Assembly (NCBI GenBank): GCA_944319735.1
Contig: CALUEU010000005.1
Coordinates: 62,001-126,000 of the forward strand
DNA: 64,000 nt
Direction of reading: 5' to 3'
Origin: an uncultured Methanomassiliicoccus sp.
Lineage (GTDB): Archaea; Thermoplasmatota; Thermoplasmata; Methanomassiliicoccales; Methanomassiliicoccaceae
A model generated the notes under the pieces. It was given only the letters and a program-made list of their open reading frames with translations. It was not told the origin of the DNA and ran no database searches. Both the position numbers and the translations under genes were made by a program. Below, one piece after another: positions 1 to 64,000 of the stretch (positions within the stretch are counted from its first letter, which is position 1; the number at the start of each line of letters is the position of its first letter).

Positions 1-264
1 ACTGATTACTTCCGAGGTTATGCCGGTTGTGCAGTAGTTGTCTTATTATTCCTCGGTGGATGGGACGGACCAGGCTTCATTCCAGAAGAAATATGGTTCT
101 TACTCAAAGCATTCATCGTGTTTGCCGTTATGATCTGGGTAAGAGGTGCTCTGCCTCGTGTCAGGACCGATCAGATCCTGAGCATCGGGTGGAAGAGACT
201 GTTGCCTCTAGCTGCAATCAACGTTTTCATTGCAATCGCATTAAAAGCACTGGGAGTGTTCTAA
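1..264 (+). CDS. fpoH: FpoH/NuoH-like membrane subunit, C-terminal part
   Basis: The window opens inside this gene. The open frame from base 1 to a TAA encodes the last 87 residues of a hydrophobic protein matching the end of the complex I H subunit, with the conserved run FIWVRGALPR-like (here VMIWVRGALPRVRTDQ) followed by a last membrane helix. The H subunit joins the peripheral and membrane arms of the proton pump next to the quinone or methanophenazine site. It is followed after one base by fpoI, so it is part of the fpo operon. The N-terminus lies outside the window. Confidence 0.9.
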   Translation, partial: TDYFRGYAGCAVVVLLFLGGWDGPGFIPEEIWFLLKAFIVFAVMIWVRGALPRVRTDQILSIGWKRLLPLAAINVFIAIALKALGVF

Positions 265-265
265 A

Positions 266-1024
266 ATGGCTGAAGCAATAAGATCCAATAAGCAGAGGTC
301 TAAAGAGCTAGGCCTGACTGGTTTCATCCTAAAGCCTCTTGCCCTTACATTAAAACAAACTCTCAAATCTACGGTCCACAAGCCGACCACTGTCTTGTAT
401 CCTTGGGAGAAACTAGTTCTACCCGACGTATATCGTGGCCGCCCAGGACTCAGGTTTGACAAGTGCATCGGTTGCGGCGTATGCATGCGCATCTGCCCTA
501 ACAGGTGTATTGATATGATGGAAGTCGACGATCTTCCTAAAGAAGGCGTTGAGACTCCTAAGAAAGTAAAGAGACCGAGAGTAAATGTCGGACGCTGCAT
601 GATGTGTGGCTACTGTGCGGAATACTGTCCCACAGATGCTATGATCGTCACGCCTGAATATGAATTAGCCTCATTTACCCGCGGAGCATTGATTTATGAT
701 CCTTATCAGTTGCAATATGATGGGGTGCCAGGAAACGAAGTTCACATTTTGGAAGTATTGCCAGCAGAACTTCATACCGGAGCAGCTCCCAGACCTGCAT
801 TAGAGAACAAGGATCTACCATCTCTTGAAGACAGCAAGTGCATTGGATGCACAAAGTGTGCAAAAGCATGCCCTGTTGACGCTGTTGAAATGAAGGAGAT
901 GGGTGTAAATGAAAAAGGTCGTCCAATTAAGAGGCCTGTTTTCGATAATGATAAGTGCGTATCTTGTGAAAACTGCGTAGAAGTTTGCCCCAAGAGCGCG
1001 CTCTGTATGAAGGAGGTGCAGTAA
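266..1024 (+). CDS. fpoI: FpoI/NuoI-like iron-sulfur subunit with an extra ferredoxin domain
   Basis: Electron-transfer subunit of the Fpo-like complex. The protein has 252 residues. Two 4Fe-4S motifs typical of NuoI lie at C67-C77 and C111-C121 (CIGCGVCMRICP, CMMCGYCAEYCP). A second pair follows at C192-C202 and C231-C241 (CIGCTKCAKACP, CVSCENCVEVCP). The usual FpoI is about 130-180 residues with only the first pair, so residues about 185-252 are an appended 2x[4Fe-4S] ferredoxin domain. ATG 266 follows fpoH by one base, and the stop overlaps the ATG of fpoJ1. The extension may be an electron entry point in a complex without FpoF; that is inference. Confidence 0.92.
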   Translation: MAEAIRSNKQRSKELGLTGFILKPLALTLKQTLKSTVHKPTTVLYPWEKLVLPDVYRGRPGLRFDKCIGCGVCMRICPNRCIDMMEVDDLPKEGVETPKKVKRPRVNVGRCMMCGYCAEYCPTDAMIVTPEYELASFTRGALIYDPYQLQYDGVPGNEVHILEVLPAELHTGAAPRPALENKDLPSLEDSKCIGCTKCAKACPVDAVEMKEMGVNEKGRPIKRPVFDNDKCVSCENCVEVCPKSALCMKEVQ

Positions 1025-1317
1025 TGGCCTGGGAGATTCTAGGAGCATCCATAGGCTGGGACGAATTCTTCTTCCTATTCTTTGCTATAGTGACAATCGC
1101 TGGAGCAATATTGGTGTTGTATTCCAAAGAAATTGTACGTAGCGTTATGTGGCTCGCTTTGGCGTTCATGGGTGTAGCGTTTACTTACATCTTCTTAGGA
1201 GCTGAATTCCTTGCGTTGATTCAGATTTTGATTTATGTCGGAGCAGTTTCAGTTCTGATGCTGTTCGGTATCATGCTGACAAAGCGCAAACTGTTGGGCG
1301 GTGATCGCGGTGAATAA
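1024..1317 (+). CDS. fpoJ1: FpoJ N-terminal half (NuoJ-like)
   Basis: 97 residues with three hydrophobic segments; it contains the NuoJ signature region EIVRSVMWLALAFMGVAFTY and the helix with IQILIYVGAVSVLMLF. This covers only the first half of bacterial NuoJ; the rest is the next gene. The same split into two fpoJ genes is known in Methanosarcina. ATG 1024 overlaps the fpoI stop and has the SD AGGAGGTG just upstream. Confidence 0.88.
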   Translation: MAWEILGASIGWDEFFFLFFAIVTIAGAILVLYSKEIVRSVMWLALAFMGVAFTYIFLGAEFLALIQILIYVGAVSVLMLFGIMLTKRKLLGGDRGE

Positions 1318-1561
1318 GCGTGTAGTATACTCAGTCGTGATGGTGCTCGTCGGAGTGCTGTTCTTATCAGTATTGCTGTGGCCTATTCTAACAGGCGATT
1401 TTTCAACAGGATATACTCAGCAGAATACTGACACATATGAGCTTGGTCAACTGATGTTTGATAACTACGGACTAGCTCTGATTGGAGTAGGAATTGTGTT
1501 ATTCGTCTCTATGCTTGGAGGCGTATATCTTGCAAAAGAAGAGGAGGAGGATAAGGAATGA
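1310..1561 (+). CDS. fpoJ2: FpoJ C-terminal half
   Basis: Small protein (83 residues from GTG 1310) with two membrane helices flanking a short loop and the ending [14 protein letters not shown], which corresponds to the last helices of NuoJ. Start choice: SD GGTGAT at 1300-1305 lies four bases before GTG 1310; GTG 1301 is the alternative. The gene overlaps the end of fpoJ1 by eight bases and its stop overlaps the fpoK ATG, so translation is probably coupled. Confidence 0.82.
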
Positions 1562-1860
1562 TCCCGTTAGAATGGTTCCTCTGTCTTTCAGCAATTCTCT
1601 TCGTAATTGGGGCAGTAGGAGTCCTCACAAAAAGAAATGCAATCATCGTACTGATGTGTGTTGAACTTATGCTAAATGCAGCCAACATAAACTTTGTCGC
1701 ATTCTCTTCATACACTGGAGGATTGACAGGACAGGTGTTTGCAGTGTTTGCTATTGCTATAGCTGCAGCTGAAGTAGCAGTAGGTCTTGCTATTGTAATG
1801 ACCTTGTACAAAGCCAGGGACACCGTCAACGTTGACGAAGTCAAACTCTTGAGGTGGTAA
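1558..1860 (+). CDS. fpoK: FpoK/NuoK-like membrane subunit
   Basis: 100 residues, the normal NuoK length, with three transmembrane helices. The conserved helix [19 protein letters not shown] contains the membrane glutamate (VELMLNA) that is part of the proton path in NuoK. ATG 1558 overlaps the stop of fpoJ2, and fpoL starts two bases after the stop. Confidence 0.93.
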
Positions 1861-1861
1861 A

Positions 1862-3826
1862 GTGTTCGCTGAATATGCCTGGTTAATTCCCATCTTTCCA
1901 TTGATTGCGTTTGTAATCGTTGGTTTCTTGGGAAACAAATTGTTTAAAAAAGCGGAAGGAGGAGCACCAATCGCAATCATCATGGCTGCGATCTCCTGTG
2001 TTCTTTCTCTGTTAGTAGCCTATGAAACTTTAACCACCGGTGAGGTGTATAAAGCATCTCTAGAGTGGATGGTCGTTGATGGATTTACCTTCAACATGGG
2101 TATTTACATCGACAATCTGACTGCATTGATGCTTATTGTAGTATCATTCATTGCAACACTTGTTGTAATATACTCAGTAGGATACATGCATAGCGAGGGA
2201 GAAAAGAAACGCAGATACTATGCAATAATCTCCCTGTTCATTGGTGTAATGCTTGGATTAGTCCTCGCATCCAACTACCTTCAGATGTTCATCTTCTGGG
2301 AATTAGTTGGTCTGTGTTCCTATCTGTTAATCGGATTCTGGAACACCAAGCCGTCTGCTGCCTCTGCAGCAAAGAAGGCTTTCCTCGTCACCAGAATTGG
2401 TGACATTATGTTAATGCTCGGCCTGATAATCTTCTTTGTAGGATTCAAAGGCAATCTGGACTTTGACTACATTTTCAACAATGTAGACTTGTTCACGGGC
2501 GGCGATAGTCTACTGACACTCGGTACCTTCTTAATCTTTGGAGGTGCAATCGGTAAATCTGCTCAGTTCCCTCTGCACGACTGGCTTCCAGATGCAATGG
2601 AGGGTCCAACCACAGTATCTGCTTTAATCCATGCAGCAACAATGGTTAAAGCTGGTGTATACTTAGTAGCAAGGTCTTACCCAGTGCTCATCGAAACACC
2701 AGACACGCTGATAATTATTGCAGCAGTAGGTGGATTTACAGCATTATTCGCTGCCACAATGGCTCTCAACAATACAAACATCAAGAGAGTCCTTGCATAC
2801 TCTACAATCAGCCAGCTTGGTTATATGTTCTTAGCTTTAGGAGCTTCAGGATATCTCTTTGCAGTATCTGGAGATCCAAATGTAGGATACATGGCTGGTA
2901 TGTCTCATCTTATGAACCACGCTTTCTTCAAAGCATTGCTCTTCTTAAGCGCAGGTGCGGTGATACACGCTGTGCATACGGAAGATATGATGCGGATGGG
3001 AGGCTTGTCTAAGAAACTAAAAATCACTTCAGCTGTGATGTTGCTGGGTTGTATATCTATAGCAGGTATTCCGCCGTTTAGCGGATTCTGGTCTAAAGAT
3101 GAGATCTTGGCAACGGTGTTTGAAACAGGTGCATATAACACAGGATTCTACCTGCTGTATGCATTTGGTATCATTGCAGCCTTCATTACAGCATTCTATA
3201 TGTTCAGGCTATGGTTCCTCACATTCAGCGGAAAGCCAAGAGATCAAGAAATCTACGACCACGCCCACGAGGCTCCAAAAGTAATGTGGATTCCTCTTGT
3301 GATCTTAGCCGTACTCGCAGTAGGATCTGGTCTTGCTGGTATCCTTCTTGGAATGGAAGGCACAATTGAACCTGTAGCATACCTATCAACAATGCATATT
3401 GCTTCAGGAATAGACATGATAGTTGACATGTTCCAGCATCCGCTGACATATGTGTCAATAATCGTTGCAGTCCTTGGTATTGCAGTAGCATATCTGATGT
3501 ACTATTCCAAGACAATTGATCCTGCAAGGATTTCTGAAAGCAAAGTTGGAAAGAAGCTTGGAAATGTCTTACTGGCTAGGTATGGATTTACCGCCGGTTA
3601 CGACCTTTTCGGAATAAAAGTGATATATGGCATATCAAAGGCAGTCGACTGGTTTGATAGAAACATCATCGATGGTGTTGTCAAACTGATCTCATTAATC
3701 TGTACACTGGTTGGAAAGTTACTGAGATTTGTACAAAACGGTCTCGTCCAGACATATGCTAGTATCGTCGTGGTTGGAGTGTCGCTAGTTGTGATTCTCC
3801 TCCTTGCTTTCGGAGGTATGTTCTAA
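1862..3826 (+). CDS. fpoL: FpoL/NuoL-like proton-pumping subunit
   Basis: Large antiporter-like subunit, 654 residues with about 16 helices. Recognisable NuoL elements include [20 protein letters not shown], a lysine-bearing helix around [39 protein letters not shown] (here [16 protein letters not shown]), and a C-terminal lateral helix region. Start is GTG 1862 behind the SD GAGGTGG. The stop overlaps the ATG of fpoM. It belongs to the membrane arm that couples electron transfer to ion pumping. Confidence 0.95.
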   Translation: [654 protein letters not shown]

Positions 3827-5391
3827 TGTTAGATAATCTCGCCACAACTCTGGCTGACACTTTAGAGGGCATTCCAGTATTGTCCCTCTTAATCATAATT
3901 CCCTTGATTGGTGCATTAGCTGCATTCTTCCTTGGAAAGAATAATGCTAAGCTTGCCAAAACAATAGCACTGGCGTTCTCATTCGTAGCCCTGGTTCTTT
4001 CAGTCTTTGTACTGATCGCATACTATGGTTCAGGCAATGGGGGCTTCATGTTCTCTGAGAACTATGTATGGGTAGAACAGCTCGGAATCAACTACAACCT
4101 TGCAATAGATGGACTGAGCCTTCCAATGGTCTTCCTGTCTACTCTGTTAGTGTTCCTGGCAATTCTGTTCTCTTGGGATGTCTCAGAGAAAACAAGAACA
4201 TACATGTCTCTCATGTTACTGTTAGAAGTAGGTGTAATTGGAGTATTCACATCTCTAGATTACTTCTTATTCTACATCTTCTGGGAGATAGTTCTGATTC
4301 CAATGTTCTTCCTCATATCAATATGGGGAGGACCAAACAAATCATACGCTTCAATTAAATTCCTTATATACACACACGTAGCGTCTTTGGTAATGCTGCT
4401 TGGTATCTTTGCGCTGTACTTCACAGCTGCAGGAGAATTAGGCTACTACACCTTTGACATGGCCCAAATAGCATCTGTATCTGGAGCCCTTGAAATGGGA
4501 ATGAAGACTCTGATCTTCGCAGCCTTGTTCTTTGGGTTCATTGTCAAGATGCCTATGGTTCCATTCCATACCTGGCTTCCAGATGCCCACGTGCAGGCAC
4601 CTACTGCAGGATCCGTGCTACTTGCAGGTATTCTGCTTAAAATGGGTGCCTACGGAATAATTCGTATCTGTCTTCCAATCTTCCCCGTCGATGTTTCGTA
4701 CGAGTTCTTTGGAGTTGTAATCAACTGGCAGATGATTCTGGCAGCCATAGGTGTCGTTTCGATGGTTTATGGTGCCTTTGCTTGTCTGGCACAGACAGAT
4801 CTTAAGAAAATGGTTGCATACTCTTCGATCAGCCACATGGGTATTGTAATGTTGGGAATCGCCACACTCACAGAGCTTGGTATTGCCGCAGCAGTATTCC
4901 AGATGTTTGCCCATGGTATCATCGCAGCTGTGCTCTTCATGGTATGCGGTATGTTCCAGCACAAAGCAGGAACAAGAGAAATCCCTCTTCTGGGTGGTCT
5001 AGTTACGAAGATGCCAATCGTCTCTGTAATTATGATGTTCAGCTTCATGGCTTCACTGGGTCTTCCGGGACTTGCCGGATTCGTAGCTGAATTCTCAGTA
5101 TTTACAGCAACCTACGACTGGTTAGGAACAAACTACTGGTATTGGATAATCATACCACTCATGACTGTGGCCTTAACCGCTGCATACTACCTGTGGGCAA
5201 TGCAGAGAACAATCTTCGGCGAACTTACAACCAAGATCCGCACCGACAATATTCGTGATGCTCATTGGTTTGAAGTTGCTCCGATCGTCGTCCTCCTTCT
5301 GCTCATAGTACTGCTTGGAGTATGGCCTTCAGCATTGATGGACATAATCACACCAACTCTTCCGTTCCTGAGTATACCAGGGGTGATTTGA
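3826..5391 (+). CDS. fpoM: FpoM/NuoM-like proton-pumping subunit
   Basis: 521 residues, about 14 helices. Signatures: FYIFWEIVLIPMFFLISIWG (with the pumping glutamate), FGFIVKMPMVPFHTWLPDAH, and LKKMVAYSSISHMG. ATG 3826 overlaps the fpoL stop. fpoN starts two bases downstream, so this is the expected L-M-N order of complex I membrane-arm genes. Confidence 0.95.
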   Translation: MLDNLATTLADTLEGIPVLSLLIIIPLIGALAAFFLGKNNAKLAKTIALAFSFVALVLSVFVLIAYYGSGNGGFMFSENYVWVEQLGINYNLAIDGLSLPMVFLSTLLVFLAILFSWDVSEKTRTYMSLMLLLEVGVIGVFTSLDYFLFYIFWEIVLIPMFFLISIWGGPNKSYASIKFLIYTHVASLVMLLGIFALYFTAAGELGYYTFDMAQIASVSGALEMGMKTLIFAALFFGFIVKMPMVPFHTWLPDAHVQAPTAGSVLLAGILLKMGAYGIIRICLPIFPVDVSYEFFGVVINWQMILAAIGVVSMVYGAFACLAQTDLKKMVAYSSISHMGIVMLGIATLTELGIAAAVFQMFAHGIIAAVLFMVCGMFQHKAGTREIPLLGGLVTKMPIVSVIMMFSFMASLGLPGLAGFVAEFSVFTATYDWLGTNYWYWIIIPLMTVALTAAYYLWAMQRTIFGELTTKIRTDNIRDAHWFEVAPIVVLLLLIVLLGVWPSALMDIITPTLPFLSIPGVI

Positions 5392-5392
5392 A

Positions 5393-6892
5393 ATGGATCT
5401 TAACTTTGACTTAGAGAATTCGTACACTGCATTTTACCCAATGCTAGTGATAATCCTCTTTGCTGTGGTCCTGCCAGCAATTCACCGTCTGGTGAAATCT
5501 AGCAAGGGCCTTGCAGGGGTTTCCTTAGTGGGAATCTTGATCAGCGCAGCGATTGTGGTATACAACATAATGGATGGATATCCAGATCCTATCGTATTCA
5601 ACGGAACACCAATGCTGACATTTGATGTCTTTGCAGCAGTGTTCTCACTGGTATTCCTTTCAGTGTCTGCACTAGTATGTTTGCTAGCTGCTAGATATGT
5701 TGAAAAAGACTCACACCTTGCAGAGTTCTTCTCATTAACTCTGCTTGCTACAGCAGGTATGATGATTGTAGCTTCTGCAAGCGACATCATCATGATGTTC
5801 GTAGGTCTCGAAACCACTTCAATCGCATCATATGCCTTAGTGGCATTCCGCAAGAGAGACAGACTAAGCACAGAAGCCGGTGTAAAATACGTAATAATCG
5901 GTGGGTTTTCAACAGCCCTGGCATTATATGGTATTTCACTCCTCTATGGACTCTCTGGAACAACAAACTTCGAACTTATGAATGAGTTCTTTGCTCTCAA
6001 CGGTTCGAGTTCCCTGGCTCTGCTGGGTATCGGTCTGATGATTGCCGGTTTCGGTTTCAAGATCGCTTTGGTTCCATTCCATATGTGGGCACCGGATGTG
6101 TATGAGGGAGCTCCTACTCCAACATCCACACTTCTGGCAGCTGGATCAAAGAGCATGGGATTTGTACTGCTCTTCAAAATGCTGTTAGTAGCTTTAATCG
6201 CACTGAAAGCAGATTGGGAAGTAGTAGTCGGAATCCTTGCAATCCTAACAATGACTGTCGGAAACTTGCTTGCACTGGCACAGACCAGCATGAAGAGAAT
6301 GCTTGCATACTCCTCAATCGCTCAGGCAGGTTACGTGATCATTGCAATTGCAGTGGCAACCCAGTTTGCTGTTGAAAGCGGTATATTCCACATAATTACA
6401 CATGCTTTCATGAAGGCTGGTGCTTTCATTGTCGTTGGCGCTCTGATCTACAAAGTAGGTATGGGCGAAAAGATCACAGACTACAAGGGATTGGCCGTCA
6501 GAGCACCTCTGGTCGCATTTGCAATGATGATCTTCATGTTTGCTCTTGCAGGTATTCCACCTCTCTCAGGTTTCTGGAGTAAGGTATATTTGTTCTCTGG
6601 AGCAGTTGAAGCATCAACAGTATTCGATCAAGGCTGGTTAATCTGGCTTGCAATTGTAGGTATCTTGAACAGTGCTCTGTCTCTGTACTACTATGCACGT
6701 GTAGTCAAATACATGTATGTAGACAAGCCAGCTTCACACGACAAGATCCGCGTGCCAACCACAATGGCTGTTGCAATTGCAGTTTGTCTGATTGCTACCA
6801 TTGTAATCGGTCTGTGGCCTGACATTGTAGTAGATTACTGCGCACAGGCAGCAAGCTACTTCAGTCAACTTCCGCTGGGCCGGCCCTGGTAA
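5393..6892 (+). CDS. fpoN: FpoN/NuoN-like proton-pumping subunit, last gene of fpo operon
   Basis: 499 residues, about 14 helices, with MFVGLETTSIASYALVAFRK, FKIALVPFHMWAPDVYEGAPTP and MKRMLAYSSIAQAGYV, all typical of NuoN. It ends the operon; no fpoO follows. Its last 32 bases overlap the convergent CBS gene (6861-7325, minus strand), so no separate terminator space exists between the two. fpoA-D should lie upstream of the window. Confidence 0.95.
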   Translation: MDLNFDLENSYTAFYPMLVIILFAVVLPAIHRLVKSSKGLAGVSLVGILISAAIVVYNIMDGYPDPIVFNGTPMLTFDVFAAVFSLVFLSVSALVCLLAARYVEKDSHLAEFFSLTLLATAGMMIVASASDIIMMFVGLETTSIASYALVAFRKRDRLSTEAGVKYVIIGGFSTALALYGISLLYGLSGTTNFELMNEFFALNGSSSLALLGIGLMIAGFGFKIALVPFHMWAPDVYEGAPTPTSTLLAAGSKSMGFVLLFKMLLVALIALKADWEVVVGILAILTMTVGNLLALAQTSMKRMLAYSSIAQAGYVIIAIAVATQFAVESGIFHIITHAFMKAGAFIVVGALIYKVGMGEKITDYKGLAVRAPLVAFAMMIFMFALAGIPPLSGFWSKVYLFSGAVEASTVFDQGWLIWLAIVGILNSALSLYYYARVVKYMYVDKPASHDKIRVPTTMAVAIAVCLIATIVIGLWPDIVVDYCAQAASYFSQLPLGRPW

Positions 6893-7325
6893 GCAGAGGC
6901 TCTGAAACCATTTTCCATAAACATTTTATTGCCCCTGTGGCTGAAATAACGCCCAGGGGTTCTTCATTTTCTCCAACAACTAAGATGTTATCTTTTCCCC
7001 AGCTGTCCATTACCCTCATAACATTCATCAGTGATTCTTCCGGTCTCACCTGAATACAAGGTTTACTTCCCGACAGACTGCACGAATCAAGAAATGTTCT
7101 GAGAGGAACCTCAATACTTTCTCCTCGGGCTAGTATGCCGGTAATATCTTGTGCATGAACGAATCCAGCGATATCGTTTTCAGTTCCTACAGCAACATCC
7201 TGGCGGCTTTCATTTGCTATGATTCTCAGAGCATCTTCCAGATTACCTTCATAATTTAGAACAGTAGGAGAGATGTCCATGGCATCTGCTGCTGTCAGGT
7301 TATTCAATGCTTCAATATAATCCAT
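6861..7325 (-). CDS. CBS-domain pair protein
   Basis: 154 residues forming two CBS motifs (about residues 8-65 and 90-145), with typical elements such as AGFVHAQDITGIL and DNILVVGENEEPLGVISATGAI. CBS pairs usually bind adenine nucleotides or S-adenosylmethionine and act as sensors. No fused effector domain is visible, so the partner is unknown. The C-terminal codons overlap the end of fpoN on the other strand. ATG 7325 was chosen as the only plausible start. Confidence 0.8.
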   Translation of the reverse strand: MDYIEALNNLTAADAMDISPTVLNYEGNLEDALRIIANESRQDVAVGTENDIAGFVHAQDITGILARGESIEVPLRTFLDSCSLSGSKPCIQVRPEESLMNVMRVMDSWGKDNILVVGENEEPLGVISATGAIKCLWKMVSEPLLTRAGPAEVD

Positions 7326-7468
7326 GTTTACGTCTTAGTTTGGCTTCTTGTCAATATATGTTTCTTAAATTTCTATCATAAAAAATGCTCACATATCAGA
7401 CGAAGTCGCACTTAAATCCAGCATCCTATTAGATAGCGTTATGTACTCCATTGATATTAAACCGAGCA

Positions 7469-8431
7469 ATGTCGACTGAATGGGAGAAGCCAATTATTGA
7501 TGACATCCGTAAAGTTGAGTCCGAAATGTTACGGAATGTTAAGTCTAGGCATCCCCTTCTAAATGAAATTGCTATGGAAGCTGTCTCTGTTGGAGGAAAA
7601 AGAATACGTCCAGGTGTTTCTTTACTAGCCTTCCATTGTGTTGGGGGAGAAAACAAAGACAGAATTATCAAGTTGGCTGTAGCTTTAGAATTAATTCACT
7701 CTGCAACTCTGGTTCATGATGATATCAATGACAATGCAGAAATGAGGCGCGGAAAAACAGCCATCTATAAAAAATATGGAATTGAACGCGCCATAATCAC
7801 TGGTGATTTTCTTTTTGTCCAAGGTTTCAGACTAGGCGGATATATGGAATCAGAAGAAATAATTGATTTTGTAGCAAATGCCTGTTCAAATATGGCAGAA
7901 AGTGAGTTTCTTCAGATTGATGAAGAGCATGATATCACAACCCCTCTGGAAACCTACCTTAATATCATTGGAGGAAAGACCGCCGGTGCGATAGAGGCCA
8001 GTGCAAGACTTGGTGCCTATGTTGGAGAAGGATCTCCTGATGAGATAAACTCATTTGGTGAATATGGCAGAAATATAGGCTATGCTTTCCAGATTATCGA
8101 TGACATTCTTGACATCACAGGCAATGAGGCAGACATGGGAAAACCTGTAGGGATGGATATCAAAGACGGACGTCCAAACCTTCCAGTCATGATTGCTATG
8201 AATCTGGGAAACGAATTCCTTTCTAAAATTTTTAGGAAAAGTTCTCCCTCTGATGAAGAAGTCAAGGAAGCAGTTGAGCTTGTTAAAAATTCAGGAGCAT
8301 TGGATATTGCACGCAAGCACGCTCAGGACTTTTATGACAAGGCCTTAGCTGCAATAGAGAATATAAATTCTTCAATTTACAAAGACTCTCTAATTTCACT
8401 TGCTGATACGATTATGACAAGGAGATCATGA
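7469..8431 (+). CDS. idsA: Polyprenyl (geranylgeranyl) diphosphate synthase
   Basis: 320-residue trans-isoprenyl diphosphate synthase that condenses isopentenyl diphosphate with allylic diphosphates to make the C20 (or longer) chains of archaeal lipids. Both aspartate-rich motifs are present: HDDINDNAEMRRG (DDxxD) and QIIDDILDITG; GGKRIRPG is the N-terminal substrate motif. ATG 7469 gives the expected N-terminus; it has no SD and a mini-ORF (7441-7479) overlaps it. A geranylgeranyl reductase gene follows after three bases, so the pair forms a lipid operon. Confidence 0.93.
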   Translation: MSTEWEKPIIDDIRKVESEMLRNVKSRHPLLNEIAMEAVSVGGKRIRPGVSLLAFHCVGGENKDRIIKLAVALELIHSATLVHDDINDNAEMRRGKTAIYKKYGIERAIITGDFLFVQGFRLGGYMESEEIIDFVANACSNMAESEFLQIDEEHDITTPLETYLNIIGGKTAGAIEASARLGAYVGEGSPDEINSFGEYGRNIGYAFQIIDDILDITGNEADMGKPVGMDIKDGRPNLPVMIAMNLGNEFLSKIFRKSSPSDEEVKEAVELVKNSGALDIARKHAQDFYDKALAAIENINSSIYKDSLISLADTIMTRRS

Positions 8432-8434
8432 GTC

Positions 8435-9520
8435 ATGAATACAGACTATGATGTGATTGTTGTAGGTGCTGGTCCAGCAGGCAGCGGAGCCGCTCAATAT
8501 GCAGCCGCTGGAGGCGCTAAGGTTCTTCTCATTGATAGAAAAGAAAGCATTGGTGAACCAGTTGCATGCGGGGAATTTATGCCCGATGTGGAAGAAATGA
8601 GGGCTATACTTCCTTTTGCGGAAGAACTTGACACGATCTTTGACATTCCATCAGAGTACATTCTGAGAGAAATGGATCTATTCAGAATTCATTTTCAGAC
8701 TGAGAAATCTTGGGACATTCCATTCAAGGGATACACAACTGACAGACGCTTTTTTGATAAGTATCTTGCAGAAAGGGCTAGGAAAGAGGGTGCTAAAATC
8801 ATGACCTCTACTCATGCCATGTCTATAAACGACACTGAGATTACCACGAACAATGGAACTTTCACATCCAAGGTAGTCATAGGTGCAGACGGTCCTGTAT
8901 CCAGAGTAGCAAGGTCATATGGTCTTCCTAAAAATGAGAAAATGTATCCTGCTGTAACTTCACAAGCAACTGGAGATTTTGAAGCAGTCATGCATATGTT
9001 CTTTGGTAGTCTAGCTCCTGGAGCATACGCCTGGATTCTTCCGAAAAAAGACGGAGCAAATGTGGGGGTTGGTGCAGACCCTAGGCATTCTGATAAAAAA
9101 GTAACTGAACACTTCAAGACGTTCGTTTCTCAACAGAATCTTAATGTTACAGGTAGGCCGATTGGAAAGTATGTACCATCCCAAGGCCCAGTCTCAAAAA
9201 CATATACAGATAATGCTATGATTGTCGGAGATGCCGCAGGACACGTCATTGCTGTGAATGGCGGAGGAATCCCAATAGCGATGGTTTGCGGAAGGATAGC
9301 CGGAATGGTGGCTGCAGAACATGTCTCATCCGGAACACCTCTTTCAAAGTATGAAGAGGAATGGAAAAAACAAGTCTATAAACCCCTCCATACTGCAGTT
9401 AAAACAAATCATTTAGCTCAGTTCTTTTTCAAAGGCCCTAAAAGACTGGAATTTTCCATGAAATTTCTGGGTGCAAGAAGAATGGGAAAAATTCTCAGAT
9501 GCCGCTCACCCTTTCCTTGA
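8435..9520 (+). CDS. Geranylgeranyl reductase family flavoprotein (archaeal lipid saturation)
   Basis: 361-residue FAD protein. The N-terminal Rossmann motif is GAGPAGSGAAQYAA, and the second FAD motif is MIVGDAAGHVIAVNGGGIPIAM. The family reduces the double bonds of digeranylgeranyl-glycerophospholipids, which fits its position directly after idsA. It is slightly shorter than the common 390-400 residues, with the loss at the C-terminus, but all cofactor motifs are there. The last 15 bases overlap the end of nob1 on the other strand. Confidence 0.88.
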   Translation: MNTDYDVIVVGAGPAGSGAAQYAAAGGAKVLLIDRKESIGEPVACGEFMPDVEEMRAILPFAEELDTIFDIPSEYILREMDLFRIHFQTEKSWDIPFKGYTTDRRFFDKYLAERARKEGAKIMTSTHAMSINDTEITTNNGTFTSKVVIGADGPVSRVARSYGLPKNEKMYPAVTSQATGDFEAVMHMFFGSLAPGAYAWILPKKDGANVGVGADPRHSDKKVTEHFKTFVSQQNLNVTGRPIGKYVPSQGPVSKTYTDNAMIVGDAAGHVIAVNGGGIPIAMVCGRIAGMVAAEHVSSGTPLSKYEEEWKKQVYKPLHTAVKTNHLAQFFFKGPKRLEFSMKFLGARRMGKILRCRSPFP

Positions 9521-9973
9521 ACGCACTGATTTAAGCGGGCTGCCGCAGATCGGACAGTCAGGGTAATTTTTATCCCACTCCTTACGGCATCCTGTGCATC
9601 TGTATGTCCAGTTTATAACTTCTTTTATCTCTTTCATCCCTATTCCCTGAAATGAAATTTTGAGAATTTTGGCTACATTCTGAATTGAATAATCATCTGT
9701 GAGAATGGTGCTTTCCGTTTCAACAGCAAGTGCCAGCACATCTTTGTCTACCGGAGATAAGCGGAGGTCATCTCCTGATGTTGTTGATGCTTTTTCTATA
9801 GCGTCGATGAATTCTTGCGACGGTTCTTTAACTTCTATGAATTCATCCCAGTAATTCAGTCTGGGATCCTTATATTTCTTTAATTCAAAGATAACTCCCG
9901 GAACCGTATACAAAACCCCGTTTGGAAGATCTTGCATAGCGAATAAGGCAGAGCTATCCAATACGTATTTCAT
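9506..9973 (-). CDS. nob1: Nob1-type ribosome maturation endonuclease (PIN plus zinc ribbon)
   Basis: 155 residues. The N-terminal PIN domain begins MKYVLDSSALF, with acidic residues in DKDVLALAVE and ILTDDYSIQN that form the metal site. The C-terminal zinc ribbon has CTGCRKEW...CPICGSPLK. This domain pair is Nob1, which cuts the 3' end of the 16S rRNA precursor. The gene is monocistronic and convergent with the lipid operon. Confidence 0.88.
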   Translation of the reverse strand: MKYVLDSSALFAMQDLPNGVLYTVPGVIFELKKYKDPRLNYWDEFIEVKEPSQEFIDAIEKASTTSGDDLRLSPVDKDVLALAVETESTILTDDYSIQNVAKILKISFQGIGMKEIKEVINWTYRCTGCRKEWDKNYPDCPICGSPLKSVRSRKG

Positions 9974-10080
9974 AAAATCGATAAATACCCTTTACTTTCA
10001 AAAACTATTCGATGTTAATCAGTTATTTATAAAAAAATTCGCTCGCAATGACTAAATATGAATTTCGTTTTTTTAAAATT

Positions 10081-10332
10081 ATGAGTCAAATCGAAGTAGA
10101 CCAAGAAGTGATTGATTTCATCTTGGAAAATGATCAAGATTATCGCGTTTCAACATCCTGTTCCGGCCCTGTTGTAGTCCCAATTACCCTAAAAGCGCCC
10201 AAAACAACTGACTTGCAGGTAAAAATCGGGGAGCACATACTATACATATCAAAAGTGCAGGCCAGGTATATCTCACGTGTGACACCTGATATGCTTGACG
10301 AAATGAGATACCGTACCTGTTCAGTTTTCTAA
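10081..10332 (+). CDS. Small protein of unknown function
   Basis: 83 residues from ATG 10081 (MSQIEVDQEVIDFILEND); an upstream in-frame ATG at 10048 would add 11 residues of AT-rich, Phe-rich sequence. A TATA-like TATTTATAAA at about 10024-10033 predicts a start site near 10050, which favours 10081. The body is mostly beta-rich with a TSCSGPVVVP segment and a second Cys in the last five residues (RTCSVF). I do not recognise the family. It stands alone between nob1 and the convergent ThiI-like gene, with a hairpin terminator in between. Confidence 0.6.
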   Translation: MSQIEVDQEVIDFILENDQDYRVSTSCSGPVVVPITLKAPKTTDLQVKIGEHILYISKVQARYISRVTPDMLDEMRYRTCSVF

Positions 10333-10349
10333 AAATTATAATATGGCCA

Positions 10350-10373
10350 GGCCGCAGCATGTAAACTGCGGTC
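10350..10373 (-). terminator. Hairpin terminator between convergent genes
   Basis: GGCCGCAG pairs with CTGCGGTC (one G-T pair) around the loop CATGTAAA. On the minus strand it is followed by ATATTATAATTTTTAG, so it most likely ends the ThiI-like/csl4 transcript; it can also stop the plus-strand gene. Confidence 0.55.
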
Positions 10374-10376
10374 TAC

Positions 10377-11003
10377 TCACTCATATAGTTTGATTGAGCT
10401 TACAGACTTCTCTACAACTTCTGTAATGTTGAGAAGATTTTCCTGTTCCACTATCAAATCAATTGAAGTCATGGTGGCTGGCCTAAACGGAACGATTGTA
10501 CAGGAAACTCCTTTTCTTATTGAAATCTCATAAGTGCCGATTGTTTTTGCAATATTCTCTATTTCCAGCTTGTCCAAACCGATTAACGGCCGCACTACTG
10601 GAAATTCTAGCTTGTATTCCTCAGCTACTATATTCTGCAGTGTCTGGGACGCAACCTGTCCAAGGGACTCGCCAGTTGAAATAAAATCAGCACCTACTTG
10701 CTGAGCTAATTTTTTAGCAACTCTAAGCATTACGCATTTACAAACTACACACTGAAGATTGCCCCTGCATTTTTCCTTTATAGATTCTTGGCTTGGCCCA
10801 TGGGGAGCAACATACAGCGGAATCTTTCTGCCGAGTTCAGCCTCTAACCTATTTTTGAGATCAATGGCCTTTTCATAGTTTGAATCGTCTGAGTATGGCC
10901 TATTATCCATATGCAGAAGTGTTACTTCGCAATCATTTTTGCCGATCAGATAGGCGGCCACAGGCGAATCGATTCCTCCTGAAAGGAGACAGACCGTTTT
11001 CAA
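10377..11003 (-). CDS. ThiI-like PP-loop sulfurtransferase/adenylase without THUMP domain
   Basis: 208 residues corresponding to the C-terminal PP-loop domain of ThiI, the tRNA 4-thiouridine synthetase. It starts directly with the ATP pyrophosphatase motif LLSGGIDSPVAAYLI and contains STGESLGQVASQTLQNI and CTIVPFRPAT. A CxxC (CVVC) with neighbouring Cys lies at about residues 87-92, a feature of methanogen-type ThiI. The N-terminal NFLD-THUMP tRNA-binding part (about 170 residues) is absent, so RNA binding would need a partner or the substrate differs. It follows csl4 by 13 bases. Confidence 0.72.
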   Translation of the reverse strand: MKTVCLLSGGIDSPVAAYLIGKNDCEVTLLHMDNRPYSDDSNYEKAIDLKNRLEAELGRKIPLYVAPHGPSQESIKEKCRGNLQCVVCKCVMLRVAKKLAQQVGADFISTGESLGQVASQTLQNIVAEEYKLEFPVVRPLIGLDKLEIENIAKTIGTYEISIRKGVSCTIVPFRPATMTSIDLIVEQENLLNITEVVEKSVSSIKLYE

Positions 11004-11016
11004 AAATCAAACCGCC

Positions 11017-11571
11017 TTAGAAATCTACGCAGCCATAATCATCTGCCATGGTACGGCTTTCTGTCCTTTCACAGGCTTTGCACTTCAAAACCTTTCCATC
11101 TGCTTCCAGCGGCTTTCTGCATTTCCTGCAAAGGGCCTTTATTGCTCCATAATGTGGTTCTTGTGTAGAGAGTTGTACAGATGGCTTTACCTGCAGTACT
11201 TTGGCTCTGATTATATCCCCTGGACGATATTCCTTTCCCACATCCTGAACGTAATCAGAAGACAGCTTAGATACGTGGATTGTAGCTGACTTGTCCCCCG
11301 TGATATTCCTATTATTACTGTCTGATGCAATGATTTCACACACAGCCATGCTTGCTCTCACATCAGTTATTCTGCAGAACACGCCGTCACCCGGTTTAAG
11401 AATATTAGGTGCATTCACAGGTTTCACAGTCGCAGTCATATCATCATCATTTAGTGAAAGCTTGCCTGCCACACTGGCACGGATTACCCCTTCATGCTCA
11501 TAAGTACCTTCTGCAGGTATATACTCTTCAACAACTGCAACTTCATCACCGGGTAAAACAAATTTACTCAT
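11017..11571 (-). CDS. csl4: Exosome RNA-binding subunit Csl4
   Basis: 184 residues: N-terminal domain MSKFVLPGDEVAVVEEY, central S1 domain (VFCRITDVRASMAVCEI), and C-terminal zinc ribbon CRKCRKPL...CKACERTE. This is the archaeal exosome cap subunit Csl4, which recruits RNA and DnaG to the exosome. It lies between an RNA methylase gene (upstream, 24-base gap) and the ThiI-like gene, giving an RNA-processing group. Confidence 0.92.
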   Translation of the reverse strand: MSKFVLPGDEVAVVEEYIPAEGTYEHEGVIRASVAGKLSLNDDDMTATVKPVNAPNILKPGDGVFCRITDVRASMAVCEIIASDSNNRNITGDKSATIHVSKLSSDYVQDVGKEYRPGDIIRAKVLQVKPSVQLSTQEPHYGAIKALCRKCRKPLEADGKVLKCKACERTESRTMADDYGCVDF

Positions 11572-11595
11572 ACTTTATCACCTTTAATTACTACT

Positions 11596-12198
11596 TTATA
11601 CTCTACTCATGTCGATACCAATCAGAATTACATTAGTATTCTTCTTCACCTTGTTATGGAATTGAAACATGTGAGGTATCGATAAGATATATTCTTTCTG
11701 TAAGAATATCTCTCCTCCCAGCGAATCAACCATCTTTTCAAGGAAGTTAATTGTTAATGAATTGTGAAGGCTGTATATTCTGTTTGCAGATTTACATGCA
11801 ATTTCCAGAAATGGTCTGTCAGCGTTCTTTTTTTGAGATCCAAAAGGAGGATTCATTATGATCGTGTCTGCAGTAATTTCAATATCTTTTATATCTGAAT
11901 TTATCAGATTGATTTCAGCACTGGCATTTTCTGCATTTACTACTGCTTCCGCATATGCTGCAGGGTCAATCTCTACCCCTGTTACATTTCCTCCGAGAAT
12001 GTATGCGCCTATGGAAAGAATCCCGGTGCCGCAACCCAGATCTAACACATCTTTCTCAAAAATGTCTCCGTTGGCGTATGAAATGAATAACATATCAGCT
12101 GCAATGTCTGCAGGAGTGCTGTATTGTTCCAAATCCGCCTTTGGAGATGAATGCGGTGGAACCTGCTGCAGCATCCTCTCCAACTCATTCTTTTTCAT
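11596..12198 (-). CDS. Predicted RNA N6-adenine methyltransferase (COG2263, METTL5-like)
   Basis: 200 residues. SAM-binding motif I is VLDLGCGTGILSIGA; the catalytic NPPF motif (IIMNPPFGSQKKNADRPFL) is that of amino-methyltransferases acting on adenine. Overall it matches the archaeal COG2263 group related to METTL5, which modifies small-subunit rRNA. Its ATG overlaps the stop of the XRE-CBS gene, and csl4 lies downstream. Confidence 0.8.
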   Translation of the reverse strand: MKKNELERMLQQVPPHSSPKADLEQYSTPADIAADMLFISYANGDIFEKDVLDLGCGTGILSIGAYILGGNVTGVEIDPAAYAEAVVNAENASAEINLINSDIKDIEITADTIIMNPPFGSQKKNADRPFLEIACKSANRIYSLHNSLTINFLEKMVDSLGGEIFLQKEYILSIPHMFQFHNKVKKNTNVILIGIDMSRV

Positions 12199-12833
12199 TG
12201 AAGTCCCAAACCGAGATAATCTGAACTTGTTAAAATATTGGAGACAACTCCTTTTTTCTTTATGAGAACAGCGTCTTCATGATGAAGATGAATGGCTGCT
12301 ATCTCTATTGGTGTGCTTTCATCCAGGATGGTAAACGGAGGTCCCATAATCTCTCCAACTTTTGTAAGCATAATCTTTTTGGAATCTGTATTGTCTCTAC
12401 ACTTGCCAAGAATGTAATCCTTTATCAGATCTTCACTTATCCCTCCCACAACCTGACCTTTTTTCATTACTGGGAGCTGTGCATAGTGTCCTTTAAGCAT
12501 TTTTTCAATTGTCTCCACCAATGAAGTTTCTGGACCAACACAGATTATTTTTCTAGATGCCAGATCTCCAACTGTAAATTGTATTTCCAATTCATCACTG
12601 CTGAGTAATCTGTTTTTTATAATTTCTTCAAAAGCGTTGAATATTGCTCGCACTTTTTCATACGAGGGATCAACCTTTTCACTTTCAATTTTGGCTATCA
12701 GGGATTGCGACACTCCAGAAACTTTTGCTAGTTCGCGCTGAGAAATATCCAGCTTGAGTCTTATTTGTTTAATTTTATCTAATGATGGTAGCTGTGGTAT
12801 CAAAGCTAGCGCGGAAAACGTCATCGGAATCAT
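12195..12833 (-). CDS. XRE-type HTH regulator with CBS pair
   Basis: About 210 residues. N-terminal helix-turn-helix with RLKLDISQRELAKVSGVSQS and LIAKIESEKVDPSYEKV, then two CBS motifs (VGDLASRKIICVGPETSL... and VGEIMGPPFTILDESTP...). This is the archaeal HTH-CBS regulator type. Start: the minus-strand TATA-like AATATATTT (12848-12856) predicts transcription from about 12827-12829, so ATG 12833 or 12824 is better than the longer 12872 form. Divergent from glutamate synthase. Confidence 0.78.
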   Translation of the reverse strand: MIPMTFSALALIPQLPSLDKIKQIRLKLDISQRELAKVSGVSQSLIAKIESEKVDPSYEKVRAIFNAFEEIIKNRLLSSDELEIQFTVGDLASRKIICVGPETSLVETIEKMLKGHYAQLPVMKKGQVVGGISEDLIKDYILGKCRDNTDSKKIMLTKVGEIMGPPFTILDESTPIEIAAIHLHHEDAVLIKKKGVVSNILTSSDYLGLGLQ

Positions 12834-12949
12834 ATTCACTTTTTGACCTAAATATATTCTCATTACCATCAAAACAGCTTATGCGCTACACAGTCTTCAT
12901 TTAAGATCTTTAGACAAATTGTTAAAAAATGCTAGATTTATAGACATTA

Positions 12950-12979
12950 TACGAATTACATAGGTATATTTTGTACGAA
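12950..12979. promoter_or_regulatory. Direct repeat of TACGAA between divergent XRE-CBS and glutamate synthase genes
   Basis: TACGAAT occurs at 12950 and again at 12974, 24 bases apart, in the AT-rich spacer of the divergent pair. The spacing is a little over two helical turns. A similar element occurs in other promoter regions here (see 45268-45280). It may be a regulator site, but short AT-rich motifs recur by chance. Confidence 0.25.
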
Positions 12980-13075
12980 TCTCTAGAAATTTACCATTTT
13001 TATGAGTTTTTGACCACAACTGTTATTAAGTCGAAGTTATTCGTCTCTTTAAGGCTACAAGATAGCGCGGGTGGA

Positions 13076-14323
13076 ATGACCGCAATGGTTGGAAAATCGG
13101 AAGCATCAAAACATTGCATTGGAGAACTCTGTGGGGAAATCACTGATTTTTCCAGGTTACCATCATATGGGGCTGCTAGACCTCCTGGTCTGTCTTCCAT
13201 AATGGGTGGATGTGGTATTGCTGGATGCATGGATCTAAACGGTGGAAAAATAAGAGGTGACAAAATAGCCAGAATGCTTTCCATAATGAGTGAAAGAGAG
13301 AACGGACTCGGATCCGGCTATGTCGCTTACGGGCTTTTTCCAGATCACAAGGATGAGTATTGCTTGCAGTTCTTTTTTGACAATGAAGAGTCAATGTTTG
13401 CTGTAGAAGAATGTCTAAAGAAAAGAGGTGAAATCACCAGAGATGAATGTGTTTACACAACTAATCATACAGATATACCACTGCCTCACCCCATGGTATG
13501 GAGATATTTTTTCGTTCCAAAATCCTCCTCTAATCCGAAATACAAAGATCCAGATCAGTGTATTGTAGATCTGGTAATGAACATAAACTTCTCCATCCAT
13601 GGGGCATTTTGTATCTCAAGTGGAAAAGACATGGCTGTGTTCAAAGGCAATGGCTTTTCCTATCAAATCGCAGATTACTATGATCTGTCCAGATATAAAG
13701 CTCAGATGTGGTGCTCCCACTCACGATTTCCTACAAATACTCCGGGTTGGTGGGCAGGGGCACATCCAATAAGTCTTCTGGACTGGTCTGTATGCCATAA
13801 TGGCGAAATCACATCTTATGGAGTCAACCGTAAATTTGTAGAGATGAATGGATACAAATGCACGCTTCTTACGGATTCTGAAGTAATTACCTACACTTGG
13901 GATATCTTAGTTAGAAAACACGGTCTGCCTCTGCAGGTTGCAGCATTTGCTATGGCTCCTATGTATTACCGTGACATGGAATTAATGAATGATCACAACA
14001 GACAACTCGCACAGCAGTTGCGTATCACATACAAAGAAGCATTTCTTAACGGTCCGTTTTCTATTTTAGTCGGTAGATCCCGTCCTGAAATTACTATGCT
14101 GGCAATGGCCGATCGTAAAAAACTGCGCCCGTTGATAATCGGTCACAACGAAGACGATGGCATGATCTACGCTGCTTCAGAAGAATGTGCTATCAGAATT
14201 GCAGATAATGATGCTTACACCTGGGTAACTAATCCAGGCAATCCGATGATTGCACGTGTCGGTGAAGGAATCATACGATATGGTACAGAGAGACCTTTCG
14301 AGGGGGCATTTAATGAACAGTGA
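13076..14323 (+). CDS. gltB1: Glutamate synthase, amidotransferase-type domain protein (archaeal GltB1)
   Basis: First of three genes that together replace the single large bacterial GltB. About 415 residues with the class II glutamine amidotransferase pattern: GGCGIAGCMDLNGG near the N-terminus (Cys nucleophile) and CSHSRFPTNTPGWWAGAHPISLLDW...CHNGEITSYGVNR. ATG 13076 or 13085 are the candidate starts; TTTAAGG at 13048-13054 predicts transcription starting about 13077, and GGGTGG also precedes it. It overlaps gltB2 by 11 bases. Confidence 0.85.
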   Translation: MTAMVGKSEASKHCIGELCGEITDFSRLPSYGAARPPGLSSIMGGCGIAGCMDLNGGKIRGDKIARMLSIMSERENGLGSGYVAYGLFPDHKDEYCLQFFFDNEESMFAVEECLKKRGEITRDECVYTTNHTDIPLPHPMVWRYFFVPKSSSNPKYKDPDQCIVDLVMNINFSIHGAFCISSGKDMAVFKGNGFSYQIADYYDLSRYKAQMWCSHSRFPTNTPGWWAGAHPISLLDWSVCHNGEITSYGVNRKFVEMNGYKCTLLTDSEVITYTWDILVRKHGLPLQVAAFAMAPMYYRDMELMNDHNRQLAQQLRITYKEAFLNGPFSILVGRSRPEITMLAMADRKKLRPLIIGHNEDDGMIYAASEECAIRIADNDAYTWVTNPGNPMIARVGEGIIRYGTERPFEGAFNEQ

Positions 14324-15821
14324 TATGTGGAAAGTACCTGATAGATTCCGACCAGTAATATCCTCATTATGTATTACTTGTAAAAAATGTATAAAAGAAT
14401 GTTCATATGATGTTCTTGAGTTTAACAATGGAGCAATTCATGCAAAGCACGGTTGTGTAGCATGCCAGCGCTGCGTAGAAATGTGCCCGCAGGACGCTAT
14501 CGAAATCCAGAGGGTCCCAGAAACTATGGCGCCTCATGGAACCTATACGGAACGACACAGGAGGGCCATCCTTTCTCAGGCAAACTCTGGAGGAGTATTA
14601 CTGTCATCATGTGGAACAGATATTCCATATAACAGCATATTTGATGACTTGTTACTCGATGCGGCTCAGGTAACAAATCCTGCAATTGATCCCCTCAGGG
14701 AGACTGTGGAAACCAAAACCTACCTCGGAAGCCGCAATGGAAGTTTACGCTTATCTTCTGAAGGCAGTTTTGCAGTCAAACCAGGTTGCGGCATAATGAT
14801 GGATATGCCTGTAATGCTCGGACATGTGTCTCTTGGTGCTGTAAGTTATAACACTCAAAAAGCACTATTCATGGCCGCCCGCAGATTAAACATCCTTGCT
14901 GGAACAGGCGAAGGTGGCCTTCACAGAGACTTCAGGGAATTTGCTCCACATCTCAACAGCGAAGTGGCATCAGGCCGCTTTGGAGTGAATCCTGATTTCC
15001 TGAAAGATGTTGCCTCCATTGAGATTAAAATCGGACAAGGAGCAAAACCTGGCCACGGAGGTCATCTCCCAGGTGAGAAAGTTTCAGATCTTATTTCTGA
15101 AACGAGAATGATACCTCTTGGAACAGATGCCCTTTCTCCTTATCCTCATCATGATATCTATTCGATCGAAGATCTTGAACAGCTGATCGCTACACTCAAA
15201 GAGGCTGTTAATTATGAACATCCAGTCGGAGTGAAAATAGCTGCTGTACATAACATCGCGGCCATTGCATCCGGAGCTGTTAGAGCAGGTGCCGATTTCA
15301 TAACTCTTGACGGTTTCAGAGGCGGTACTGGTTCAACTCCTAGGATCATAAGAGACCATGCCGGAATTCCCATCGAAGCAGCTGTAGCGGTTGTTGATAA
15401 ACGTCTTACAGAAGAGGGTCTCAGAAATCGTGTGACTCTCTGCGCTGGTGGAAGCATAAGGAGCTCCGCCGATATGATAAAAATGATCGCTCTGGGAGCA
15501 GACGTTGTGGGAGTATGTACTGCTGCGTTGATTGCCATGGGCTGCAGATTATGTCAATCATGTCACTTAGGAAAATGCTCATGGGGTATAGCAACACAGA
15601 AGCCAGATCTGGTTTCAAGGATGGATCCAGAACTTGGTGCCACAAGAGTAGTCAGGCTGCTCAGCGCGTGGAATGAAGAACTGAAAGAGATTCTTGGAGC
15701 TATGGGAATAGACTCTGTCGAGTCCCTTGTTGGAAACAGAGACAGACTCAGATATATAGGTCCCAATCCAAGAATTGCAGATATAATGGGTATAAAACAT
15801 GCAGGAGAGGGTTGGGGATGA
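14313..15821 (+). CDS. gltB2: Glutamate synthase, FMN/ferredoxin synthase subunit (archaeal GltB2)
   Basis: 502 residues from ATG 14313. N-terminal 2x[4Fe-4S] ferredoxin domain (CITCKKCIKEC, CVACQRCVEMCP), then the FMN-binding (beta/alpha)8 synthase domain with GAKPGHGGHLPGEKV, DFITLDGFRGGTGSTP and the 3Fe-4S Cys cluster CRLCQSCHLGKCSWG. It makes glutamate from 2-oxoglutarate and ammonia delivered from glutamine, probably with electrons from ferredoxin. Overlaps both neighbours, so the three are translated together. Confidence 0.92.
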   Translation: MNSDMWKVPDRFRPVISSLCITCKKCIKECSYDVLEFNNGAIHAKHGCVACQRCVEMCPQDAIEIQRVPETMAPHGTYTERHRRAILSQANSGGVLLSSCGTDIPYNSIFDDLLLDAAQVTNPAIDPLRETVETKTYLGSRNGSLRLSSEGSFAVKPGCGIMMDMPVMLGHVSLGAVSYNTQKALFMAARRLNILAGTGEGGLHRDFREFAPHLNSEVASGRFGVNPDFLKDVASIEIKIGQGAKPGHGGHLPGEKVSDLISETRMIPLGTDALSPYPHHDIYSIEDLEQLIATLKEAVNYEHPVGVKIAAVHNIAAIASGAVRAGADFITLDGFRGGTGSTPRIIRDHAGIPIEAAVAVVDKRLTEEGLRNRVTLCAGGSIRSSADMIKMIALGADVVGVCTAALIAMGCRLCQSCHLGKCSWGIATQKPDLVSRMDPELGATRVVRLLSAWNEELKEILGAMGIDSVESLVGNRDRLRYIGPNPRIADIMGIKHAGEGWG

Positions 15822-16624
15822 TGTCAATGTCTAGCAATATGATCAATTCAGCATTAGCTGCAAGTGAAACTGTAATCGATGCTACTGGAAAAGATCAATA
15901 CGGGCGTCCAATTGATTATAAAATAGTAAATAATGAAATACGCAGAGCTGTGTCAGAAGGAGTCAAAAATATCACACTTACGGGAGTAATGGGACAAAGA
16001 TACATAGCCACAGCAGTAGATAAAAAGATCAATATCTCCATCAACGGTACTCCTGGTAACAATTTAGGTGCATTCATGGACGGCCCTTTCATCGAAGTGT
16101 TTGGAAACGCTCAGGATATGACTGGAAATACCATGTCATCTGGTGAAATCATCGTTCACGGCAATGCCTGGGATGTTACAGGACTTTCTATGAGGGGAGG
16201 AAAAATATTCGTCAAAGGCAATACGGGAACCCGAGTGGGAATTCACATGAAAGAATTCGGCCAGATGTCACCACATATAGTAATCGGTGGAAGAGCCGGC
16301 GATTATCTCGGCGAATATATGGCGGGTGGAGTCATATTAGTTTTAGGTGAAAATATTCCTAAACAGATATCTCCAGTAGGATTAAGCATAGGTTCTGGCA
16401 TTCATGGAGGACGAATATTCATACGCGGAAAAGTCAATGCTAATCAGCTCGGAGTCGGTGCAAAGTTAGAAACTGTAAATGATGATGATTTAAAATTAAT
16501 TAATGAATTAATAAAAGAATATGAATCATGGTTTGGTTCATCATCCTCAGAAGGGGACTTCGTTAAAGTAGTGCCGTTCTCTTCCCGCCCGTTTCGTGGC
16601 CACTTTGATTCAACACCGATTTAA
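15818..16624 (+). CDS. gltB3: Glutamate synthase, GXGXG-domain subunit (archaeal GltB3)
   Basis: About 268 residues of beta-helix type with repeated glycine-rich turns (GTPGNNLGAF, GNAQDMTGNTMSSGEI, GNAWDVTGLSMRGGKI, GGRAGDYLGEYMAGG). It corresponds to the C-terminal structural domain of bacterial GltB. ATG 15818 overlaps the gltB2 stop as ATGA. Its stop overlaps the convergent Lrp-type gene by four bases. Confidence 0.9.
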   Translation: MMSMSSNMINSALAASETVIDATGKDQYGRPIDYKIVNNEIRRAVSEGVKNITLTGVMGQRYIATAVDKKINISINGTPGNNLGAFMDGPFIEVFGNAQDMTGNTMSSGEIIVHGNAWDVTGLSMRGGKIFVKGNTGTRVGIHMKEFGQMSPHIVIGGRAGDYLGEYMAGGVILVLGENIPKQISPVGLSIGSGIHGGRIFIRGKVNANQLGVGAKLETVNDDDLKLINELIKEYESWFGSSSSEGDFVKVVPFSSRPFRGHFDSTPI

Positions 16625-17067
16625 TTCGTACCAGGAAACCGCATTATCTCTTCCATGATGATGCGAACTTCCACATCTTTTAATCCTGCTGGGATGAGTT
16701 TACTTGAGATTATCGTATCAAGTGTTTCTGAATCTCTAGCCCTAACGCGGATTATCACTCTTCTGTCTCCGCTGACAGCCGAGACCTCCGCCACTCCGTC
16801 TACTCCATTCAGTTTTCTCAAGTCTCTTACAGCTACGCCATCTTCTACATCAGCGAGTACAATGGCATCTGCTTTCATGCCTGTAATCTCTCTGTCAACT
16901 ATCGCAGCATAACCAAGAATCACATTGTAGTCTTCCATCCGTCTTATTCTGTCTCTGACAGTAGACGGGGAGCGTCTGAGTTTGGCGGCTATTTCTCTAT
17001 ATGTTAACTTACCATCAGTCTTTAGAAGATTCAATATCCGACGGTTCATGTCATCAACGGCAACCAT
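16621..17067 (-). CDS. Lrp/AsnC family transcription regulator
   Basis: About 148 residues. N-terminal winged HTH (RRILNLLKTDGKLTYREIAAK, RRSPSTVRDRIRRME) followed by the RAM effector domain (GVDGVAEVSAVSGDRRVIIRV). ATG 17067 was chosen because GGAGAG lies six bases upstream; the open frame extends to 17127. Convergent with glutamate synthase, so it could control nitrogen or amino acid genes; the target is unknown. Confidence 0.85.
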   Translation of the reverse strand: MVAVDDMNRRILNLLKTDGKLTYREIAAKLRRSPSTVRDRIRRMEDYNVILGYAAIVDREITGMKADAIVLADVEDGVAVRDLRKLNGVDGVAEVSAVSGDRRVIIRVRARDSETLDTIISSKLIPAGLKDVEVRIIMEEIMRFPGTN

Positions 17068-17176
17068 CCAGTTTCTCTCCAGAATTAATGACGTAACCCG
17101 GGGCAGATAATACCTTCCATCTCTCAAAAATGAATAAATTACATTTGTAAAGAAAAAAGAGTTGATCGCTTTGCGA

Positions 17177-18250
17177 TCATAATGTTATGAATGTTGGAGT
17201 TTCGGGCTTAGGAGAGTAACAGGATTCGCTGGAATCTGTTATTTCCATGGGATATGTATTTTTTACAGAGTCTATAGCTGAACGTATTACGTTTCCTAAT
17301 TTATCTGGGTCAGATGTAACACGAGCATTTACAATCAACTTTGCTTCATCAGATACATATCTAGATCCATGGATACTATCTGTTTGTACGGAGTCACAAA
17401 CAAGAGACATTTTCACTCCTGCTGAAGGTGATGCAACTACTATTTTTACATGAGCTATTTCATCAGGTGTATATTCATTGGCAATGGATCTCATTATAGA
17501 CATCGAGAGATCATACATATCTATCTTGTCAAGAGGCTTCATTTGATTTATGGATGAATACCATGACATAGCAGATTTTTCAAATGAAAACTTAACTGTA
17601 TTCTCTCCTTTTTGGTTTTTAGTGCTGACAGATGAAGACATAATAATCTGTGCTATTTCATCAATGCCTTTCATAGTCTTTGAAGAGTACTTAATTATTG
17701 ACGCGTCTGGTGCAAGTTTTTTAATCTCTTCTTCTGCTGCTGTTTCTTCTTCTTTATTAATTAAATCCATTTTAGACATCAGTACAATTTCAGCTTCCTT
17801 CACTTGATGAGCTGGTATTAGTTTTTTAGTTGATTCGATATCCGCTGCCCTGATGCCGTCCACGACAACCATGAACGGAGCAACTTCGAACTCTTCAGGA
17901 TATTGCATTTTCAGCGGTTCGATAACAGATGACAGTATATTTGTAGAGGTTCCGATGGGCTCTGCGATTATGTAATCAGGACGTTTTATCTGCACGATCG
18001 ATCGAGCATTTTTAACAAATTCAGGAAATGTTGAACAGAAACAGCCTCCCACTATCTCGTTAACATCAAAGCCAGCATCCTGCACGTATTCCGTATCTAC
18101 CAGTGCATGTCCCTGATCATTTGTGATGATCGCGGTGCTTTTTCCATATTTATTTTTCAAGAGTCTTGCTATGTTGACCGTCAATGTGGTTTTGCCTGCT
18201 CCCAGATATCCACCTATAACTACAAATCTGGTACGTGTTTTTTCACTCAT
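17177..18250 (-). CDS. COG0523/CobW-like P-loop GTPase (metallochaperone family)
   Basis: 357 residues. Walker A GGYLGAGKTT at 13-22, a Cys motif GGCFC at 68-72 (the family metal site is usually CxCC), and SKMDL as the base-recognition motif. The family loads metals (Zn, Co, Ni) or cofactors into client enzymes. ATG 18250 has the SD GGTGA five bases upstream. The upstream Cys-rich HTH gene is in the same frame and is separated only by a TAG and four codons, so the two are one transcription unit and could be one polypeptide if TAG is read through. Confidence 0.82.
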   Translation of the reverse strand: MSEKTRTRFVVIGGYLGAGKTTLTVNIARLLKNKYGKSTAIITNDQGHALVDTEYVQDAGFDVNEIVGGCFCSTFPEFVKNARSIVQIKRPDYIIAEPIGTSTNILSSVIEPLKMQYPEEFEVAPFMVVVDGIRAADIESTKKLIPAHQVKEAEIVLMSKMDLINKEEETAAEEEIKKLAPDASIIKYSSKTMKGIDEIAQIIMSSSVSTKNQKGENTVKFSFEKSAMSWYSSINQMKPLDKIDMYDLSMSIMRSIANEYTPDEIAHVKIVVASPSAGVKMSLVCDSVQTDSIHGSRYVSDEAKLIVNARVTSDPDKLGNVIRSAIDSVKNTYPMEITDSSESCYSPKPETPTFITL

Positions 18251-18262
18251 TGTTTCACCATC

Positions 18263-18886
18263 CTATAGACCGTCTATGACAATCGCTCTTCTCATAAATG
18301 GGCAACTGTCGCAGGGAATAGATATTACGCACTTATGTCCAGAAGTAACTCCTTTTAATGCACAAACTAGCGCTAGATCCATGGGTCGGAAAGGTTTCTT
18401 TCTTCCGTTTTTGTTTAAAAACGCTACTTCATCTTTCGTGAGCGCATTTCCACAGAAACATCCTTCTTCAACATGCTTCAAGCATTTTGAAAACTCTTTT
18501 TCAGAACATCCGTCACATCTTGTGCCCACTTTAGACAGTTGTCCAAATATATTTGCCAAAGGATCTACGACAAAAAGTTCACCGTCTTTTCCTAGAGTTA
18601 TGTACACAGCACTAGGTGAAGAGGGAGCAATATATTCCATACGAGTTCCTCTGATTTTCTTTTCATCTACTACTTTCCAGAATTCTGAAAGCTGTTGTCC
18701 TAGTTGGTATGATACTTGATGATAACCCATGCCCAGCTTATCAGCAAGCTCCTGCTTGGTTGGAGGTTTATCCAGAGCCATTGCATAGAGTGTGCGCAGT
18801 ATCTCTTTTCTTAAATCATGATTCACTATTGAGGAATATATTTCTGGGTTGATGTACGAAATTTCTATGCGACATCCTGCTGGCAT
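18263..18886 (-). CDS. Cys-rich winged-HTH regulator ending in TAG
   Basis: 207 residues. An ArsR-like winged helix spans about 18-80 (LRKEILRTLYAM, TKQELADKLGMGYHQVSYQLG). The C-terminal half has nine Cys: C124, C127, C135, C143, C145, C175, C186, C192, C195, enough for a metal or Fe-S sensor. Predicted leaderless: TTAAATATT (18916-18908, minus) places transcription start at about 18886, the A of ATG. A perfect palindrome lies upstream of this TATA box. The stop is TAG, in frame with the following GTPase. Confidence 0.75.
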   Translation of the reverse strand: MPAGCRIEISYINPEIYSSIVNHDLRKEILRTLYAMALDKPPTKQELADKLGMGYHQVSYQLGQQLSEFWKVVDEKKIRGTRMEYIAPSSPSAVYITLGKDGELFVVDPLANIFGQLSKVGTRCDGCSEKEFSKCLKHVEEGCFCGNALTKDEVAFLNKNGRKKPFRPMDLALVCALKGVTSGHKCVISIPCDSCPFMRRAIVIDGL

Positions 18887-18907
18887 GCGTGTTTCAAATA
18901 TTTCTCA

Positions 18908-18916
18908 AATATTTAA
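18908..18916 (-). promoter_or_regulatory. TATA box of Cys-rich regulator
   Basis: Minus-strand TTAAATATT centred about 26 bases before ATG 18886, which predicts a leaderless mRNA. AAATATTTGA is repeated 12 bases downstream. Confidence 0.55.
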
Positions 18917-18931
18917 CTTGTTGGTAACGTC

Positions 18932-18951
18932 AATCAATCTATAGATTGATT
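18932..18951. promoter_or_regulatory. Perfect 20-bp palindrome, candidate operator
   Basis: AATCAATCTATAGATTGATT is its own reverse complement over all 20 bases. It lies 16-35 bases upstream of the TATA box of the Cys-rich regulator, the position expected for an activator or autoregulator site. Confidence 0.6.
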
Positions 18952-19014
18952 AAAGAACCATCTTTAGAATTTAGAAATAATTAACAAAATGTATTAAAAA
19001 TTAAATGCTGAGGA

Positions 19015-19034
19015 TGAGTCAGATGTCTGACTCA
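19015..19034 (-). terminator. Hairpin terminator after GAPDH
   Basis: TGAGTCAGA and TCTGACTCA form a 9-bp inverted repeat around two bases. On the minus strand it follows the gap stop by 15 bases and is followed by the T-rich CATTTAATTTTTAATACATTTTG. Confidence 0.65.
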
Positions 19035-19048
19035 GCCAGAGACTGTGT

Positions 19049-20065
19049 TTATTTTGAAATTCCTAAGCTGGAATTTGTTTTTTGAATGGATTTCATTCCG
19101 TCAGATTCTAATTTCATCATCGAACGTATGCAGTCGATGTTTTCTGGCACTACGTCACTTTCTTGATGTACTGCCTGATAATAGAACAACGTATTGTCTT
19201 TAACTTTTATACCGTCTTGCCACACAGCGATCTCCATAAAGTCTCCTCTTCTTCTGTCGAGATCCTTTGCATATTCCATGATTTGAGCTGTGCTTTTGAT
19301 TCCATACTTTCCGTTTACAAACCTGACTCTTGGTGCGCTGTCCCAAACTGCAAGGATGTCCTGTTCTTTTGCTTGTTTCTTTAAGTTTACCGTTATGCAG
19401 TGCACATGCATCAATGTGGTTGGAACTTTTACTACCATTGTTGTAATGTTCATCCAAGGCATGATGGTCTGTACGTCTGGCCCATGATGAGTCGGTAGTT
19501 TTAAAGACGGCTCTATTGCATTGAGAGCTGAACCTTTTATATCAGCGGGATCCGCTCCTCTCCTTACGATCGTTGCTGCTACTGATTCAATCCCATATGC
19601 ATGATCGATTGGAAACAAGGTTCTTACAAGTCCCGTGGTGTTACAGGAAACCACACGGACAAAGTCAGCACCCCAAGCTTCAGAATAATTTGCATAAGCG
19701 TTAAATGAAATGCCTGTCAGGCCATGATCTTCTCCACCTTGAAAGATCGCTTTGACTCCGGCATCTTCGTACATCTTACGGTAACGCTCGCCTACTCCGC
19801 CAGGTGTACAGTCTACAATTATATCCGCTTCTTTAAGCAGATCTTTGAGGGATCCTTTGGCGGCAATACCCTCTTTCTCAAATGACGCTATCTGATCTTC
19901 TTCCGCGGTGTACAATGGGAATTTTTCCATCTCAGCAAGTCTTGCCTCATATGACGGGCGGGTTTTTGTAACTCCTACGATTTCCATGTCATCTTGAGCT
20001 TTCACAGCACATGCAACTCTTTTTCCAATTGTTCCGTAACCGTTAATTCCAACTCTGACCGTCAT
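19049..20065 (-). CDS. gap: Type II (archaeal) glyceraldehyde-3-phosphate dehydrogenase
   Basis: 338 residues from ATG 20065. N-terminal NAD(P) motif VGINGYGTIGKRVACAV, active-site VSCNTTGLVRTL, and FQGGEDHGLTGISFNAYANY are typical of archaeal GAPDH. It interconverts glyceraldehyde 3-phosphate and 1,3-bisphosphoglycerate, in gluconeogenesis together with pgk (25307). Start: AAAAAGGTGAAAAATCA precedes ATG, giving a good SD; the frame runs 12 codons further upstream without one. A TATA-like AATATAAAG near 20142 gives a 5' UTR of about 50 bases. Confidence 0.93.
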   Translation of the reverse strand: MTVRVGINGYGTIGKRVACAVKAQDDMEIVGVTKTRPSYEARLAEMEKFPLYTAEEDQIASFEKEGIAAKGSLKDLLKEADIIVDCTPGGVGERYRKMYEDAGVKAIFQGGEDHGLTGISFNAYANYSEAWGADFVRVVSCNTTGLVRTLFPIDHAYGIESVAATIVRRGADPADIKGSALNAIEPSLKLPTHHGPDVQTIMPWMNITTMVVKVPTTLMHVHCITVNLKKQAKEQDILAVWDSAPRVRFVNGKYGIKSTAQIMEYAKDLDRRRGDFMEIAVWQDGIKVKDNTLFYYQAVHQESDVVPENIDCIRSMMKLESDGMKSIQKTNSSLGISK

Positions 20066-20203
20066 TGATTTTTCACCTTTTTGACGCTGCGCGATCGGCA
20101 AGCGATAGCGATTTATGAGATATGGTTAGTGTTTTTACTTTATATTGATTTTTGTAATGCCACAATGGCCTTTGATCTAATTTTTAGGCTTTATTGCATA
20201 ATA

Positions 20204-20211
20204 TTTTATAT
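20204..20211 (+). promoter_or_regulatory. TATA box of ilv operon
   Basis: TTTTATAT, centre 20207.5. Adding the usual 26-27 bases puts the start of transcription at about 20234, immediately before the ATG of the leader ORF at 20235. Confidence 0.6.
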
Positions 20212-20234
20212 GGAAATGTTATAAGCTGTCCTCA

Positions 20235-20300
20235 ATGTTAGTCTTTGGAGCAGATACCTCGATTTCTATTGTATTGGGTTCTGTAGTATTGACTAGCTGA
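20235..20300 (+). CDS. Ile/Val/Leu-rich leader peptide of the ilvBNC operon (candidate)
   Basis: A 21-codon ORF, ATG 20235 to TGA 20298-20300. Nine of its 21 residues are branched-chain: L2, V3, I10, I12, V13, L14, V17, V18, L19, concentrated in ISIVLGSVVL. The predicted transcript starts at its ATG, so it would be leaderless. CAGATACC (20251-20258) can pair with GGTTCTG (20277-20283), with the Ile-Ile-Val codons in the loop. Its stop codon is the first base of the next hairpin (20300-20325). By analogy with bacterial ilvB leaders it would sense charged branched-chain tRNAs. Translation is not proven. Confidence 0.6.
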   Translation: MLVFGADTSISIVLGSVVLTS

Positions 20301-20335
20301 AGGCACCTAATTTTTTGGTGGCCTTATGCATTTTT
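20300..20335 (+). promoter_or_regulatory. Candidate attenuator hairpin and U-tracts before ilvB
   Basis: AAGGCACC (20300-20307) pairs with GGTGGCCTT (20317-20325) with one bulged G. The loop contains a T6 tract (20311-20316) and a T5 tract follows at 20331-20335. CACCT (20304-20308) can alternatively pair with AGGTG (20339-20343), the ilvB SD. A ribosome at the leader stop codon would cover the left arm, so folding depends on ribosome position. Confidence 0.5.
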
Positions 20336-20348
20336 AGAAGGTGATTAG

Positions 20349-22019
20349 TTGAAAGGTTCTAAAGCCGTTTTCTCTCTGTTGGAAAAAGAAGGGGTTGAGG
20401 TAATGTTTGGATACCCCGGAGGTCAAAGCTTACAGCTTTACGATGATCTGATTGATTCCAGCATACGGCATGTTTTGGTACGCCATGAACAATGCGCTGC
20501 ACACATGGCGGATGGATTTGCACGTGCAACGGGGAAAGTTGGCGTATGTACCTCCACATCAGGTCCCGGTGCAACGAATCTTGTTACGGGGGTTGCCACA
20601 GCCTATGTCGACTCATCACCTATGATGGTTCTGACCGGACAGGTTCCAACAACAGCTCTGGGAAATCAAGCATTTCAGGAAGCTGATTCATTTTCAATCA
20701 TGATGCCGATAACTAAACATAATTTCAGGATTCTTGACCCCTCTGATATTCCAGTAGCTGTCAGAAGAGGAATGAGTATCGCATCTTCTGGAAGAAAAGG
20801 TCCTGTTCACATAGATCTGCCGTCAGATATTCAGAAAATAGAAGTTCCAGAGGAAGCATTCAAAAGAACGTATCGTACTCCGACTGCAATTGAAGATTTT
20901 TCAAAAATCTCCGAGGCCGTTAAAATCCTTATGGAGTCTGAAAGACCACTTCTTCTTGTGGGCGGAGGAGCAGTCTGGGCAGGAGCTGGTCCTGAGATCA
21001 TAAAACTCTCAGAAATTCTTATGGCGCCTGTTGCGACCACAATAATGGCTAAAGGAATTATTCCAGAGACTCATCCTCTTTCACTTGGTATCATTGGAAT
21101 GCATGGCAAAGTGGGAGTAAGAAAAGCATATCTGGAAGCAGATGTGATTCTGGCTATTGGAACTAGGTTTTCAGATCGCACCGCAGGAGCTCAGTCTGGA
21201 TTATCTCCTTCAACAAAATTAATTCAAATTGATATAGATCCTGCCGAAGCTAGCAAACTAGCCCGTACTCAGATTAGACTGGTTGGAGATGCAAGGAAGG
21301 GAGTGACTTCAATCCTTAATGGGCTTTCCATACAGAAGAAAGAATCTGCATGGACTAGAAGAATTAAAGAAATTCAAGATGCTTGTAATTGCAATATCAA
21401 CATAATGTCTGCACCAATCCTGCCGCAAAAGGTAATCCATGATCTAAATGAAACTCTTGACAAAGGAGCGATAGTCACAACGGATGTTGGTCAGAACCAG
21501 ATGTGGGTGGCTCATTTTCTCAAGACACAGAATCCGCGACAGTTCATCAGCTCCGGTGGCTTTGGTACGATGGGATTCGGACTTCCAGCTGCGATGGGTG
21601 CAAAATGCGCATTTCCTGATGAAACGGTCATCTGTGTGACTGGGGACGGTGGAATCCAGATGGTATTTCAGGAATTTGCTACAGCTGTTTCTGAGAACCT
21701 ACCTGTCGTGGTATGCGTTTTTAACAACAGCTGGCTGGGAATGGTTAAGCAATGGCAGAAATTGTTCAATGATAAACGTTACAGCGGCACACATCTCAGC
21801 GGAAATCCTGATTTTGTTAAGTTGGCTCAGGCATATGGGGCAGATGGAATCTGTGTCGAAAAACCTTCTGAAATCAAAGAGGCGTTACAGGCAGGTTACA
21901 AAGCTGGTGTGCCTTATTTAATTGATCTCAGGATTGATCCGGAGGAAGATGTTCTGCCCATGATACCTCCAGGCGATGGTCCAGCCACAATCATAAAGGG
22001 GAGATGCACTTGGAATTAA
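20349..22019 (+). CDS. ilvB: Acetohydroxyacid synthase, catalytic subunit
   Basis: 556 residues. ThDP enzyme making acetolactate or acetohydroxybutyrate, the first common step to valine, leucine and isoleucine. Catalytic Glu E47 in HEQCAAHMADG, SGPGATNLVTG, and the ThDP-binding GDGG...NN segment (VTGDGGIQM to VFNNSWLG) are present. Start is TTG 20349, with the SD GGTGA at 20340-20344. The stop lies inside the next gene (16-base overlap). A leader ORF and hairpin lie just upstream. Confidence 0.95.
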   Translation: MKGSKAVFSLLEKEGVEVMFGYPGGQSLQLYDDLIDSSIRHVLVRHEQCAAHMADGFARATGKVGVCTSTSGPGATNLVTGVATAYVDSSPMMVLTGQVPTTALGNQAFQEADSFSIMMPITKHNFRILDPSDIPVAVRRGMSIASSGRKGPVHIDLPSDIQKIEVPEEAFKRTYRTPTAIEDFSKISEAVKILMESERPLLLVGGGAVWAGAGPEIIKLSEILMAPVATTIMAKGIIPETHPLSLGIIGMHGKVGVRKAYLEADVILAIGTRFSDRTAGAQSGLSPSTKLIQIDIDPAEASKLARTQIRLVGDARKGVTSILNGLSIQKKESAWTRRIKEIQDACNCNINIMSAPILPQKVIHDLNETLDKGAIVTTDVGQNQMWVAHFLKTQNPRQFISSGGFGTMGFGLPAAMGAKCAFPDETVICVTGDGGIQMVFQEFATAVSENLPVVVCVFNNSWLGMVKQWQKLFNDKRYSGTHLSGNPDFVKLAQAYGADGICVEKPSEIKEALQAGYKAGVPYLIDLRIDPEEDVLPMIPPGDGPATIIKGRCTWN

Positions 22020-22366
22020 TCATGATCATTGGTGAACGGTCCCCAGGTCTCGTTCAAAGAGTCATAATAGAACTGGGAAGACGTGGAATTGAGTCTGAAA
22101 AGATGTTTATGGTCCACGAAGGTGATAAAACTAAGATAATCGTTGAGGCAAACGTTGGTAAAATGAATGGCCGTCTCCTGCATGCACTCATGGGTCTGCA
22201 GGATGTTGAGCTAGCAGAGTATATCCATGAAGACTATTACTGCTTCTGGAAGTGCTCTCCAAACACCACCTCAGAGTTTCTCATCTCCTGTGGTGAAGAA
22301 AACCCCTCGGAAATTCAGAAACTTGCTGAAGAATACATCTGCAAATATGAAAAATGTGAAAACTAA
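22004..22366 (+). CDS. ilvN: Acetohydroxyacid synthase regulatory (ACT) subunit
   Basis: 120 residues. The N-terminal ACT domain (LELIMIIGERSPGLVQRVIIELGRRGI) corresponds to the valine-binding domain of IlvN/IlvH. The remainder is short and Cys-containing, unlike the usual 160-residue IlvH, so it is a compact form. It overlaps ilvB and precedes ilvC by 11 bases with an SD (GGTGATAAG) between. Confidence 0.78.
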   Translation: MHLELIMIIGERSPGLVQRVIIELGRRGIESEKMFMVHEGDKTKIIVEANVGKMNGRLLHALMGLQDVELAEYIHEDYYCFWKCSPNTTSEFLISCGEENPSEIQKLAEEYICKYEKCEN

Positions 22367-22377
22367 TTGGTGATAAG

Positions 22378-23367
22378 ATGGTATCTAAAATATATCACGA
22401 CTCAGACGCTGATCTAAGCGTATTGAATGGTAAAAAGATTGCAGTTATCGGTTACGGTAACCAGGGACGTGCACAAGCAACGTGTCTCCACGACTCAGGC
22501 ATGGATGTTGTAGTCGGTTTAAGAAAGAACGGAAAATCTTGGAAAATTGCAGAGTCAGATGGACTCAAGGTAGCAGAGGTCTCTGATGCTGTAAAAGGTG
22601 CAGACATAGTCATGATCCTCATTCCTGATGAAGTTCAGCCTGCAGTTTATTCAGAACAGATAGCTCCTAATCTAAAAGATGGAGCTGCTCTTGAATTCGC
22701 TCATGGATTTGCTATAACATTTAATTTCATCAAGCCGCCTCAAAACTGCGATGTAATTATGGTAGCTCCGAAATCTCCAGGCAGAATGGTGCGTCAGACA
22801 TATCTGGAAGGATTTGGAGTACCTTCACTCATAGCAATCCATCAGGATGCATCTGGAAATGCAAAGACTCTAGCTCTTGCCTTGGCAAAAGGTATCGGCT
22901 CTACAAAAGCAGGTGTTCTGGAAACAGACTTCAGGGAAGAAGCAACTTCAGATTTATTTGGAGAACAGTCGGTTCTCTGCGGTGGAGTTACAGCACTTAT
23001 AGAAGCTGGTTTTGAAACTTTAGTGAATGCTGGATATAAACCAGAGATCGCTTATTTTGAAGTTCTTCATGAGTTGAAACTAATCGTTGATCTGATCCAG
23101 ACTGGTGGAATCATGCACATGTGGGAATCCGTTTCAAACACTGCTGAATATGGCGGATTAAGCCGCAGAGATGCAGTCATAAATGAAGACTCTAAAAAAG
23201 CAATGAAGCAAATTTTAGAGGACATTCAGTCAGGTAAATTCGCTGAAGAGTGGTCTCAAGAATGGAAAGTAGATCTCGCTGGCATGAAAGAAATGGAAGC
23301 CAAGGATGCCGACAAACAGATTGAAAAAGTTGGAAAAGAAATCCGCGCTCTTTTTGAAAGAAACTAA
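22378..23367 (+). CDS. ilvC: Ketol-acid reductoisomerase
   Basis: 329 residues, class I length. NADPH motif IAVIGYGNQGRAQATCL, the metal site region VLETDFREEATSDLFGEQSVLCGG and the C-terminal TAEYGGLSRR are all family signatures. Second enzyme of valine and isoleucine synthesis. The operon closes with a hairpin terminator at 23374; ilvD is not in the window. Confidence 0.96.
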   Translation: MVSKIYHDSDADLSVLNGKKIAVIGYGNQGRAQATCLHDSGMDVVVGLRKNGKSWKIAESDGLKVAEVSDAVKGADIVMILIPDEVQPAVYSEQIAPNLKDGAALEFAHGFAITFNFIKPPQNCDVIMVAPKSPGRMVRQTYLEGFGVPSLIAIHQDASGNAKTLALALAKGIGSTKAGVLETDFREEATSDLFGEQSVLCGGVTALIEAGFETLVNAGYKPEIAYFEVLHELKLIVDLIQTGGIMHMWESVSNTAEYGGLSRRDAVINEDSKKAMKQILEDIQSGKFAEEWSQEWKVDLAGMKEMEAKDADKQIEKVGKEIRALFERN

Positions 23368-23373
23368 ATCTTC

Positions 23374-23399
23374 AGGGGAGAGATCCCCTCATCATTTTT
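23374..23399 (+). terminator. Terminator of ilvBNC
   Basis: AGGGGA and TCCCCT form a 6-bp stem with a GAGA loop, seven bases after the ilvC stop, followed by CATCATTTTTA. Confidence 0.65.
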
Positions 23400-23478
23400 A
23401 TTTCAAGCATATGCCAAAACATTTTTTGAGTTAGAATGGAATTATTTTGATCAGTGGTTTTTTGAATAAAAATATGTG

Positions 23479-23507
23479 ATGGTTTCTGATGCCAGAAACC
23501 ATTTTTT
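23479..23507. terminator. Strong bidirectional terminator between ilvC and terC
   Basis: ATGGTTTCTG and CAGAAACCAT make a perfect 10-bp stem with loop ATGC. T6 follows on the plus strand; on the minus strand ATATTTTTATT follows. It separates the convergent ilvC and terC transcripts. Confidence 0.7.
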
Positions 23508-23511
23508 GTTA

Positions 23512-24447
23512 TTATGTTGCCATCTTTGTTTGCTTAAGATGCTTGCTCCTTATCACAGATGCCACTATCGATATCAATAACACCGATAGAATAATTCCAA
23601 GTGATACAAGAACATCCACATGGTATCCAACGATCGGCAGAAGCATTTTTATACCGACGAATGCCAGAATTACTGCAAGTCCGTATTTGAGATAATACAT
23701 TGCAGACATTACTCCTGCAAGGGCAAAATACAGGGACCTAAGACCAAGAATTGCAAACACGTTTGATGTGTAGACAATAAACATGTCAGTTGTAATTCCC
23801 ATGACTGCAGGTATAGAGTCTACGGCGAATACAACATCTGTACTTTCAATCACTAAGAGCGCAAGGAACAATGGAGTGGCAGCAAGAACGCCCGCATTCC
23901 TCACAAAGAATTTTCCTCCATGAGAATCTGTGCTCACAGGCATTATCTTTTTAAACCCTCTGACTACAATGTTCTTGTCTGGGTCCACTTTTTGATCTTT
24001 TTGAACTGCCAGTTTTACAGCGGTAATCAAAAGGAATATTCCGAAAATATATAACAGCCAGTCAAACTTTTCGACAAGAGTCACTCCAGCGAAGATAAAT
24101 ATCGCTCTGAACACTAAAGCACCGATAATACCATAAAACAATATTTTGTGTTGATATTCTGGGGCAATTCCGAAGAATGCAAATATTATAATAAACACAA
24201 ATAAATTATCAACGCTAAGTGCTTTTTCCATTACATATGCGGCAGTATATTCCAGACCACTCTGGGAGCCCATTTGCCAAAAAATAACGGCATTAAATGC
24301 AAGGGCGATCCCAATCCAGAATGCGCTCATTATAAGCGCTTCTTTTACCCCGATAACATGGCTCTTACGATTAAAAACACCCAGATCCAATGCTAAAAGG
24401 ATAACTACGATAACAGCGAATGCTATCCACATCGTGTCGCTAAACAT
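23512..24447 (-). CDS. TerC/Alx family integral membrane protein
   Basis: 311 residues with about nine helices. Family signatures are ALSVDNLFVFIIIFAFFGI and LLVIESTDVVFAVDSIPAVMGIT, each with conserved acidic residues in the membrane, and SNVFAILGLRSLYFAL. Members include Alx and MeeY-type manganese exporters, so a role in Mn2+ export or metalation of secreted proteins is plausible. No yybP-ykoY type motif is visible upstream. Monocistronic. Confidence 0.88.
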   Translation of the reverse strand: MFSDTMWIAFAVIVVILLALDLGVFNRKSHVIGVKEALIMSAFWIGIALAFNAVIFWQMGSQSGLEYTAAYVMEKALSVDNLFVFIIIFAFFGIAPEYQHKILFYGIIGALVFRAIFIFAGVTLVEKFDWLLYIFGIFLLITAVKLAVQKDQKVDPDKNIVVRGFKKIMPVSTDSHGGKFFVRNAGVLAATPLFLALLVIESTDVVFAVDSIPAVMGITTDMFIVYTSNVFAILGLRSLYFALAGVMSAMYYLKYGLAVILAFVGIKMLLPIVGYHVDVLVSLGIILSVLLISIVASVIRSKHLKQTKMAT

Positions 24448-24542
24448 CTAGATTTCGCTCCAAGGCGTAAATTCTGTTTTTCGCATATCTCGTTCACATT
24501 ATTAAGCTTTGTATGACCAGATCAAACAGTTCAGCGATATTT

Positions 24543-25220
24543 TCACCCCCATGGATCTATGAAATCTTCATCTTCACTGCAAATCATCCTGCGTCGTGTT
24601 TGATGAAGTTCTCCGTATTTTTTATGGCATGCTGGACACAGAGTTTTTAGATTCCCAGGATGGTCAGAACCGCCTAATGACCTTGGTATGATATGATGTA
24701 CTTCCAATGATTCTTTCCGATATCCTCCCTTTCCATGCTTTAACAGAGGATCGTATATTTTACGGCTGCTTTTACCAAATTCTACACCGCAGTCTTGACA
24801 AGTATATCTATCTCTTCTGAGAACTCTTTGTCTAATATTTGGCCACAGATGTGTGCGGACCCACTCATCCGTCCAGTCTGAATAAATGGGCTTACGCGTT
24901 CCTTCGGCATAGTACTTAGGCGGTTGTGAAAACTCTTTTCTAAGCTCAATAAATGCTTGATTTACGTTGTATTTCTCTTTGCACAGTTTTTGTGCTCCCG
25001 ATCCTGGATAATGTCTTTTTTTACAGTAGGGACAGAATTCCAGAGTCTTGATCTCACCTTTTCTGTAAGGACATTTTCTCATCGTCTCTTGTTTACAAAA
25101 TACTGGCATGCCCGCTTCATTTGTTAGTTTATATGTGCCGTCCTCATTGAGCAATCCACAATGACTCTCTCGGAGAGGATCAAGGCGGTTAAGGCAGAGA
25201 TCGGGCATCATCATTTCCAT
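24543..25220 (-). CDS. HNH endonuclease family protein
   Basis: 225 residues. A C-terminal HNH domain with zinc Cys pairs: CQDCG, then LEVHHIIPRSLGGSDHPGNLKTLCPACHKKYGELH. The N-terminal half has further Cys (CKQETMRKCPY, CPYCKKRHYPG) that may form a second zinc site. Stand-alone HNH proteins can be defence, repair or mobile-element nucleases; no partner gene is adjacent. Start uncertain among several near Met codons (25220-25208). Confidence 0.72.
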   Translation of the reverse strand: MEMMMPDLCLNRLDPLRESHCGLLNEDGTYKLTNEAGMPVFCKQETMRKCPYRKGEIKTLEFCPYCKKRHYPGSGAQKLCKEKYNVNQAFIELRKEFSQPPKYYAEGTRKPIYSDWTDEWVRTHLWPNIRQRVLRRDRYTCQDCGVEFGKSSRKIYDPLLKHGKGGYRKESLEVHHIIPRSLGGSDHPGNLKTLCPACHKKYGELHQTRRRMICSEDEDFIDPWG

Positions 25221-25306
25221 AACTTATATCAGACTAATCCATATTACGGTCAACTGGACAAACATATATTATTTACCATTTGCAATAGGGGGATAGTATT
25301 ACGCGG

Positions 25307-26527
25307 ATGACTGCTATGAAACAATTCAACACTCTGGATGATTTTCAGTTTGAAGATAAGACTGTTCTATTGAGAGTAGATATTAACTGCCCTTTAGATA
25401 AGGAAACGTTAAAACTGACTGATGACAACCGTATCAGGCATATAGTTCCAACTGTTAGGGAGTTACTGGATGATGGGGCAAAGGTTGTTATTATTGCCCA
25501 CCAAGGTAGGCCTGGAGAATGGGATTTCATAGATCTTCAGCAGCATGCTGAATGCCTTTCAAAGTACCTTTGCAAACAGGTGAAGTATGTAGATGATATT
25601 CTTGGAGAGTCTGCTCTTTCAGAGATAAGGAGTCTCACACCAGGAAATGTGATTATGCTCAAAAATATCCGTGAACTGCCTTATGAATTGGAAAAAAAGA
25701 GTGCAGAGGAGCATGCTAATAGTGAACTTGTGAAGACCTTAGCGCCGTTATGCGATTACTATGTAAATGATGCATTTGCTACAGCCCACCGTTCTCAGTG
25801 TTCATTGGTAGGTCCACCTTGCATCTTACCATCTGCTGTAGGTAGGCTGATGGAAAAGGAACTCACTGCTTTATCATCTGTTTTCAGCGATACCAATCAT
25901 CCTTCTGTTTTCATCCTTGGTGGATCTAAATTTTCTGATGCCATCAAAGTTATGGACCGTGCTTTGACAAGCAAAGCTGCTGACACGATCATCCTCGTTG
26001 GGCTTACTGCCTCAGCATTTCTTGTAGCAAGAGGTGTAGATATCGGAGAACCGTCCAGAAAAGCTCTGGAAGCAGAACTTACTCCAGAAACGTTAGAAGC
26101 TGCAAAGAAGCTTTTAAGAGAGCGTGGGGAACACATTCTCCTTCCATTTGATGTAGCTGTAGAGGAAGATGGAAAACGCAGAAATCTGCTCGTAGGAGAT
26201 TTGCCGATAAACGCTCCAATCTATGACATTGGAAAAAGCTCCATCGAGAAATTTACGAAAGTTATTGATCCTGCAAAGACTGTGTTTATGTCAGGGCCAG
26301 CAGGATTAATTGAAAAAGAACAATTCACAAGAGGCACCCGCGATCTTATGACTGCAATGGCCCACTCACACGCATACACTTTGCTGGGCGGAGGACATAC
26401 AGTCGGAGCAGCGGAAAGGTTCGGCATGTCTGAACGTTTTTCATATGTGAGCACAGCCGGTGGAGCATTAGAAACATTCATTCTTGGAAAACCATTGCCG
26501 GCTGTTGAAGCTTTAAGAAAAAAATAA
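25307..26527 (+). CDS. pgk: Phosphoglycerate kinase
   Basis: 406 residues, archaeal type. TVLLRVDINCPLD is the N-terminal substrate loop, IIAHQGRPGEWDF the second, NDAFATAHRSQCSLVG the third, and LLGGGHTVGAAERFG the ATP-site region. It interconverts 3-phosphoglycerate and 1,3-bisphosphoglycerate. ATG 25307 or 25316; ATATATTAT at 25263-25271 suggests transcription from about 25293. Followed by a 9-bp hairpin terminator. Confidence 0.95.
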   Translation: MTAMKQFNTLDDFQFEDKTVLLRVDINCPLDKETLKLTDDNRIRHIVPTVRELLDDGAKVVIIAHQGRPGEWDFIDLQQHAECLSKYLCKQVKYVDDILGESALSEIRSLTPGNVIMLKNIRELPYELEKKSAEEHANSELVKTLAPLCDYYVNDAFATAHRSQCSLVGPPCILPSAVGRLMEKELTALSSVFSDTNHPSVFILGGSKFSDAIKVMDRALTSKAADTIILVGLTASAFLVARGVDIGEPSRKALEAELTPETLEAAKKLLRERGEHILLPFDVAVEEDGKRRNLLVGDLPINAPIYDIGKSSIEKFTKVIDPAKTVFMSGPAGLIEKEQFTRGTRDLMTAMAHSHAYTLLGGGHTVGAAERFGMSERFSYVSTAGGALETFILGKPLPAVEALRKK

Positions 26528-26550
26528 AGGCTCTCATCTGAGAGCCTATT
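26528..26550 (+). terminator. Terminator of pgk
   Basis: AGGCTCTCA and TGAGAGCCT form a perfect 9-bp inverted repeat directly after the TAA, followed by ATTTCC. The T-tract is weak. Confidence 0.55.
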
Positions 26551-26627
26551 TCCGCTGCATATCGTCAATATCATGGTAAAATCCGCACGACCTGCTTCAT
26601 AAAAAGAAAAGACAGGAGACAATAAAC

Positions 26628-27452
26628 ATGCCGGAACTGCCTGAAGTTCAAACAGTGATCGATGTATTGGAACCACAGATTCGCGGCATGACTATCTCAA
26701 ACATCATCGTAAATAAACCGCAGGTAATTGCGTATCCAACAGCTGAGGAGTTTTGTGACCGACTCACAGGACAAAAGATTTTTAATATGAGTCGCAGAGG
26801 CAAATTCATCACCATTCATCTTGCAAGTGGTGATCAAATCATACTTCATCTGAGAATGACTGGCTGTTTGTTGGCCATGCCTGCTGAATGTAGTATTGCA
26901 AAACATACGCATATTATTTTTGAATTAGAGAATAACTTACAGCTTCGATTTATTGACACTCGCCGTTTTGGACGCTTCTGGATGATTAAAAAAGGAGAAG
27001 ACGATAATGTTTCCGGCATTAACAAACTGGGCATTGAGCCGTTTGATAAAAAATTGACAGATGCATACCTTCAACGTATTCTTTCAAATAAGAAAAAAAC
27101 TATTAAAGAATGTTTGCTGGATCAGAGTTTGATCGCAGGCATTGGAAATATTTACAGTGATGAGATATTATTTCGTGCAAAAATCAACCCTGTACGGAAA
27201 GCAAACACTCTCAGTCATGACGAATTGAAAAGACTTACCGTTGAAATCACGAGAACATTAAAATATTATATTGAAAAAAATGACATTACGCCAGAAGACT
27301 ACCTTGCAAAAGAGGGCCATGGCTATAATAATTCTTCATTTCTTAATGTGTATGGACGTGACGGTAAATCATGTACTGTGTGCGGAGAGACTCTTTGTCG
27401 CAGAGTTATTGGAGGTCGAGGAAGCGTCTATTGCCAAAACTGCCAGAAATGA
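26628..27452 (+). CDS. mutM: Formamidopyrimidine-DNA glycosylase, bacterial type
   Basis: 274 residues, full length. N-terminal MPELPEVQTV (Pro catalytic after Met removal, Glu3), IGNIYSDEILFRAKINP, and the C-terminal zinc finger CTVCGETLCRRVIGGRGSVYCQNCQK. Removes 8-oxoguanine and formamidopyrimidines from DNA. Fpg is uncommon in archaea; the gene has a bacterial-looking GGAG SD and AAA/ATT-rich codon use, suggesting transfer from a bacterium such as a Firmicute (inference). Confidence 0.94.
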   Translation: MPELPEVQTVIDVLEPQIRGMTISNIIVNKPQVIAYPTAEEFCDRLTGQKIFNMSRRGKFITIHLASGDQIILHLRMTGCLLAMPAECSIAKHTHIIFELENNLQLRFIDTRRFGRFWMIKKGEDDNVSGINKLGIEPFDKKLTDAYLQRILSNKKKTIKECLLDQSLIAGIGNIYSDEILFRAKINPVRKANTLSHDELKRLTVEITRTLKYYIEKNDITPEDYLAKEGHGYNNSSFLNVYGRDGKSCTVCGETLCRRVIGGRGSVYCQNCQK

Positions 27453-27499
27453 TCATCGACATATCTTAAGAATGCATCTTATTAAAAAAAGAAGTGGCA

Positions 27500-27521
27500 G
27501 TGCATTCGTCATCGAATGCAC
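27500..27521. terminator. Terminator between mutM and lysine operon
   Basis: GTGCATTCG and CGAATGCAC form a perfect 9-bp stem around TCAT. On the minus strand it is followed by TGCCACTTCTTTTTTTAATAAG, so it ends the lysine operon; it also lies 48 bases after mutM. Confidence 0.65.
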
Positions 27522-27534
27522 CGTTGTATCACAT

Positions 27535-28710
27535 TTAAAGTATTTTTCTCATTCTTTCTAATGCTTCAGTTATCCTGTCTTTAGATTGGGTCAGGGCTAT
27601 TCTTATGAATCCCTGTCCAGCTTCACCATATCCTGTTCCAGGAGTCACTACTATACCAGCATTGAGCATTTTTTCAGCGAATTCCAGAGAATCCGACTGT
27701 ACATCAACAAAGAGATAGAATGTTCCCTTGGGCTTCTTTGCTTTGATTCCCAACTCATTCAGTCCGTCTACGAAAATATCTCTGCGTTCGCAGTAGATAT
27801 CAACGCAGTCCTGAACAATGGAAGGCCTCTTGCTACTTGTGTATGTTTTAAGAGCAGTAACTGCTGCTTTCTGCAGGAATTTTGGAGCTCCAGAGTCTGT
27901 CTGAGACTTGACTTTTTTCAATCCGGAGATTAACTGCTCATTTCCTACAGCATATCCTACACGATATCCAGTCATGTTAAATGTTTTAGAAAGTGAGCCA
28001 AACTCTATTGCATTCTTTCCAAATTCCAAGATTGACGGGGCAATATAATCATCATATGTCATTTCAGAATATGCATTATCGTAGCAGATGATGGTGTTAG
28101 TGTCTTCTCCCCACTTCAGCAGATCTTTCAGATATGATTCAGGAGCTATTGCACCTGTTGGATTATTGGGGAAGTTCACATACAGCATTTTTGCATCCTG
28201 AGGAAGAGAATCCAATCTTGGTAAGAATCCATCTTCAGCATATGTGCTTACATACTCTGGTTTTGCATCGCATAGCATTGCTGCACCCAGACTGTAAACT
28301 GGATATGCAGGATCTGGACACAGAATTTTATCTCCGGGGTTTGCAAAAGCCCTTGCAAAGTTTGCCAATCCCTCTTTACTTCCCAACAAGATAACAACTT
28401 CTTTATCGGGATCCACGTCAACTCCAAATCTGGTTTTATACCAATCAGCAACAGCAACGCGGGTTTCTCTTTCTCCAGCAGATGTTGAATATTGATGATT
28501 TTGAGGGTCATCCAGCTGTTTTTTTATCTCATTCGTAATTATCTTTGGAGTCGGCAGATCCGGATCGCCTATTCCGAAATCAATTATATCGACACCTTCG
28601 GCTTTTTTCTTACTAACCTTTTCCTCAATCTCTGCGAATAGATATGGAGGAATATTCTTTAGACGATCTGCAAATTCATACATGTAATCACCAATTGATT
28701 TCTCCTTCAA
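27535..28710 (-). CDS. dapL: LL-diaminopimelate aminotransferase
   Basis: 391-residue class I aminotransferase. PLP lysine in FGSLSKTFNMTGYRVGYAVG; YVNFPNNPTGA is the cofactor Asn motif. N-terminal YLFAEIEEKVSKKKAEGVDIIDFGIGDPD is typical of DapL. It converts tetrahydrodipicolinate directly to LL-diaminopimelate, bypassing succinylated intermediates. It is the last gene of a complete lysine cluster, which supports DapL over other aminotransferases. Overlaps dapF by 23 bases if ATG 28710 is used; the later Met (28683) is possible. Confidence 0.88.
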   Translation of the reverse strand: MKEKSIGDYMYEFADRLKNIPPYLFAEIEEKVSKKKAEGVDIIDFGIGDPDLPTPKIITNEIKKQLDDPQNHQYSTSAGERETRVAVADWYKTRFGVDVDPDKEVVILLGSKEGLANFARAFANPGDKILCPDPAYPVYSLGAAMLCDAKPEYVSTYAEDGFLPRLDSLPQDAKMLYVNFPNNPTGAIAPESYLKDLLKWGEDTNTIICYDNAYSEMTYDDYIAPSILEFGKNAIEFGSLSKTFNMTGYRVGYAVGNEQLISGLKKVKSQTDSGAPKFLQKAAVTALKTYTSSKRPSIVQDCVDIYCERRDIFVDGLNELGIKAKKPKGTFYLFVDVQSDSLEFAEKMLNAGIVVTPGTGYGEAGQGFIRIALTQSKDRITEALERMRKIL

Positions 28711-29518
28711 ACACTTTTTCTGCTGGACCGGTCATCTGTACAGAAGAATAATCATTTTTAACGTTAATGCTAAGGGTTCCTCCAGGTAGATGGATTGCAA
28801 TATCTTTTCCTGTAGGACATATTCCGACAAGTGTAGCGGCGACAGCTGTGGCACATGCCCCGGTTCCGCAGGCATTTGTCCAAGCAGCCCCTCTTTCGTA
28901 AACTTTTACATCCAGATAGTCTTCCCCTGCAGTTACAAATTCGACATTTGTTTTTCTTGGAAACATTTCGTGTTTCTCCAGGATTGGCCCAAGTTTCTGA
29001 ATATCTTCATCGGTAAAGTCCTGAAATGTTACAAAATGAGGATTGCCCATTCCAACGGCAGTTCCTGTTATGTCCATACCAGCGGCTTTTATTTTTTTGT
29101 TTATGAAACGACCGTTTCCATTCATGGGAATGCTTTCAACTTCCAGGTAAGGGGCGCCCATATTCACAGACACTTCCTTTGCCTCTCCGTTTTCTACTTT
29201 AAGATCAATATATTTAATTCCGCCTAATGTATTAATTTTCATTTTGTCAGACTTTACGATTCCAAAGTCATACAGATGTTTAGCAAAGCATCTGATACCG
29301 TTGCCGCACATCTCCGCTTCGCTGCCGTCAGAATTCATGATCTTCATGTATGCATCAGCATCAATGTCTTTTCTGATGTAGAGTATGCCGTCGCCGCCGA
29401 TTCCGAAATGGCGGTCGCATATGAATCTGACAAACTCTGGGTTGGAAGGAACTTTACATTCAAAGTCTTCAAACAAAACGAAATCGTTGCCTAATCCGTG
29501 GTATTTCCAAAATTTCAA
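28688..29518 (-). CDS. dapF: Diaminopimelate epimerase
   Basis: 276 residues. Both catalytic Cys contexts are present: MCGNGIRCFAKHLYDFG and TNACGTGACATAVAA. Start MKFWKYHGLGNDFVLFED is canonical. Converts LL- to meso-diaminopimelate. ATG 29518 overlaps the lysA stop. Confidence 0.96.
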   Translation of the reverse strand: MKFWKYHGLGNDFVLFEDFECKVPSNPEFVRFICDRHFGIGGDGILYIRKDIDADAYMKIMNSDGSEAEMCGNGIRCFAKHLYDFGIVKSDKMKINTLGGIKYIDLKVENGEAKEVSVNMGAPYLEVESIPMNGNGRFINKKIKAAGMDITGTAVGMGNPHFVTFQDFTDEDIQKLGPILEKHEMFPRKTNVEFVTAGEDYLDVKVYERGAAWTNACGTGACATAVAATLVGICPTGKDIAIHLPGGTLSINVKNDYSSVQMTGPAEKVFEGEINW

Positions 29519-30771
29519 AGCATCAACCTCGAAGGTATGCGCTGATGTCTGAATAACTCATCAATGGCTTCACTTTCTCTTATCAGTGTGATTTCGCCAT
29601 CTTTAACAAGAATCTCTCGTGGAAGAGGACGCATATTATAGTTGGATGCCATCGTGAAACCATAGGCACCAGCATCATAAACGGCAACAATATCTCCTTC
29701 TTCTAACTTTGGAAGCTCTCTGTCTTTTGCCATTACATCTCCAGTCTCACAGATTGGTCCTCCGAAACTGTATGTCTCTTCAGCTTTTTCTCCAAACTTG
29801 TTTGCCGCTACTACATGATGATATGAATCATACATCGCAGGTCGGATAAGAGTATTGAAACCAGCATCTATCCCAGCATATACCTTGTCTGGAGTCTCTT
29901 TTATATCGACTACAGTAGCTAGAAGTATTGTACTGTCTGCAATGATATATCTTCCAGGTTCGATGATTATCTCTTTTATTTTTGTTTTGGATTTAATCCT
30001 GGATGTAATCTCTTCAGCCATTTTGTCTAAATTCATCTGGAGTTCATCCAAGCGGTAGGGAATTCCAATTCCTCCACCGATATCTATGAAATTAAGATCA
30101 ATGCCGATATTTTCCAGCTCCAAAACGATTTTAATCAATTCATCAATAAGTTCAATGAACGGTTCAACTTTCTGTCCTCCGGATCCGATATGCGCATGGA
30201 TTCCAGATGGTTTAAATCCCAATTCTACAGCTCTTTTGTATGCATCAATTATCTGATGCTTGGGAATTCCGAATTTGGTTGACCTTTTACCAGTTATTAC
30301 CTTGTCATGGTGTCCGGATCCAACTTCTGGATTAACTCTGAATGAAATGGCGTGATTTGTAGTTATTTTTGAAAGTCTTTCTAATTCGGAAAATGAATCA
30401 ATGTTGATTGGTACACCTTTGGAAACTACTGCTTTAAGCTCTGCATTTGATACATTTACACCTGTGTATAGTATCCTGTCTGGACTGAATCCACTCCTGA
30501 GGCAAGCTTCGATTTCACCTATCGACACGGCATCTATGCAGCTGCCTTCCTGTTCAAGAATCCTCAATATTGCCAGATTTGTATTTGATTTACACGCGTA
30601 GTTTATTCTGGTAGGCATTCTTTTTGAAAATGCTTGATAAATCCTGCGATAGTTGCTTCTTACAGCATTTTCATCCGTGACATAAACAGGTGAGCCGTAT
30701 TTTTGCACAATTTCTGTGGCTTTTACGCCACTGATTACTAACTCATTATCAACGCATTCAAAATTTCTCAT
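29515..30771 (-). CDS. lysA: Diaminopimelate decarboxylase
   Basis: 418 residues. PLP-binding lysine in INYACKSNTNLAILRI, DIGGGIGIPYR, EPGRYIIADSTILL and the active-site Cys motif GGPICETGDVMAKDR. Makes lysine from meso-diaminopimelate. ATG 30771 was chosen because AGGTGG lies five bases upstream inside the end of lysC; the frame begins at GTG 30780. Confidence 0.96.
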   Translation of the reverse strand: MRNFECVDNELVISGVKATEIVQKYGSPVYVTDENAVRSNYRRIYQAFSKRMPTRINYACKSNTNLAILRILEQEGSCIDAVSIGEIEACLRSGFSPDRILYTGVNVSNAELKAVVSKGVPINIDSFSELERLSKITTNHAISFRVNPEVGSGHHDKVITGKRSTKFGIPKHQIIDAYKRAVELGFKPSGIHAHIGSGGQKVEPFIELIDELIKIVLELENIGIDLNFIDIGGGIGIPYRLDELQMNLDKMAEEITSRIKSKTKIKEIIIEPGRYIIADSTILLATVVDIKETPDKVYAGIDAGFNTLIRPAMYDSYHHVVAANKFGEKAEETYSFGGPICETGDVMAKDRELPKLEEGDIVAVYDAGAYGFTMASNYNMRPLPREILVKDGEITLIRESEAIDELFRHQRIPSRLML

Positions 30772-32125
30772 TTGGTCCACCTATGAATTCTTTATGAATA
30801 TTCCTGACAGCATCTAAAGCTTTATTGTCGGGTATTACAAAATTAAGTGCTACATCTGAAGCGCCTTCAGATATCATTTCAATGTTTGCACCAGTCTCAG
30901 AAATGTTTGCGAATACCTTTGCCGCAACGCCTGGCATATTTATCATATTATCCCCCACACAGCATATTAAGGCCACGTTACTTTTGACAGTATATTTCTC
31001 AACCTGGCTTTCATGCATTGTAGAAATTCTGTTTATAACTTCATCAATTGTATTTGATGGTATCAAAAATGCAATTGTAGACAATGAGGTAGATACGGCG
31101 TATGTATTGCCTGCGGCTCCAGAAACTGACTCTACCAGTCTTGAAACTAAGTCTGGTTGGTACACTAATTCTGAAGAATATATCTTAACTATTGAAAGAT
31201 CCACTTTAGATGCTACAGATCTAAGAATTCCTTTGCTTTCATTTTTGATCTTTCTTATGATTGTTCCCTTTGCTTCGGGATTAAATGTATTTTTAACAGC
31301 CAGTGGAATTCCTCTTTTTCTGACTGGCTCTACTGTTCTTGGATGTAGTACCTTGGCACCGAAATATGCAAGTTCGGCCGCCTCACTATAATCCATTTCA
31401 TGAATTGTAAATGCATCTTTAACAACTCTTGGATCAGCAGTCATAAAACCATTGACATCTGTCCATATCTCACAGCAGTTTGCTTCAAGTCCGCATGCCA
31501 CTACAGAGCTGGAATAGTCTGATCCACCCCTTCCAAATGTCATAGGTTTTCCTTCAGGCCCGATACCGTAAAATCCTGTCAATACTGGAATCGCACCGTC
31601 GTTCAATAGCGGCAAGATATTTTTTTGTAAATTTTTGTGAGTTGATTCCAGATCTGCAGATCCGTTTCCATATGTGCCATATGCAATTATGCCTGCTTCT
31701 TCAGACGTTATGGAAACTCCGTCTCTGCCTCTGCTTTGTAAAATATGCGCTACAGTCAATGAGGACAACCGTTCTCCCCAAGACACAATCGTATCATGGA
31801 GAGGCTCGCAGGGTTCATCCTTGTATGCCTCAAGATATTCAGACAGCTTGCCTATGCTGTCTTCAAGCCTACTGTAATATGTTTTGTAAACAGAATCACT
31901 CATTGCAGCTTTAGCTGCTGTGGAGTATCTCTCAAGCAGGACGTTTGCAATTTCATCTATCTCGCTTTTACCTTCAAGGCAAGCAAGTAGTGAATTTGTT
32001 ACGCCTGACATCGCAGATACAACGACGGCTTTGTTTGCTTCTTCTTTTAATATAATTGAAATCATTCTTTCCAGCGCATCAACACTACCAACGCTGGTAC
32101 CGCCGAATTTCATTGACTTTATCAT
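30758..32125 (-). CDS. lysC: Aspartate kinase
   Basis: 455 residues. Kinase domain with MKFGGTSVGS and FYGIGPEGKPMTFGRGGSDYSS; C-terminal tandem ACT domains (VALICCVGDNMINMPGVAAKVF) for feedback control. ATG 32125 overlaps the dapB stop as ATGA. First enzyme of lysine, threonine and methionine synthesis; its place in this operon suggests the lysine-sensitive form. Confidence 0.94.
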   Translation of the reverse strand: MIKSMKFGGTSVGSVDALERMISIILKEEANKAVVVSAMSGVTNSLLACLEGKSEIDEIANVLLERYSTAAKAAMSDSVYKTYYSRLEDSIGKLSEYLEAYKDEPCEPLHDTIVSWGERLSSLTVAHILQSRGRDGVSITSEEAGIIAYGTYGNGSADLESTHKNLQKNILPLLNDGAIPVLTGFYGIGPEGKPMTFGRGGSDYSSSVVACGLEANCCEIWTDVNGFMTADPRVVKDAFTIHEMDYSEAAELAYFGAKVLHPRTVEPVRKRGIPLAVKNTFNPEAKGTIIRKIKNESKGILRSVASKVDLSIVKIYSSELVYQPDLVSRLVESVSGAAGNTYAVSTSLSTIAFLIPSNTIDEVINRISTMHESQVEKYTVKSNVALICCVGDNMINMPGVAAKVFANISETGANIEMISEGASDVALNFVIPDNKALDAVRNIHKEFIGGPNEKF

Positions 32126-32901
32126 AGTCCCAAGACCTCGTACATTGTATGTATTTTACCACTGTTTTTGTTAGCTACCCATCTTATGGCAGCAATAGCG
32201 CCTTCAGCAAAAGCTTCTCTTGAGTGTGCACGGTGTGTGAGTTCGATACGCTCTCTGTTACCTGCAAAGATCACAGTATGCTCTCCTACGACGTCCCCAG
32301 CTCTGACAGAGTGTATGCAGATTTCGCTACCTCTAGCTCCGACTTCTCCTTCCCTGCCGTATATAAATTCAGTTTTGTTGCTGTTTATCGCAATGAGTTC
32401 AGCGGCTTTTTTAGCTGTTCCGGAAGGAGCATCTTTTTTCTGATTATGATGAGTTTCAACTATCTCCACATCATAGTTTTTCAAAGCAGCCGCTAACGAT
32501 TCGCAAGTTTTGAAGAATACATTGACACCTACTGAAAAATTAGGAGTTACGACAGCTCCGTTACCATCTTCAGCAATATTTTTCTCAAATGTTTCCATGA
32601 CTTCTTTTGGAATGCCAGTTGTACCTATCACATAGTTCAGACCTTTTCTGCGAGCAGCAGGAAGTGTTTTGACTATTGCAGATGGAGATGTAAGATCTAC
32701 ATACACATCTGCATTTTTTACAACTTCACTCAACTTATCAGCGCCGACGCATTTAACGCCTGGTGAAATTTCTTTTCCTATATTTGCGCTTCCTTCTGAA
32801 ACAACCGCTCCTGAAAGCTTCATGTCTTCCTGTTCACAGATCAGTCTGCAGACTAAGCTTCCTAGTTTTCCAGTAGCGCCACCTACTACTACAGAAATCA
32901 T
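32122..32901 (-). CDS. dapB: 4-hydroxy-tetrahydrodipicolinate reductase
   Basis: 259 residues. NAD(P) motif VVVGGATGKLGSLVC and the substrate-site motifs VETHHNQKKDAPSGTAKKAAE and ARGSEICIHSVRAGDVVGEHTV are canonical. ATG 32901 is preceded by GAGGT nine bases upstream. Confidence 0.95.
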   Translation of the reverse strand: MISVVVGGATGKLGSLVCRLICEQEDMKLSGAVVSEGSANIGKEISPGVKCVGADKLSEVVKNADVYVDLTSPSAIVKTLPAARRKGLNYVIGTTGIPKEVMETFEKNIAEDGNGAVVTPNFSVGVNVFFKTCESLAAALKNYDVEIVETHHNQKKDAPSGTAKKAAELIAINSNKTEFIYGREGEVGARGSEICIHSVRAGDVVGEHTVIFAGNRERIELTHRAHSREAFAEGAIAAIRWVANKNSGKIHTMYEVLGL

Positions 32902-32910
32902 CAAAAAACC

Positions 32911-33783
32911 TCACAATAAACCTTGCATTGACAGCACGGATCTAAGTTTATCTTCATTTTTTTTATCCATGTCGCACAGTGGTAATCTGAGAGGACCAGA
33001 TGGGCGTCCTACCAGCCTCATGGCGGTTTTGATTGGAATTGGATTTGTTTCTAAAAATAAAGCTTCATACAGGGGTATCAACTCTCTGTTGATCCGATTG
33101 GCTTTCTCATAATCCCCACTCAGCATGGATTTAATCATGCTGGACATCCTGTCTGGAACTATATTTGAAGATACAGATATGGCACCTTTCGCCCCTACTG
33201 CCATTGCTGGCAGTGTGAGTGCATCGTCTCCAGATAATACAGAAAAATCTTTTGGTGCAAGTGCGGCTATTTTTCCAATCTGATTAAGATTTCCAGAAGC
33301 TTCTTTCACGCCTGCGATTCCTGGAACTTTCGCTAATTCCAGCATTAAATCTGCAGTTATGTTCGTTCCAGTTCTGGATGGTATGTTATAGATGATAATC
33401 GGAATATCAATTGATGACGCAATGGATTCAAAATGAAGATGGATACCTTTAGGAGTTGGTTTGTTGTAATATGGACATATAGAAAGAACAGAATCAGCAC
33501 CTATGTTCTGAGCAGCTTTGCTGAGTTCTAAAGCTTCTGAAGTTGAGTTAGATCCGGTTCCGGCCATCACTTTAGCTTTTGATACGGAATTAACAGTTAT
33601 TTCTATTACTTTCAGATGTTCTTCAAAACTTAATGTTGCAGACTCGCCGGTTGATCCGCAGGGAACTATTGTGTCAACGCCATTTTCTTCCTGAAATCTT
33701 ATCAGTTCTTTCAAACCCTCTTCATCAATATCTCCATTAGATTTCATTGGTGTTATTATGGCAGTTGCGCAGCCAGAAAACAT
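32911..33783 (-). CDS. dapA: 4-hydroxy-tetrahydrodipicolinate synthase
   Basis: 290 residues from ATG 33783. GCATAIITPMKSNGDIDEEGL at the N-terminus, IIYNIPSRTGTNI, and the Schiff-base lysine in GIAGVKEASGNL. The SD GGAGGC in the end of the preceding lrp gene lies eight bases before ATG 33783, so this start is preferred over 33807. First committed step of lysine synthesis. Confidence 0.95.
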   Translation of the reverse strand: MFSGCATAIITPMKSNGDIDEEGLKELIRFQEENGVDTIVPCGSTGESATLSFEEHLKVIEITVNSVSKAKVMAGTGSNSTSEALELSKAAQNIGADSVLSICPYYNKPTPKGIHLHFESIASSIDIPIIIYNIPSRTGTNITADLMLELAKVPGIAGVKEASGNLNQIGKIAALAPKDFSVLSGDDALTLPAMAVGAKGAISVSSNIVPDRMSSMIKSMLSGDYEKANRINRELIPLYEALFLETNPIPIKTAMRLVGRPSGPLRLPLCDMDKKNEDKLRSVLSMQGLL

Positions 33784-33784
33784 T

Positions 33785-34207
33785 TCACATGCCTCCGAAA
33801 TGCTCATTGAGTATCAACCTAGTTCTCGTTGATTGAACATTGTCGAATCTTCTGATTCTTTCAATTATCTCATTGAGTTGAGGTGATGATGTAACATCAA
33901 TAATGGCCACAATATCTTCTTCGCCTGTTACCTCGTAAACTTCGGAAACTCCATCAAATTTTGCAATTTTAGTCGCAACATCTGAAGTGTTAACATTTAC
34001 GTTTATGTTAATCTCAATAATTGCTTTTACATTTTTACTGCTTGTTTTGATTGTAAATGATTGAATAATGTCCTCGTCAACAAGCCGCCTCACTCTGCTA
34101 CGAATTGTACCCTCAGAAACCTTCAGTTGGTTGGCGATATCTACAAACGGTCTTCTGGAGTCTTTTTTCAATATCTCTATTATCCTCTCGTCAAGATAGT
34201 CTATCAT
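33785..34207 (-). CDS. Lrp/AsnC family regulator heading the lysine operon
   Basis: 140 residues from ATG 34207 (MIDYLDERIIEILKKDSRR); ATG 34240 gives 151 residues and would be almost leaderless behind TTATATAAT (about 34267-34275). Winged HTH VDIANQLKVSEGTIRSRVRRL, then a RAM domain (GVSEVYEVTGEEDIVAIIDV). As first gene of lrp-dapA-dapB-lysC-lysA-dapF-dapL it is probably the lysine-responsive regulator of the operon, comparable in role to LysM of Sulfolobus (inference). Confidence 0.88.
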   Translation of the reverse strand: MIDYLDERIIEILKKDSRRPFVDIANQLKVSEGTIRSRVRRLVDEDIIQSFTIKTSSKNVKAIIEININVNVNTSDVATKIAKFDGVSEVYEVTGEEDIVAIIDVTSSPQLNEIIERIRRFDNVQSTRTRLILNEHFGGM

Positions 34208-34326
34208 TTTATCCCTCGCGCAACCCTCTACGATTTCCATTGCAATTTTTGATGATAACCGAAAATGATTATATAACTATTACTGATGATGACTTGCTAT
34301 TAAGCTAATTCGTAGATAAAAGTTGT

Positions 34327-34343
34327 AAAAGTCTAGGACTTTT
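34327..34343 (-). terminator. Short hairpin at the end of panE
   Basis: AAAAGTC and GACTTTT pair around a three-base loop that contains the panE TAG stop codon. On the minus strand ACAACTTTTATC follows. A plausible weak terminator. Confidence 0.4.
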
Positions 34344-35226
34344 TATCTCTTTTTTCCATAGATCTAATAAGCTCTAGCAGAGCATTGTTAACGGGAACTG
34401 ATATTCCTACGCCCCTAGCCCTTCTTACAATTTCGCCTGTTATCTGGTTTATCTCAGTTTTTTTGCCTTTTTCAATATCCTGAAGCATGCTGGACTTGTT
34501 CGATGACGTTTTTTCTGCAATATCCAATACGGTTTTCCAGGGGTTGTCTAATGAGATGCCCTCTGCTTCTGCGACTGCAGCAGCTTCATAGCAGGCCTCT
34601 TTTGCCAATGACATATACGGTTCACACAGTATGCAACCGTTTGTCCTTCCAGCTACCACTGTGATGGGATTAATCGCAGCATTTGCTATAGCTTTCATCC
34701 ATATGTCTGAGAATATACGTTTTGAAGTCCTTGCCTCAAAACCACTTTTTATAAACATGTCTGTAATCTTTTCTGCAGCATCATCATACGGTCCGAATGC
34801 AGTAACCCCTTCGCCGGCTAAAACAATCTCTCCTGGCCTGGTCATCGTAACTCCCATTGTGGTTGTACCCACGACTCCGTTTCTGCCAAATCTGTGAGAG
34901 ATATGTTCATAATTTCCAAGCCCGTTTTGTATGGAAACTACAATTGTGCTATCGTCTATTATTCTCAAAATATCATCGCAGGCATATTTGGAATCGTAAG
35001 CCTTTGTTGTGATAATCACGACATCAGGAGTCTCTACATCATCAATGGATGTTATACACTTCAGGAATGTTTTTCCCCTGCCTTTACTGCTGCATACTAT
35101 GAGGCCATTTGAAGAAATAGCATCTGCATGAGGTTTTCTGGAGACCAATGTGACATCATGTAGATAACTCAATCTTTCTCCGATAGCACTACCTATCGCT
35201 CCAGCCCCATAGACTAATATTTTCAT
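34333..35226 (-). CDS. panE: 2-dehydropantoate 2-reductase
   Basis: 297 residues. NADPH motif ILVYGAGAIGSAIGERL, IQNGLGNYEHI, and the catalytic lysine region DIWMKAIANAAINPITVV. Provides pantoate for CoA; the archaeal phosphopantothenate synthetase lies at 56278. ATG 35226 overlaps the previous stop as ATGA. The stop is TAG; if suppressed, ten more codons follow before TAA. Confidence 0.9.
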   Translation of the reverse strand: MKILVYGAGAIGSAIGERLSYLHDVTLVSRKPHADAISSNGLIVCSSKGRGKTFLKCITSIDDVETPDVVIITTKAYDSKYACDDILRIIDDSTIVVSIQNGLGNYEHISHRFGRNGVVGTTTMGVTMTRPGEIVLAGEGVTAFGPYDDAAEKITDMFIKSGFEARTSKRIFSDIWMKAIANAAINPITVVAGRTNGCILCEPYMSLAKEACYEAAAVAEAEGISLDNPWKTVLDIAEKTSSNKSSMLQDIEKGKKTEINQITGEIVRRARGVGISVPVNNALLELIRSMEKRDKKS

Positions 35227-36164
35227 ATTGCTCTTTTCCTTGCAAGTGTTGCTTCATTATGTGCCGTCCTAAGGGGAAGCGGGATCCCACGGCATAAGAA
35301 ACGAGTGCATAATTCAGTTGCTGTATTTAGAGATACGCGATGGCCAACTGAAACATACGTTGATGACGACCCTTCTTTCAACGCTATTCCCGATAATTTA
35401 CCGTTAATCGTAATCTCTGACTTGTCCGATTCTGGTTTTTCCACATGACCATAAAGTAATGATTTGGCAGCACCAACCGTTGGAACATTGCAAATAACTC
35501 CCAAATGGGACGCGATTCCCACCCTTGGGTGCAGTAATCCTTGACCATCTATCAAATATACTGCATTCTTCACATCAGTCAGTCTTGAAAATACAGGAGC
35601 TTCCCGGTAGGATAAATAAGTCGGAATGTAGGGAAACTTTACTGAGCATTCAATCTTCTTAACTTCCACCAGTTCATGGTTTTCTAAGCTGTAGACTGCA
35701 GCCACACCAAATGCTCTTTCACCAAGATATGAAACATCTAAACCTACAGCGTATTCCAGAGTTTCAAAATCATCATCCTCAACAACAAGTCTGCGTATCT
35801 GGTCCTGTTCATCCTGAAGCTGTTTTAATACGTTTGGAAGATCGAAGTTGTTAAACCTCACAGAAGAAAAATTTTCTATCTTTCCGTCTTTGATTTTTAC
35901 TCCTTCCGACTCAAGCAAGGCAATTTTTTTGTCTGAATTTTTGCCTTTTCCGCTGTACCATCCAACCTTTCCGTTGGAATACACGACTCTATGGCATGGT
36001 ACAACTATCGGGGTGGGATTTTTGGATAGAATCTCCCCGACAGCCCTTGAAGCCCGAACATCACCAAGGGCTTTGGCAATATCTCCATATGTAGATACCA
36101 TTCCTCTTGGGATTTGAGATGTTGCCCTATACACTAATGAAGCAACATCTGGTGGTTCGAGCAT
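35223..36164 (-). CDS. Fusion of O6-alkylguanine-DNA alkyltransferase and endonuclease V
   Basis: About 313 residues from ATG 36164 (SD AGGTG five bases upstream, overlapping the previous TAG). Residues about 1-90 are the alkyltransferase: IPRGMVSTYGDIAKALG, acceptor PCHRV, and GWYSGKGKNSDKKIALLESEG. Residues about 110-313 are endonuclease V: VGLDVSYLG, PYIPTYLSYREAPVF and LIDGQGLLHPRVGIASHLGV. The same domain pair was characterised in Ferroplasma, a Thermoplasmata archaeon. It would repair alkylated guanine and deaminated bases with one protein. Confidence 0.9.
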   Translation of the reverse strand: MLEPPDVASLVYRATSQIPRGMVSTYGDIAKALGDVRASRAVGEILSKNPTPIVVPCHRVVYSNGKVGWYSGKGKNSDKKIALLESEGVKIKDGKIENFSSVRFNNFDLPNVLKQLQDEQDQIRRLVVEDDDFETLEYAVGLDVSYLGERAFGVAAVYSLENHELVEVKKIECSVKFPYIPTYLSYREAPVFSRLTDVKNAVYLIDGQGLLHPRVGIASHLGVICNVPTVGAAKSLLYGHVEKPESDKSEITINGKLSGIALKEGSSSTYVSVGHRVSLNTATELCTRFLCRGIPLPLRTAHNEATLARKRAI

Positions 36165-36172
36165 CAACACAC

Positions 36173-36664
36173 CTACTGGTATTCTTCCCAGCACACAATC
36201 TCATCTAGATCTTTTCTGGGTCTTGCAGCAGGCGATTCATCTGGGTAGCCAACAGTCATACAAAGAGCTACGCGCATATCTGCTGGTATTTTAGCAACCG
36301 CTTTTACCTTATCTTCTTCAAAGGCTCCTATCCAGCAGGTACCTATCCCCAGTTCTTCTGCCTGGAGGGTTATATGGTCAAGCATAATCACGCAGTCTTC
36401 TGCGCTCCATCTTTTTTCAGGATTATGAACAGCAATTAAAACTGCCGCACATTCTTTCACAAAACCCTGGTTTTTGCAGGCTGATACCATGTCTGATTTT
36501 ATCTTCTCATCTGTAATCACAATCAGCTTCCTTGCCTGATCATTCCTTGCAGACGGCGATAAACGTGCAGCTTCAAGAATCTTAGACATGTCTTCTTTGG
36601 AAAGTTGCTCTGGCTTGTATTTTCTGGTACTTCTTCTGCTTGCAATAGCTGTGCTTACATCCAT
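36173..36664 (-). CDS. Nitroreductase family flavoprotein
   Basis: 163 residues from ATG 36664 (AAGGTGA four bases upstream). FMN motifs AIASRRSTRKYKPEQLSKEDM, ARLSPSARNDQ and LGIGTCWIGAF. Short nitroreductase type; substrate unknown. The stop is TAG inside the SD of the next gene, and a second stop (TGA) follows after two codons. Confidence 0.82.
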   Translation of the reverse strand: MDVSTAIASRRSTRKYKPEQLSKEDMSKILEAARLSPSARNDQARKLIVITDEKIKSDMVSACKNQGFVKECAAVLIAVHNPEKRWSAEDCVIMLDHITLQAEELGIGTCWIGAFEEDKVKAVAKIPADMRVALCMTVGYPDESPAARPRKDLDEIVCWEEYQ

Positions 36665-36678
36665 ATTTTTCACCTTAT

Positions 36679-37749
36679 CTATTCTAAATGCTCCAGTATG
36701 GCTGTATAGTCATTAGGATTTATCTCCATGTTAAGGTCTTCATGACAAATCCGACAGGTGCCGTCCGTTTTCTGTGCACGGGATACTCTCCTTACCGCAA
36801 TACGACCACATTTTGGGCAGATGGTGTCTTGGGCGCTTGGATAATTGACATTTCCCAAGTATACATATTTGAGACCTTGTTTCTGCCCTATTTGTCTGGC
36901 ATCTATGAGAGTGCTTATCGGAGTATTTTCAAGATGCCGCAGCTCATAACATGGATGGAATGCGTTGAAATGCACAGGTATTCTTTCGTTCATCTCAGAT
37001 ACCCAGCGTGTGAATTTTTCCAACTCTTCATTGCTGTCGTTTATTCCTGGTATCACAAGATATGTCAGTTCAACATGGCGCTTACTCTCAACTGCTAGCT
37101 TTACACTCTCTAAAACAGGGTCAAGTGTTCCGCCGCAGTATTTTTTATAAAACTGGTTTGAAAATGATTTTACATCTATATTGAAAGCGTCTATGTATTC
37201 GAGAAGTTCAGTCATGGGTTCCTTCTGAATGTAACCGTTGGTCACACATACTGTGTATAGCCCTTTCTTTTTGGCTTCCATTGCAGTATCTTCCATGAAT
37301 TCATACCAGACTGTCGGTTCATTGTAAGTAAATGCAATTCCGCTGCATTTTTGCATCAATGCTTTTTTACAGACTTCTTCCGGCGAGGTAACAACTGAGT
37401 TCACCACCCACATCTGTGATATCTGATAATTTTGACAGTTTTTGCAGCTTAGATTACATCCCCAGCCGCCGATTGAATATACATATGTAGATGGATGAAA
37501 ATGATACAGTGGCTTTTTCTCAATTGGATCTGCATGGGCTGAAGAAAGATTCCCATAAGGTGTTTCAAGAACACCGTCATCGTTGCATCTCACTTTGCAG
37601 ATCCCAGACTTATTTTTTGGTATCATGCAGCTGTGTGGACATAATTCACAATGCACATATGCGCCGCACTTTTCCCAGTATTTTCCAATCTGGTATTCAG
37701 CTTTTGAAATGTTCCCATCCCCTGTATTCCAATTCAATGGGTTTTCCAT
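36679..37749 (-). CDS. amrS: AmmeMemoRadiSam-type radical SAM protein
   Basis: 356 residues, COG1180 type. Radical SAM cluster in SIGGWGCNLSCKNCQN; N-terminal Cys motif CELCPHSCMIPKNKSGICKVR and a C-terminal zinc-like CPKCGR...CRICHEDL. The AMMECR1-Memo-RadicalSAM system is conserved but its product is not known to me; the Memo and AMMECR1 genes are not adjacent here. It overlaps the end of thiL by 53 bases in another frame. The stop is TAG, followed by two codons and TGA. Confidence 0.82.
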   Translation of the reverse strand: MENPLNWNTGDGNISKAEYQIGKYWEKCGAYVHCELCPHSCMIPKNKSGICKVRCNDDGVLETPYGNLSSAHADPIEKKPLYHFHPSTYVYSIGGWGCNLSCKNCQNYQISQMWVVNSVVTSPEEVCKKALMQKCSGIAFTYNEPTVWYEFMEDTAMEAKKKGLYTVCVTNGYIQKEPMTELLEYIDAFNIDVKSFSNQFYKKYCGGTLDPVLESVKLAVESKRHVELTYLVIPGINDSNEELEKFTRWVSEMNERIPVHFNAFHPCYELRHLENTPISTLIDARQIGQKQGLKYVYLGNVNYPSAQDTICPKCGRIAVRRVSRAQKTDGTCRICHEDLNMEINPNDYTAILEHLE

Positions 37750-38659
37750 TTTTTATCATGATATTATCATTTCCTTTGGCTTCACCAATAATGTAAAAAT
37801 GGTCTCCCAGTACTCTGCGTAAGTATTCTTCCCCCTGAGGGTCGAATGTGAATACAAGTTCATATTCTCCTCCATAGTACAGTACAGTTTCTATCTCGTC
37901 TGAGTTTGTCTTTGAGATAACGTCTTTAGTTTCTTCAGTGATGGGAATTTTTTCCCAGTCAACTTGAAAATATACGCCCCTGCTATGTCTAGAGATCTCA
38001 TTGATTGAATATGCTAATCCGTCTGTTATGTCCATGCACGCCGTGACATATCCTGAATCGGAAAGAATGCAGCCTTCTTTGGTTCTTGGAAACGGTGTGA
38101 ACAGAGTCTTTTTAACACTCGGGGCGTCAACATTGAACTGGACAGCAAAGAATCCGGCAGCAGCGGTTCCTATGGGTCCAGTAACTGCTATGAGGTCTCC
38201 AGGTTTCGCTCCGCCCCTCTTCAACATTTTCTTTTCATCTACTATGCCAAGTGCTGTTCCAGAAATCACTATGCCAGCGCCTTCTTTAGTGTCTCCACCC
38301 AGAATCTCTCCGCCGACAGCTTCTGAACACTCCCGCACACCCCTCATCAGCTCCCTGAAGCAAGAGACTTCAAGGTCTCTCTCCATGAATAACGACACTA
38401 GTATCCCTATGGGAGCTGCACCCATGGCGGCTACATCGCTGTAATTTACTGCAGCTGCGAACCATCCAATGTCATAATAACTCATCCCTTCAGATGTGTG
38501 AGTCTTTTTAGACATGATGTCTGACGAAATCACTATGCATTTATCGCCTATTTTTATGGCAGCGGCGTCGTCCCCTGGCCCTAATGCTACTCTGCTGTGT
38601 GTGTTTTTAACAATCTCATTCACAAGTGCTTTTTCGCCGATAGTGCCCAGGGTATCCAT
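37697..38659 (-). CDS. thiL: Thiamine-monophosphate kinase
   Basis: 320 residues. LGPGDDAAAI, NYSDVAAMGAAPIGILVSL, GGDTKEG and MDITDGLAYSINEI are ThiL signatures. It makes thiamine diphosphate, needed by enzymes such as IlvB. Predicted leaderless: ATTATAAT (minus, centre about 38681) lies some 24 bases before ATG 38659. First gene of a five-gene unit thiL-amrS-nitroreductase-AGT/EndoV-panE. Confidence 0.92.
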   Translation of the reverse strand: MDTLGTIGEKALVNEIVKNTHSRVALGPGDDAAAIKIGDKCIVISSDIMSKKTHTSEGMSYYDIGWFAAAVNYSDVAAMGAAPIGILVSLFMERDLEVSCFRELMRGVRECSEAVGGEILGGDTKEGAGIVISGTALGIVDEKKMLKRGGAKPGDLIAVTGPIGTAAAGFFAVQFNVDAPSVKKTLFTPFPRTKEGCILSDSGYVTACMDITDGLAYSINEISRHSRGVYFQVDWEKIPITEETKDVISKTNSDEIETVLYYGGEYELVFTFDPQGEEYLRRVLGDHFYIIGEAKGNDNIMIKNGKPIELEYRGWEHFKS

Positions 38660-38873
38660 GATTTACAAACTACACATTATAATTTTAATAGTTGCCTCAG
38701 AAGAAGTCTGAATTTTGGTGACTGTTTTGATGTTTACCTAATTTTTCGTAGTTTCAGTCTTAGATGAATACGATTATCGATTTTTAGGCAGTATTTTTGT
38801 ACGAAAAAATGCGAATTGAGATGGTTAGTGTCGAACCGTTAAATATTGAGAGCATAATTGTCCCTCGATCTTG

Positions 38874-40115
38874 ATGAAATTAACCATTCCTTATGGGAAG
38901 GACGAAGCGCAAGACTTAGTCATCCCAGATGAAAACTTTGCAGGTGTAATCTACCCTAATGATGTAACAGTCGGAAACGAATCCGAGGAGATCCGCCGGG
39001 CACTAGATAATCCAGCAGGAGGTCCAACTCTTGAAGAGTTCCTCAAAGGTGGCAAAGATGTAGTATTCATCGTCAATGATGGAACTCGTCCGACACCAAC
39101 CAGAAAAGTCTTAGATGCACTGGATGAACGCATGGACCTTTCATCAGCTAGATACCTGATTGCAACGGGTTCTCACCGTGCCCCTACAGATGAAGAATAT
39201 GATTTCATCTTCGGAAAGCACTACCCGACTTTGAAGGAAAAGATATTTTCTCACGATTCCAAGAATGATAACTGCATTAATCTGGGGAAATCAAAGAACG
39301 GCACTGAAATGGAAGTCAATGAGATGGCAGTCAATGCCGATAGGCTTGTAATAATCACTTCCGTTGAGCCTCATTATTTTGCAGGTTATACTGGAGGCCG
39401 GAAAAGCTTCCTTCCTGGTGTCGCTTCATACAAAACAATTGAGCAGAACCACAAGCTGGCAATGAAGCGTGAAGCTCAGGCCTTGGTTCTTGATGGAAAT
39501 CCAGTCCATGAGGATATGATGGACGCTCTTGAGGTTGTCAAAGGCAAACAGATATTTGCAATCCAGATTGTGTTAGACAGACATCAAAACATTTACAAAG
39601 TGGAAGCGGGAGATCTCCACAAATCATTTGCTGCGGCTGTGGCACATGCCAATGAAGTGTTCTCCGTCAAAATAAAAGAAAAAGCCGACATCGTGGTATC
39701 CGTTGCCCCTTACCCAATGGATGTGGATTTATATCAGTCGCAGAAAGCTCTGGACAATGGAAAATGGGCGTTGAAAGATGACGGCGTCATAATAATGGTT
39801 TCAAAATGCAGAGAAGGTGTAGGACATCCTACTTTCCTGCAGCAGCTTTCACTTTCAAACGATCCCAAAGAAGTACTTGAAAATCTGGCGAAAGAGTATA
39901 AATTAGGATACCATAAAGCAGCAAAAATGGCAGAAATTGCTGTATGGGCTAATATGTGGGCTGTCACTGAACTTGACCACGAGCTTTTGAAGAAAGCAAA
40001 CATTAGACCATTCTACAAGATTCAGGATGCAATTGATACTGCTTTGAGTTTGAAGAATGATGCTAAAATCCTAGTCAGCATGGATGGAAGCATCACTGTT
40101 CCGAGGGTGGAATGA
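38874..40115 (+). CDS. LarA-like (nickel-pincer lactate racemase family) protein
   Basis: 413 residues from ATG 38874. LarA signatures: VNDGTRPTPTRKVLDAL, IATGSHRAPTDEE and EPHYFAGYTGGRKSFLPGVASY. Family members use the nickel-pincer nucleotide for racemase or epimerase chemistry; no larB, larC or larE is in the window. TATA-like TTAAATATT (38839-38847) predicts a 5' UTR of about six bases. The stop overlaps the ATG of an HdrD-like gene, so the two are coupled; the true substrate is unknown. Confidence 0.85.
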   Translation: MKLTIPYGKDEAQDLVIPDENFAGVIYPNDVTVGNESEEIRRALDNPAGGPTLEEFLKGGKDVVFIVNDGTRPTPTRKVLDALDERMDLSSARYLIATGSHRAPTDEEYDFIFGKHYPTLKEKIFSHDSKNDNCINLGKSKNGTEMEVNEMAVNADRLVIITSVEPHYFAGYTGGRKSFLPGVASYKTIEQNHKLAMKREAQALVLDGNPVHEDMMDALEVVKGKQIFAIQIVLDRHQNIYKVEAGDLHKSFAAAVAHANEVFSVKIKEKADIVVSVAPYPMDVDLYQSQKALDNGKWALKDDGVIIMVSKCREGVGHPTFLQQLSLSNDPKEVLENLAKEYKLGYHKAAKMAEIAVWANMWAVTELDHELLKKANIRPFYKIQDAIDTALSLKNDAKILVSMDGSITVPRVE

Positions 40116-41221
40116 CTATGGCAGATTATATAGAGTGTACTAACTTAAAAGACCTTAAAACTGAGATGATGACATGCACAATGTGCGGATTCTGCAAGAG
40201 TGTATGTCCGGCATTTGAAAACACTGGTTGGGATAGAGGAGTAGCAAGGGGAAGAATGATTCTCTCATATGGTTTGATGCAGAACGAAATTCCAGCCGAT
40301 AAGTCTGTAATTGAAGCTCTCTATCAATGCACGACCTGTAAAGACTGCGAAAGGCGCTGTCCCTCTAATGTGAGGGTAGTAGATGTAGTAGAGAGTGCCC
40401 GCAGAGATCTAGTCGCTGCAGGAAATATCCTCCCTCAGCACAAGAAAGTCATTGACAGCATCCTAAAGTTTGGAAATCCATTCGGAGAGGAAAAATCAGT
40501 CCCTGAAATTCTCGGACAGGTGCCTAAAAATGCTAAGCTGGGATATTTTGTTGGATGTACTTCAGCATACAGAAATACATCAACTGCAAAAGCTACGATA
40601 TCTATTCTTTCAAAGCTAGGTGAAGATTTCACATTGGTAAATGAAGTATGCTGTGGAAGCGTAATGCAGCGTGTAGGCTGGAATGAAGAAGATGTTAAAG
40701 CACAGATGAAAAAGAATATTGATGCAATTGCAGCTCAGGGAGTCGAGACTGTCGTATTTTCATGCGCAGGCTGTTATCGTATGTTCAAAGAAGAATATCC
40801 AAAATACGTAGATGTTCCCTTCAAAGTTCTTCACATCTCTGAATATCTAGACTCTAAAGATCTCAAGCTTTCTTCATTAGACAAGAAAGTAACATATCAT
40901 GATCCATGCCACCTGGGACGTCACGCAGGCGTTTACAAATCACCAAGAAATGTAATTTCAAAGATTCCCGGTGCAGAATTCAAGGAGATGCCCAGAAACT
41001 CTGCAACTTCCCGCTGTTGCGGAGGCGGTGGCGGTGTAAGATCAGCTTATCCAGACTTGTCTTCTCAAATCGCAGCAGACCGTGTTGAAGAAGCCAGTTT
41101 TGCTGACCTCTTAGTCACTTCCTGTCCATTCTGTGTGAATAATCTGAAAGTAGGAAAAGACCAGAGTAAAGCAGACGTGGAAATTGTAGATCTTGTAGAG
41201 CTTGTAGAATCTCTTCTATGA
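40112..41221 (+). CDS. hdrD: HdrD-like iron-sulfur protein (heterodisulfide reductase catalytic subunit family)
   Basis: 369 residues. Two 4Fe-4S motifs at C22-C32 and C73-C83 (CTMCGFCKSVCP, CTTCKDCERRCP), then two CCG domains: C149, CC180-181, C218/C221, and C266, CC302-303, C338/C341. This is the complete HdrD layout, which binds the noncubane clusters that reduce CoM-S-S-CoB. Glycolate or lactate oxidase subunits have the same layout, so its pairing with a LarA-like gene leaves that alternative open. Starts at ATGA overlap with larA. Confidence 0.82.
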   Translation: MTMADYIECTNLKDLKTEMMTCTMCGFCKSVCPAFENTGWDRGVARGRMILSYGLMQNEIPADKSVIEALYQCTTCKDCERRCPSNVRVVDVVESARRDLVAAGNILPQHKKVIDSILKFGNPFGEEKSVPEILGQVPKNAKLGYFVGCTSAYRNTSTAKATISILSKLGEDFTLVNEVCCGSVMQRVGWNEEDVKAQMKKNIDAIAAQGVETVVFSCAGCYRMFKEEYPKYVDVPFKVLHISEYLDSKDLKLSSLDKKVTYHDPCHLGRHAGVYKSPRNVISKIPGAEFKEMPRNSATSRCCGGGGGVRSAYPDLSSQIAADRVEEASFADLLVTSCPFCVNNLKVGKDQSKADVEIVDLVELVESLL

Positions 41222-41232
41222 GCTCGATAACT

Positions 41233-41260
41233 ATCAGTGCATTCTTCAAAATGCACTGAT
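41233..41260. repeat. 11-bp inverted repeat between hdrD-like gene and folP
   Basis: ATCAGTGCATT and AATGCACTGAT are perfectly complementary around CTTCAA. No T-tract follows, so it may be an mRNA-processing or stability hairpin. It shares AGTGCATTC with the hairpin at 27500. Confidence 0.5.
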
Positions 41261-41283
41261 CAACCCATATCTGGAGATATATT

Positions 41284-42117
41284 TTGAAAAACATCAGTAG
41301 CATTTTTTCAGATTCTTCTTCAAAAAGTCCCCTTGTAATGGGAATTCTGAATATGACTCCAGACTCATTCTCAGATGGCGGCAAATATGTCGATTTCAAA
41401 ACGGCTCAGATTCATGCAGAGCGGATGCTTGAAGACGGTGTAGATATCATTGACATCGGTGGAGAATCTACTCGTCCAGGTTCATCTGCGGTTCCTATGA
41501 ATGAAGAGTTGAAAAGAGTTATTCCAACATTGAAGTGGATCACAGATTCATACGATATCCCTGTATCTATTGATACAAGAAAAGCAGAGGTTGCAGAAGC
41601 AGCTCTAGATGCTGGAGCTTCAATAATCAATGATGTCAGCGGGTTTAGTGAAGATATGACGAGGTTAATTGCTTCTTCTGGAGCAAAAGCTGTGCTCATG
41701 CACTCCCTGTGGGATCCCGGCATAATGCAGAAAAAAGTTCAGCCAGACACATATTCAAACATAATTCCTGATATAATTTCTTGGGCAGAGCAGAGAATTT
41801 CTGTTGCCGAAGATATAGGAGTAAAAAGAAGTCAATTGATTTTTGATCCGGGTATTGGATTCGGAAAACTCACAAGTCACAATCTTGAGATTGTCAAAAG
41901 ATGTGCTGAACTAAAATCCTTAGGTTTGCCTGTGCTGATCGGGGCTTCACGTAAAAACTTCATTGGAGAGCTGACTAAAAAATCACCTTCCGAAAGGCTC
42001 GGTGGAAGCTTAGCCGTTGTAGCAGCAGTGTACGGCTGTGCAGACATTGTAAGGGTTCACGATGTCTCAGAGACTATAGATCTGATTAAAATTCTGGACG
42101 CTCTCAGAGAATATTAA
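41284..42117 (+). CDS. folP: Dihydropteroate synthase (bacterial type)
   Basis: 277 residues. VMGILNMTPDSFSDGGKY, DIIDIGGESTRPGSS, INDVSGF, DPGIGFGK and LIGASRKNFIG are the full set of FolP motifs. It joins p-aminobenzoate to the pterin, implying synthesis of folate or a related pterin. TTG 41284 has GGAGAT upstream. It lies 62 bases after the hdrD-like gene with a hairpin between. Confidence 0.92.
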   Translation: MKNISSIFSDSSSKSPLVMGILNMTPDSFSDGGKYVDFKTAQIHAERMLEDGVDIIDIGGESTRPGSSAVPMNEELKRVIPTLKWITDSYDIPVSIDTRKAEVAEAALDAGASIINDVSGFSEDMTRLIASSGAKAVLMHSLWDPGIMQKKVQPDTYSNIIPDIISWAEQRISVAEDIGVKRSQLIFDPGIGFGKLTSHNLEIVKRCAELKSLGLPVLIGASRKNFIGELTKKSPSERLGGSLAVVAAVYGCADIVRVHDVSETIDLIKILDALREY

Positions 42118-42141
42118 ATCTCAGCATTTTAAAAAATTGGG

Positions 42142-42149
42142 TATAAATA
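42142..42149 (+). promoter_or_regulatory. TATA box of MMPL transporter gene
   Basis: TATAAATA, predicting transcription from about 42171 and therefore a 5' UTR of roughly 160 bases before ATG 42332, long for this genome. Confidence 0.5.
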
Positions 42150-42263
42150 CTATACATTACTTGTGGGAATCATACAATCTCCTTGTTAACATGCTTCCTT
42201 TTGACGGGAATATGTGTTGATAAAACCTTCATTTGAAGATTTTGAGGAGATGCTTTGATTTAC

Positions 42264-42326
42264 GCTAATGCCGGTGCACTTTAGTTCACCGCACATGAAT
42301 GACACGTGCAACCCGTGCCGGAGGAA
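42264..42326 (+). promoter_or_regulatory. Structured 5' UTR segment before MMPL gene
   Basis: CGGTG pairs with CACCG (loop of ten), CACG with CGTG, and alternatively CCGGTGCAC with GTGCA-ACC and CCGG next to the SD GGAGG (about 42320-42324). Competing pairings near the SD suggest translational control; no known riboswitch class was recognised. Confidence 0.3.
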
Positions 42327-42331
42327 ATTAG

Positions 42332-44899
42332 ATGATAGAAAAACTCGCTAGTTTCATAACTAAACGTTATAAGTTGATCATTGCAATCTGGATTGTTGCA
42401 TTAATCATTGCAGTGCCATTTGTTCCTAAGTTGAGTCAGGTTTTAGTATATGACGAGACTCAAATGGCTCCTCCAGATGTTGAATCAATGTCTGCTCAGG
42501 ATTTTATAAATGAGAATTTTGGAAATGCTGAGGCGGTTCCAGGTACAATCCTTGTCTTGGAATCTCCAGAAAGCATTACTGATCCAGAATCCTTGGCTCT
42601 GATCTATTCGATACAAGATCAATTATATCGGACATATGGTTCTGATGTAACTGTAACTTCGGTTTATACGCCCTTTCAAGAAATTTTAATGATAATGAAT
42701 GGTGTGTATTATCAAATCATAGGTCAAAATCCAGCTTTAAAAAATTACCCTGATCAAGTAGCTGCGATCGTATTGTCTCAGTTAAGTGAAATGGGTGTGT
42801 TGCCAGCTGACCTAAGCCAAGATCAAAAAACGGAATTGATAGGTGTAATTATTAAAGTTGGAGATTTGGGAGTTTCTCCCGATCAAGCTACCCTACTTGG
42901 ACTTAATTATGACATAACAAAAGAAATGGGCATAAGCAACATTGAAACATTATCTCCCGTAATTGGCGATTCCCTATCACTCCTGGTCTCTGAAAATGGA
43001 AAAATTACCATGATGACATTCTCCTATGGAGAGAAAGGAACTGCTACGGCAGAACAGCTTTCTGAACTCAGAGAAATAGTCAATGGGGCTGCTGAAGGAA
43101 CATCAATCCAACATTGGATCACCGGATCAGATCCTTTAGGATCAGACCTTGAAGAAAGTACAATGAGTGATCTAAGAATCATCGAACCAGTCACAATAGT
43201 TCTTGTTTTAGTCCTCATCGGTTTGTTCTTCCGCTCCTTATTGGGTGCCGTGATGCCACCGCTTTCAGTAGGTATTGCGTTAGGCATCTCATTCTCTTTA
43301 GTATACCTACTAAGCTTTGTGATGCAGATTCACTACTCAGTACAAACACTCATGCTTACGGGTATGATGGGCGCTGGGTGTGATTATTGTATATTCATTT
43401 TATCGCGTTATAGGGAGGAACGCAAAGCCGGAAGGGATAAAGAGAGTAGCGTAAGGGAGTCGGTCATGTGGGCTGGAGAATCCATCGCTACTTCCGGTGC
43501 AACAGTAATCATCGGTTTCGGTGCCCTGGCAATTGCAAACTTCTCAATGCTTCAGTCAATGGGTATCGCACTGGCACTTGGTGTGCTGATAGCATTACTC
43601 GTAGCTTTAACATTAATACCTTCATTACTCATGCTGTTAGGAGACAAACTCTTCTGGCCAGCTAAATTCGGCAAGCCTTCTGATCCAGAGACATTTAAAA
43701 AGAGGTTTATGAAAAAGAAGGACAAAGAAGGTTACTTTGCTCGCAGTGCAAAGTTTGCCATAAAGCATGCAAAAGTCATGGTAGTCGCTATGATTTTAAT
43801 TTCAGTACCTGCAATCTATCTGGTAGCTGAAATGGATCAAAGCTATGACTTTGTAGGCGCCATGGCTGAAACCGAGAGCACTGAAGGACTTGCAGTATTA
43901 GGTGAAGGTTTTGGAGCTGGTGTAATCCAGCCTACTCAGATTGCTATAGAATTTAATGAACCAATACTATCTGAAGAAAACAACCCCGCCATTGATGAGG
44001 CGAGGGATTTAGCAAAAATGCTTGCGGACATGGATGGTGTCGCTTCAGTCACTGATATAGATCAGCAAGTGAAAAATGGAACTATCGAGTCAATTCTAAG
44101 TAAAGACGGTAAGTCACTATTGCTGACTGTGGTATTCCAAAACGATCCATATGATGAAACCTCAATGAATGCCCTCAACGACATGAGAGAAATCAACCCT
44201 GAAGAACAGGGATGGACCTCAATGAATGCAGTTTACGTTGGCGGTTCTACAGCTTTGATGTATGATATTTCACAGCTTGTTCAAAACGATATGAACACTG
44301 TGGAGATCGTAGTAGTAATTGCCATCTATCTTGTACTGCTCTTCGTTTTGGGAGCTGTAATCAGTCCGCTCAGGTCTATCATCACAATCCTATTGAGTAT
44401 CTCATGGACCCTAGCAGTGATGGTACTACTATTCCAGTATGGCTTAGGACAAGATATCTTATGGATCGTGCCAATGGTTCTTCTAGTGGTCTGTCTCGGA
44501 CTGGGAATGGATTATGATATTCTGCTCACTACGAGAATACGTGAGGAGATTGCGAAAGGAAAATCCAACAATGATGCAATTGTATACTCAGTTGAAAAGA
44601 CTGGAGGAATCATCACAGCATGTGGGTTCATCATGGCAGCAGCCTTTGGAAGCATGATGCTATCCAGCGGATACCTTCTCAAAGAATTTGGATTTGCGCT
44701 GATGTTCGCAATTCTTCTGGATGCCATGTTTGTTCGTATCTATCTTGTTCCAGCAATAATGTCTCTGCTTGGCAAATGGAACTGGTGGGCACCAGCACCC
44801 ATAGCAAAGATGTACAAAAAGAGAAATGCTAGAAGGATGAAGAATGTCCAAGCTTCTCAGGACTACCTCTCTTCATGGCAAAGAAAACCGGAGGAATAA
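42332..44899 (+). CDS. MMPL/RND-superfamily transporter
   Basis: 855 residues with two halves, each a helix, a large extracytoplasmic domain and five or six helices. Core motifs GMMGAGCDYCIFILSRYREER and LGLGMDYDILLTTRIREEI, at equivalent places in the two halves, carry the membrane Asp-Tyr proton-relay pair of MmpL/YdfJ proteins. Substrate unknown: lipid, isoprenoid or drug export are the usual roles. SD GGAGGAAATTAG precedes ATG 42332. A GGAGG/CCTCC hairpin follows the stop. Confidence 0.9.
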   Translation: MIEKLASFITKRYKLIIAIWIVALIIAVPFVPKLSQVLVYDETQMAPPDVESMSAQDFINENFGNAEAVPGTILVLESPESITDPESLALIYSIQDQLYRTYGSDVTVTSVYTPFQEILMIMNGVYYQIIGQNPALKNYPDQVAAIVLSQLSEMGVLPADLSQDQKTELIGVIIKVGDLGVSPDQATLLGLNYDITKEMGISNIETLSPVIGDSLSLLVSENGKITMMTFSYGEKGTATAEQLSELREIVNGAAEGTSIQHWITGSDPLGSDLEESTMSDLRIIEPVTIVLVLVLIGLFFRSLLGAVMPPLSVGIALGISFSLVYLLSFVMQIHYSVQTLMLTGMMGAGCDYCIFILSRYREERKAGRDKESSVRESVMWAGESIATSGATVIIGFGALAIANFSMLQSMGIALALGVLIALLVALTLIPSLLMLLGDKLFWPAKFGKPSDPETFKKRFMKKKDKEGYFARSAKFAIKHAKVMVVAMILISVPAIYLVAEMDQSYDFVGAMAETESTEGLAVLGEGFGAGVIQPTQIAIEFNEPILSEENNPAIDEARDLAKMLADMDGVASVTDIDQQVKNGTIESILSKDGKSLLLTVVFQNDPYDETSMNALNDMREINPEEQGWTSMNAVYVGGSTALMYDISQLVQNDMNTVEIVVVIAIYLVLLFVLGAVISPLRSIITILLSISWTLAVMVLLFQYGLGQDILWIVPMVLLVVCLGLGMDYDILLTTRIREEIAKGKSNNDAIVYSVEKTGGIITACGFIMAAAFGSMMLSSGYLLKEFGFALMFAILLDAMFVRIYLVPAIMSLLGKWNWWAPAPIAKMYKKRNARRMKNVQASQDYLSSWQRKPEE

Positions 44900-44930
44900 T
44901 CCTCCCCTTTCTTCTTTATTTTTAAGCTGA
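44890..44930 (+). terminator. Terminator of MMPL gene
   Basis: GGAGG (44890-44894) and CCTCC (44901-44905) around AATAAT, overlapping the stop, then CCTTTCTTCTTTATTTTT. Confidence 0.5.
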
Positions 44931-44933
44931 TTT

Positions 44934-45131
44934 TTAAAAGTAGAAAATTACGCCTATTACAATTACGACTATTGCCGCTGCAACGATGAATAAATTCTCT
45001 TTGAGATTTGACTTCTTTGTTTTAGTCTCATACTCAGTCTTACACTTTTCAGAGCAGTATTCTTCACCTTCAGTAATAGGTTCTTCGCATAATTTACAAT
45101 GTGAATGTGGTACAAGGCGTGCAGTCGCCAT
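44934..45131 (-). CDS. Small zinc-ribbon membrane protein (DUF2116-like)
   Basis: 65 residues from ATG 45131 (AGGAAG upstream). HCKLCEEPITEGEEYCSEKC is a treble-clef-like zinc ribbon, followed by a charged linker and a single C-terminal helix FIVAAAIVVIVIGVIFYF. This is the archaeal Zn-ribbon plus tail-anchor design; function unknown. Monocistronic. Confidence 0.75.
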   Translation of the reverse strand: MATARLVPHSHCKLCEEPITEGEEYCSEKCKTEYETKTKKSNLKENLFIVAAAIVVIVIGVIFYF

Positions 45132-45267
45132 GCTTCCTGCTAACACCATGGCATGTACTTAAAGCATTATCCTGCTCATTATGTTTTATACAAATTTCAT
45201 AGATTGACGCTGTATGCATATGTCGCATCCAATCTTCCAGATTATGAGATATCAAACCCTTAAATTA

Positions 45268-45280
45268 TACGAAATTCGTA
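45268..45280. promoter_or_regulatory. TACGAA-A-TTCGTA inverted repeat upstream of CooF-like gene
   Basis: A perfect 6+6 inverted repeat with a central A, about 60 bases upstream of the TATA box at 45338. Confidence 0.35.
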
Positions 45281-45337
45281 ATGTGAAACACACTTAATCA
45301 ATTTAACATTAAGATGAGTACTCAAATCTAAATCAAA

Positions 45338-45346
45338 TTTAAATAT
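45338..45346 (+). promoter_or_regulatory. TATA box of CooF-like/oxidoreductase operon
   Basis: TTTAAATAT, centre 45342, predicting a start of transcription at about 45368. Confidence 0.55.
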
Positions 45347-45358
45347 GCGGTACTTTGT

Positions 45359-45382
45359 GAAGTCCCTAATACGAGGGACTTC
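45359..45382. promoter_or_regulatory. 9-bp inverted repeat centred on predicted start site, candidate operator
   Basis: GAAGTCCCT and AGGGACTTC, perfectly complementary around AATACG. The centre (45370.5) coincides with the transcription start predicted from the TATA box, so a bound repressor would block polymerase. If transcription starts further upstream it would instead form an RNA hairpin two bases before ATG. Confidence 0.55.
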
Positions 45383-45384
45383 GG

Positions 45385-45816
45385 ATGAGACAAATACTTG
45401 TTGACCTAGCGAAATGTAAAGGATGCAGGCAATGTGAAAAAGCCTGCTCTAATGCACATAGTGCAACAACAGAGAATTCAAAGCCGATCTCACGTGTGAA
45501 AGTCTTATTCACTAGACCTGAAAACGGGAAGAAAGGAAGTCCCTATCCAATGCGTTGTCATCAATGCGAGTTTCCGAAATGTGCTGAAGCCTGCATGTCT
45601 GGTGCACTTATTAAAACCAAAGAGGGCATAGTAATTCACGAAGATGAGAGATGTGTTGGCTGTTGGATGTGTGTTATGACTTGCCCCTATGGAGCCATAT
45701 TCAGGGATGTACAGAGAAAGGTGGTTGTAAAATGCGATGCCTGTCTGCATGAAGAAATCCCTGCTTGTGTAGCCGTGTGTAAATTTGATGCTATGAAAGT
45801 AGAGGAATCAGAATGA
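45385..45816 (+). CDS. CooF/HycB-like 4x[4Fe-4S] electron-transfer protein
   Basis: 143 residues with 16 ligand Cys in four groups: CKGCRQCEKAC (11-21), CHQCEFPKCAEAC (58-70), CVGCWMCVMTCP (90-100) and CDACLHEEIPACVAVC (117-132). This is the CooF/HycB/DmsB-type ferredoxin subunit. In CODH operons CooF is followed by a FAD-NAD oxidoreductase, and the same pair is here without any CODH gene. Its stop region overlaps the next ATG. Confidence 0.85.
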   Translation: MRQILVDLAKCKGCRQCEKACSNAHSATTENSKPISRVKVLFTRPENGKKGSPYPMRCHQCEFPKCAEACMSGALIKTKEGIVIHEDERCVGCWMCVMTCPYGAIFRDVQRKVVVKCDACLHEEIPACVAVCKFDAMKVEESE

Positions 45817-47066
45817 TGAACTCTTACGATTACATCATAATTGGAAACAGTGCAGCTGGGATAGGCTGTGTTGAAGGCATTCGGAAGATGGATGCAACTG
45901 GTTCTATCGCGATAATCTCATACGAGGATATCCATGCATATTCTAGATGTATGATCACCCACTACATTTCAGGGCACATTGATGAAAAGAAGATGTACTT
46001 CAGAAAGGAGAACTTCTATACTGAACGGAACACAACTCCATATTTGGGTCGCAGGGCTAAGAAAATAATCAGATCTTCAAAAATTGTCAGGTTGGATAAT
46101 GGCGAAGAGCTTCATTATAAAAAACTTCTGCTGGCAACTGGAGCTGAACCCGCACCTTATGATGTCACTGGAAACTCTTTAGATGGTGTTTATTTCCTTC
46201 GTACTGCTGCTGATTCAGAAGCTGTCATGAATGATGTAGTCAAAGGAGGAAAAGCTGTAATCTTGGGCGGTGGACTCGTTGGCATGAAAGCTGCTGACGC
46301 CTTGAATGAAAGAGGTATGGACGTCACGATAGCCATAGCGTCATCCCAGTTACTGTCTCAGACTATGGATCGTTACGGTGCAGATATCATAAAAAACGCA
46401 GTAGAATCCAACGGCATACATGTTTTGACCAACAGTCCCGTCAAATGCATCCTTGGTGATGATCATGTTACAGGTGTTGAATTTGAAAGCGGTCAAACAA
46501 TCCCTGCTGATCTAGTAATATTGGCAAAAGGAGTCCGTCCGAGTACGATATTGGCAAAAACCTGCGGAATTGATGTGGACTACGGAATCTTAGTTGATGA
46601 ATTTATGAAAACCTCAGACAATGACATCTATGCTGCAGGAGATGTTGCTGAAGCTTTAGATCTGATCCGTGGAGGAAAAGTTGTTCATGCAATCTGGCCC
46701 AATGCCCTTGAACAGGGCAGGATCGCAGGCATGAACATGGCTGGTGCGCAAATTGCATATCAGGGCGGCATAGGTATGAATTCTGCAGAATTCTTTGGTG
46801 TTGCTGCAATCAGCATGGGTCTCTGTCGCAGCAGGGATGAAGAGGGTCTTGAAGTCTTAATTTGCAAAGATGAAGAAAAAGGGACCTACCGTAAAATCGT
46901 TCTGCAGGACAATGTAATCGTCGGCGCTGTGTGTATTGGAAATGTTGAATGTGCCGGAGTATTCAATGGGCTGATATTGAACCGCACCGACATCTCCAGC
47001 ATAAAAGATCTGTTGCTGGAAGACGACTTTGATTATGCTAAACTGGTAGGAGCCGGTTTGGGTTAA
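45813..47066 (+). CDS. FAD-dependent pyridine nucleotide-disulfide-type oxidoreductase
   Basis: 417 residues. FAD motif YIIIGNSAAGIGCVEGI, NAD(P)H motif VILGGGLVGMKAADAL, and the second FAD motif DNDIYAAGDVAEALD. It resembles NADH oxidases, rubredoxin reductases and the FNOR partner of CooF. No active-site CxxxxC of disulfide reductases is visible; Cys46 (YSRCMI) is at the CoA-disulfide-reductase-like position. Likely passes electrons between the ferredoxin subunit and NAD(P)H. ATGATG at 45813/45816. Confidence 0.85.
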   Translation: MMNSYDYIIIGNSAAGIGCVEGIRKMDATGSIAIISYEDIHAYSRCMITHYISGHIDEKKMYFRKENFYTERNTTPYLGRRAKKIIRSSKIVRLDNGEELHYKKLLLATGAEPAPYDVTGNSLDGVYFLRTAADSEAVMNDVVKGGKAVILGGGLVGMKAADALNERGMDVTIAIASSQLLSQTMDRYGADIIKNAVESNGIHVLTNSPVKCILGDDHVTGVEFESGQTIPADLVILAKGVRPSTILAKTCGIDVDYGILVDEFMKTSDNDIYAAGDVAEALDLIRGGKVVHAIWPNALEQGRIAGMNMAGAQIAYQGGIGMNSAEFFGVAAISMGLCRSRDEEGLEVLICKDEEKGTYRKIVLQDNVIVGAVCIGNVECAGVFNGLILNRTDISSIKDLLLEDDFDYAKLVGAGLG

Positions 47067-47105
47067 TCAGAGGGTTTTATTTACGTCTACTCACTTCTAC
47101 TGAAT

Positions 47106-47498
47106 ATGTGGAAAGTCTTGGGTGTTGAAACTCCTATTATCGCTGCAGGAGATGTTTGGATGGACAAAATGTCCGAACTTTCTTCTAGAAAAAAAGACGC
47201 TCCTAAATTCAGGGAGTTATTATCCAAAGCAAACGTCAGATACTACTTTGATACTGTCAGAGAAGTTCATGTTTTTTACGTCAGGTTTCCATATGATGTA
47301 GAACTAGCTGATCTAGAATTCTTCAGAGATTTTATTATTAAATTGGAAAAAAGTTCAAAGACTCCCGTTGTTGAATATGACGGTGAATCTCAGGTGCATA
47401 CAACAATCATATCTTCTGATGAAGAAAAAGATGATCATGTGGGGAGAAATGCCTGGTGGGAACTAAGTGAAGATGAAGTACGTAAGTATGCTTTCTGA
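47106..47498 (+). CDS. Protein of unknown function
   Basis: 130 residues, acidic, mixed alpha/beta, no signal peptide, helix or metal motif; aromatic-rich segment VRYYFDTVREVHVFYVRFPYDV. I do not recognise it. TTTTATTTA (47075-47083) places the start of transcription at about 47105, so ATG 47106 would be leaderless, which supports it as a real gene. An 11-bp hairpin overlaps its stop codon. Confidence 0.65.
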   Translation: MWKVLGVETPIIAAGDVWMDKMSELSSRKKDAPKFRELLSKANVRYYFDTVREVHVFYVRFPYDVELADLEFFRDFIIKLEKSSKTPVVEYDGESQVHTTIISSDEEKDDHVGRNAWWELSEDEVRKYAF

Positions 47499-47520
47499 TA
47501 CTTACGTAAATTTTATTTTT
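47479..47520 (+). terminator. Terminator overlapping the end of the 130-aa gene
   Basis: TACGTAAGTAT (47479-47489) and ATACTTACGTA (47498-47508) form an 11-bp stem; the loop contains the TGA stop. AATTTTATTTTTTT follows. Confidence 0.7.
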
Positions 47521-48624
47521 TTAACAAAAACACATCAATGCATCTAATTTTTCCAATCCTAAATCAGGTTCAGAGTTCTGCATGGATACCCATTCTTTAA
47601 CTTTTGACATTGCCCTTCCTGAAGACACGATTGATTTTGCACGCTCAAATCCGCTTCCAATATCAGCCACATGGTCGCTGATGTATAATATCGCAGCTGC
47701 ATTCAAACAAACAATATCTTCTCTGCTGCTGCTTTCATTTCCTTCCATTAACCTTAAAAATCTTATCGACTCATTTGATCTTTCAGTTGCAAGAATGTCT
47801 TTTTCATCATCACATCTGATGTTCAGAGAATTTGGGTCAATTATATATTCTGTGACTGAACCATCAGACTTCATCTCTGCAACAAATGTAGGACCGGATG
47901 TTGAAATCTCATCCATTCCGCATTTGCCACCTTTGCTCTTTCCGTGGAACACCATTGCTTTTTTAAATCCAATTTCTTTCATTGTTTCCAGTGTCGGTAG
48001 AATCATATTCTTGTCATAGACACCTCTAACTCCTATGGTGGGAGACGCTGGATTGGCTAATGATGCAGCAATATTCAAAATCGTTCCAAAACGAACCTGA
48101 CTTAAGATTCTTCCCAGAGCACATGGGTGAATTTTAGATGACATGCCGTTGAATATTCCAATATTTGCATTCTCTATTGATTTTTTTACGATACTGGCAT
48201 CACACTCAACGTCGATGCCTATCGACTCAAGCAAATCTACGGTGCCGCATTTCGAAGTAATTGCTCTTGCCCCATGTTTTGCCATAGGAACTCCATCTGC
48301 AGCAGCGATTATTGATGCTGCCGTTGAGATATTGAATGTTTTAAACTCATCCATTCCAGTTCCACAGTTTTCTACTACTGGTACACTTACCTTTGGAGAA
48401 ACTTTTACAGTATCTAAATCAAATATAACTTCCCAGCCTCCTGCAATTTCCTGCGGCGTGGCACCTTTAGCAGTTATTGCAGCTAAGAATGCTCCTTGCT
48501 GGAGATCAGGCTGTTCATTCATGAGAATCTGTCTAAACATTTCTTTAGACTCTTCCCTACTTAAATTATTTTTATTAATTAGTAAATCAATGTTTTTACC
48601 AAAAGTTCTCAGCTTGTCATCCAT
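47521..48624 (-). CDS. Divergent TrpD-like (anthranilate phosphoribosyltransferase family) protein
   Basis: 367 residues from ATG 48624 (SD GAGGTG eight bases upstream). Matches the glycosyltransferase family 3 fold: CGTGMDEFKTFNISTAASIIAA parallels the TrpD GTGGD-x-FN-ST motif, followed by KHGARAITSKCGTVDLLESIGI. The TrpD anthranilate-site segment HPCALGRILSQVRFGTILNIAASLANPA is present but altered. No other trp gene is near; it is cotranscribed with a Zn dehydrogenase, so the substrate may differ from anthranilate. Confidence 0.72.
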   Translation of the reverse strand: MDDKLRTFGKNIDLLINKNNLSREESKEMFRQILMNEQPDLQQGAFLAAITAKGATPQEIAGGWEVIFDLDTVKVSPKVSVPVVENCGTGMDEFKTFNISTAASIIAAADGVPMAKHGARAITSKCGTVDLLESIGIDVECDASIVKKSIENANIGIFNGMSSKIHPCALGRILSQVRFGTILNIAASLANPASPTIGVRGVYDKNMILPTLETMKEIGFKKAMVFHGKSKGGKCGMDEISTSGPTFVAEMKSDGSVTEYIIDPNSLNIRCDDEKDILATERSNESIRFLRLMEGNESSSREDIVCLNAAAILYISDHVADIGSGFERAKSIVSSGRAMSKVKEWVSMQNSEPDLGLEKLDALMCFC

Positions 48625-48634
48625 CCCCAGCACC

Positions 48635-49654
48635 TCAAAACTCATTAATTACACATTTCAAAACTCTGCTATTTTCAACAGCATTTATTCCATCATACAA
48701 ATTATCCAGACTCACTCTCTTTTGAATGAATTTCTTCACATCAATCAATCCAGAAGAGATCATCTCAAGTGCGTGCGTATCACTGCTGCTTGTGCATCCA
48801 TACGCTCCAATCATCGAAAGCTCATGATAGTGAATCATGTTCATATCCAAAGTTCTTTCAGGATCTTTAGAATTTAATCCAGAAAAAATACAAATTCTGC
48901 CACCTTGTGCAGCTAGACTGAGAAGATTGGAGTCAATAGCTGCTTTAGGTGTAGTCAGCATTATTACGTCTGCTCCTCTTCCAGATGTTATCTCCATGAT
49001 ATTAGAATACAGGTCGTCATCAGGATCAAGAACTGCAGTCGCATTGATATTTTTCCTTTCGGATGAGGGTTCCACAACTATACTCTGACATCCCTTTCCG
49101 ATTGAAGATTCAGAACACAACTGCCCCATTGTGCCGGCACCAAATATCAAAACTGTTTCTCCGGTTTCTAACGAGCAGCGCTCTTGTGCATGAATGCAGC
49201 ATGCCAAAGGCTCTGTTAATGATGCTTCTTCTGAGGAGACATTGTCTGGAATGATGTTAACTCCATTTCTGATGACATTCCCGCTAGGCACTGCCAAATA
49301 TTCTGCAAAACCCCCATCTAGATTAAATCCAATAATTCCTTGATTTTTACACATGTTGTCCATGCCTTTTGTGCAGGCGATACATTTTCCACACACTACA
49401 CCTGGCCATATTTGTACACGTGATCCAATGGGGTATTTTCCACTCTTATCTTCTGCAACTGTACCTGCCACTTCATGACCGAGGATTCTTGGATATACCA
49501 GATCTCTCTGCCCTTTTCTGAGCATTTTTACATCTGTTGGACATATTGCACATGCATCCACCTTTACTAAGATGCCGCCATCTGGACATTGTGGCTTTGA
49601 AACTTCACATATTTGAAGTTCATTTTGAGCTCTTAGTAACGCAGCTTTCATCAT
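48635..49654 (-). CDS. Zinc-dependent medium-chain alcohol/polyol dehydrogenase
   Basis: 339 residues. Catalytic zinc ligands in CAICPTDVKM and GHEVAG; structural zinc Cys in CGKCIACTKGMDNMC; Rossmann motif VLIFGAGTMGQL. Sorbitol or threonine dehydrogenase-like, substrate unknown. AAGGTGA lies just before ATGATG at 49654/49651; TTTTATAC near 49706 is a likely TATA. Forms an operon with the TrpD-like gene. Confidence 0.85.
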   Translation of the reverse strand: MMKAALLRAQNELQICEVSKPQCPDGGILVKVDACAICPTDVKMLRKGQRDLVYPRILGHEVAGTVAEDKSGKYPIGSRVQIWPGVVCGKCIACTKGMDNMCKNQGIIGFNLDGGFAEYLAVPSGNVIRNGVNIIPDNVSSEEASLTEPLACCIHAQERCSLETGETVLIFGAGTMGQLCSESSIGKGCQSIVVEPSSERKNINATAVLDPDDDLYSNIMEITSGRGADVIMLTTPKAAIDSNLLSLAAQGGRICIFSGLNSKDPERTLDMNMIHYHELSMIGAYGCTSSSDTHALEMISSGLIDVKKFIQKRVSLDNLYDGINAVENSRVLKCVINEF

Positions 49655-49808
49655 TTCACCTTGTTGGATGCATAATCCGAGCTTTTACTTACAACCTATG
49701 TATAAAACTATTTCCTTATCAAATACAAGATGGATTATACATCCTATCAAATAGCTGGATGGAATGAAAACATTATAATTCAGATTAATTGTAAAATAAA
49801 TATTGTTT

Positions 49809-49845
49809 AAAAAAATGGTGATAAGTAAGCGTCAGGTGCTTACTT
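49809..49845 (-). terminator. Terminator of GMP synthase glutaminase gene
   Basis: AAGTAAGC (49823-49830) and GCTTACTT (49838-49845) pair around GTCAGGT, overlapping the stop codon; on the minus strand U7 (49815-49809) follows after a short spacer. Confidence 0.65.
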
Positions 49846-50412
49846 TTTCCATGCTTCAACTATGGAAAGAAAATTCTTGAAAATATCCGCTCCATGCTCT
49901 GTATTTTCAACTTCCGGATGGAACTGAACCCCGTACAGGGGTTTGTCTTTGACTTTAATCGCTTCCACGGCACAGTTTTCTGTGTGAGCGAGTATGTTTA
50001 TTCCTTCTGGAATATTTGTAACCTCATCATTATGGCTTTCCCAGACTGTAAAGGATTTGGGAAGATTGGAAAATAATTCATTATATTCATCAATTATCAA
50101 TGTGGCCTGTCCAAACTCAGGAATTTCTGCTGGACGGAGTTCAGCACCTAAGTGGCTGCACATAAACTGGAATCCTGCGCAAATCCCCAGTATCGGAATA
50201 TTCAAAGAATCAATGTATTCAGAGTTCAATCCCATTTTGTTGGATTCAACAGAGACATGTGGTGATCCACCTGATAATACCAAAGCATCTACGTCCAGAT
50301 CTTTTGGTGGAGTGTTGTTTGGAACGATTTTAGTCTCTACACCTAAATATTTCAATACACGCCATTCACGGTGTGTCCATTGTCCACCATTGTCCACTAC
50401 GTAGACACGCAT
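49840..50412 (-). CDS. guaAa: GMP synthase, glutaminase subunit
   Basis: 190 residues, a separate class I amidotransferase as in archaeal two-subunit GMP synthase. Cys nucleophile in LGICAGFQFM, catalytic His-Glu in GVQFHPEVENTEHG. Supplies ammonia to the ATP pyrophosphatase subunit. It has its own promoter: GTTAAATATGC (minus, 50442-50432) predicts a leaderless start at 50412. It is separated by about 250 bases from the other gua genes upstream. Confidence 0.93.
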   Translation of the reverse strand: MRVYVVDNGGQWTHREWRVLKYLGVETKIVPNNTPPKDLDVDALVLSGGSPHVSVESNKMGLNSEYIDSLNIPILGICAGFQFMCSHLGAELRPAEIPEFGQATLIIDEYNELFSNLPKSFTVWESHNDEVTNIPEGINILAHTENCAVEAIKVKDKPLYGVQFHPEVENTEHGADIFKNFLSIVEAWKK

Positions 50413-50643
50413 AAAAATCCTAATTATTTTTGCATATTTAACATGATCCGAAACAGGCTCAACACATTAGCTAACAGTTTAGCAATGTCAGGCTGGCACT
50501 CATGCCCTGATCTAATTGCCTTGATACTTTTCGATATGCACTCTGGTGCCCGTTAACCATTTTCACTTGTCGAGTATTCTTACCTGCCTAAGATACAGCC
50601 TTATTTCCTTTCATATGTACTACTTAGCTTCTATGATTGAAAG
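50413..50643. other. Gene-free spacer between two gua genes
   Basis: Apart from the guaAa promoter and the terminator of the upstream gene nothing certain is seen. A short minus-strand frame without a start codon (roughly 50430-50570) has protein-like composition and could be a gene remnant, but I cannot assign it. Confidence 0.3.
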
Positions 50644-50663
50644 TGAGAAGCATCTGCTTCTCA
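50644..50663 (-). terminator. Terminator of GuaA-like gene
   Basis: TGAGAAGCA and TGCTTCTCA pair perfectly (9 bp) around TC, overlapping the TGA stop; TTTCAATC follows on the minus strand. Confidence 0.5.
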
Positions 50664-51950
50664 TTCCCATTCAATAGTTGCAACTGGTTTAGGGGTCAGG
50701 TCATACAGAACTCTGTTGACACCAGGAACTTCGTTTACAATTCTTGCAGTGATTTTCTGCAGCAGTGCAAATTCCAGTGGTTCTACGGTTGCAGTCATGG
50801 TATCGACAGTATTGACGGCGCGGATAATCACGGGATATTCAAAGCTGCGGGCATTATTGCGCACTCCTACAGACTTAAAGTTCGGTACGACTGTAAAGTA
50901 CTGCCAGACTTTTCCTTCCAGACCTGTTTTTGCAAACTCATCTCTCAGGATGGCATCAGACTCTCTTACTGCTTCCAGACGGTCTTTAGTTATTGCACCA
51001 AGACAGCGAACTCCCAGACCCGGGCCTGGAAACGGCTGGCGGTATACCATGTTATCTGGAAGGCCCAACTCTACCCCGCACGCACGGACTTCATCTTTGA
51101 AAAGCATTTTGAGAGGTTCCACAAGTTCAAACTTAAGATCTTCCGGCAGTCCTCCCACATTGTGATGAGCTTTGACGGCCTTTGAAGTTTTAGTACCGCT
51201 TTCTATAATGTCAGGATAGATAGTTCCCTGCGCTAAAAATTCAATTCCGTTTAGTTTTCTGGCTTCTTCTTCAAAGACTCTGATGAATTCTGCGCCGATT
51301 ATTTTTCTTTTCTTTTCTGGGTCGGATACGTTCTCAAGCTTGCTCAGGAATCTTTCAGATGCGTCAATGTATACGAGGTTGGCTTTCATCTGCTTCTGGA
51401 AGACTTCTACGACTTGTTCCGGTTCACCTTTGCGCAGCAGTCCATGGTTGACATGTATGCAGGTCAGCTGATTTCCGATGGCTTTTATCAACAGAGCAGC
51501 AACGACTGATGAATCAACTCCACCAGACAGAGCTAGTAAGACTTTTTTATCTCCAACTTGACGTCTGATAAGCTCAACTTGGTCTGAGATAAAATTCTCC
51601 ATATTCCAGTTCGCTACAGCTTTACATTGTTTGAATATGAAATCTGAGAGAATTCGGCGGCATTCAGATTCATCAGCAGGCAACGGACCATTCCCTTCAT
51701 AATCTATGCTGAGAACAGGAAGATTACTCTTGAAGACTGCCTCTGAAGCTTTAATCTCTATGCCATCGACAACTCTGTTCGGTCCACCGTTCAATATAAT
51801 TCCTTTAACATTTGGTAATGCTGTAAGCTGCTGTTCAGTAATGTCATGCGGATGAATCTCACTATATACTCCGAGTGCACGGAGCTCTCTTGCGGTTGCT
51901 GCGTTATTTTCGCTGCCTAAATCTAAAATCAGAATCATGTCCTGCTTCAT
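50661..51950 (-). CDS. GMP synthase-like protein with degenerate glutaminase domain
   Basis: 429 residues against about 510-525 for bacterial GuaA. The synthetase part is intact: LLALSGGVDSSVVAALL, AQGTIYPDIIESG, PFPGPGLGVRCLG and the ending ATIEWE. The N-terminal amidotransferase keeps its first strand pattern (ILILDLGSENNAATARELRALG, GIILNGGPN) but reads VLSIDYEG where the nucleophile Cys should be, and the segment to the catalytic His-Glu is deleted. It should need free ammonia or the separate glutaminase. It follows the archaeal guaAb gene by 14 bases, so two GMP synthetase-type enzymes sit in tandem. Confidence 0.85.
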   Translation of the reverse strand: MKQDMILILDLGSENNAATARELRALGVYSEIHPHDITEQQLTALPNVKGIILNGGPNRVVDGIEIKASEAVFKSNLPVLSIDYEGNGPLPADESECRRILSDFIFKQCKAVANWNMENFISDQVELIRRQVGDKKVLLALSGGVDSSVVAALLIKAIGNQLTCIHVNHGLLRKGEPEQVVEVFQKQMKANLVYIDASERFLSKLENVSDPEKKRKIIGAEFIRVFEEEARKLNGIEFLAQGTIYPDIIESGTKTSKAVKAHHNVGGLPEDLKFELVEPLKMLFKDEVRACGVELGLPDNMVYRQPFPGPGLGVRCLGAITKDRLEAVRESDAILRDEFAKTGLEGKVWQYFTVVPNFKSVGVRNNARSFEYPVIIRAVNTVDTMTATVEPLEFALLQKITARIVNEVPGVNRVLYDLTPKPVATIEWE

Positions 51951-51964
51951 GTTTTACCCTCTGT

Positions 51965-52912
51965 TCATTCCCACTCGATAGTTGCCGGTGGTTTATTTGT
52001 AATGTCGTAAACTACGCGGTTGATATTCTGCTTCATCTCTCTTGTAATGCGCATTGAAATCTTGTCTAAGACTTCATATGGTATTCTGGAGTAGGCAGCG
52101 CTCATTCCATCTATTGACTCAACGGCACGGATAGCAATTGTTTTTCCATATGCCCTGTTGTCTCCCTGAACTCCCACAGACTGGCATGGAAGGAGAACGG
52201 CAAAATACTGCCAAGGCCTGACCATTTTACCTTCAGCAGACGCCTTTTCTAACTCTTCTTCAACTATGGCGCAGGCATCTCTGACGATCTCCACATCCTC
52301 GCGGTTTGCTTCACCAATAACTCTGATTGCCAGCGCCGGTCCTGGGAAAGGCTGTCTTTCTGATACTTTTATGTTTAATGCCCTAGCGACCTCGCGGACC
52401 TCATCCTTGTATAGATCATACATCGGTTCTACAATTTTCAGGTTCATATCTTCCGGCAGTCCGCCTACATTATGGTGACTTTTGATCGTATCTCTTACGC
52501 CGTCCCCGCTTTCTATCCAGTCTGGGGCAATTGTGCCTTGGACCAAATATTCTGCATTGAATTCCTTGGCGCTCCGTTCAAAAATTCTTATGAATTTCTC
52601 ACCAATTATTTTTCGCTTCTTTTCTGGATCAGACACCCCTTTCAGAGCTGCATAGAATTCTTCGCTTGCATCAATGATCTGGAAATTGACATCAAGGTCT
52701 GTGAGCATTTTTCGGACTTCTTCGTCTTCTCCTTTGCGCATAAACCCAGTGTTAACATAGATAGTCAGAAGGCGGTCTCCTATGGCACGGGATACGAGCA
52801 CCGCGGCCACTGTACTATCAACCCCGCCGGAACAAGCAATGATTGCATTTCCCTGAATCTTCTTCTTCAGATCTTCAACAGCCTCATTTATGAATGCATC
52901 AGCATTGAACAT
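51965..52912 (-). CDS. guaAb: GMP synthase, ATP pyrophosphatase subunit (archaeal type)
   Basis: 315 residues from ATG 52912 ([18 protein letters not shown]), with GAGGT nine bases upstream inside pur[43 protein letters not shown] and ATIEWE. This is the usual partner of guaAa. The gene overlaps purE by 14 bases. Confidence 0.94.
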
Positions 52913-53378
52913 TTTTTGATACCTCTTCAGAATCTTTTGCAACATCTTCTACCATTTTGCTGCGGTGCTCTGTAAGTTTAGCCAGAATCTTCTCATCTTT
53001 CACAGCTAAAATTTGAGCAGCCAAAATAGCGGCGTTGTCTCCTCTGTCAAGTCCCACACAAGCCACAGGCACTCCGCCTGGCATCTGAACAATTGACAGA
53101 ATAGAATCCAGATTTAATTTTCCGCTGACAGGAACACCGATAACCGGTTTCAGAGTAGCTGCGGCCACAACACCAGGAAGTGCAGCGGACAGACCGGCAA
53201 TAGCTATGAAAACATCAGCACCACTATTCTTTGCTAAATCTGCAACACGTTCTGGTGTGCGGTGTGCTGATGCTACTACAACATCAAACTCAATATCAAA
53301 CGATTTCAAAATTTTAGTTGCTTTTTCTGCAACGGATAGGTCGCTCTTGCTTCCTAATATAATAAGAACGCGGGGCAT
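52899..53378 (-). CDS. purE: 5-(carboxyamino)imidazole ribonucleotide mutase
   Basis: 159 residues from ATG 53378. [30 protein letters not shown] and [16 protein letters not shown] are PurE signatures. Sixth step of IMP synthesis; in operon with the GMP synthase genes, linking IMP and GMP formation. Confidence 0.95.
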
Positions 53379-53433
53379 GATGAGCACAACCCCTTGCAAA
53401 TTAAAAAGATTGTGGGAAATGGTTTGAAATCCA

Positions 53434-53730
53434 TCAGGATTTCATTATTGCTAACAGGAATACTCCTATGGCAATCAGGGCACCAATCACAGCAGCAATG
53501 ATGTTTATGAATGCTACCCATATAATATCCACCATGTTGATATTCAAAATATCGGGATAGAGATAGTCCATTCCTCCCCAGATTAAACCGATGAGTATAC
53601 CAACAACTAACAATACAATTCCAATAATCCTGCTTTTACCGCTTCCAAAGTAGGCTGTGAATATGCCTGCTAGAATGAGGAAGAATCCCAACGTCAAAAG
53701 CATTACAGTGAGAAATCCAATCGCGTCCAT
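53434..53730 (-). CDS. Small membrane protein of unknown function
   Basis: 98 residues from ATG 53730 (GGTG six bases upstream; GTG 53742 is the alternative). Three helices: about 5-30, 36-58 and 72-97. No motif recognised. It follows the RAM-domain gene by 16 bases and may share its transcript. Confidence 0.6.
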
Positions 53731-53746
53731 TATTGTCACCACAATT

Positions 53747-53980
53747 TCAGAAGTTGATACATGTAAGAGTCTTAGTGTCGATCACTCCCGGAATAGGTCT
53801 TATTCTATCAACCACAACTTGTCCTAGGAGGTTGAAATCCGGAGCTTCAATCTTTGTCAGTAGGTCATATTCCCCAAATAGCGGATAGAGTTCTGTAGCT
53901 TCCTCTACCTTCAGGAGTTCATCATACACTTCATGTTCCTTAGATGGAGCCGTGCTAATCAGTACAAATCCCACTGCCAA
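53747..53980 (-). CDS. Stand-alone RAM (Lrp/AsnC effector) domain protein
   Basis: 77 residues, beta-alpha-beta-beta-alpha-beta like the ligand-binding half of Lrp: VGFVLISTAPSKEHEVYDELLK, YPLFGEYDLLTKIEA, RPIPGVIDTKTL. No DNA-binding domain. Such proteins bind amino acids or modulate full Lrp proteins, of which two are in this window. Confidence 0.8.
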   Translation of the reverse strand: MAVGFVLISTAPSKEHEVYDELLKVEEATELYPLFGEYDLLTKIEAPDFNLLGQVVVDRIRPIPGVIDTKTLTCINF

Positions 53981-54073
53981 TTTTTCACCCTTCGTTTCCC
54001 TATACTGTATGTACCATACTTAAAGTTTTTAATGCTCTATACATTTGGATATATCTAATATCCCCAATATTCT

Positions 54074-54994
54074 TTACTTTTTCATCAAATTTAGGATTTC
54101 TAGAGATTTTTTCTCTACTGCGTCCCATGAAGGTATGTTTGACACTGCTCCATTAGACTGCAGGATGAACGATGCAGCCGCATTCCCACACGCGGCAGAC
54201 TCTTCCAAGCTCTTTTTCCTGTAAATCCCGGCATAAAATCCTCCCCTGAACGCATCTCCGGCTCCAGTTGGATCAGTTACCTTAGTTTCTATTACAGGCA
54301 CACGAATGGTCTCACTTTTTGTATATATCACAGTTCCTTCTGAACCTCTGGTATTAACAATCATATCTGTAAAATCCAGCAGATCTTCTGCACATTTAAG
54401 CTCAGAATATCTGAGAGCCGTCTTTAGTTCATTCTCATTACAGAAAAAAATGTCCGCATATGGAAGCGCTTCTTTAAATTTCTCAGCATTCCAGACATGA
54501 TGAATCTCCTGTGCGGGATCCAGAGCAGTTTTTTTACTGCCATCCAATGCATGCATTGCTTTAAGATAATATACTGGACTTCCAGTCCCAAAGTGTACGA
54601 TCTCAGAGTTTTTTGCAGAGTTTAACTTCACTGGAAATTTTCCCATATCTCCCATGGGCCCCTGGTACACATAAGCTATCTGGTTCTGTTTTTTGTCGGA
54701 AACCACCATCACCGTAGGGCTTTCATATTCTTCCATCACTTCAACATCGCTCATGTCTACTTTTTTCGATTCTAGAAACGATCTGAATTCCTCTGGAAAA
54801 TCTGATCCCACATATGCACAGAGGGCAGTCGGTACTCCCAGAGAGGATGAGATTGCTGCCAGATTTGATCCAGTCCCTCCAAAATACCTTTTGATCTCAG
54901 TTATGTTTATCGAAGTGTTGGGCTCAGGAAGTTTTTCAAGTGAAACTATCTGATCAAGGCATATGTGCCCGTAGACGCACAGGAAAGGGCTCAT
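54074..54994 (-). CDS. PfkB-family nucleoside/sugar kinase
   Basis: 306 residues. Glycine motif FGGTGSNLAAISSSLG and the C-terminal TDPTGAGDAFRGGFYAGI with catalytic Asp. Its stop-start overlap with the upstream ahcY gene (four bases) points to a nucleoside kinase that phosphorylates adenosine or inosine released by AhcY; sugar kinase activity cannot be excluded. Confidence 0.83.
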   Translation of the reverse strand: MSPFLCVYGHICLDQIVSLEKLPEPNTSINITEIKRYFGGTGSNLAAISSSLGVPTALCAYVGSDFPEEFRSFLESKKVDMSDVEVMEEYESPTVMVVSDKKQNQIAYVYQGPMGDMGKFPVKLNSAKNSEIVHFGTGSPVYYLKAMHALDGSKKTALDPAQEIHHVWNAEKFKEALPYADIFFCNENELKTALRYSELKCAEDLLDFTDMIVNTRGSEGTVIYTKSETIRVPVIETKVTDPTGAGDAFRGGFYAGIYRKKSLEESAACGNAAASFILQSNGAVSNIPSWDAVEKKSLEILNLMKK

Positions 54995-56229
54995 GTGCCC
55001 TCCTGCCAGCCTTCGAGATATGTCTTCTGCTCATCGGTAAGACTGTCTATCTGGATTCCCATGGTCTTGAGTTTGATCTCTGCAACTGATCTGTCAATTT
55101 CTGCTGGTACATTATGCACTCCGGCATTCATAGATGCATAGTTTTTGACGAGGTGCTCTATTGACAGGGCCTGAATTGAAAAGCTCATATCCATAATTTC
55201 GACTGGATGACCCTGTCCGGCAGACAGATTCATCAGGCGGCCGTCGGCTATAAGATAAACTTTCTTTCCATCTGAGAAATTGTATCGATCAACAAACTCT
55301 CTTACTTTAACCGGCTGGCTTGCCACCTTTAACAGTACATCTTTTCTTATTTCATTGTCAAAATGGCCTGAATTTCCCATTACGCAGCCGTCTTTCATGG
55401 CTCTGAAGTGTTCCTCGCGGATAATGTCCTTGTTGCCTGTAGCAGTAATGACAATGTCTGCAGTCTTAACAGCTTCAACCATCGGCTTTACTTCAAATCC
55501 GTCCATTCTTGCTTCTATAGCTCTTGTAGGATCAATTTCTGTAACAGTAACATTGGCGCCTAGTCCCTTGGCGCGCATTGCAATGCCTCTGCCGCACCAT
55601 CCGTAACCGGCCACTACAAAGTTCTTTCCGGCAACCAGCAGGTTGGTGGCATTCATGAAACCGTCGAAAGTAGACTGCCCTGTCCCGTAGCGGTTATCAA
55701 ACATGAACTTCATGTGGGCGTCATTAACAGAAATTACAGGAAACTCCAGCTTACCTGCTTTGGCCATTGATCTGAGACGCACTACTCCAGTGGTAGTTTC
55801 TTCATTTCCGCCTTTGACATTTTCCAGAACGTCTCTTCTGGAGGTATGGAGCATTGTTATCAGGTCCGCTCCGTCATCAATGACAAAGTCTGGTTTCAAG
55901 TCGAGAACGGTATTGAGATTGTTATAGTACTCTTCATTGTTCTCTCCTTTTTTAGCATATGTTTCTAAGTTGAAATGATCTCTGAGAGCAACAGACACCG
56001 AATCATCGGTAGACAGAGGATTGCAGCTGGCAAGTCTGATTTTAGCTCCGGCTTCTGCAAGTGTTAATGCTAGCATTCCAGTTTTAGCCTCAACATGAAG
56101 AGCCATGCCGATCTTTAACCCCTTAAGGGCCTGCTCATCCACCATGCGCTTTCTGATATCGGCCAGAACAGGCATGTGATCCTTTGCCCACTCTAGTCTT
56201 CTGACTCCCTTTTCTAACAGTTCATTCAT
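54991..56229 (-). CDS. ahcY: S-adenosylhomocysteine (S-inosylhomocysteine) hydrolase
   Basis: 412 residues. MALHVEAKTGMLALTLAEAGA, DDGADLITMLHT, NNRYGTGQSTFDG-like (here FDNRYGTGQSTFDGFMNATN), NAD motif VAGYGWCGRGIAMRAKGLGA and GNSGHFDNEI. Removes the product inhibitor of SAM-dependent methyltransferases; in methanogens the true substrate can be S-inosylhomocysteine. ATG 56229 lies about seven bases after the start predicted from TTTAAATAG (minus, about 56258-56266). Confidence 0.95.
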   Translation of the reverse strand: MNELLEKGVRRLEWAKDHMPVLADIRKRMVDEQALKGLKIGMALHVEAKTGMLALTLAEAGAKIRLASCNPLSTDDSVSVALRDHFNLETYAKKGENNEEYYNNLNTVLDLKPDFVIDDGADLITMLHTSRRDVLENVKGGNEETTTGVVRLRSMAKAGKLEFPVISVNDAHMKFMFDNRYGTGQSTFDGFMNATNLLVAGKNFVVAGYGWCGRGIAMRAKGLGANVTVTEIDPTRAIEARMDGFEVKPMVEAVKTADIVITATGNKDIIREEHFRAMKDGCVMGNSGHFDNEIRKDVLLKVASQPVKVREFVDRYNFSDGKKVYLIADGRLMNLSAGQGHPVEIMDMSFSIQALSIEHLVKNYASMNAGVHNVPAEIDRSVAEIKLKTMGIQIDSLTDEQKTYLEGWQEGT

Positions 56230-56277
56230 TGAATCCTAGTTTGAATTGGGTAAGATGGTTTAAATAGATTCTGATGG

Positions 56278-57027
56278 TTAGAAAATCTGCTGTTTTGATA
56301 AATTATCTTTTATGCATTCTATTGATTTGTTTAGATTCGATTTATTACTGAATGAAGAGATCAGATCCTTTCTTCTTTTTTGATCATCTTTCAGATCCTT
56401 TACGGCCTGTCTGATATTGGGTACCGCACGGGTTATTTCATCAACTGCCGTTACATCAGATTCTATTGCAGTACGGGAAAGCGGATTGAGATCTATTGCA
56501 AGAACGGTTTTTCCAGCAATTTTCAGAGCTTTTGCACGATCTCCGTCTTCCAATGGTATCAGAACAACATCTGCAGAATATATCCCGTCTCTGCAGCATC
56601 TAGCTCTATCCGAGGCAATGTTCTCGAGAACTGCATCTTGATTTCTTCCTAAAATCTCAAAATTCCCGAATCTTTCAAGATATGTGATCAAAGTTTCTAA
56701 ACGCTCTTCACTCCAGTGAAAAATATTAACCTCTACTTTGGCTCCAACATCCGAAGCCAATCCTAAAAGCTCTTCAGCGCAAAGTGCTGATGCATTTCCA
56801 TTCATAGTGATTATTGGATTTTTTGCTTCTAAGAGGTATGCAGCAATTGTTTCTTCAGCATTTTTGGCTGCAGGCGTAGTTTTTTCGCCGATCAGATAAT
56901 CAAAAGCTTCTCCTCTGCCATGAGCTATCAGACCAGTTCTTGCTACAATTCCCCGATCAGAAAGCTCAGACATCTTTTCTCTGATTACCAGAGATTTATA
57001 CCGTGGATGGTCTGGAGAAACGTCCAT
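56278..57027 (-). CDS. Archaeal 4-phosphopantoate--beta-alanine ligase
   Basis: 249 residues of the COG1701 family. HPRYKSLVIREKM, GLIAHGRGEAFDYLIGE, ITMNGNASALCAEEL, VEVNIFHWSEERLETLI and LIPLEDGDRAKAL match. It forms 4-phosphopantothenate, the archaeal substitute for bacterial PanC. panE (34333) provides an earlier step of the same CoA pathway. Monocistronic. Confidence 0.9.
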   Translation of the reverse strand: MDVSPDHPRYKSLVIREKMSELSDRGIVARTGLIAHGRGEAFDYLIGEKTTPAAKNAEETIAAYLLEAKNPIITMNGNASALCAEELLGLASDVGAKVEVNIFHWSEERLETLITYLERFGNFEILGRNQDAVLENIASDRARCCRDGIYSADVVLIPLEDGDRAKALKIAGKTVLAIDLNPLSRTAIESDVTAVDEITRAVPNIRQAVKDLKDDQKRRKDLISSFSNKSNLNKSIECIKDNLSKQQIF

Positions 57028-57107
57028 AATAGATGATATAAGTCACATTCAAAAACATTTTCATTTAAAAGGTTTAAAAAAACAACAGAGATGAAGATAT
57101 GGCCTAT

Positions 57108-57323
57108 TCAGGCCTTCTTCATTATTTTCATCCATCCGCCGCTCTCGAAAATGGCCAATCCTCTTGCGTTGAGGGTTTTTTCAAATTCATCCCACTGGAT
57201 GATATCTAAGCGGTCATTGGATCCTTTTGTAAATTGAATGCCATCGGTTCCCTTTACCCTGCCTGGTTTGAGACCCTTCTTTTTTGCAATCTCTTTAGCT
57301 TTTGAAACACTAATCTGCTCCAT
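57108..57323 (-). CDS. 71-residue basic protein of unknown function
   Basis: MEQISVSKAKEIAKKKGLKP at the N-terminus, then KGTDGIQFTKGSNDRLDIIQW and GWMKIMKKA. Small, basic, soluble; I do not recognise a named family. ATG 57323 is preferred over the longer frame to 57431 because the TATA box (57388-57380) and two inverted repeats lie within that extension. The promoter layout suggests a tightly repressed gene. Confidence 0.65.
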   Translation of the reverse strand: MEQISVSKAKEIAKKKGLKPGRVKGTDGIQFTKGSNDRLDIIQWDEFEKTLNARGLAIFESGGWMKIMKKA

Positions 57324-57345
57324 CACCAAATTTATCCCTCCATTC

Positions 57346-57360
57346 CTGGCTGTATGCCAG
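57346..57360. promoter_or_regulatory. CTGGC-N5-GCCAG operator at the predicted start site
   Basis: Inverted repeat CTGGC TGTAT GCCAG spanning the start of transcription predicted (about 57358) from the minus-strand TATA box. Confidence 0.5.
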
Positions 57361-57379
57361 TTGGTAATATAGTTGCAAA

Positions 57380-57388
57380 GTATATAAT
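57380..57388 (-). promoter_or_regulatory. TATA box of 71-aa gene
   Basis: Minus-strand ATTATATAC, flanked on both sides by CTGGC/GCCAG inverted repeats. Confidence 0.5.
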
Positions 57389-57402
57389 ATTTGCTGATAA
57401 AT

Positions 57403-57415
57403 CTGGCTAAGCCAG
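57403..57415. promoter_or_regulatory. CTGGCT-A-AGCCAG operator upstream of TATA box
   Basis: Perfect 6+6 inverted repeat with central A. Second copy of the CTGGC/GCCAG element; the two centres are 56 bases apart. Confidence 0.5.
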
Positions 57416-57431
57416 TATGTCTTAACACCAA

Positions 57432-57684
57432 CTATTTTAGGTATCATGGGATTTTGAATTATTAATATCTTCATCATAATTGATACTTAAATATTCACAA
57501 AAATCTCATTAATTTTTTTGAAATTTTTCTAAATATCAAATAGCCAGACATAATATTTTCAAATTACACATCTATTTAGATATATATTATTACATTGTTG
57601 AAAGTTAATCCACACCTTTTCAATGTTTACCGTCAGATCACTCATAAAATATTAATCCACCTTGATTCCACTATTTTCCAAGTC
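57432..57684. other. AT-rich divergent promoter region
   Basis: Very AT-rich spacer between the 71-aa gene and glmM. ATAAAATATTAA at about 57644-57655 is the likely glmM TATA box (start about 57674). No RNA gene or ORF of note was seen. Confidence 0.4.
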
Positions 57685-58983
57685 ATGTCGCTGTTTGGAT
57701 CATCGGGGATCAGGGGAGTAGTGGGGTCCAGTTTCACTCCCGATTTAGCAATTAAGATTGGAAATTCAGTAGGAAGTTACTACGGGGAAATCATTCATGG
57801 ACGCGATCCGCGAACTAGTGGTGTTATGTTTTTACACTCGCTTGTTGCCGGGGAAACTTCAGCAGGTTCAGATTCATACGATGCTGGCATGATTCCAACT
57901 CCTACTCTGGCCAAAGCGTCTGAAGAATTCAGCTGCGGAGTAATGATTACTGCATCTCACAATCCTCCAGAATATAATGGAGTCAAGCTGTGGAATCCAG
58001 ATGGTTCAGCCTTTGATACTTTTCAGATGAATAAAATTGAAGAAAGCATATCTTCTGAGTGGAAAACTAAACCTTGGGACCAAGTGGGTAAATTTCATGT
58101 CTGGGAAGGAGCAGTGAATAAGCATATTGAAGGAATATGTCAGTCTCTCGGTAGTTCCTCTGCCAATGCTGTAGTAGACTGCGGCTGTGGTGCCACCTCA
58201 GTAGTCAGTCCTCTGGCATTAAGAACCCTGGGATGCGATATTGTTTCCATAAATGCACAGCCAGATGGTTATTTTCCCGGGAGATCTTCAGAGCCTACCG
58301 AAGACCAGCTTCAGGATCTTAGGAATGTAGTTATCAGAAAAAATGCGGATCTTGGAATTGCACACGACGGCGACGGCGACAGGATGGTTGCTCTAGATGA
58401 ACATGGAAATTTCATTAGCGGCGACAGACTGGTAATTCTATTTGCATCCTGGCTTGGTGTGAATTCAATTGCTGTGCCGGTTGACGCCTCAATGGTGGTA
58501 GACGACCTTGTAAGAAATGTGACTAGATGCAGAGTGGGGGACGTCTTCATTTCAGAAATTCTCAAAAAGGACGGCATAGAATTCGGTGGAGAACCTTCTG
58601 GGACATTCATATTCCCTAAGGAATTCTACTGTCCAGACGGCATATTCGCCGGAGCTCTCCTTTCCCAGATTGCTTCAGAACGGAATCTTTCTGAATATCT
58701 TGCAGAGTTGCCAAGCTATCCCGTATCTCGAAGTTCTTTGTACTTCAAGGCAGCACTCAGGAATAATGTTTCCAATAGGCTCAAGGAAGAAATGGAATCG
58801 TTGGACTGTGAGAGGCTGATAACTATTGATGGCTACAGAGCTGAGTTTCCAGACGGATGGTTCATCATTAGATTATCTGGTACTGAGCCAAAACTGAGGG
58901 TTGTGGCAGAATCCAGAGATGAAGATGAAATGAAGCGCCTCAAGAAAGTTGCAGATAAAATTGTAGCGAGGTGCGTATCTTGA
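57685..58983 (+). CDS. glmM: Phosphoglucosamine/phosphohexose mutase
   Basis: 432 residues from ATG 57685 (MSLFGSSGIRGVVG). Active-site serine loop GVMITASHNPPEYNGVKLW, metal loop IAHDGDGDRMVAL, sugar loop GGEPSGTFIF and the phosphate loop RLSGTEPKLRV. Makes glucosamine 1-phosphate for the following bifunctional enzyme; phosphomannomutase activity is possible as for many archaeal homologues. Confidence 0.92.
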   Translation: MSLFGSSGIRGVVGSSFTPDLAIKIGNSVGSYYGEIIHGRDPRTSGVMFLHSLVAGETSAGSDSYDAGMIPTPTLAKASEEFSCGVMITASHNPPEYNGVKLWNPDGSAFDTFQMNKIEESISSEWKTKPWDQVGKFHVWEGAVNKHIEGICQSLGSSSANAVVDCGCGATSVVSPLALRTLGCDIVSINAQPDGYFPGRSSEPTEDQLQDLRNVVIRKNADLGIAHDGDGDRMVALDEHGNFISGDRLVILFASWLGVNSIAVPVDASMVVDDLVRNVTRCRVGDVFISEILKKDGIEFGGEPSGTFIFPKEFYCPDGIFAGALLSQIASERNLSEYLAELPSYPVSRSSLYFKAALRNNVSNRLKEEMESLDCERLITIDGYRAEFPDGWFIIRLSGTEPKLRVVAESRDEDEMKRLKKVADKIVARCVS

Positions 58984-60206
58984 AGGCATTAATCTTAGCA
59001 GCTGGACTTGGAAAAAGATTAAAGCCTCTTACCTCAAACACTCCGAAACCGCTCCTCTTCGTAGGAGGAAAACCATTCTTATCACATACAATCGAAGCCC
59101 TCAAAGAAAACGGAATTCAGGACATATGCATCTTGACCGGCTGGAAGTCCATGAAAATACGAGACTTCTATGGTGATGGTTCAGATTTTGGTGTCAATTT
59201 ATCATATATGGAACAGAAGGAATTAAAAGGAACAGCAAGCGCCATTCTGTGCTCTGAAGACTGCATGGATGAGCCATTTATTTGCATCAATGGGGATGTA
59301 TTGACTTCGAAGGAAGACTTATCAAAATTGATTGAGTGTTATAACGAAACTAAAAGTGAGGTCATGGGCATTGTGGAAGTCCCAGATGCCTCCAAGTTTG
59401 GTTCTGTTTTGGAAAACAACGGTGTGCTGATTGACATCAAAGAAAAATCTAACAATCCTCCTTCAAACCTCATCAATTCTGGACTGTTCGTTTTTACTCC
59501 AGATATTTTTAATTTTATTCACCAAACTCCGCTGTCTTGCAGAGGGGAGTATGAAATCACCGACACGGTGATAATGGCAACCAAAGAGAAAGAAATCCAT
59601 ACTGTAAAGCTGTCCGATATGTGGATCGACATCGGAACGCCGCAGGATCTGTTAGATGCTAACAAGCTTTTAATGTCTTCAATGACTTCGCAAATTGAAG
59701 GTACTGTAGAGCCAGGCGCTGTCATTAAAGGAAATGTTGTAATTGAAAAAGGTGCACTAGTGCGCTCCGGTTCTTATCTTGAAGGCCCAATCTACATTTC
59801 ATCTGGCTGTGACATAGGACCAAATTGTTATCTGAGGCCCTACGTCTGTCTGTCTTCAAATGTCAGAGTGGGAGCTGCGGTAGAAGTGAAGAACTCAATA
59901 ATCATGGCCGGAACTCATGTTCCGCATCACAACTATGTTGGAGACAGCATCATCGGTGAAAACTGCAACCTCGGGGCAGGGACGAAAATAGCTAACCTCA
60001 GGTTTGATGGAAAAAACATTAAACTTCACTTTGAAGATTCATGTGTGGATTCCCAGCGCCGTAAAATGGGAGCAGTGATAGGAGATTCTGTAAGCACAGG
60101 GATAAACTCAATGATAAATGCTGGATCGATCATATTTGAAAATACAGTTATTGGTCCAGGAGCATTGGTATCAGGCAGGATCGCCCCTGGAAGTCGTATA
60201 TTATAA
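58980..60206 (+). CDS. glmU: Bifunctional sugar-1-phosphate nucleotidylyltransferase/acetyltransferase (GlmU-like)
   Basis: 408 residues from TTG 58980 (SD GAGGTG seven bases upstream; GTG 58971 is the alternative). N-terminal nucleotidyltransferase ALILAAGLGKRLKPLTSNTPKPLL; C-terminal left-handed beta-helix hexapeptide repeats from about residue 245 with VGDSIIGENCNLGAGTKIANLRFD. Produces UDP-GlcNAc from glucosamine 1-phosphate. Overlaps glmM by four bases. Confidence 0.93.
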   Translation: MKALILAAGLGKRLKPLTSNTPKPLLFVGGKPFLSHTIEALKENGIQDICILTGWKSMKIRDFYGDGSDFGVNLSYMEQKELKGTASAILCSEDCMDEPFICINGDVLTSKEDLSKLIECYNETKSEVMGIVEVPDASKFGSVLENNGVLIDIKEKSNNPPSNLINSGLFVFTPDIFNFIHQTPLSCRGEYEITDTVIMATKEKEIHTVKLSDMWIDIGTPQDLLDANKLLMSSMTSQIEGTVEPGAVIKGNVVIEKGALVRSGSYLEGPIYISSGCDIGPNCYLRPYVCLSSNVRVGAAVEVKNSIIMAGTHVPHHNYVGDSIIGENCNLGAGTKIANLRFDGKNIKLHFEDSCVDSQRRKMGAVIGDSVSTGINSMINAGSIIFENTVIGPGALVSGRIAPGSRIL

Positions 60207-60207
60207 C

Positions 60208-60591
60208 TTATAGATCGACAATTTCCAGTTTTATTTCGTTTCCGTTTTTGTCGTATGATCTCCAGCTTGTAAGATCATATGGCATGCAGGTGATTATGTG
60301 AACTCTTCCGAAGCTGCCAAAAAGATGAAGATCTTCATTCGAAGGCCTATTTGAATATCCAGGGTGTGAGTGCACTGTACCAGCCAGACTAAAATCTATC
60401 GGCAGCATGTGAAGGGGCACGGTGGCCGAAGTGAAGCTTCCTATGCTGCCTGGAAGAAACACAAGCTCTGTTAGGACTCCATCTTCTTCTCTCATGGCTG
60501 ATGCAAATTCGTTGGGCGAAGATGCTTTAGCCGACTCATTGAATGCTTCGATGAGTCCAACATCTATCGCCCAGATCTGTTTCCTGCTCAT
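60208..60591 (-). CDS. JAMM/MPN+ domain metalloprotease
   Basis: 127 residues from ATG 60591. Zinc motif HSHPGYSNRPSNEDLHLFG, the JAMM H-x-H-x7-S-x2-D pattern, with an upstream Glu. Archaeal JAMM proteins cleave SAMP ubiquitin-like modifiers from targets. ATGA overlap with the nadK stop places it last in an operon with IMPase and NAD kinase; the reason for that grouping is not clear. Confidence 0.83.
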   Translation of the reverse strand: MSRKQIWAIDVGLIEAFNESAKASSPNEFASAMREEDGVLTELVFLPGSIGSFTSATVPLHMLPIDFSLAGTVHSHPGYSNRPSNEDLHLFGSFGRVHIITCMPYDLTSWRSYDKNGNEIKLEIVDL

Positions 60592-61394
60592 GGAAAACAC
60601 ATAATCTTTTCGCGCATGCGACCGTAAAATGTACTTCCAAATGATACGAACTTTGCAGTCGATTCGGATCTGGAAAACATTGTAAGCTCATCGCCTTCCA
60701 TATCCTTCTCCTGTTGGCCGTCAATCACACACACGCAAGGTTTCGGTTTGTAAACTTCAACTCTCACATGGCTGTCAAGAGGTACTATGATAGGTCTTGC
60801 AGCGAACTTGAATGGAGCCATTGGAGCAATTGTTATCGCATTCACCCTCGGGTCAACTATTGGACACCCGACAGCCATTGCATAACATGTAGATCCGGTA
60901 GGTGTTGCGACTATAATCCCATCAGCTCTGACATCCATAGCTAGCACGTCATCGACATACACATTGAAGTGGCGTATCTTGGCAACATTTGCAGTATGTA
61001 CTACGGCTTCATTCATGGCGTCGTACATTCTATCTCCGTTTACCACGGCTTTGAGTTTAGCACGCTCGTCAATCATGTAGTTGCCTTCCAAGAGACGCTT
61101 CAGACCATACTCGATCTCATTTTCCGGTATTTCGGTAAGGAATCCCAGAACACCGGCGTTTATTCCGAAAATTGGAGCTTCCGTCCTTTGCAGTGATCTA
61201 AGGATGGTACCGTCTCCGCCGACTGTGATCAGGACATCAATATCCATATCTTCTATCGGCTTACCTTCTTTTCCAAACAGTTTTGCAATACCCGATTCAA
61301 GGATAACGTTCTCATCTTTCAGTAAATTATAGACCAGGCGCCCTACTCTGATGGCGTCAGGAATTTCAGAATTAGCAGTAAGTCCTAATTTCAA
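60588..61394 (-). CDS. nadK: NAD kinase
   Basis: 268 residues. ITVGGDGTILRSLQ (GGDGT), NAGVLGFLTEIP, and ADGIIVATPTGSTCYAMAVGCPIVDP. Phosphorylates NAD to NADP. Overlaps the upstream IMPase-family gene by four bases; in Methanocaldococcus the same two activities are fused as NADP phosphatase/NAD kinase. Confidence 0.95.
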   Translation of the reverse strand: MKLGLTANSEIPDAIRVGRLVYNLLKDENVILESGIAKLFGKEGKPIEDMDIDVLITVGGDGTILRSLQRTEAPIFGINAGVLGFLTEIPENEIEYGLKRLLEGNYMIDERAKLKAVVNGDRMYDAMNEAVVHTANVAKIRHFNVYVDDVLAMDVRADGIIVATPTGSTCYAMAVGCPIVDPRVNAITIAPMAPFKFAARPIIVPLDSHVRVEVYKPKPCVCVIDGQQEKDMEGDELTMFSRSESTAKFVSFGSTFYGRMREKIMCFP

Positions 61395-62185
61395 AGTAAT
61401 ATCTCCTTTACTTTCTCATCATTATATGCTATGAAACCGCTTCTCGTGTCGAGATCAAACGGCATATCTAATATTTTACCATCTAGGTCTACGATTTCTC
61501 CGCCAGCTTCTCTCAATATGAGAACACTCGCCGCGATATCCACTACGCGGATGTTTTTCGAATACTGATTGGTCTTATAGTAATGAGCATCGAAAAATCC
61601 GTTTGCGACCATACACATCTCCACTGATGCACACCCAAGTGATCTAATGGGTGCACATTTAACTATCTTGTTAAAAGTGTCCGGTGGCACATAATGTCCC
61701 ACGTAACACAGCAAGGAAGGAAAGGGAGTGTTAAACTCTTTGACATGAATCGGTCTGCCGTTTAGTTTAGACCCTTTTCCTTTTTCTGCGGTATATGTAT
61801 CGTCAGTTACTAAATTTTTAACAACCGCCTGTGTGATGCCCTGTAACGAGTTTTCTCCTACTGCTAGAGATACTGTGTAAAAAGGAAGTCCAAGTGAGGC
61901 ATTATGTGTCCCGTCGACCGGATCTACAACCAATGTTTCTGAATATCCGCGATCGATGAAGCCAGCTTCTTCACTCAGGATGTTAACCTTTAAATTCAGA
62001 TCTTTTACAGCCTCTAAAATGACATCTTCTGCAGTTTTATCAATTGCGGATGTTGGAGATCCGTCCGCACCCATGTAAAGAGTTTTTCCCCGATCGAACT
62101 CTTCTGGGAGATCATTAACTGCTCTCCAGACTCTATGTGCGATCTCTTCTAGTGCTTTAAGCATCAATAAGCGCAATGCATCCAT
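61391..62185 (-). CDS. Inositol monophosphatase/FBPase/NADP phosphatase family
   Basis: 264 residues from ATG 62185. Metal motifs ILSEEAGFIDRG, VVDPVDGTHNASLGLPFY (DPxDGT) and IRVVDIAASVLILREAGGEI. Next to nadK, so NADP phosphatase or fructose-1,6-bisphosphatase activity is likely. ATG 62185 fits transcription from the shared TATA-like CGATATATCG at 62215-62224. Confidence 0.88.
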   Translation of the reverse strand: MDALRLLMLKALEEIAHRVWRAVNDLPEEFDRGKTLYMGADGSPTSAIDKTAEDVILEAVKDLNLKVNILSEEAGFIDRGYSETLVVDPVDGTHNASLGLPFYTVSLAVGENSLQGITQAVVKNLVTDDTYTAEKGKGSKLNGRPIHVKEFNTPFPSLLCYVGHYVPPDTFNKIVKCAPIRSLGCASVEMCMVANGFFDAHYYKTNQYSKNIRVVDIAASVLILREAGGEIVDLDGKILDMPFDLDTRSGFIAYNDEKVKEILL

Positions 62186-62214
62186 GGCATAAATAATCAA
62201 ATGCAGCGGGAAAG

Positions 62215-62224
62215 CGATATATCG
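62215..62224. promoter_or_regulatory. Palindromic TATA element shared by divergent genes
   Basis: CGATATATCG is self-complementary. Its centre lies 27 bases before ATG 62247 (plus) and 34 bases before ATG 62185 (minus), so one TBP site could serve both directions. Confidence 0.45.
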
Positions 62225-62246
62225 ATAATTTGACAACGTAACCGTC

Positions 62247-62555
62247 ATGATGGAAGGTTATGAAATCGACACCGTCCAAGAGCGGGAGATGTATAAAATC
62301 CAGATAAAACTGCCAGGAGTAGACATTCAGGATATAGGCCTGGAAGCCACAGATGCAGGATTCTGCATATCTATCGGGGACAACTCTCAGTGTTTCATAC
62401 TTTCTCATTCGGTGGATGTAGACGGCTCAAGGGCGGCCTTTGACGGAGAAACTCTGTATCTGGAGATGCCGATCAAATTTCCTATACACGGCAAGCGCCT
62501 GGAGATAACAAGCGGCTGTCTGGATATGGGTGAAGGAAAGCACAGTTGTGTATGA
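62247..62555 (+). CDS. Hsp20/p23-like small protein
   Basis: 102 residues. Beta-sandwich pattern with YKIQIKLPGVDIQDIGLEATDAGFCISI and LYLEMPIKFPIHGKRLEI, resembling the alpha-crystallin/Hsp20 core (strand then A-x-x-x-G-x-L-like ending). The typical C-terminal IxI is not seen. Likely a chaperone or adaptor. Followed by flpA after 33 bases with its own promoter. Confidence 0.65.
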   Translation: MMEGYEIDTVQEREMYKIQIKLPGVDIQDIGLEATDAGFCISIGDNSQCFILSHSVDVDGSRAAFDGETLYLEMPIKFPIHGKRLEITSGCLDMGEGKHSCV

Positions 62556-62588
62556 GATTATTTATCCTTATTCAATATCCTCTTTCTG

Positions 62589-63245
62589 ATGATATGCGAG
62601 AGCAGGTTCGAAGGAGTCTTTAAAGACGGAGACAAAATCTATACAGTTAACTCTACACCAGGTAAGAAAGTCTATGGCGAGAAGCTGGTTGATAGTGAAA
62701 CTGTAGAATATCGTGAGTGGATACCGAACCGCAGCAAGCTAGCCGCCTACATCCTGAAAGGAGGATCTTTTTTCCCGTTTCAAAATGATTCTAAAGTGCT
62801 TTATTTGGGAGCTGCATCCGGCACAACTTCCAGCCACATTGCGGATATAGTCATCAACGGAACCGTCTCGTGTGTGGAATTCTCGCCAAGATCATTCAGG
62901 GATCTAGTCTCTGTCTGTGAATCACGTACAAACATGATCCCGATTCTAGCAGACGCCACACGACCCGAGGAATATTCATTTATTGTATCATCTCCGGATA
63001 TTGTTTATCAAGATATAGCTCAGAAAGGCCAGGCCGCAATATTCATCAAAAATTTCAAGACATTTTCTGCAAAGCGCGGTATGCTGGTTATCAAATCTAG
63101 GTCGGAGGATGTTTCCAAAGATCCCAGAAAGATCTATGCGGCGGCATGTGATGAACTGGTTGCTGCTGGTTTGAAAGTAGTTGAGTTACAGACTTTAGAT
63201 CCATTTGAAAAGGATCATGCAATGATCGCGGTGGAATCAATTTGA
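62589..63245 (+). CDS. flpA: Fibrillarin-like rRNA 2'-O-methyltransferase
   Basis: 218 residues. REWIPNRSKLAAYILKG, VLYLGAASGTTSSHIADI, VEFSPRSFRDL, VYQDIAQKGQA and DPFEKDHAMI are fibrillarin signatures. Catalyses C/D-box-guided methylation of rRNA and tRNA. nop5, its usual neighbour, is not here. GATTATTTATCC (about 62556-62567) predicts a leaderless start at 62589. Confidence 0.94.
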   Translation: MICESRFEGVFKDGDKIYTVNSTPGKKVYGEKLVDSETVEYREWIPNRSKLAAYILKGGSFFPFQNDSKVLYLGAASGTTSSHIADIVINGTVSCVEFSPRSFRDLVSVCESRTNMIPILADATRPEEYSFIVSSPDIVYQDIAQKGQAAIFIKNFKTFSAKRGMLVIKSRSEDVSKDPRKIYAAACDELVAAGLKVVELQTLDPFEKDHAMIAVESI

Positions 63246-63589
63246 AAACAGTCTATGGAATCGCACTCAGAGAAGAAAAATTCCTCATGGTTTACAATCC
63301 AAAACGCAGTGGCTGGGAAATGCCTGGTGGCAAAGTGGAGGAAGGAGAGAGCTTTGAGGAAGGCGTTATCAGGGAATTCAAAGAAGAGTCTGGATTAACA
63401 TTCATACCGGTCACGTCACGTCAAGTAGATGATGAATGCATTATGTTTGCTGGAAGGATTGAAAAGTACGAAGGCAAAGGGGAGATGGTCTGGAAAGAAT
63501 TCTCGTCACTGCCATCTGATCTGGGATTTCCTAAATGTGAATATGAAGAACAGATTGCATGGGCCAAGATGGCGCTGGGCAATGAATAA
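63242..63589 (+). CDS. NUDIX hydrolase
   Basis: 115 residues from TTG 63242, overlapping the flpA stop. NUDIX box GGKVEEGESFEEGVIREFKEESGL matches GX5EX7REUXEEXGU. Short MutT-like enzyme, probably hydrolysing nucleotide or sugar diphosphates. Confidence 0.88.
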   Translation: MKTVYGIALREEKFLMVYNPKRSGWEMPGGKVEEGESFEEGVIREFKEESGLTFIPVTSRQVDDECIMFAGRIEKYEGKGEMVWKEFSSLPSDLGFPKCEYEEQIAWAKMALGNE

Positions 63590-63646
63590 AAGTCGTTTGC
63601 TTATATACAATAAACAGTGCGGTTATATTCGAATCTCTTAAATATC

Positions 63647-63663
63647 TGATCCATAATGGATCA
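63647..63663. promoter_or_regulatory. 8-bp inverted repeat upstream of rpsO
   Basis: TGATCCAT-A-ATGGATCA lies 48 bases before the rpsO ATG, just downstream of a TATA-like TTAAATAT (63639-63646). Confidence 0.4.
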
Positions 63664-63710
63664 TCTCTATCGCCACCAAACTTTAATGATTCATATTTCG
63701 GAGGATTAAT

Positions 63711-64000
63711 ATGGCACGTATGCACGCCAGAAGAAGGGGAAAATCAGGATCAAGCCGTCCAATGATCAGCGAGAATCCAGAGTGGGTTCCCCTCAGTAAA
63801 AGTGAAGTTGAAGAACTAGTTGTAAAAATGGGAAAAGACGGTGTACTTTCCGCACGTATCGGACTCACACTTAGAGACCAGTACGCAGTACCTGATGTAA
63901 AATTAGTAACAGGCAAGACAGTTACACAAATTCTCAAAGAGAATGATCTTGCACCTAATCTTCCAGATGATTTGGTGGCACTAATGCGTACTGCAATTAA
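63711..64000 (+). CDS. rpsO: Ribosomal protein S15P/S13e, N-terminal part
   Basis: MARMHARRRGKSGSSRPMIS and PEWVPLSKSEVEELVVKMGKDG match archaeal S15. ATG 63711 has a strong GGAGG at 63700-63704. The gene runs off the end of the window after 96 codons (usual length about 150). Confidence 0.95.
   Translation, partial: MARMHARRRGKSGSSRPMISENPEWVPLSKSEVEELVVKMGKDGVLSARIGLTLRDQYAVPDVKLVTGKTVTQILKENDLAPNLPDDLVALMRTAI

Follow-up and report, generated by a model that had tools for sequence, protein, structure and literature searches.

Organization of the locus

The window is a stretch of 64,000 nucleotides from an uncultured Methanomassiliicoccus sp., and the draft assembly of its genome comprises 21 contigs. 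The features considered here all lie on the minus strand.

18263..18886, minus: putative regulator gene for a Cys-rich winged-helix (ArsR-like) protein of 207 aa, terminated by TAG (open reading frame)
18263..18265, minus: TAG stop codon of the regulator (from the sequence); in homologues the stop in this region is TAA, TGA or TAG
18255..18265, minus: TAGGATGGTGA, the regulator stop codon and the overlapping ribosome-binding site of the GTPase gene (from the sequence)
17177..18250, minus: gene for a COG0523 / CobW-type G3E GTPase of 357 aa, with its own ATG (PF02492)
16621..17127, minus: Lrp/AsnC-type regulator gene, downstream of the pair (PF13412, PF13404, PF01037)

The original prediction had noticed that the winged-helix gene ends in TAG at 18263-18265, and that four codons and the complete GTPase follow in the same frame with no further stop. 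Both points were confirmed from the minus-strand sequence. The gap between the two genes is 12 nt, made up of the codons GAT GGT GAA ACA, and read-through of the TAG would give a product of 569 residues (207 + 1 + 4 + 357), in agreement with the predicted size.

The separate ribosome-binding site predicted for the GTPase was also real. It is the GGTGA in TAGGATGGTGAAACAATG, 4 nt from the ATG. Of 116 genes surveyed in this genome, 14 had GGTGA 4-7 nt upstream of the start, with 4 nt being the commonest spacing. The ribosome-binding site accounts for the four linker codons. Coupled termination and initiation usually shows this layout, with a stop codon that overlaps the next ribosome-binding site.

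Pyrrolysine genes and the use of TAG

Profile search placed pylS above the curated cut-off on contig C9 of this genome. Next come pylB, pylC, pylD and a RamA-like gene, named from their sequence content and order. Directly upstream of pylS (L005:2465-2535) lies a CUA tRNA-Pyl with an encoded terminal CCA. ARAGORN did not detect the tRNA-Pyl of this genome; it was identified by eye because the program misses this unusual tRNA. The assignment was made from the CUA in the loop, the pairing of the acceptor, a CCA encoded in the gene and the place before pylS, and the predicted fold was no better than those of shuffles.

The pyl cluster is flanked by two methyltransferase genes (L005), each of which contains a TAG within its reading frame and carries a PYLIS-like element. 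This gene content agrees with that described for the Methanomassiliicoccales (PMC3941956, PMC4153887). Across the order, pylS was present in 92 of 147 genomes. Thus pylS, pylBCD and the amber tRNA, which the original prediction had named as a check, were all present together with Pyl methyltransferases, and read-through is therefore biochemically possible.

TAG ended 10 of 119 longer open reading frames in 120 kb of the genome, and two of the 10 were the methyltransferases. Besides these two, it served as a real stop in about 8 of 117 genes (~7%), including pylS. The published TAG stop usage for the order is 1.6% to 11.3% (PMC4153887). Since TAG really functions as a stop, at a modest frequency, its use is not limited to pyrrolysine.

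The stop codon of pylS itself was read in 75 copies (L114-L188; L005:3401-3403 on contig C9 in the window's genome). It was TAG in 14 of the 15 copies from the window's family and TGA in 59 of the 60 elsewhere in the order; TAA was never found. Counts in small samples put the background TAG usage of the family at roughly 7-30%. The pylB start lay 7-16 nt after the pylS stop in 14 of the family's 15 loci, and pylB ended in TGA in 14 of 15. One locus (L123, on contig C4 of G003) had the family's only TGA-ended pylS, followed by its only TAG-ended pylB. Every pylS-pylB unit of the family thus has exactly one amber terminator.

At another locus (L124, on contig C8 of G006) the frame stays open for 364 codons beyond the pylS TAG, which puts pylS and pylB in one frame. 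This common frame was absent in the other family members. The lengths of the read-through extensions after pylS vary, and so it is the codon that is conserved, not an extension. As a guess, charged tRNA-Pyl might reduce termination at pylS, and hence re-initiation at pylB, in a feedback loop; shared ancestry is a possible cause of the family's TAG as well. A search of the literature turned up no paper on read-through feedback at the pylS stop.

Stop codons and frames in relatives

The regulator was carried by 68 of 147 genomes of the order. The loci judged numbered 67, from 66 of these genomes; the relatives among them belong to other genera than the window's genome. Eight were fused, 48 had a separate GTPase gene downstream (in the two f6 genomes this GTPase shares only 35-40% identity, and it may be a paralogue), and 11 had none there or were cut by a contig end. 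The pair was thus kept across the order, with the GTPase directly downstream or fused at 56 of the 67 loci.

In the 48 separate pairs the regulator stop was TAA, TGA or TAG (TAG in six), and the frame was free. The common frame was open in eight of them (TGA five, TAG two, TAA one). The number expected from the gap lengths was 8.3, calculated over the 47 pairs in which the gap was positive. TAG together with an open common frame occurred in two genomes only among the 48 pairs, the window's genome and the pyl-bearing G006.

The closest genera gave the same picture. In genus g3 the stop was TAA in five genomes and TGA in one, and in none was the common frame open. In genus g2 it was TGA in three genomes and TAG in one. 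In both genera the end of the regulator lay no more than about ten residues from one common place, RRAI-ID, and homologous regulators ended at the same place (ID/EGL, then the stop) with TAA or TGA. The TAG and the frame were hence not conserved in relatives, where all three stops and all frames were found; this is the outcome that the original prediction had named as refuting it. Judged from these relatives, the TAG and the shared frame at this locus are a product of chance, not above expectation.

A chance shared frame arises readily in tandem genes. Of 58 close tandem pairs in 120 kb of the window's genome, 10, or about one in six, were open in a common frame. One of the 10 was a genuine Pyl methyltransferase; the other nine followed TGA, TAA or the regulator's TAG.

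PYLIS elements are helpful for pyrrolysine read-through, not essential. An Rfam search of 17100-19000 at E<=1 found no PYLIS near the TAG, and the methyltransferases in L005, used as positive control, were matched.

Fused genes in relatives

In eight relatives, represented by draft genomes, regulator and GTPase form one uninterrupted open reading frame of 572-577 codons with no stop. Seven of these genomes belong to genus g29 and one (G018) to another family. The loci, in two separate lineages, are L038, L063, L066, L069, L070, L078, L080 and L085. The linkers contain sense codons only, and these relatives are distant from the window's genome.

A tree of the concatenated proteins required two changes to account for the fused state. 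Well-supported branches forced two, and a single origin appeared in no bootstrap tree. The fusions appear from this tree to have arisen at least twice. Independent gene fusion is classical evidence of two proteins acting together. Because they were fused independently, the regulator and the GTPase probably act as one unit.

No pylS match was found in three of the fused genomes (G018, G080 and G082), and pyrrolysine is therefore not needed for the joining. The original prediction had proposed that partial read-through of the TAG would physically join a predicted metal or Fe-S sensor to a metallochaperone. The idea of a joined sensor and chaperone is sensible in view of the conserved pair and the real fusions. 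On the other hand, TAG read-through as the device is unsupported, and gains nothing from the fusions.

The GTPase, the regulator and their neighbours

The GTPase matched PF02492 (cobW) with E=5e-28 and 98 bits, against a Pfam cut-off of 20.7, and so contains the cobW nucleotide-binding domain. The P-loop GGYLGAGKTT and the motif GGCFC were kept across the GTPases (53 homologues). The latter provides CxC, the third Cys of CxCC being absent.

No family in Pfam or NCBIfam matched the regulator above cut-off in profile searches. There were weak Pfam matches below cut-off to HTH_20 (13.8 bits, cut-off 27) and DUF4250. The modelled N-terminal winged helix weakly resembled those of the ArsR/SmtB type (Foldseek E about 0.01, mean pLDDT 50). 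The model was built from an alignment of only three sequences and is poor outside the winged helix, where confidence is low; the Foldseek matches are therefore a lead only. Cys residues 5, 124, 127, 135, 186, 192 and 195 were nearly invariant in 66 regulator homologues, which fits a predicted metal or Fe-S site. Within the 390 genomes of the phylum that were searched, the family was restricted to this order.

Comparison of 16 neighbourhoods gave no pathway for the pair from genomic context. An Lrp/AsnC-type family was shared next to the pair in six of the 16. Neighbours of the pair included glutamate synthase parts, an exosome-type RNA-binding protein (PF14382) and AsnC, and genes resembling proA/proB by sequence were found in the neighbourhoods of other families.

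Several relatives (L012, L014, L015, L023, L027, L030 and L033) have the gene order GTPase-regulator-GTPase, with the regulator flanked on its other side by a second COG0523 paralogue that is more distant (35-40% identity). The nearest such paralogue in the window's genome is located elsewhere (C1:309595). A COG0523-like place with an apparent internal TGA (L055) was rejected: the gene is intact, about 200 aa, and the match had overrun its stop.

Interpretation of the TAG

We interpreted the locus as a two-gene unit in which the TAG is an ordinary stop, the shared frame is due to chance, and the regulator is a putative sensor partnered with the GTPase. We put the probability of this reading at roughly 0.85. 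The two genes would form one transcription unit, encoding a winged-helix regulator that may sense a metal or an Fe-S cluster and its partner COG0523 GTPase. The ribosome would end the regulator at the TAG and start the GTPase a few bases on, by termination-coupled initiation, which fits because the TAG overlaps the ribosome-binding site of the GTPase. The shared frame would be a one-in-three coincidence over the 12-nt gap. Judging by the independent fusions, regulator and GTPase probably function as a single complex. In it, the GGCFC site of the GTPase may serve to bind or deliver a metal, and the Cys pairs of the regulator may read the metal or cluster state and, through the winged helix, set the transcription of target genes.

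A low level of incidental read-through may accompany ordinary termination, and both may be true. The TAG would still be a stop, and basal amber suppression would yield small amounts of a fusion that has no selected function. In Methanosarcina acetivorans a reporter gave 20-30% amber read-through, and suppression was reported as global in pyl archaea (PMC2933860), so that some of the 569-aa product may be made. The modest frequency at which TAG is kept in the window's genome is consistent with this, and the natural fusions suggest that the product would fold. However, the efficiency of suppression depends on context and on pyl gene expression. We give this possibility somewhat less than an even chance.

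Programmed read-through would mean that, during growth on methylamines, a useful fraction of ribosomes decodes the TAG as pyrrolysine and makes the 569-aa fusion beside the separate proteins. The pyl genes, the tRNA-Pyl and the Pyl methyltransferases would allow it, the frame is open across the TAG, and the true fusions of the same two domains show that short linkers are tolerated there. This reading is nevertheless very improbable: the TAG and the frame were not conserved, the common open frame occurred at chance frequency, PYLIS was matched in the methyltransferases of the same genome but not near this TAG, and the linker codons are accounted for by the ribosome-binding site. It is just as hard to credit that methylamine-induced pyl genes would produce a functional fusion as a regulated version of the permanent one in relatives.

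An all-sense TAG code, as proposed for some archaea, would make regulator and GTPase always one protein, and the open frame permits it, but TAG as always sense in this genome was rejected as extremely improbable on stop usage and homologous C-termini: about 7% of the genes in 120 kb outside the methyltransferases were TAG-terminated, pylS had its TAG at the same residue where homologues end in TGA, and the C-terminus of the regulator matched homologues ending in TAA or TGA.

With the TAG taken as an ordinary stop, what is left standing is a small lineage-specific module of a Cys-rich regulator, found in this order only among the genomes searched, and a metal-chaperone GTPase. It offers a concrete target for finding the metal or cluster that such a chaperone and sensor would handle.

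Comparison with known systems

A transcription regulator binding a COBW-domain GTPase is found in CIA5-ZNG3 of Chlamydomonas (PMC13368412). That system is eukaryotic, with an unrelated regulator and separate genes, and serves as a loose analogy only.

Among metal sensors of the ArsR/SmtB type, the modelled N-terminal winged helix is weakly similar to SmtB, CzrA and ArsR-like proteins of archaea. Unlike these, the 207-aa regulator has a long Cys-rich C-terminal part without a known fold, matches no Pfam family over cut-off, and is confined to one order among the genomes searched.

The GTPase is a PF02492 P-loop GTPase like those of the COG0523/CobW-type G3E group (CobW, ZagA/YciC, ZigA and ZNG1, and archaeal subfamily 13), and like metal chaperones it has a Cys-x-Cys site after the P-loop. 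It differs in having GGCFC where CxCC is usual. The archaeal members (subfamily 13) were described earlier as lying mostly beside corrinoid methyltransferases (PMC2770081). The GTPase of the window, in contrast, adjoins a Cys-rich winged-helix gene and has no corrinoid methyltransferase neighbour.

With the amber-read methyltransferases (mtmB, mtbB and mttB), of which L005 holds two examples, the locus shares an in-frame TAG in a pyl-encoding genome. In those genes the parts before and after the TAG make up a single protein, and the TAG is followed by a PYLIS-like element, whereas the regulator's TAG stands at the conserved end of one protein, ahead of the start of another.
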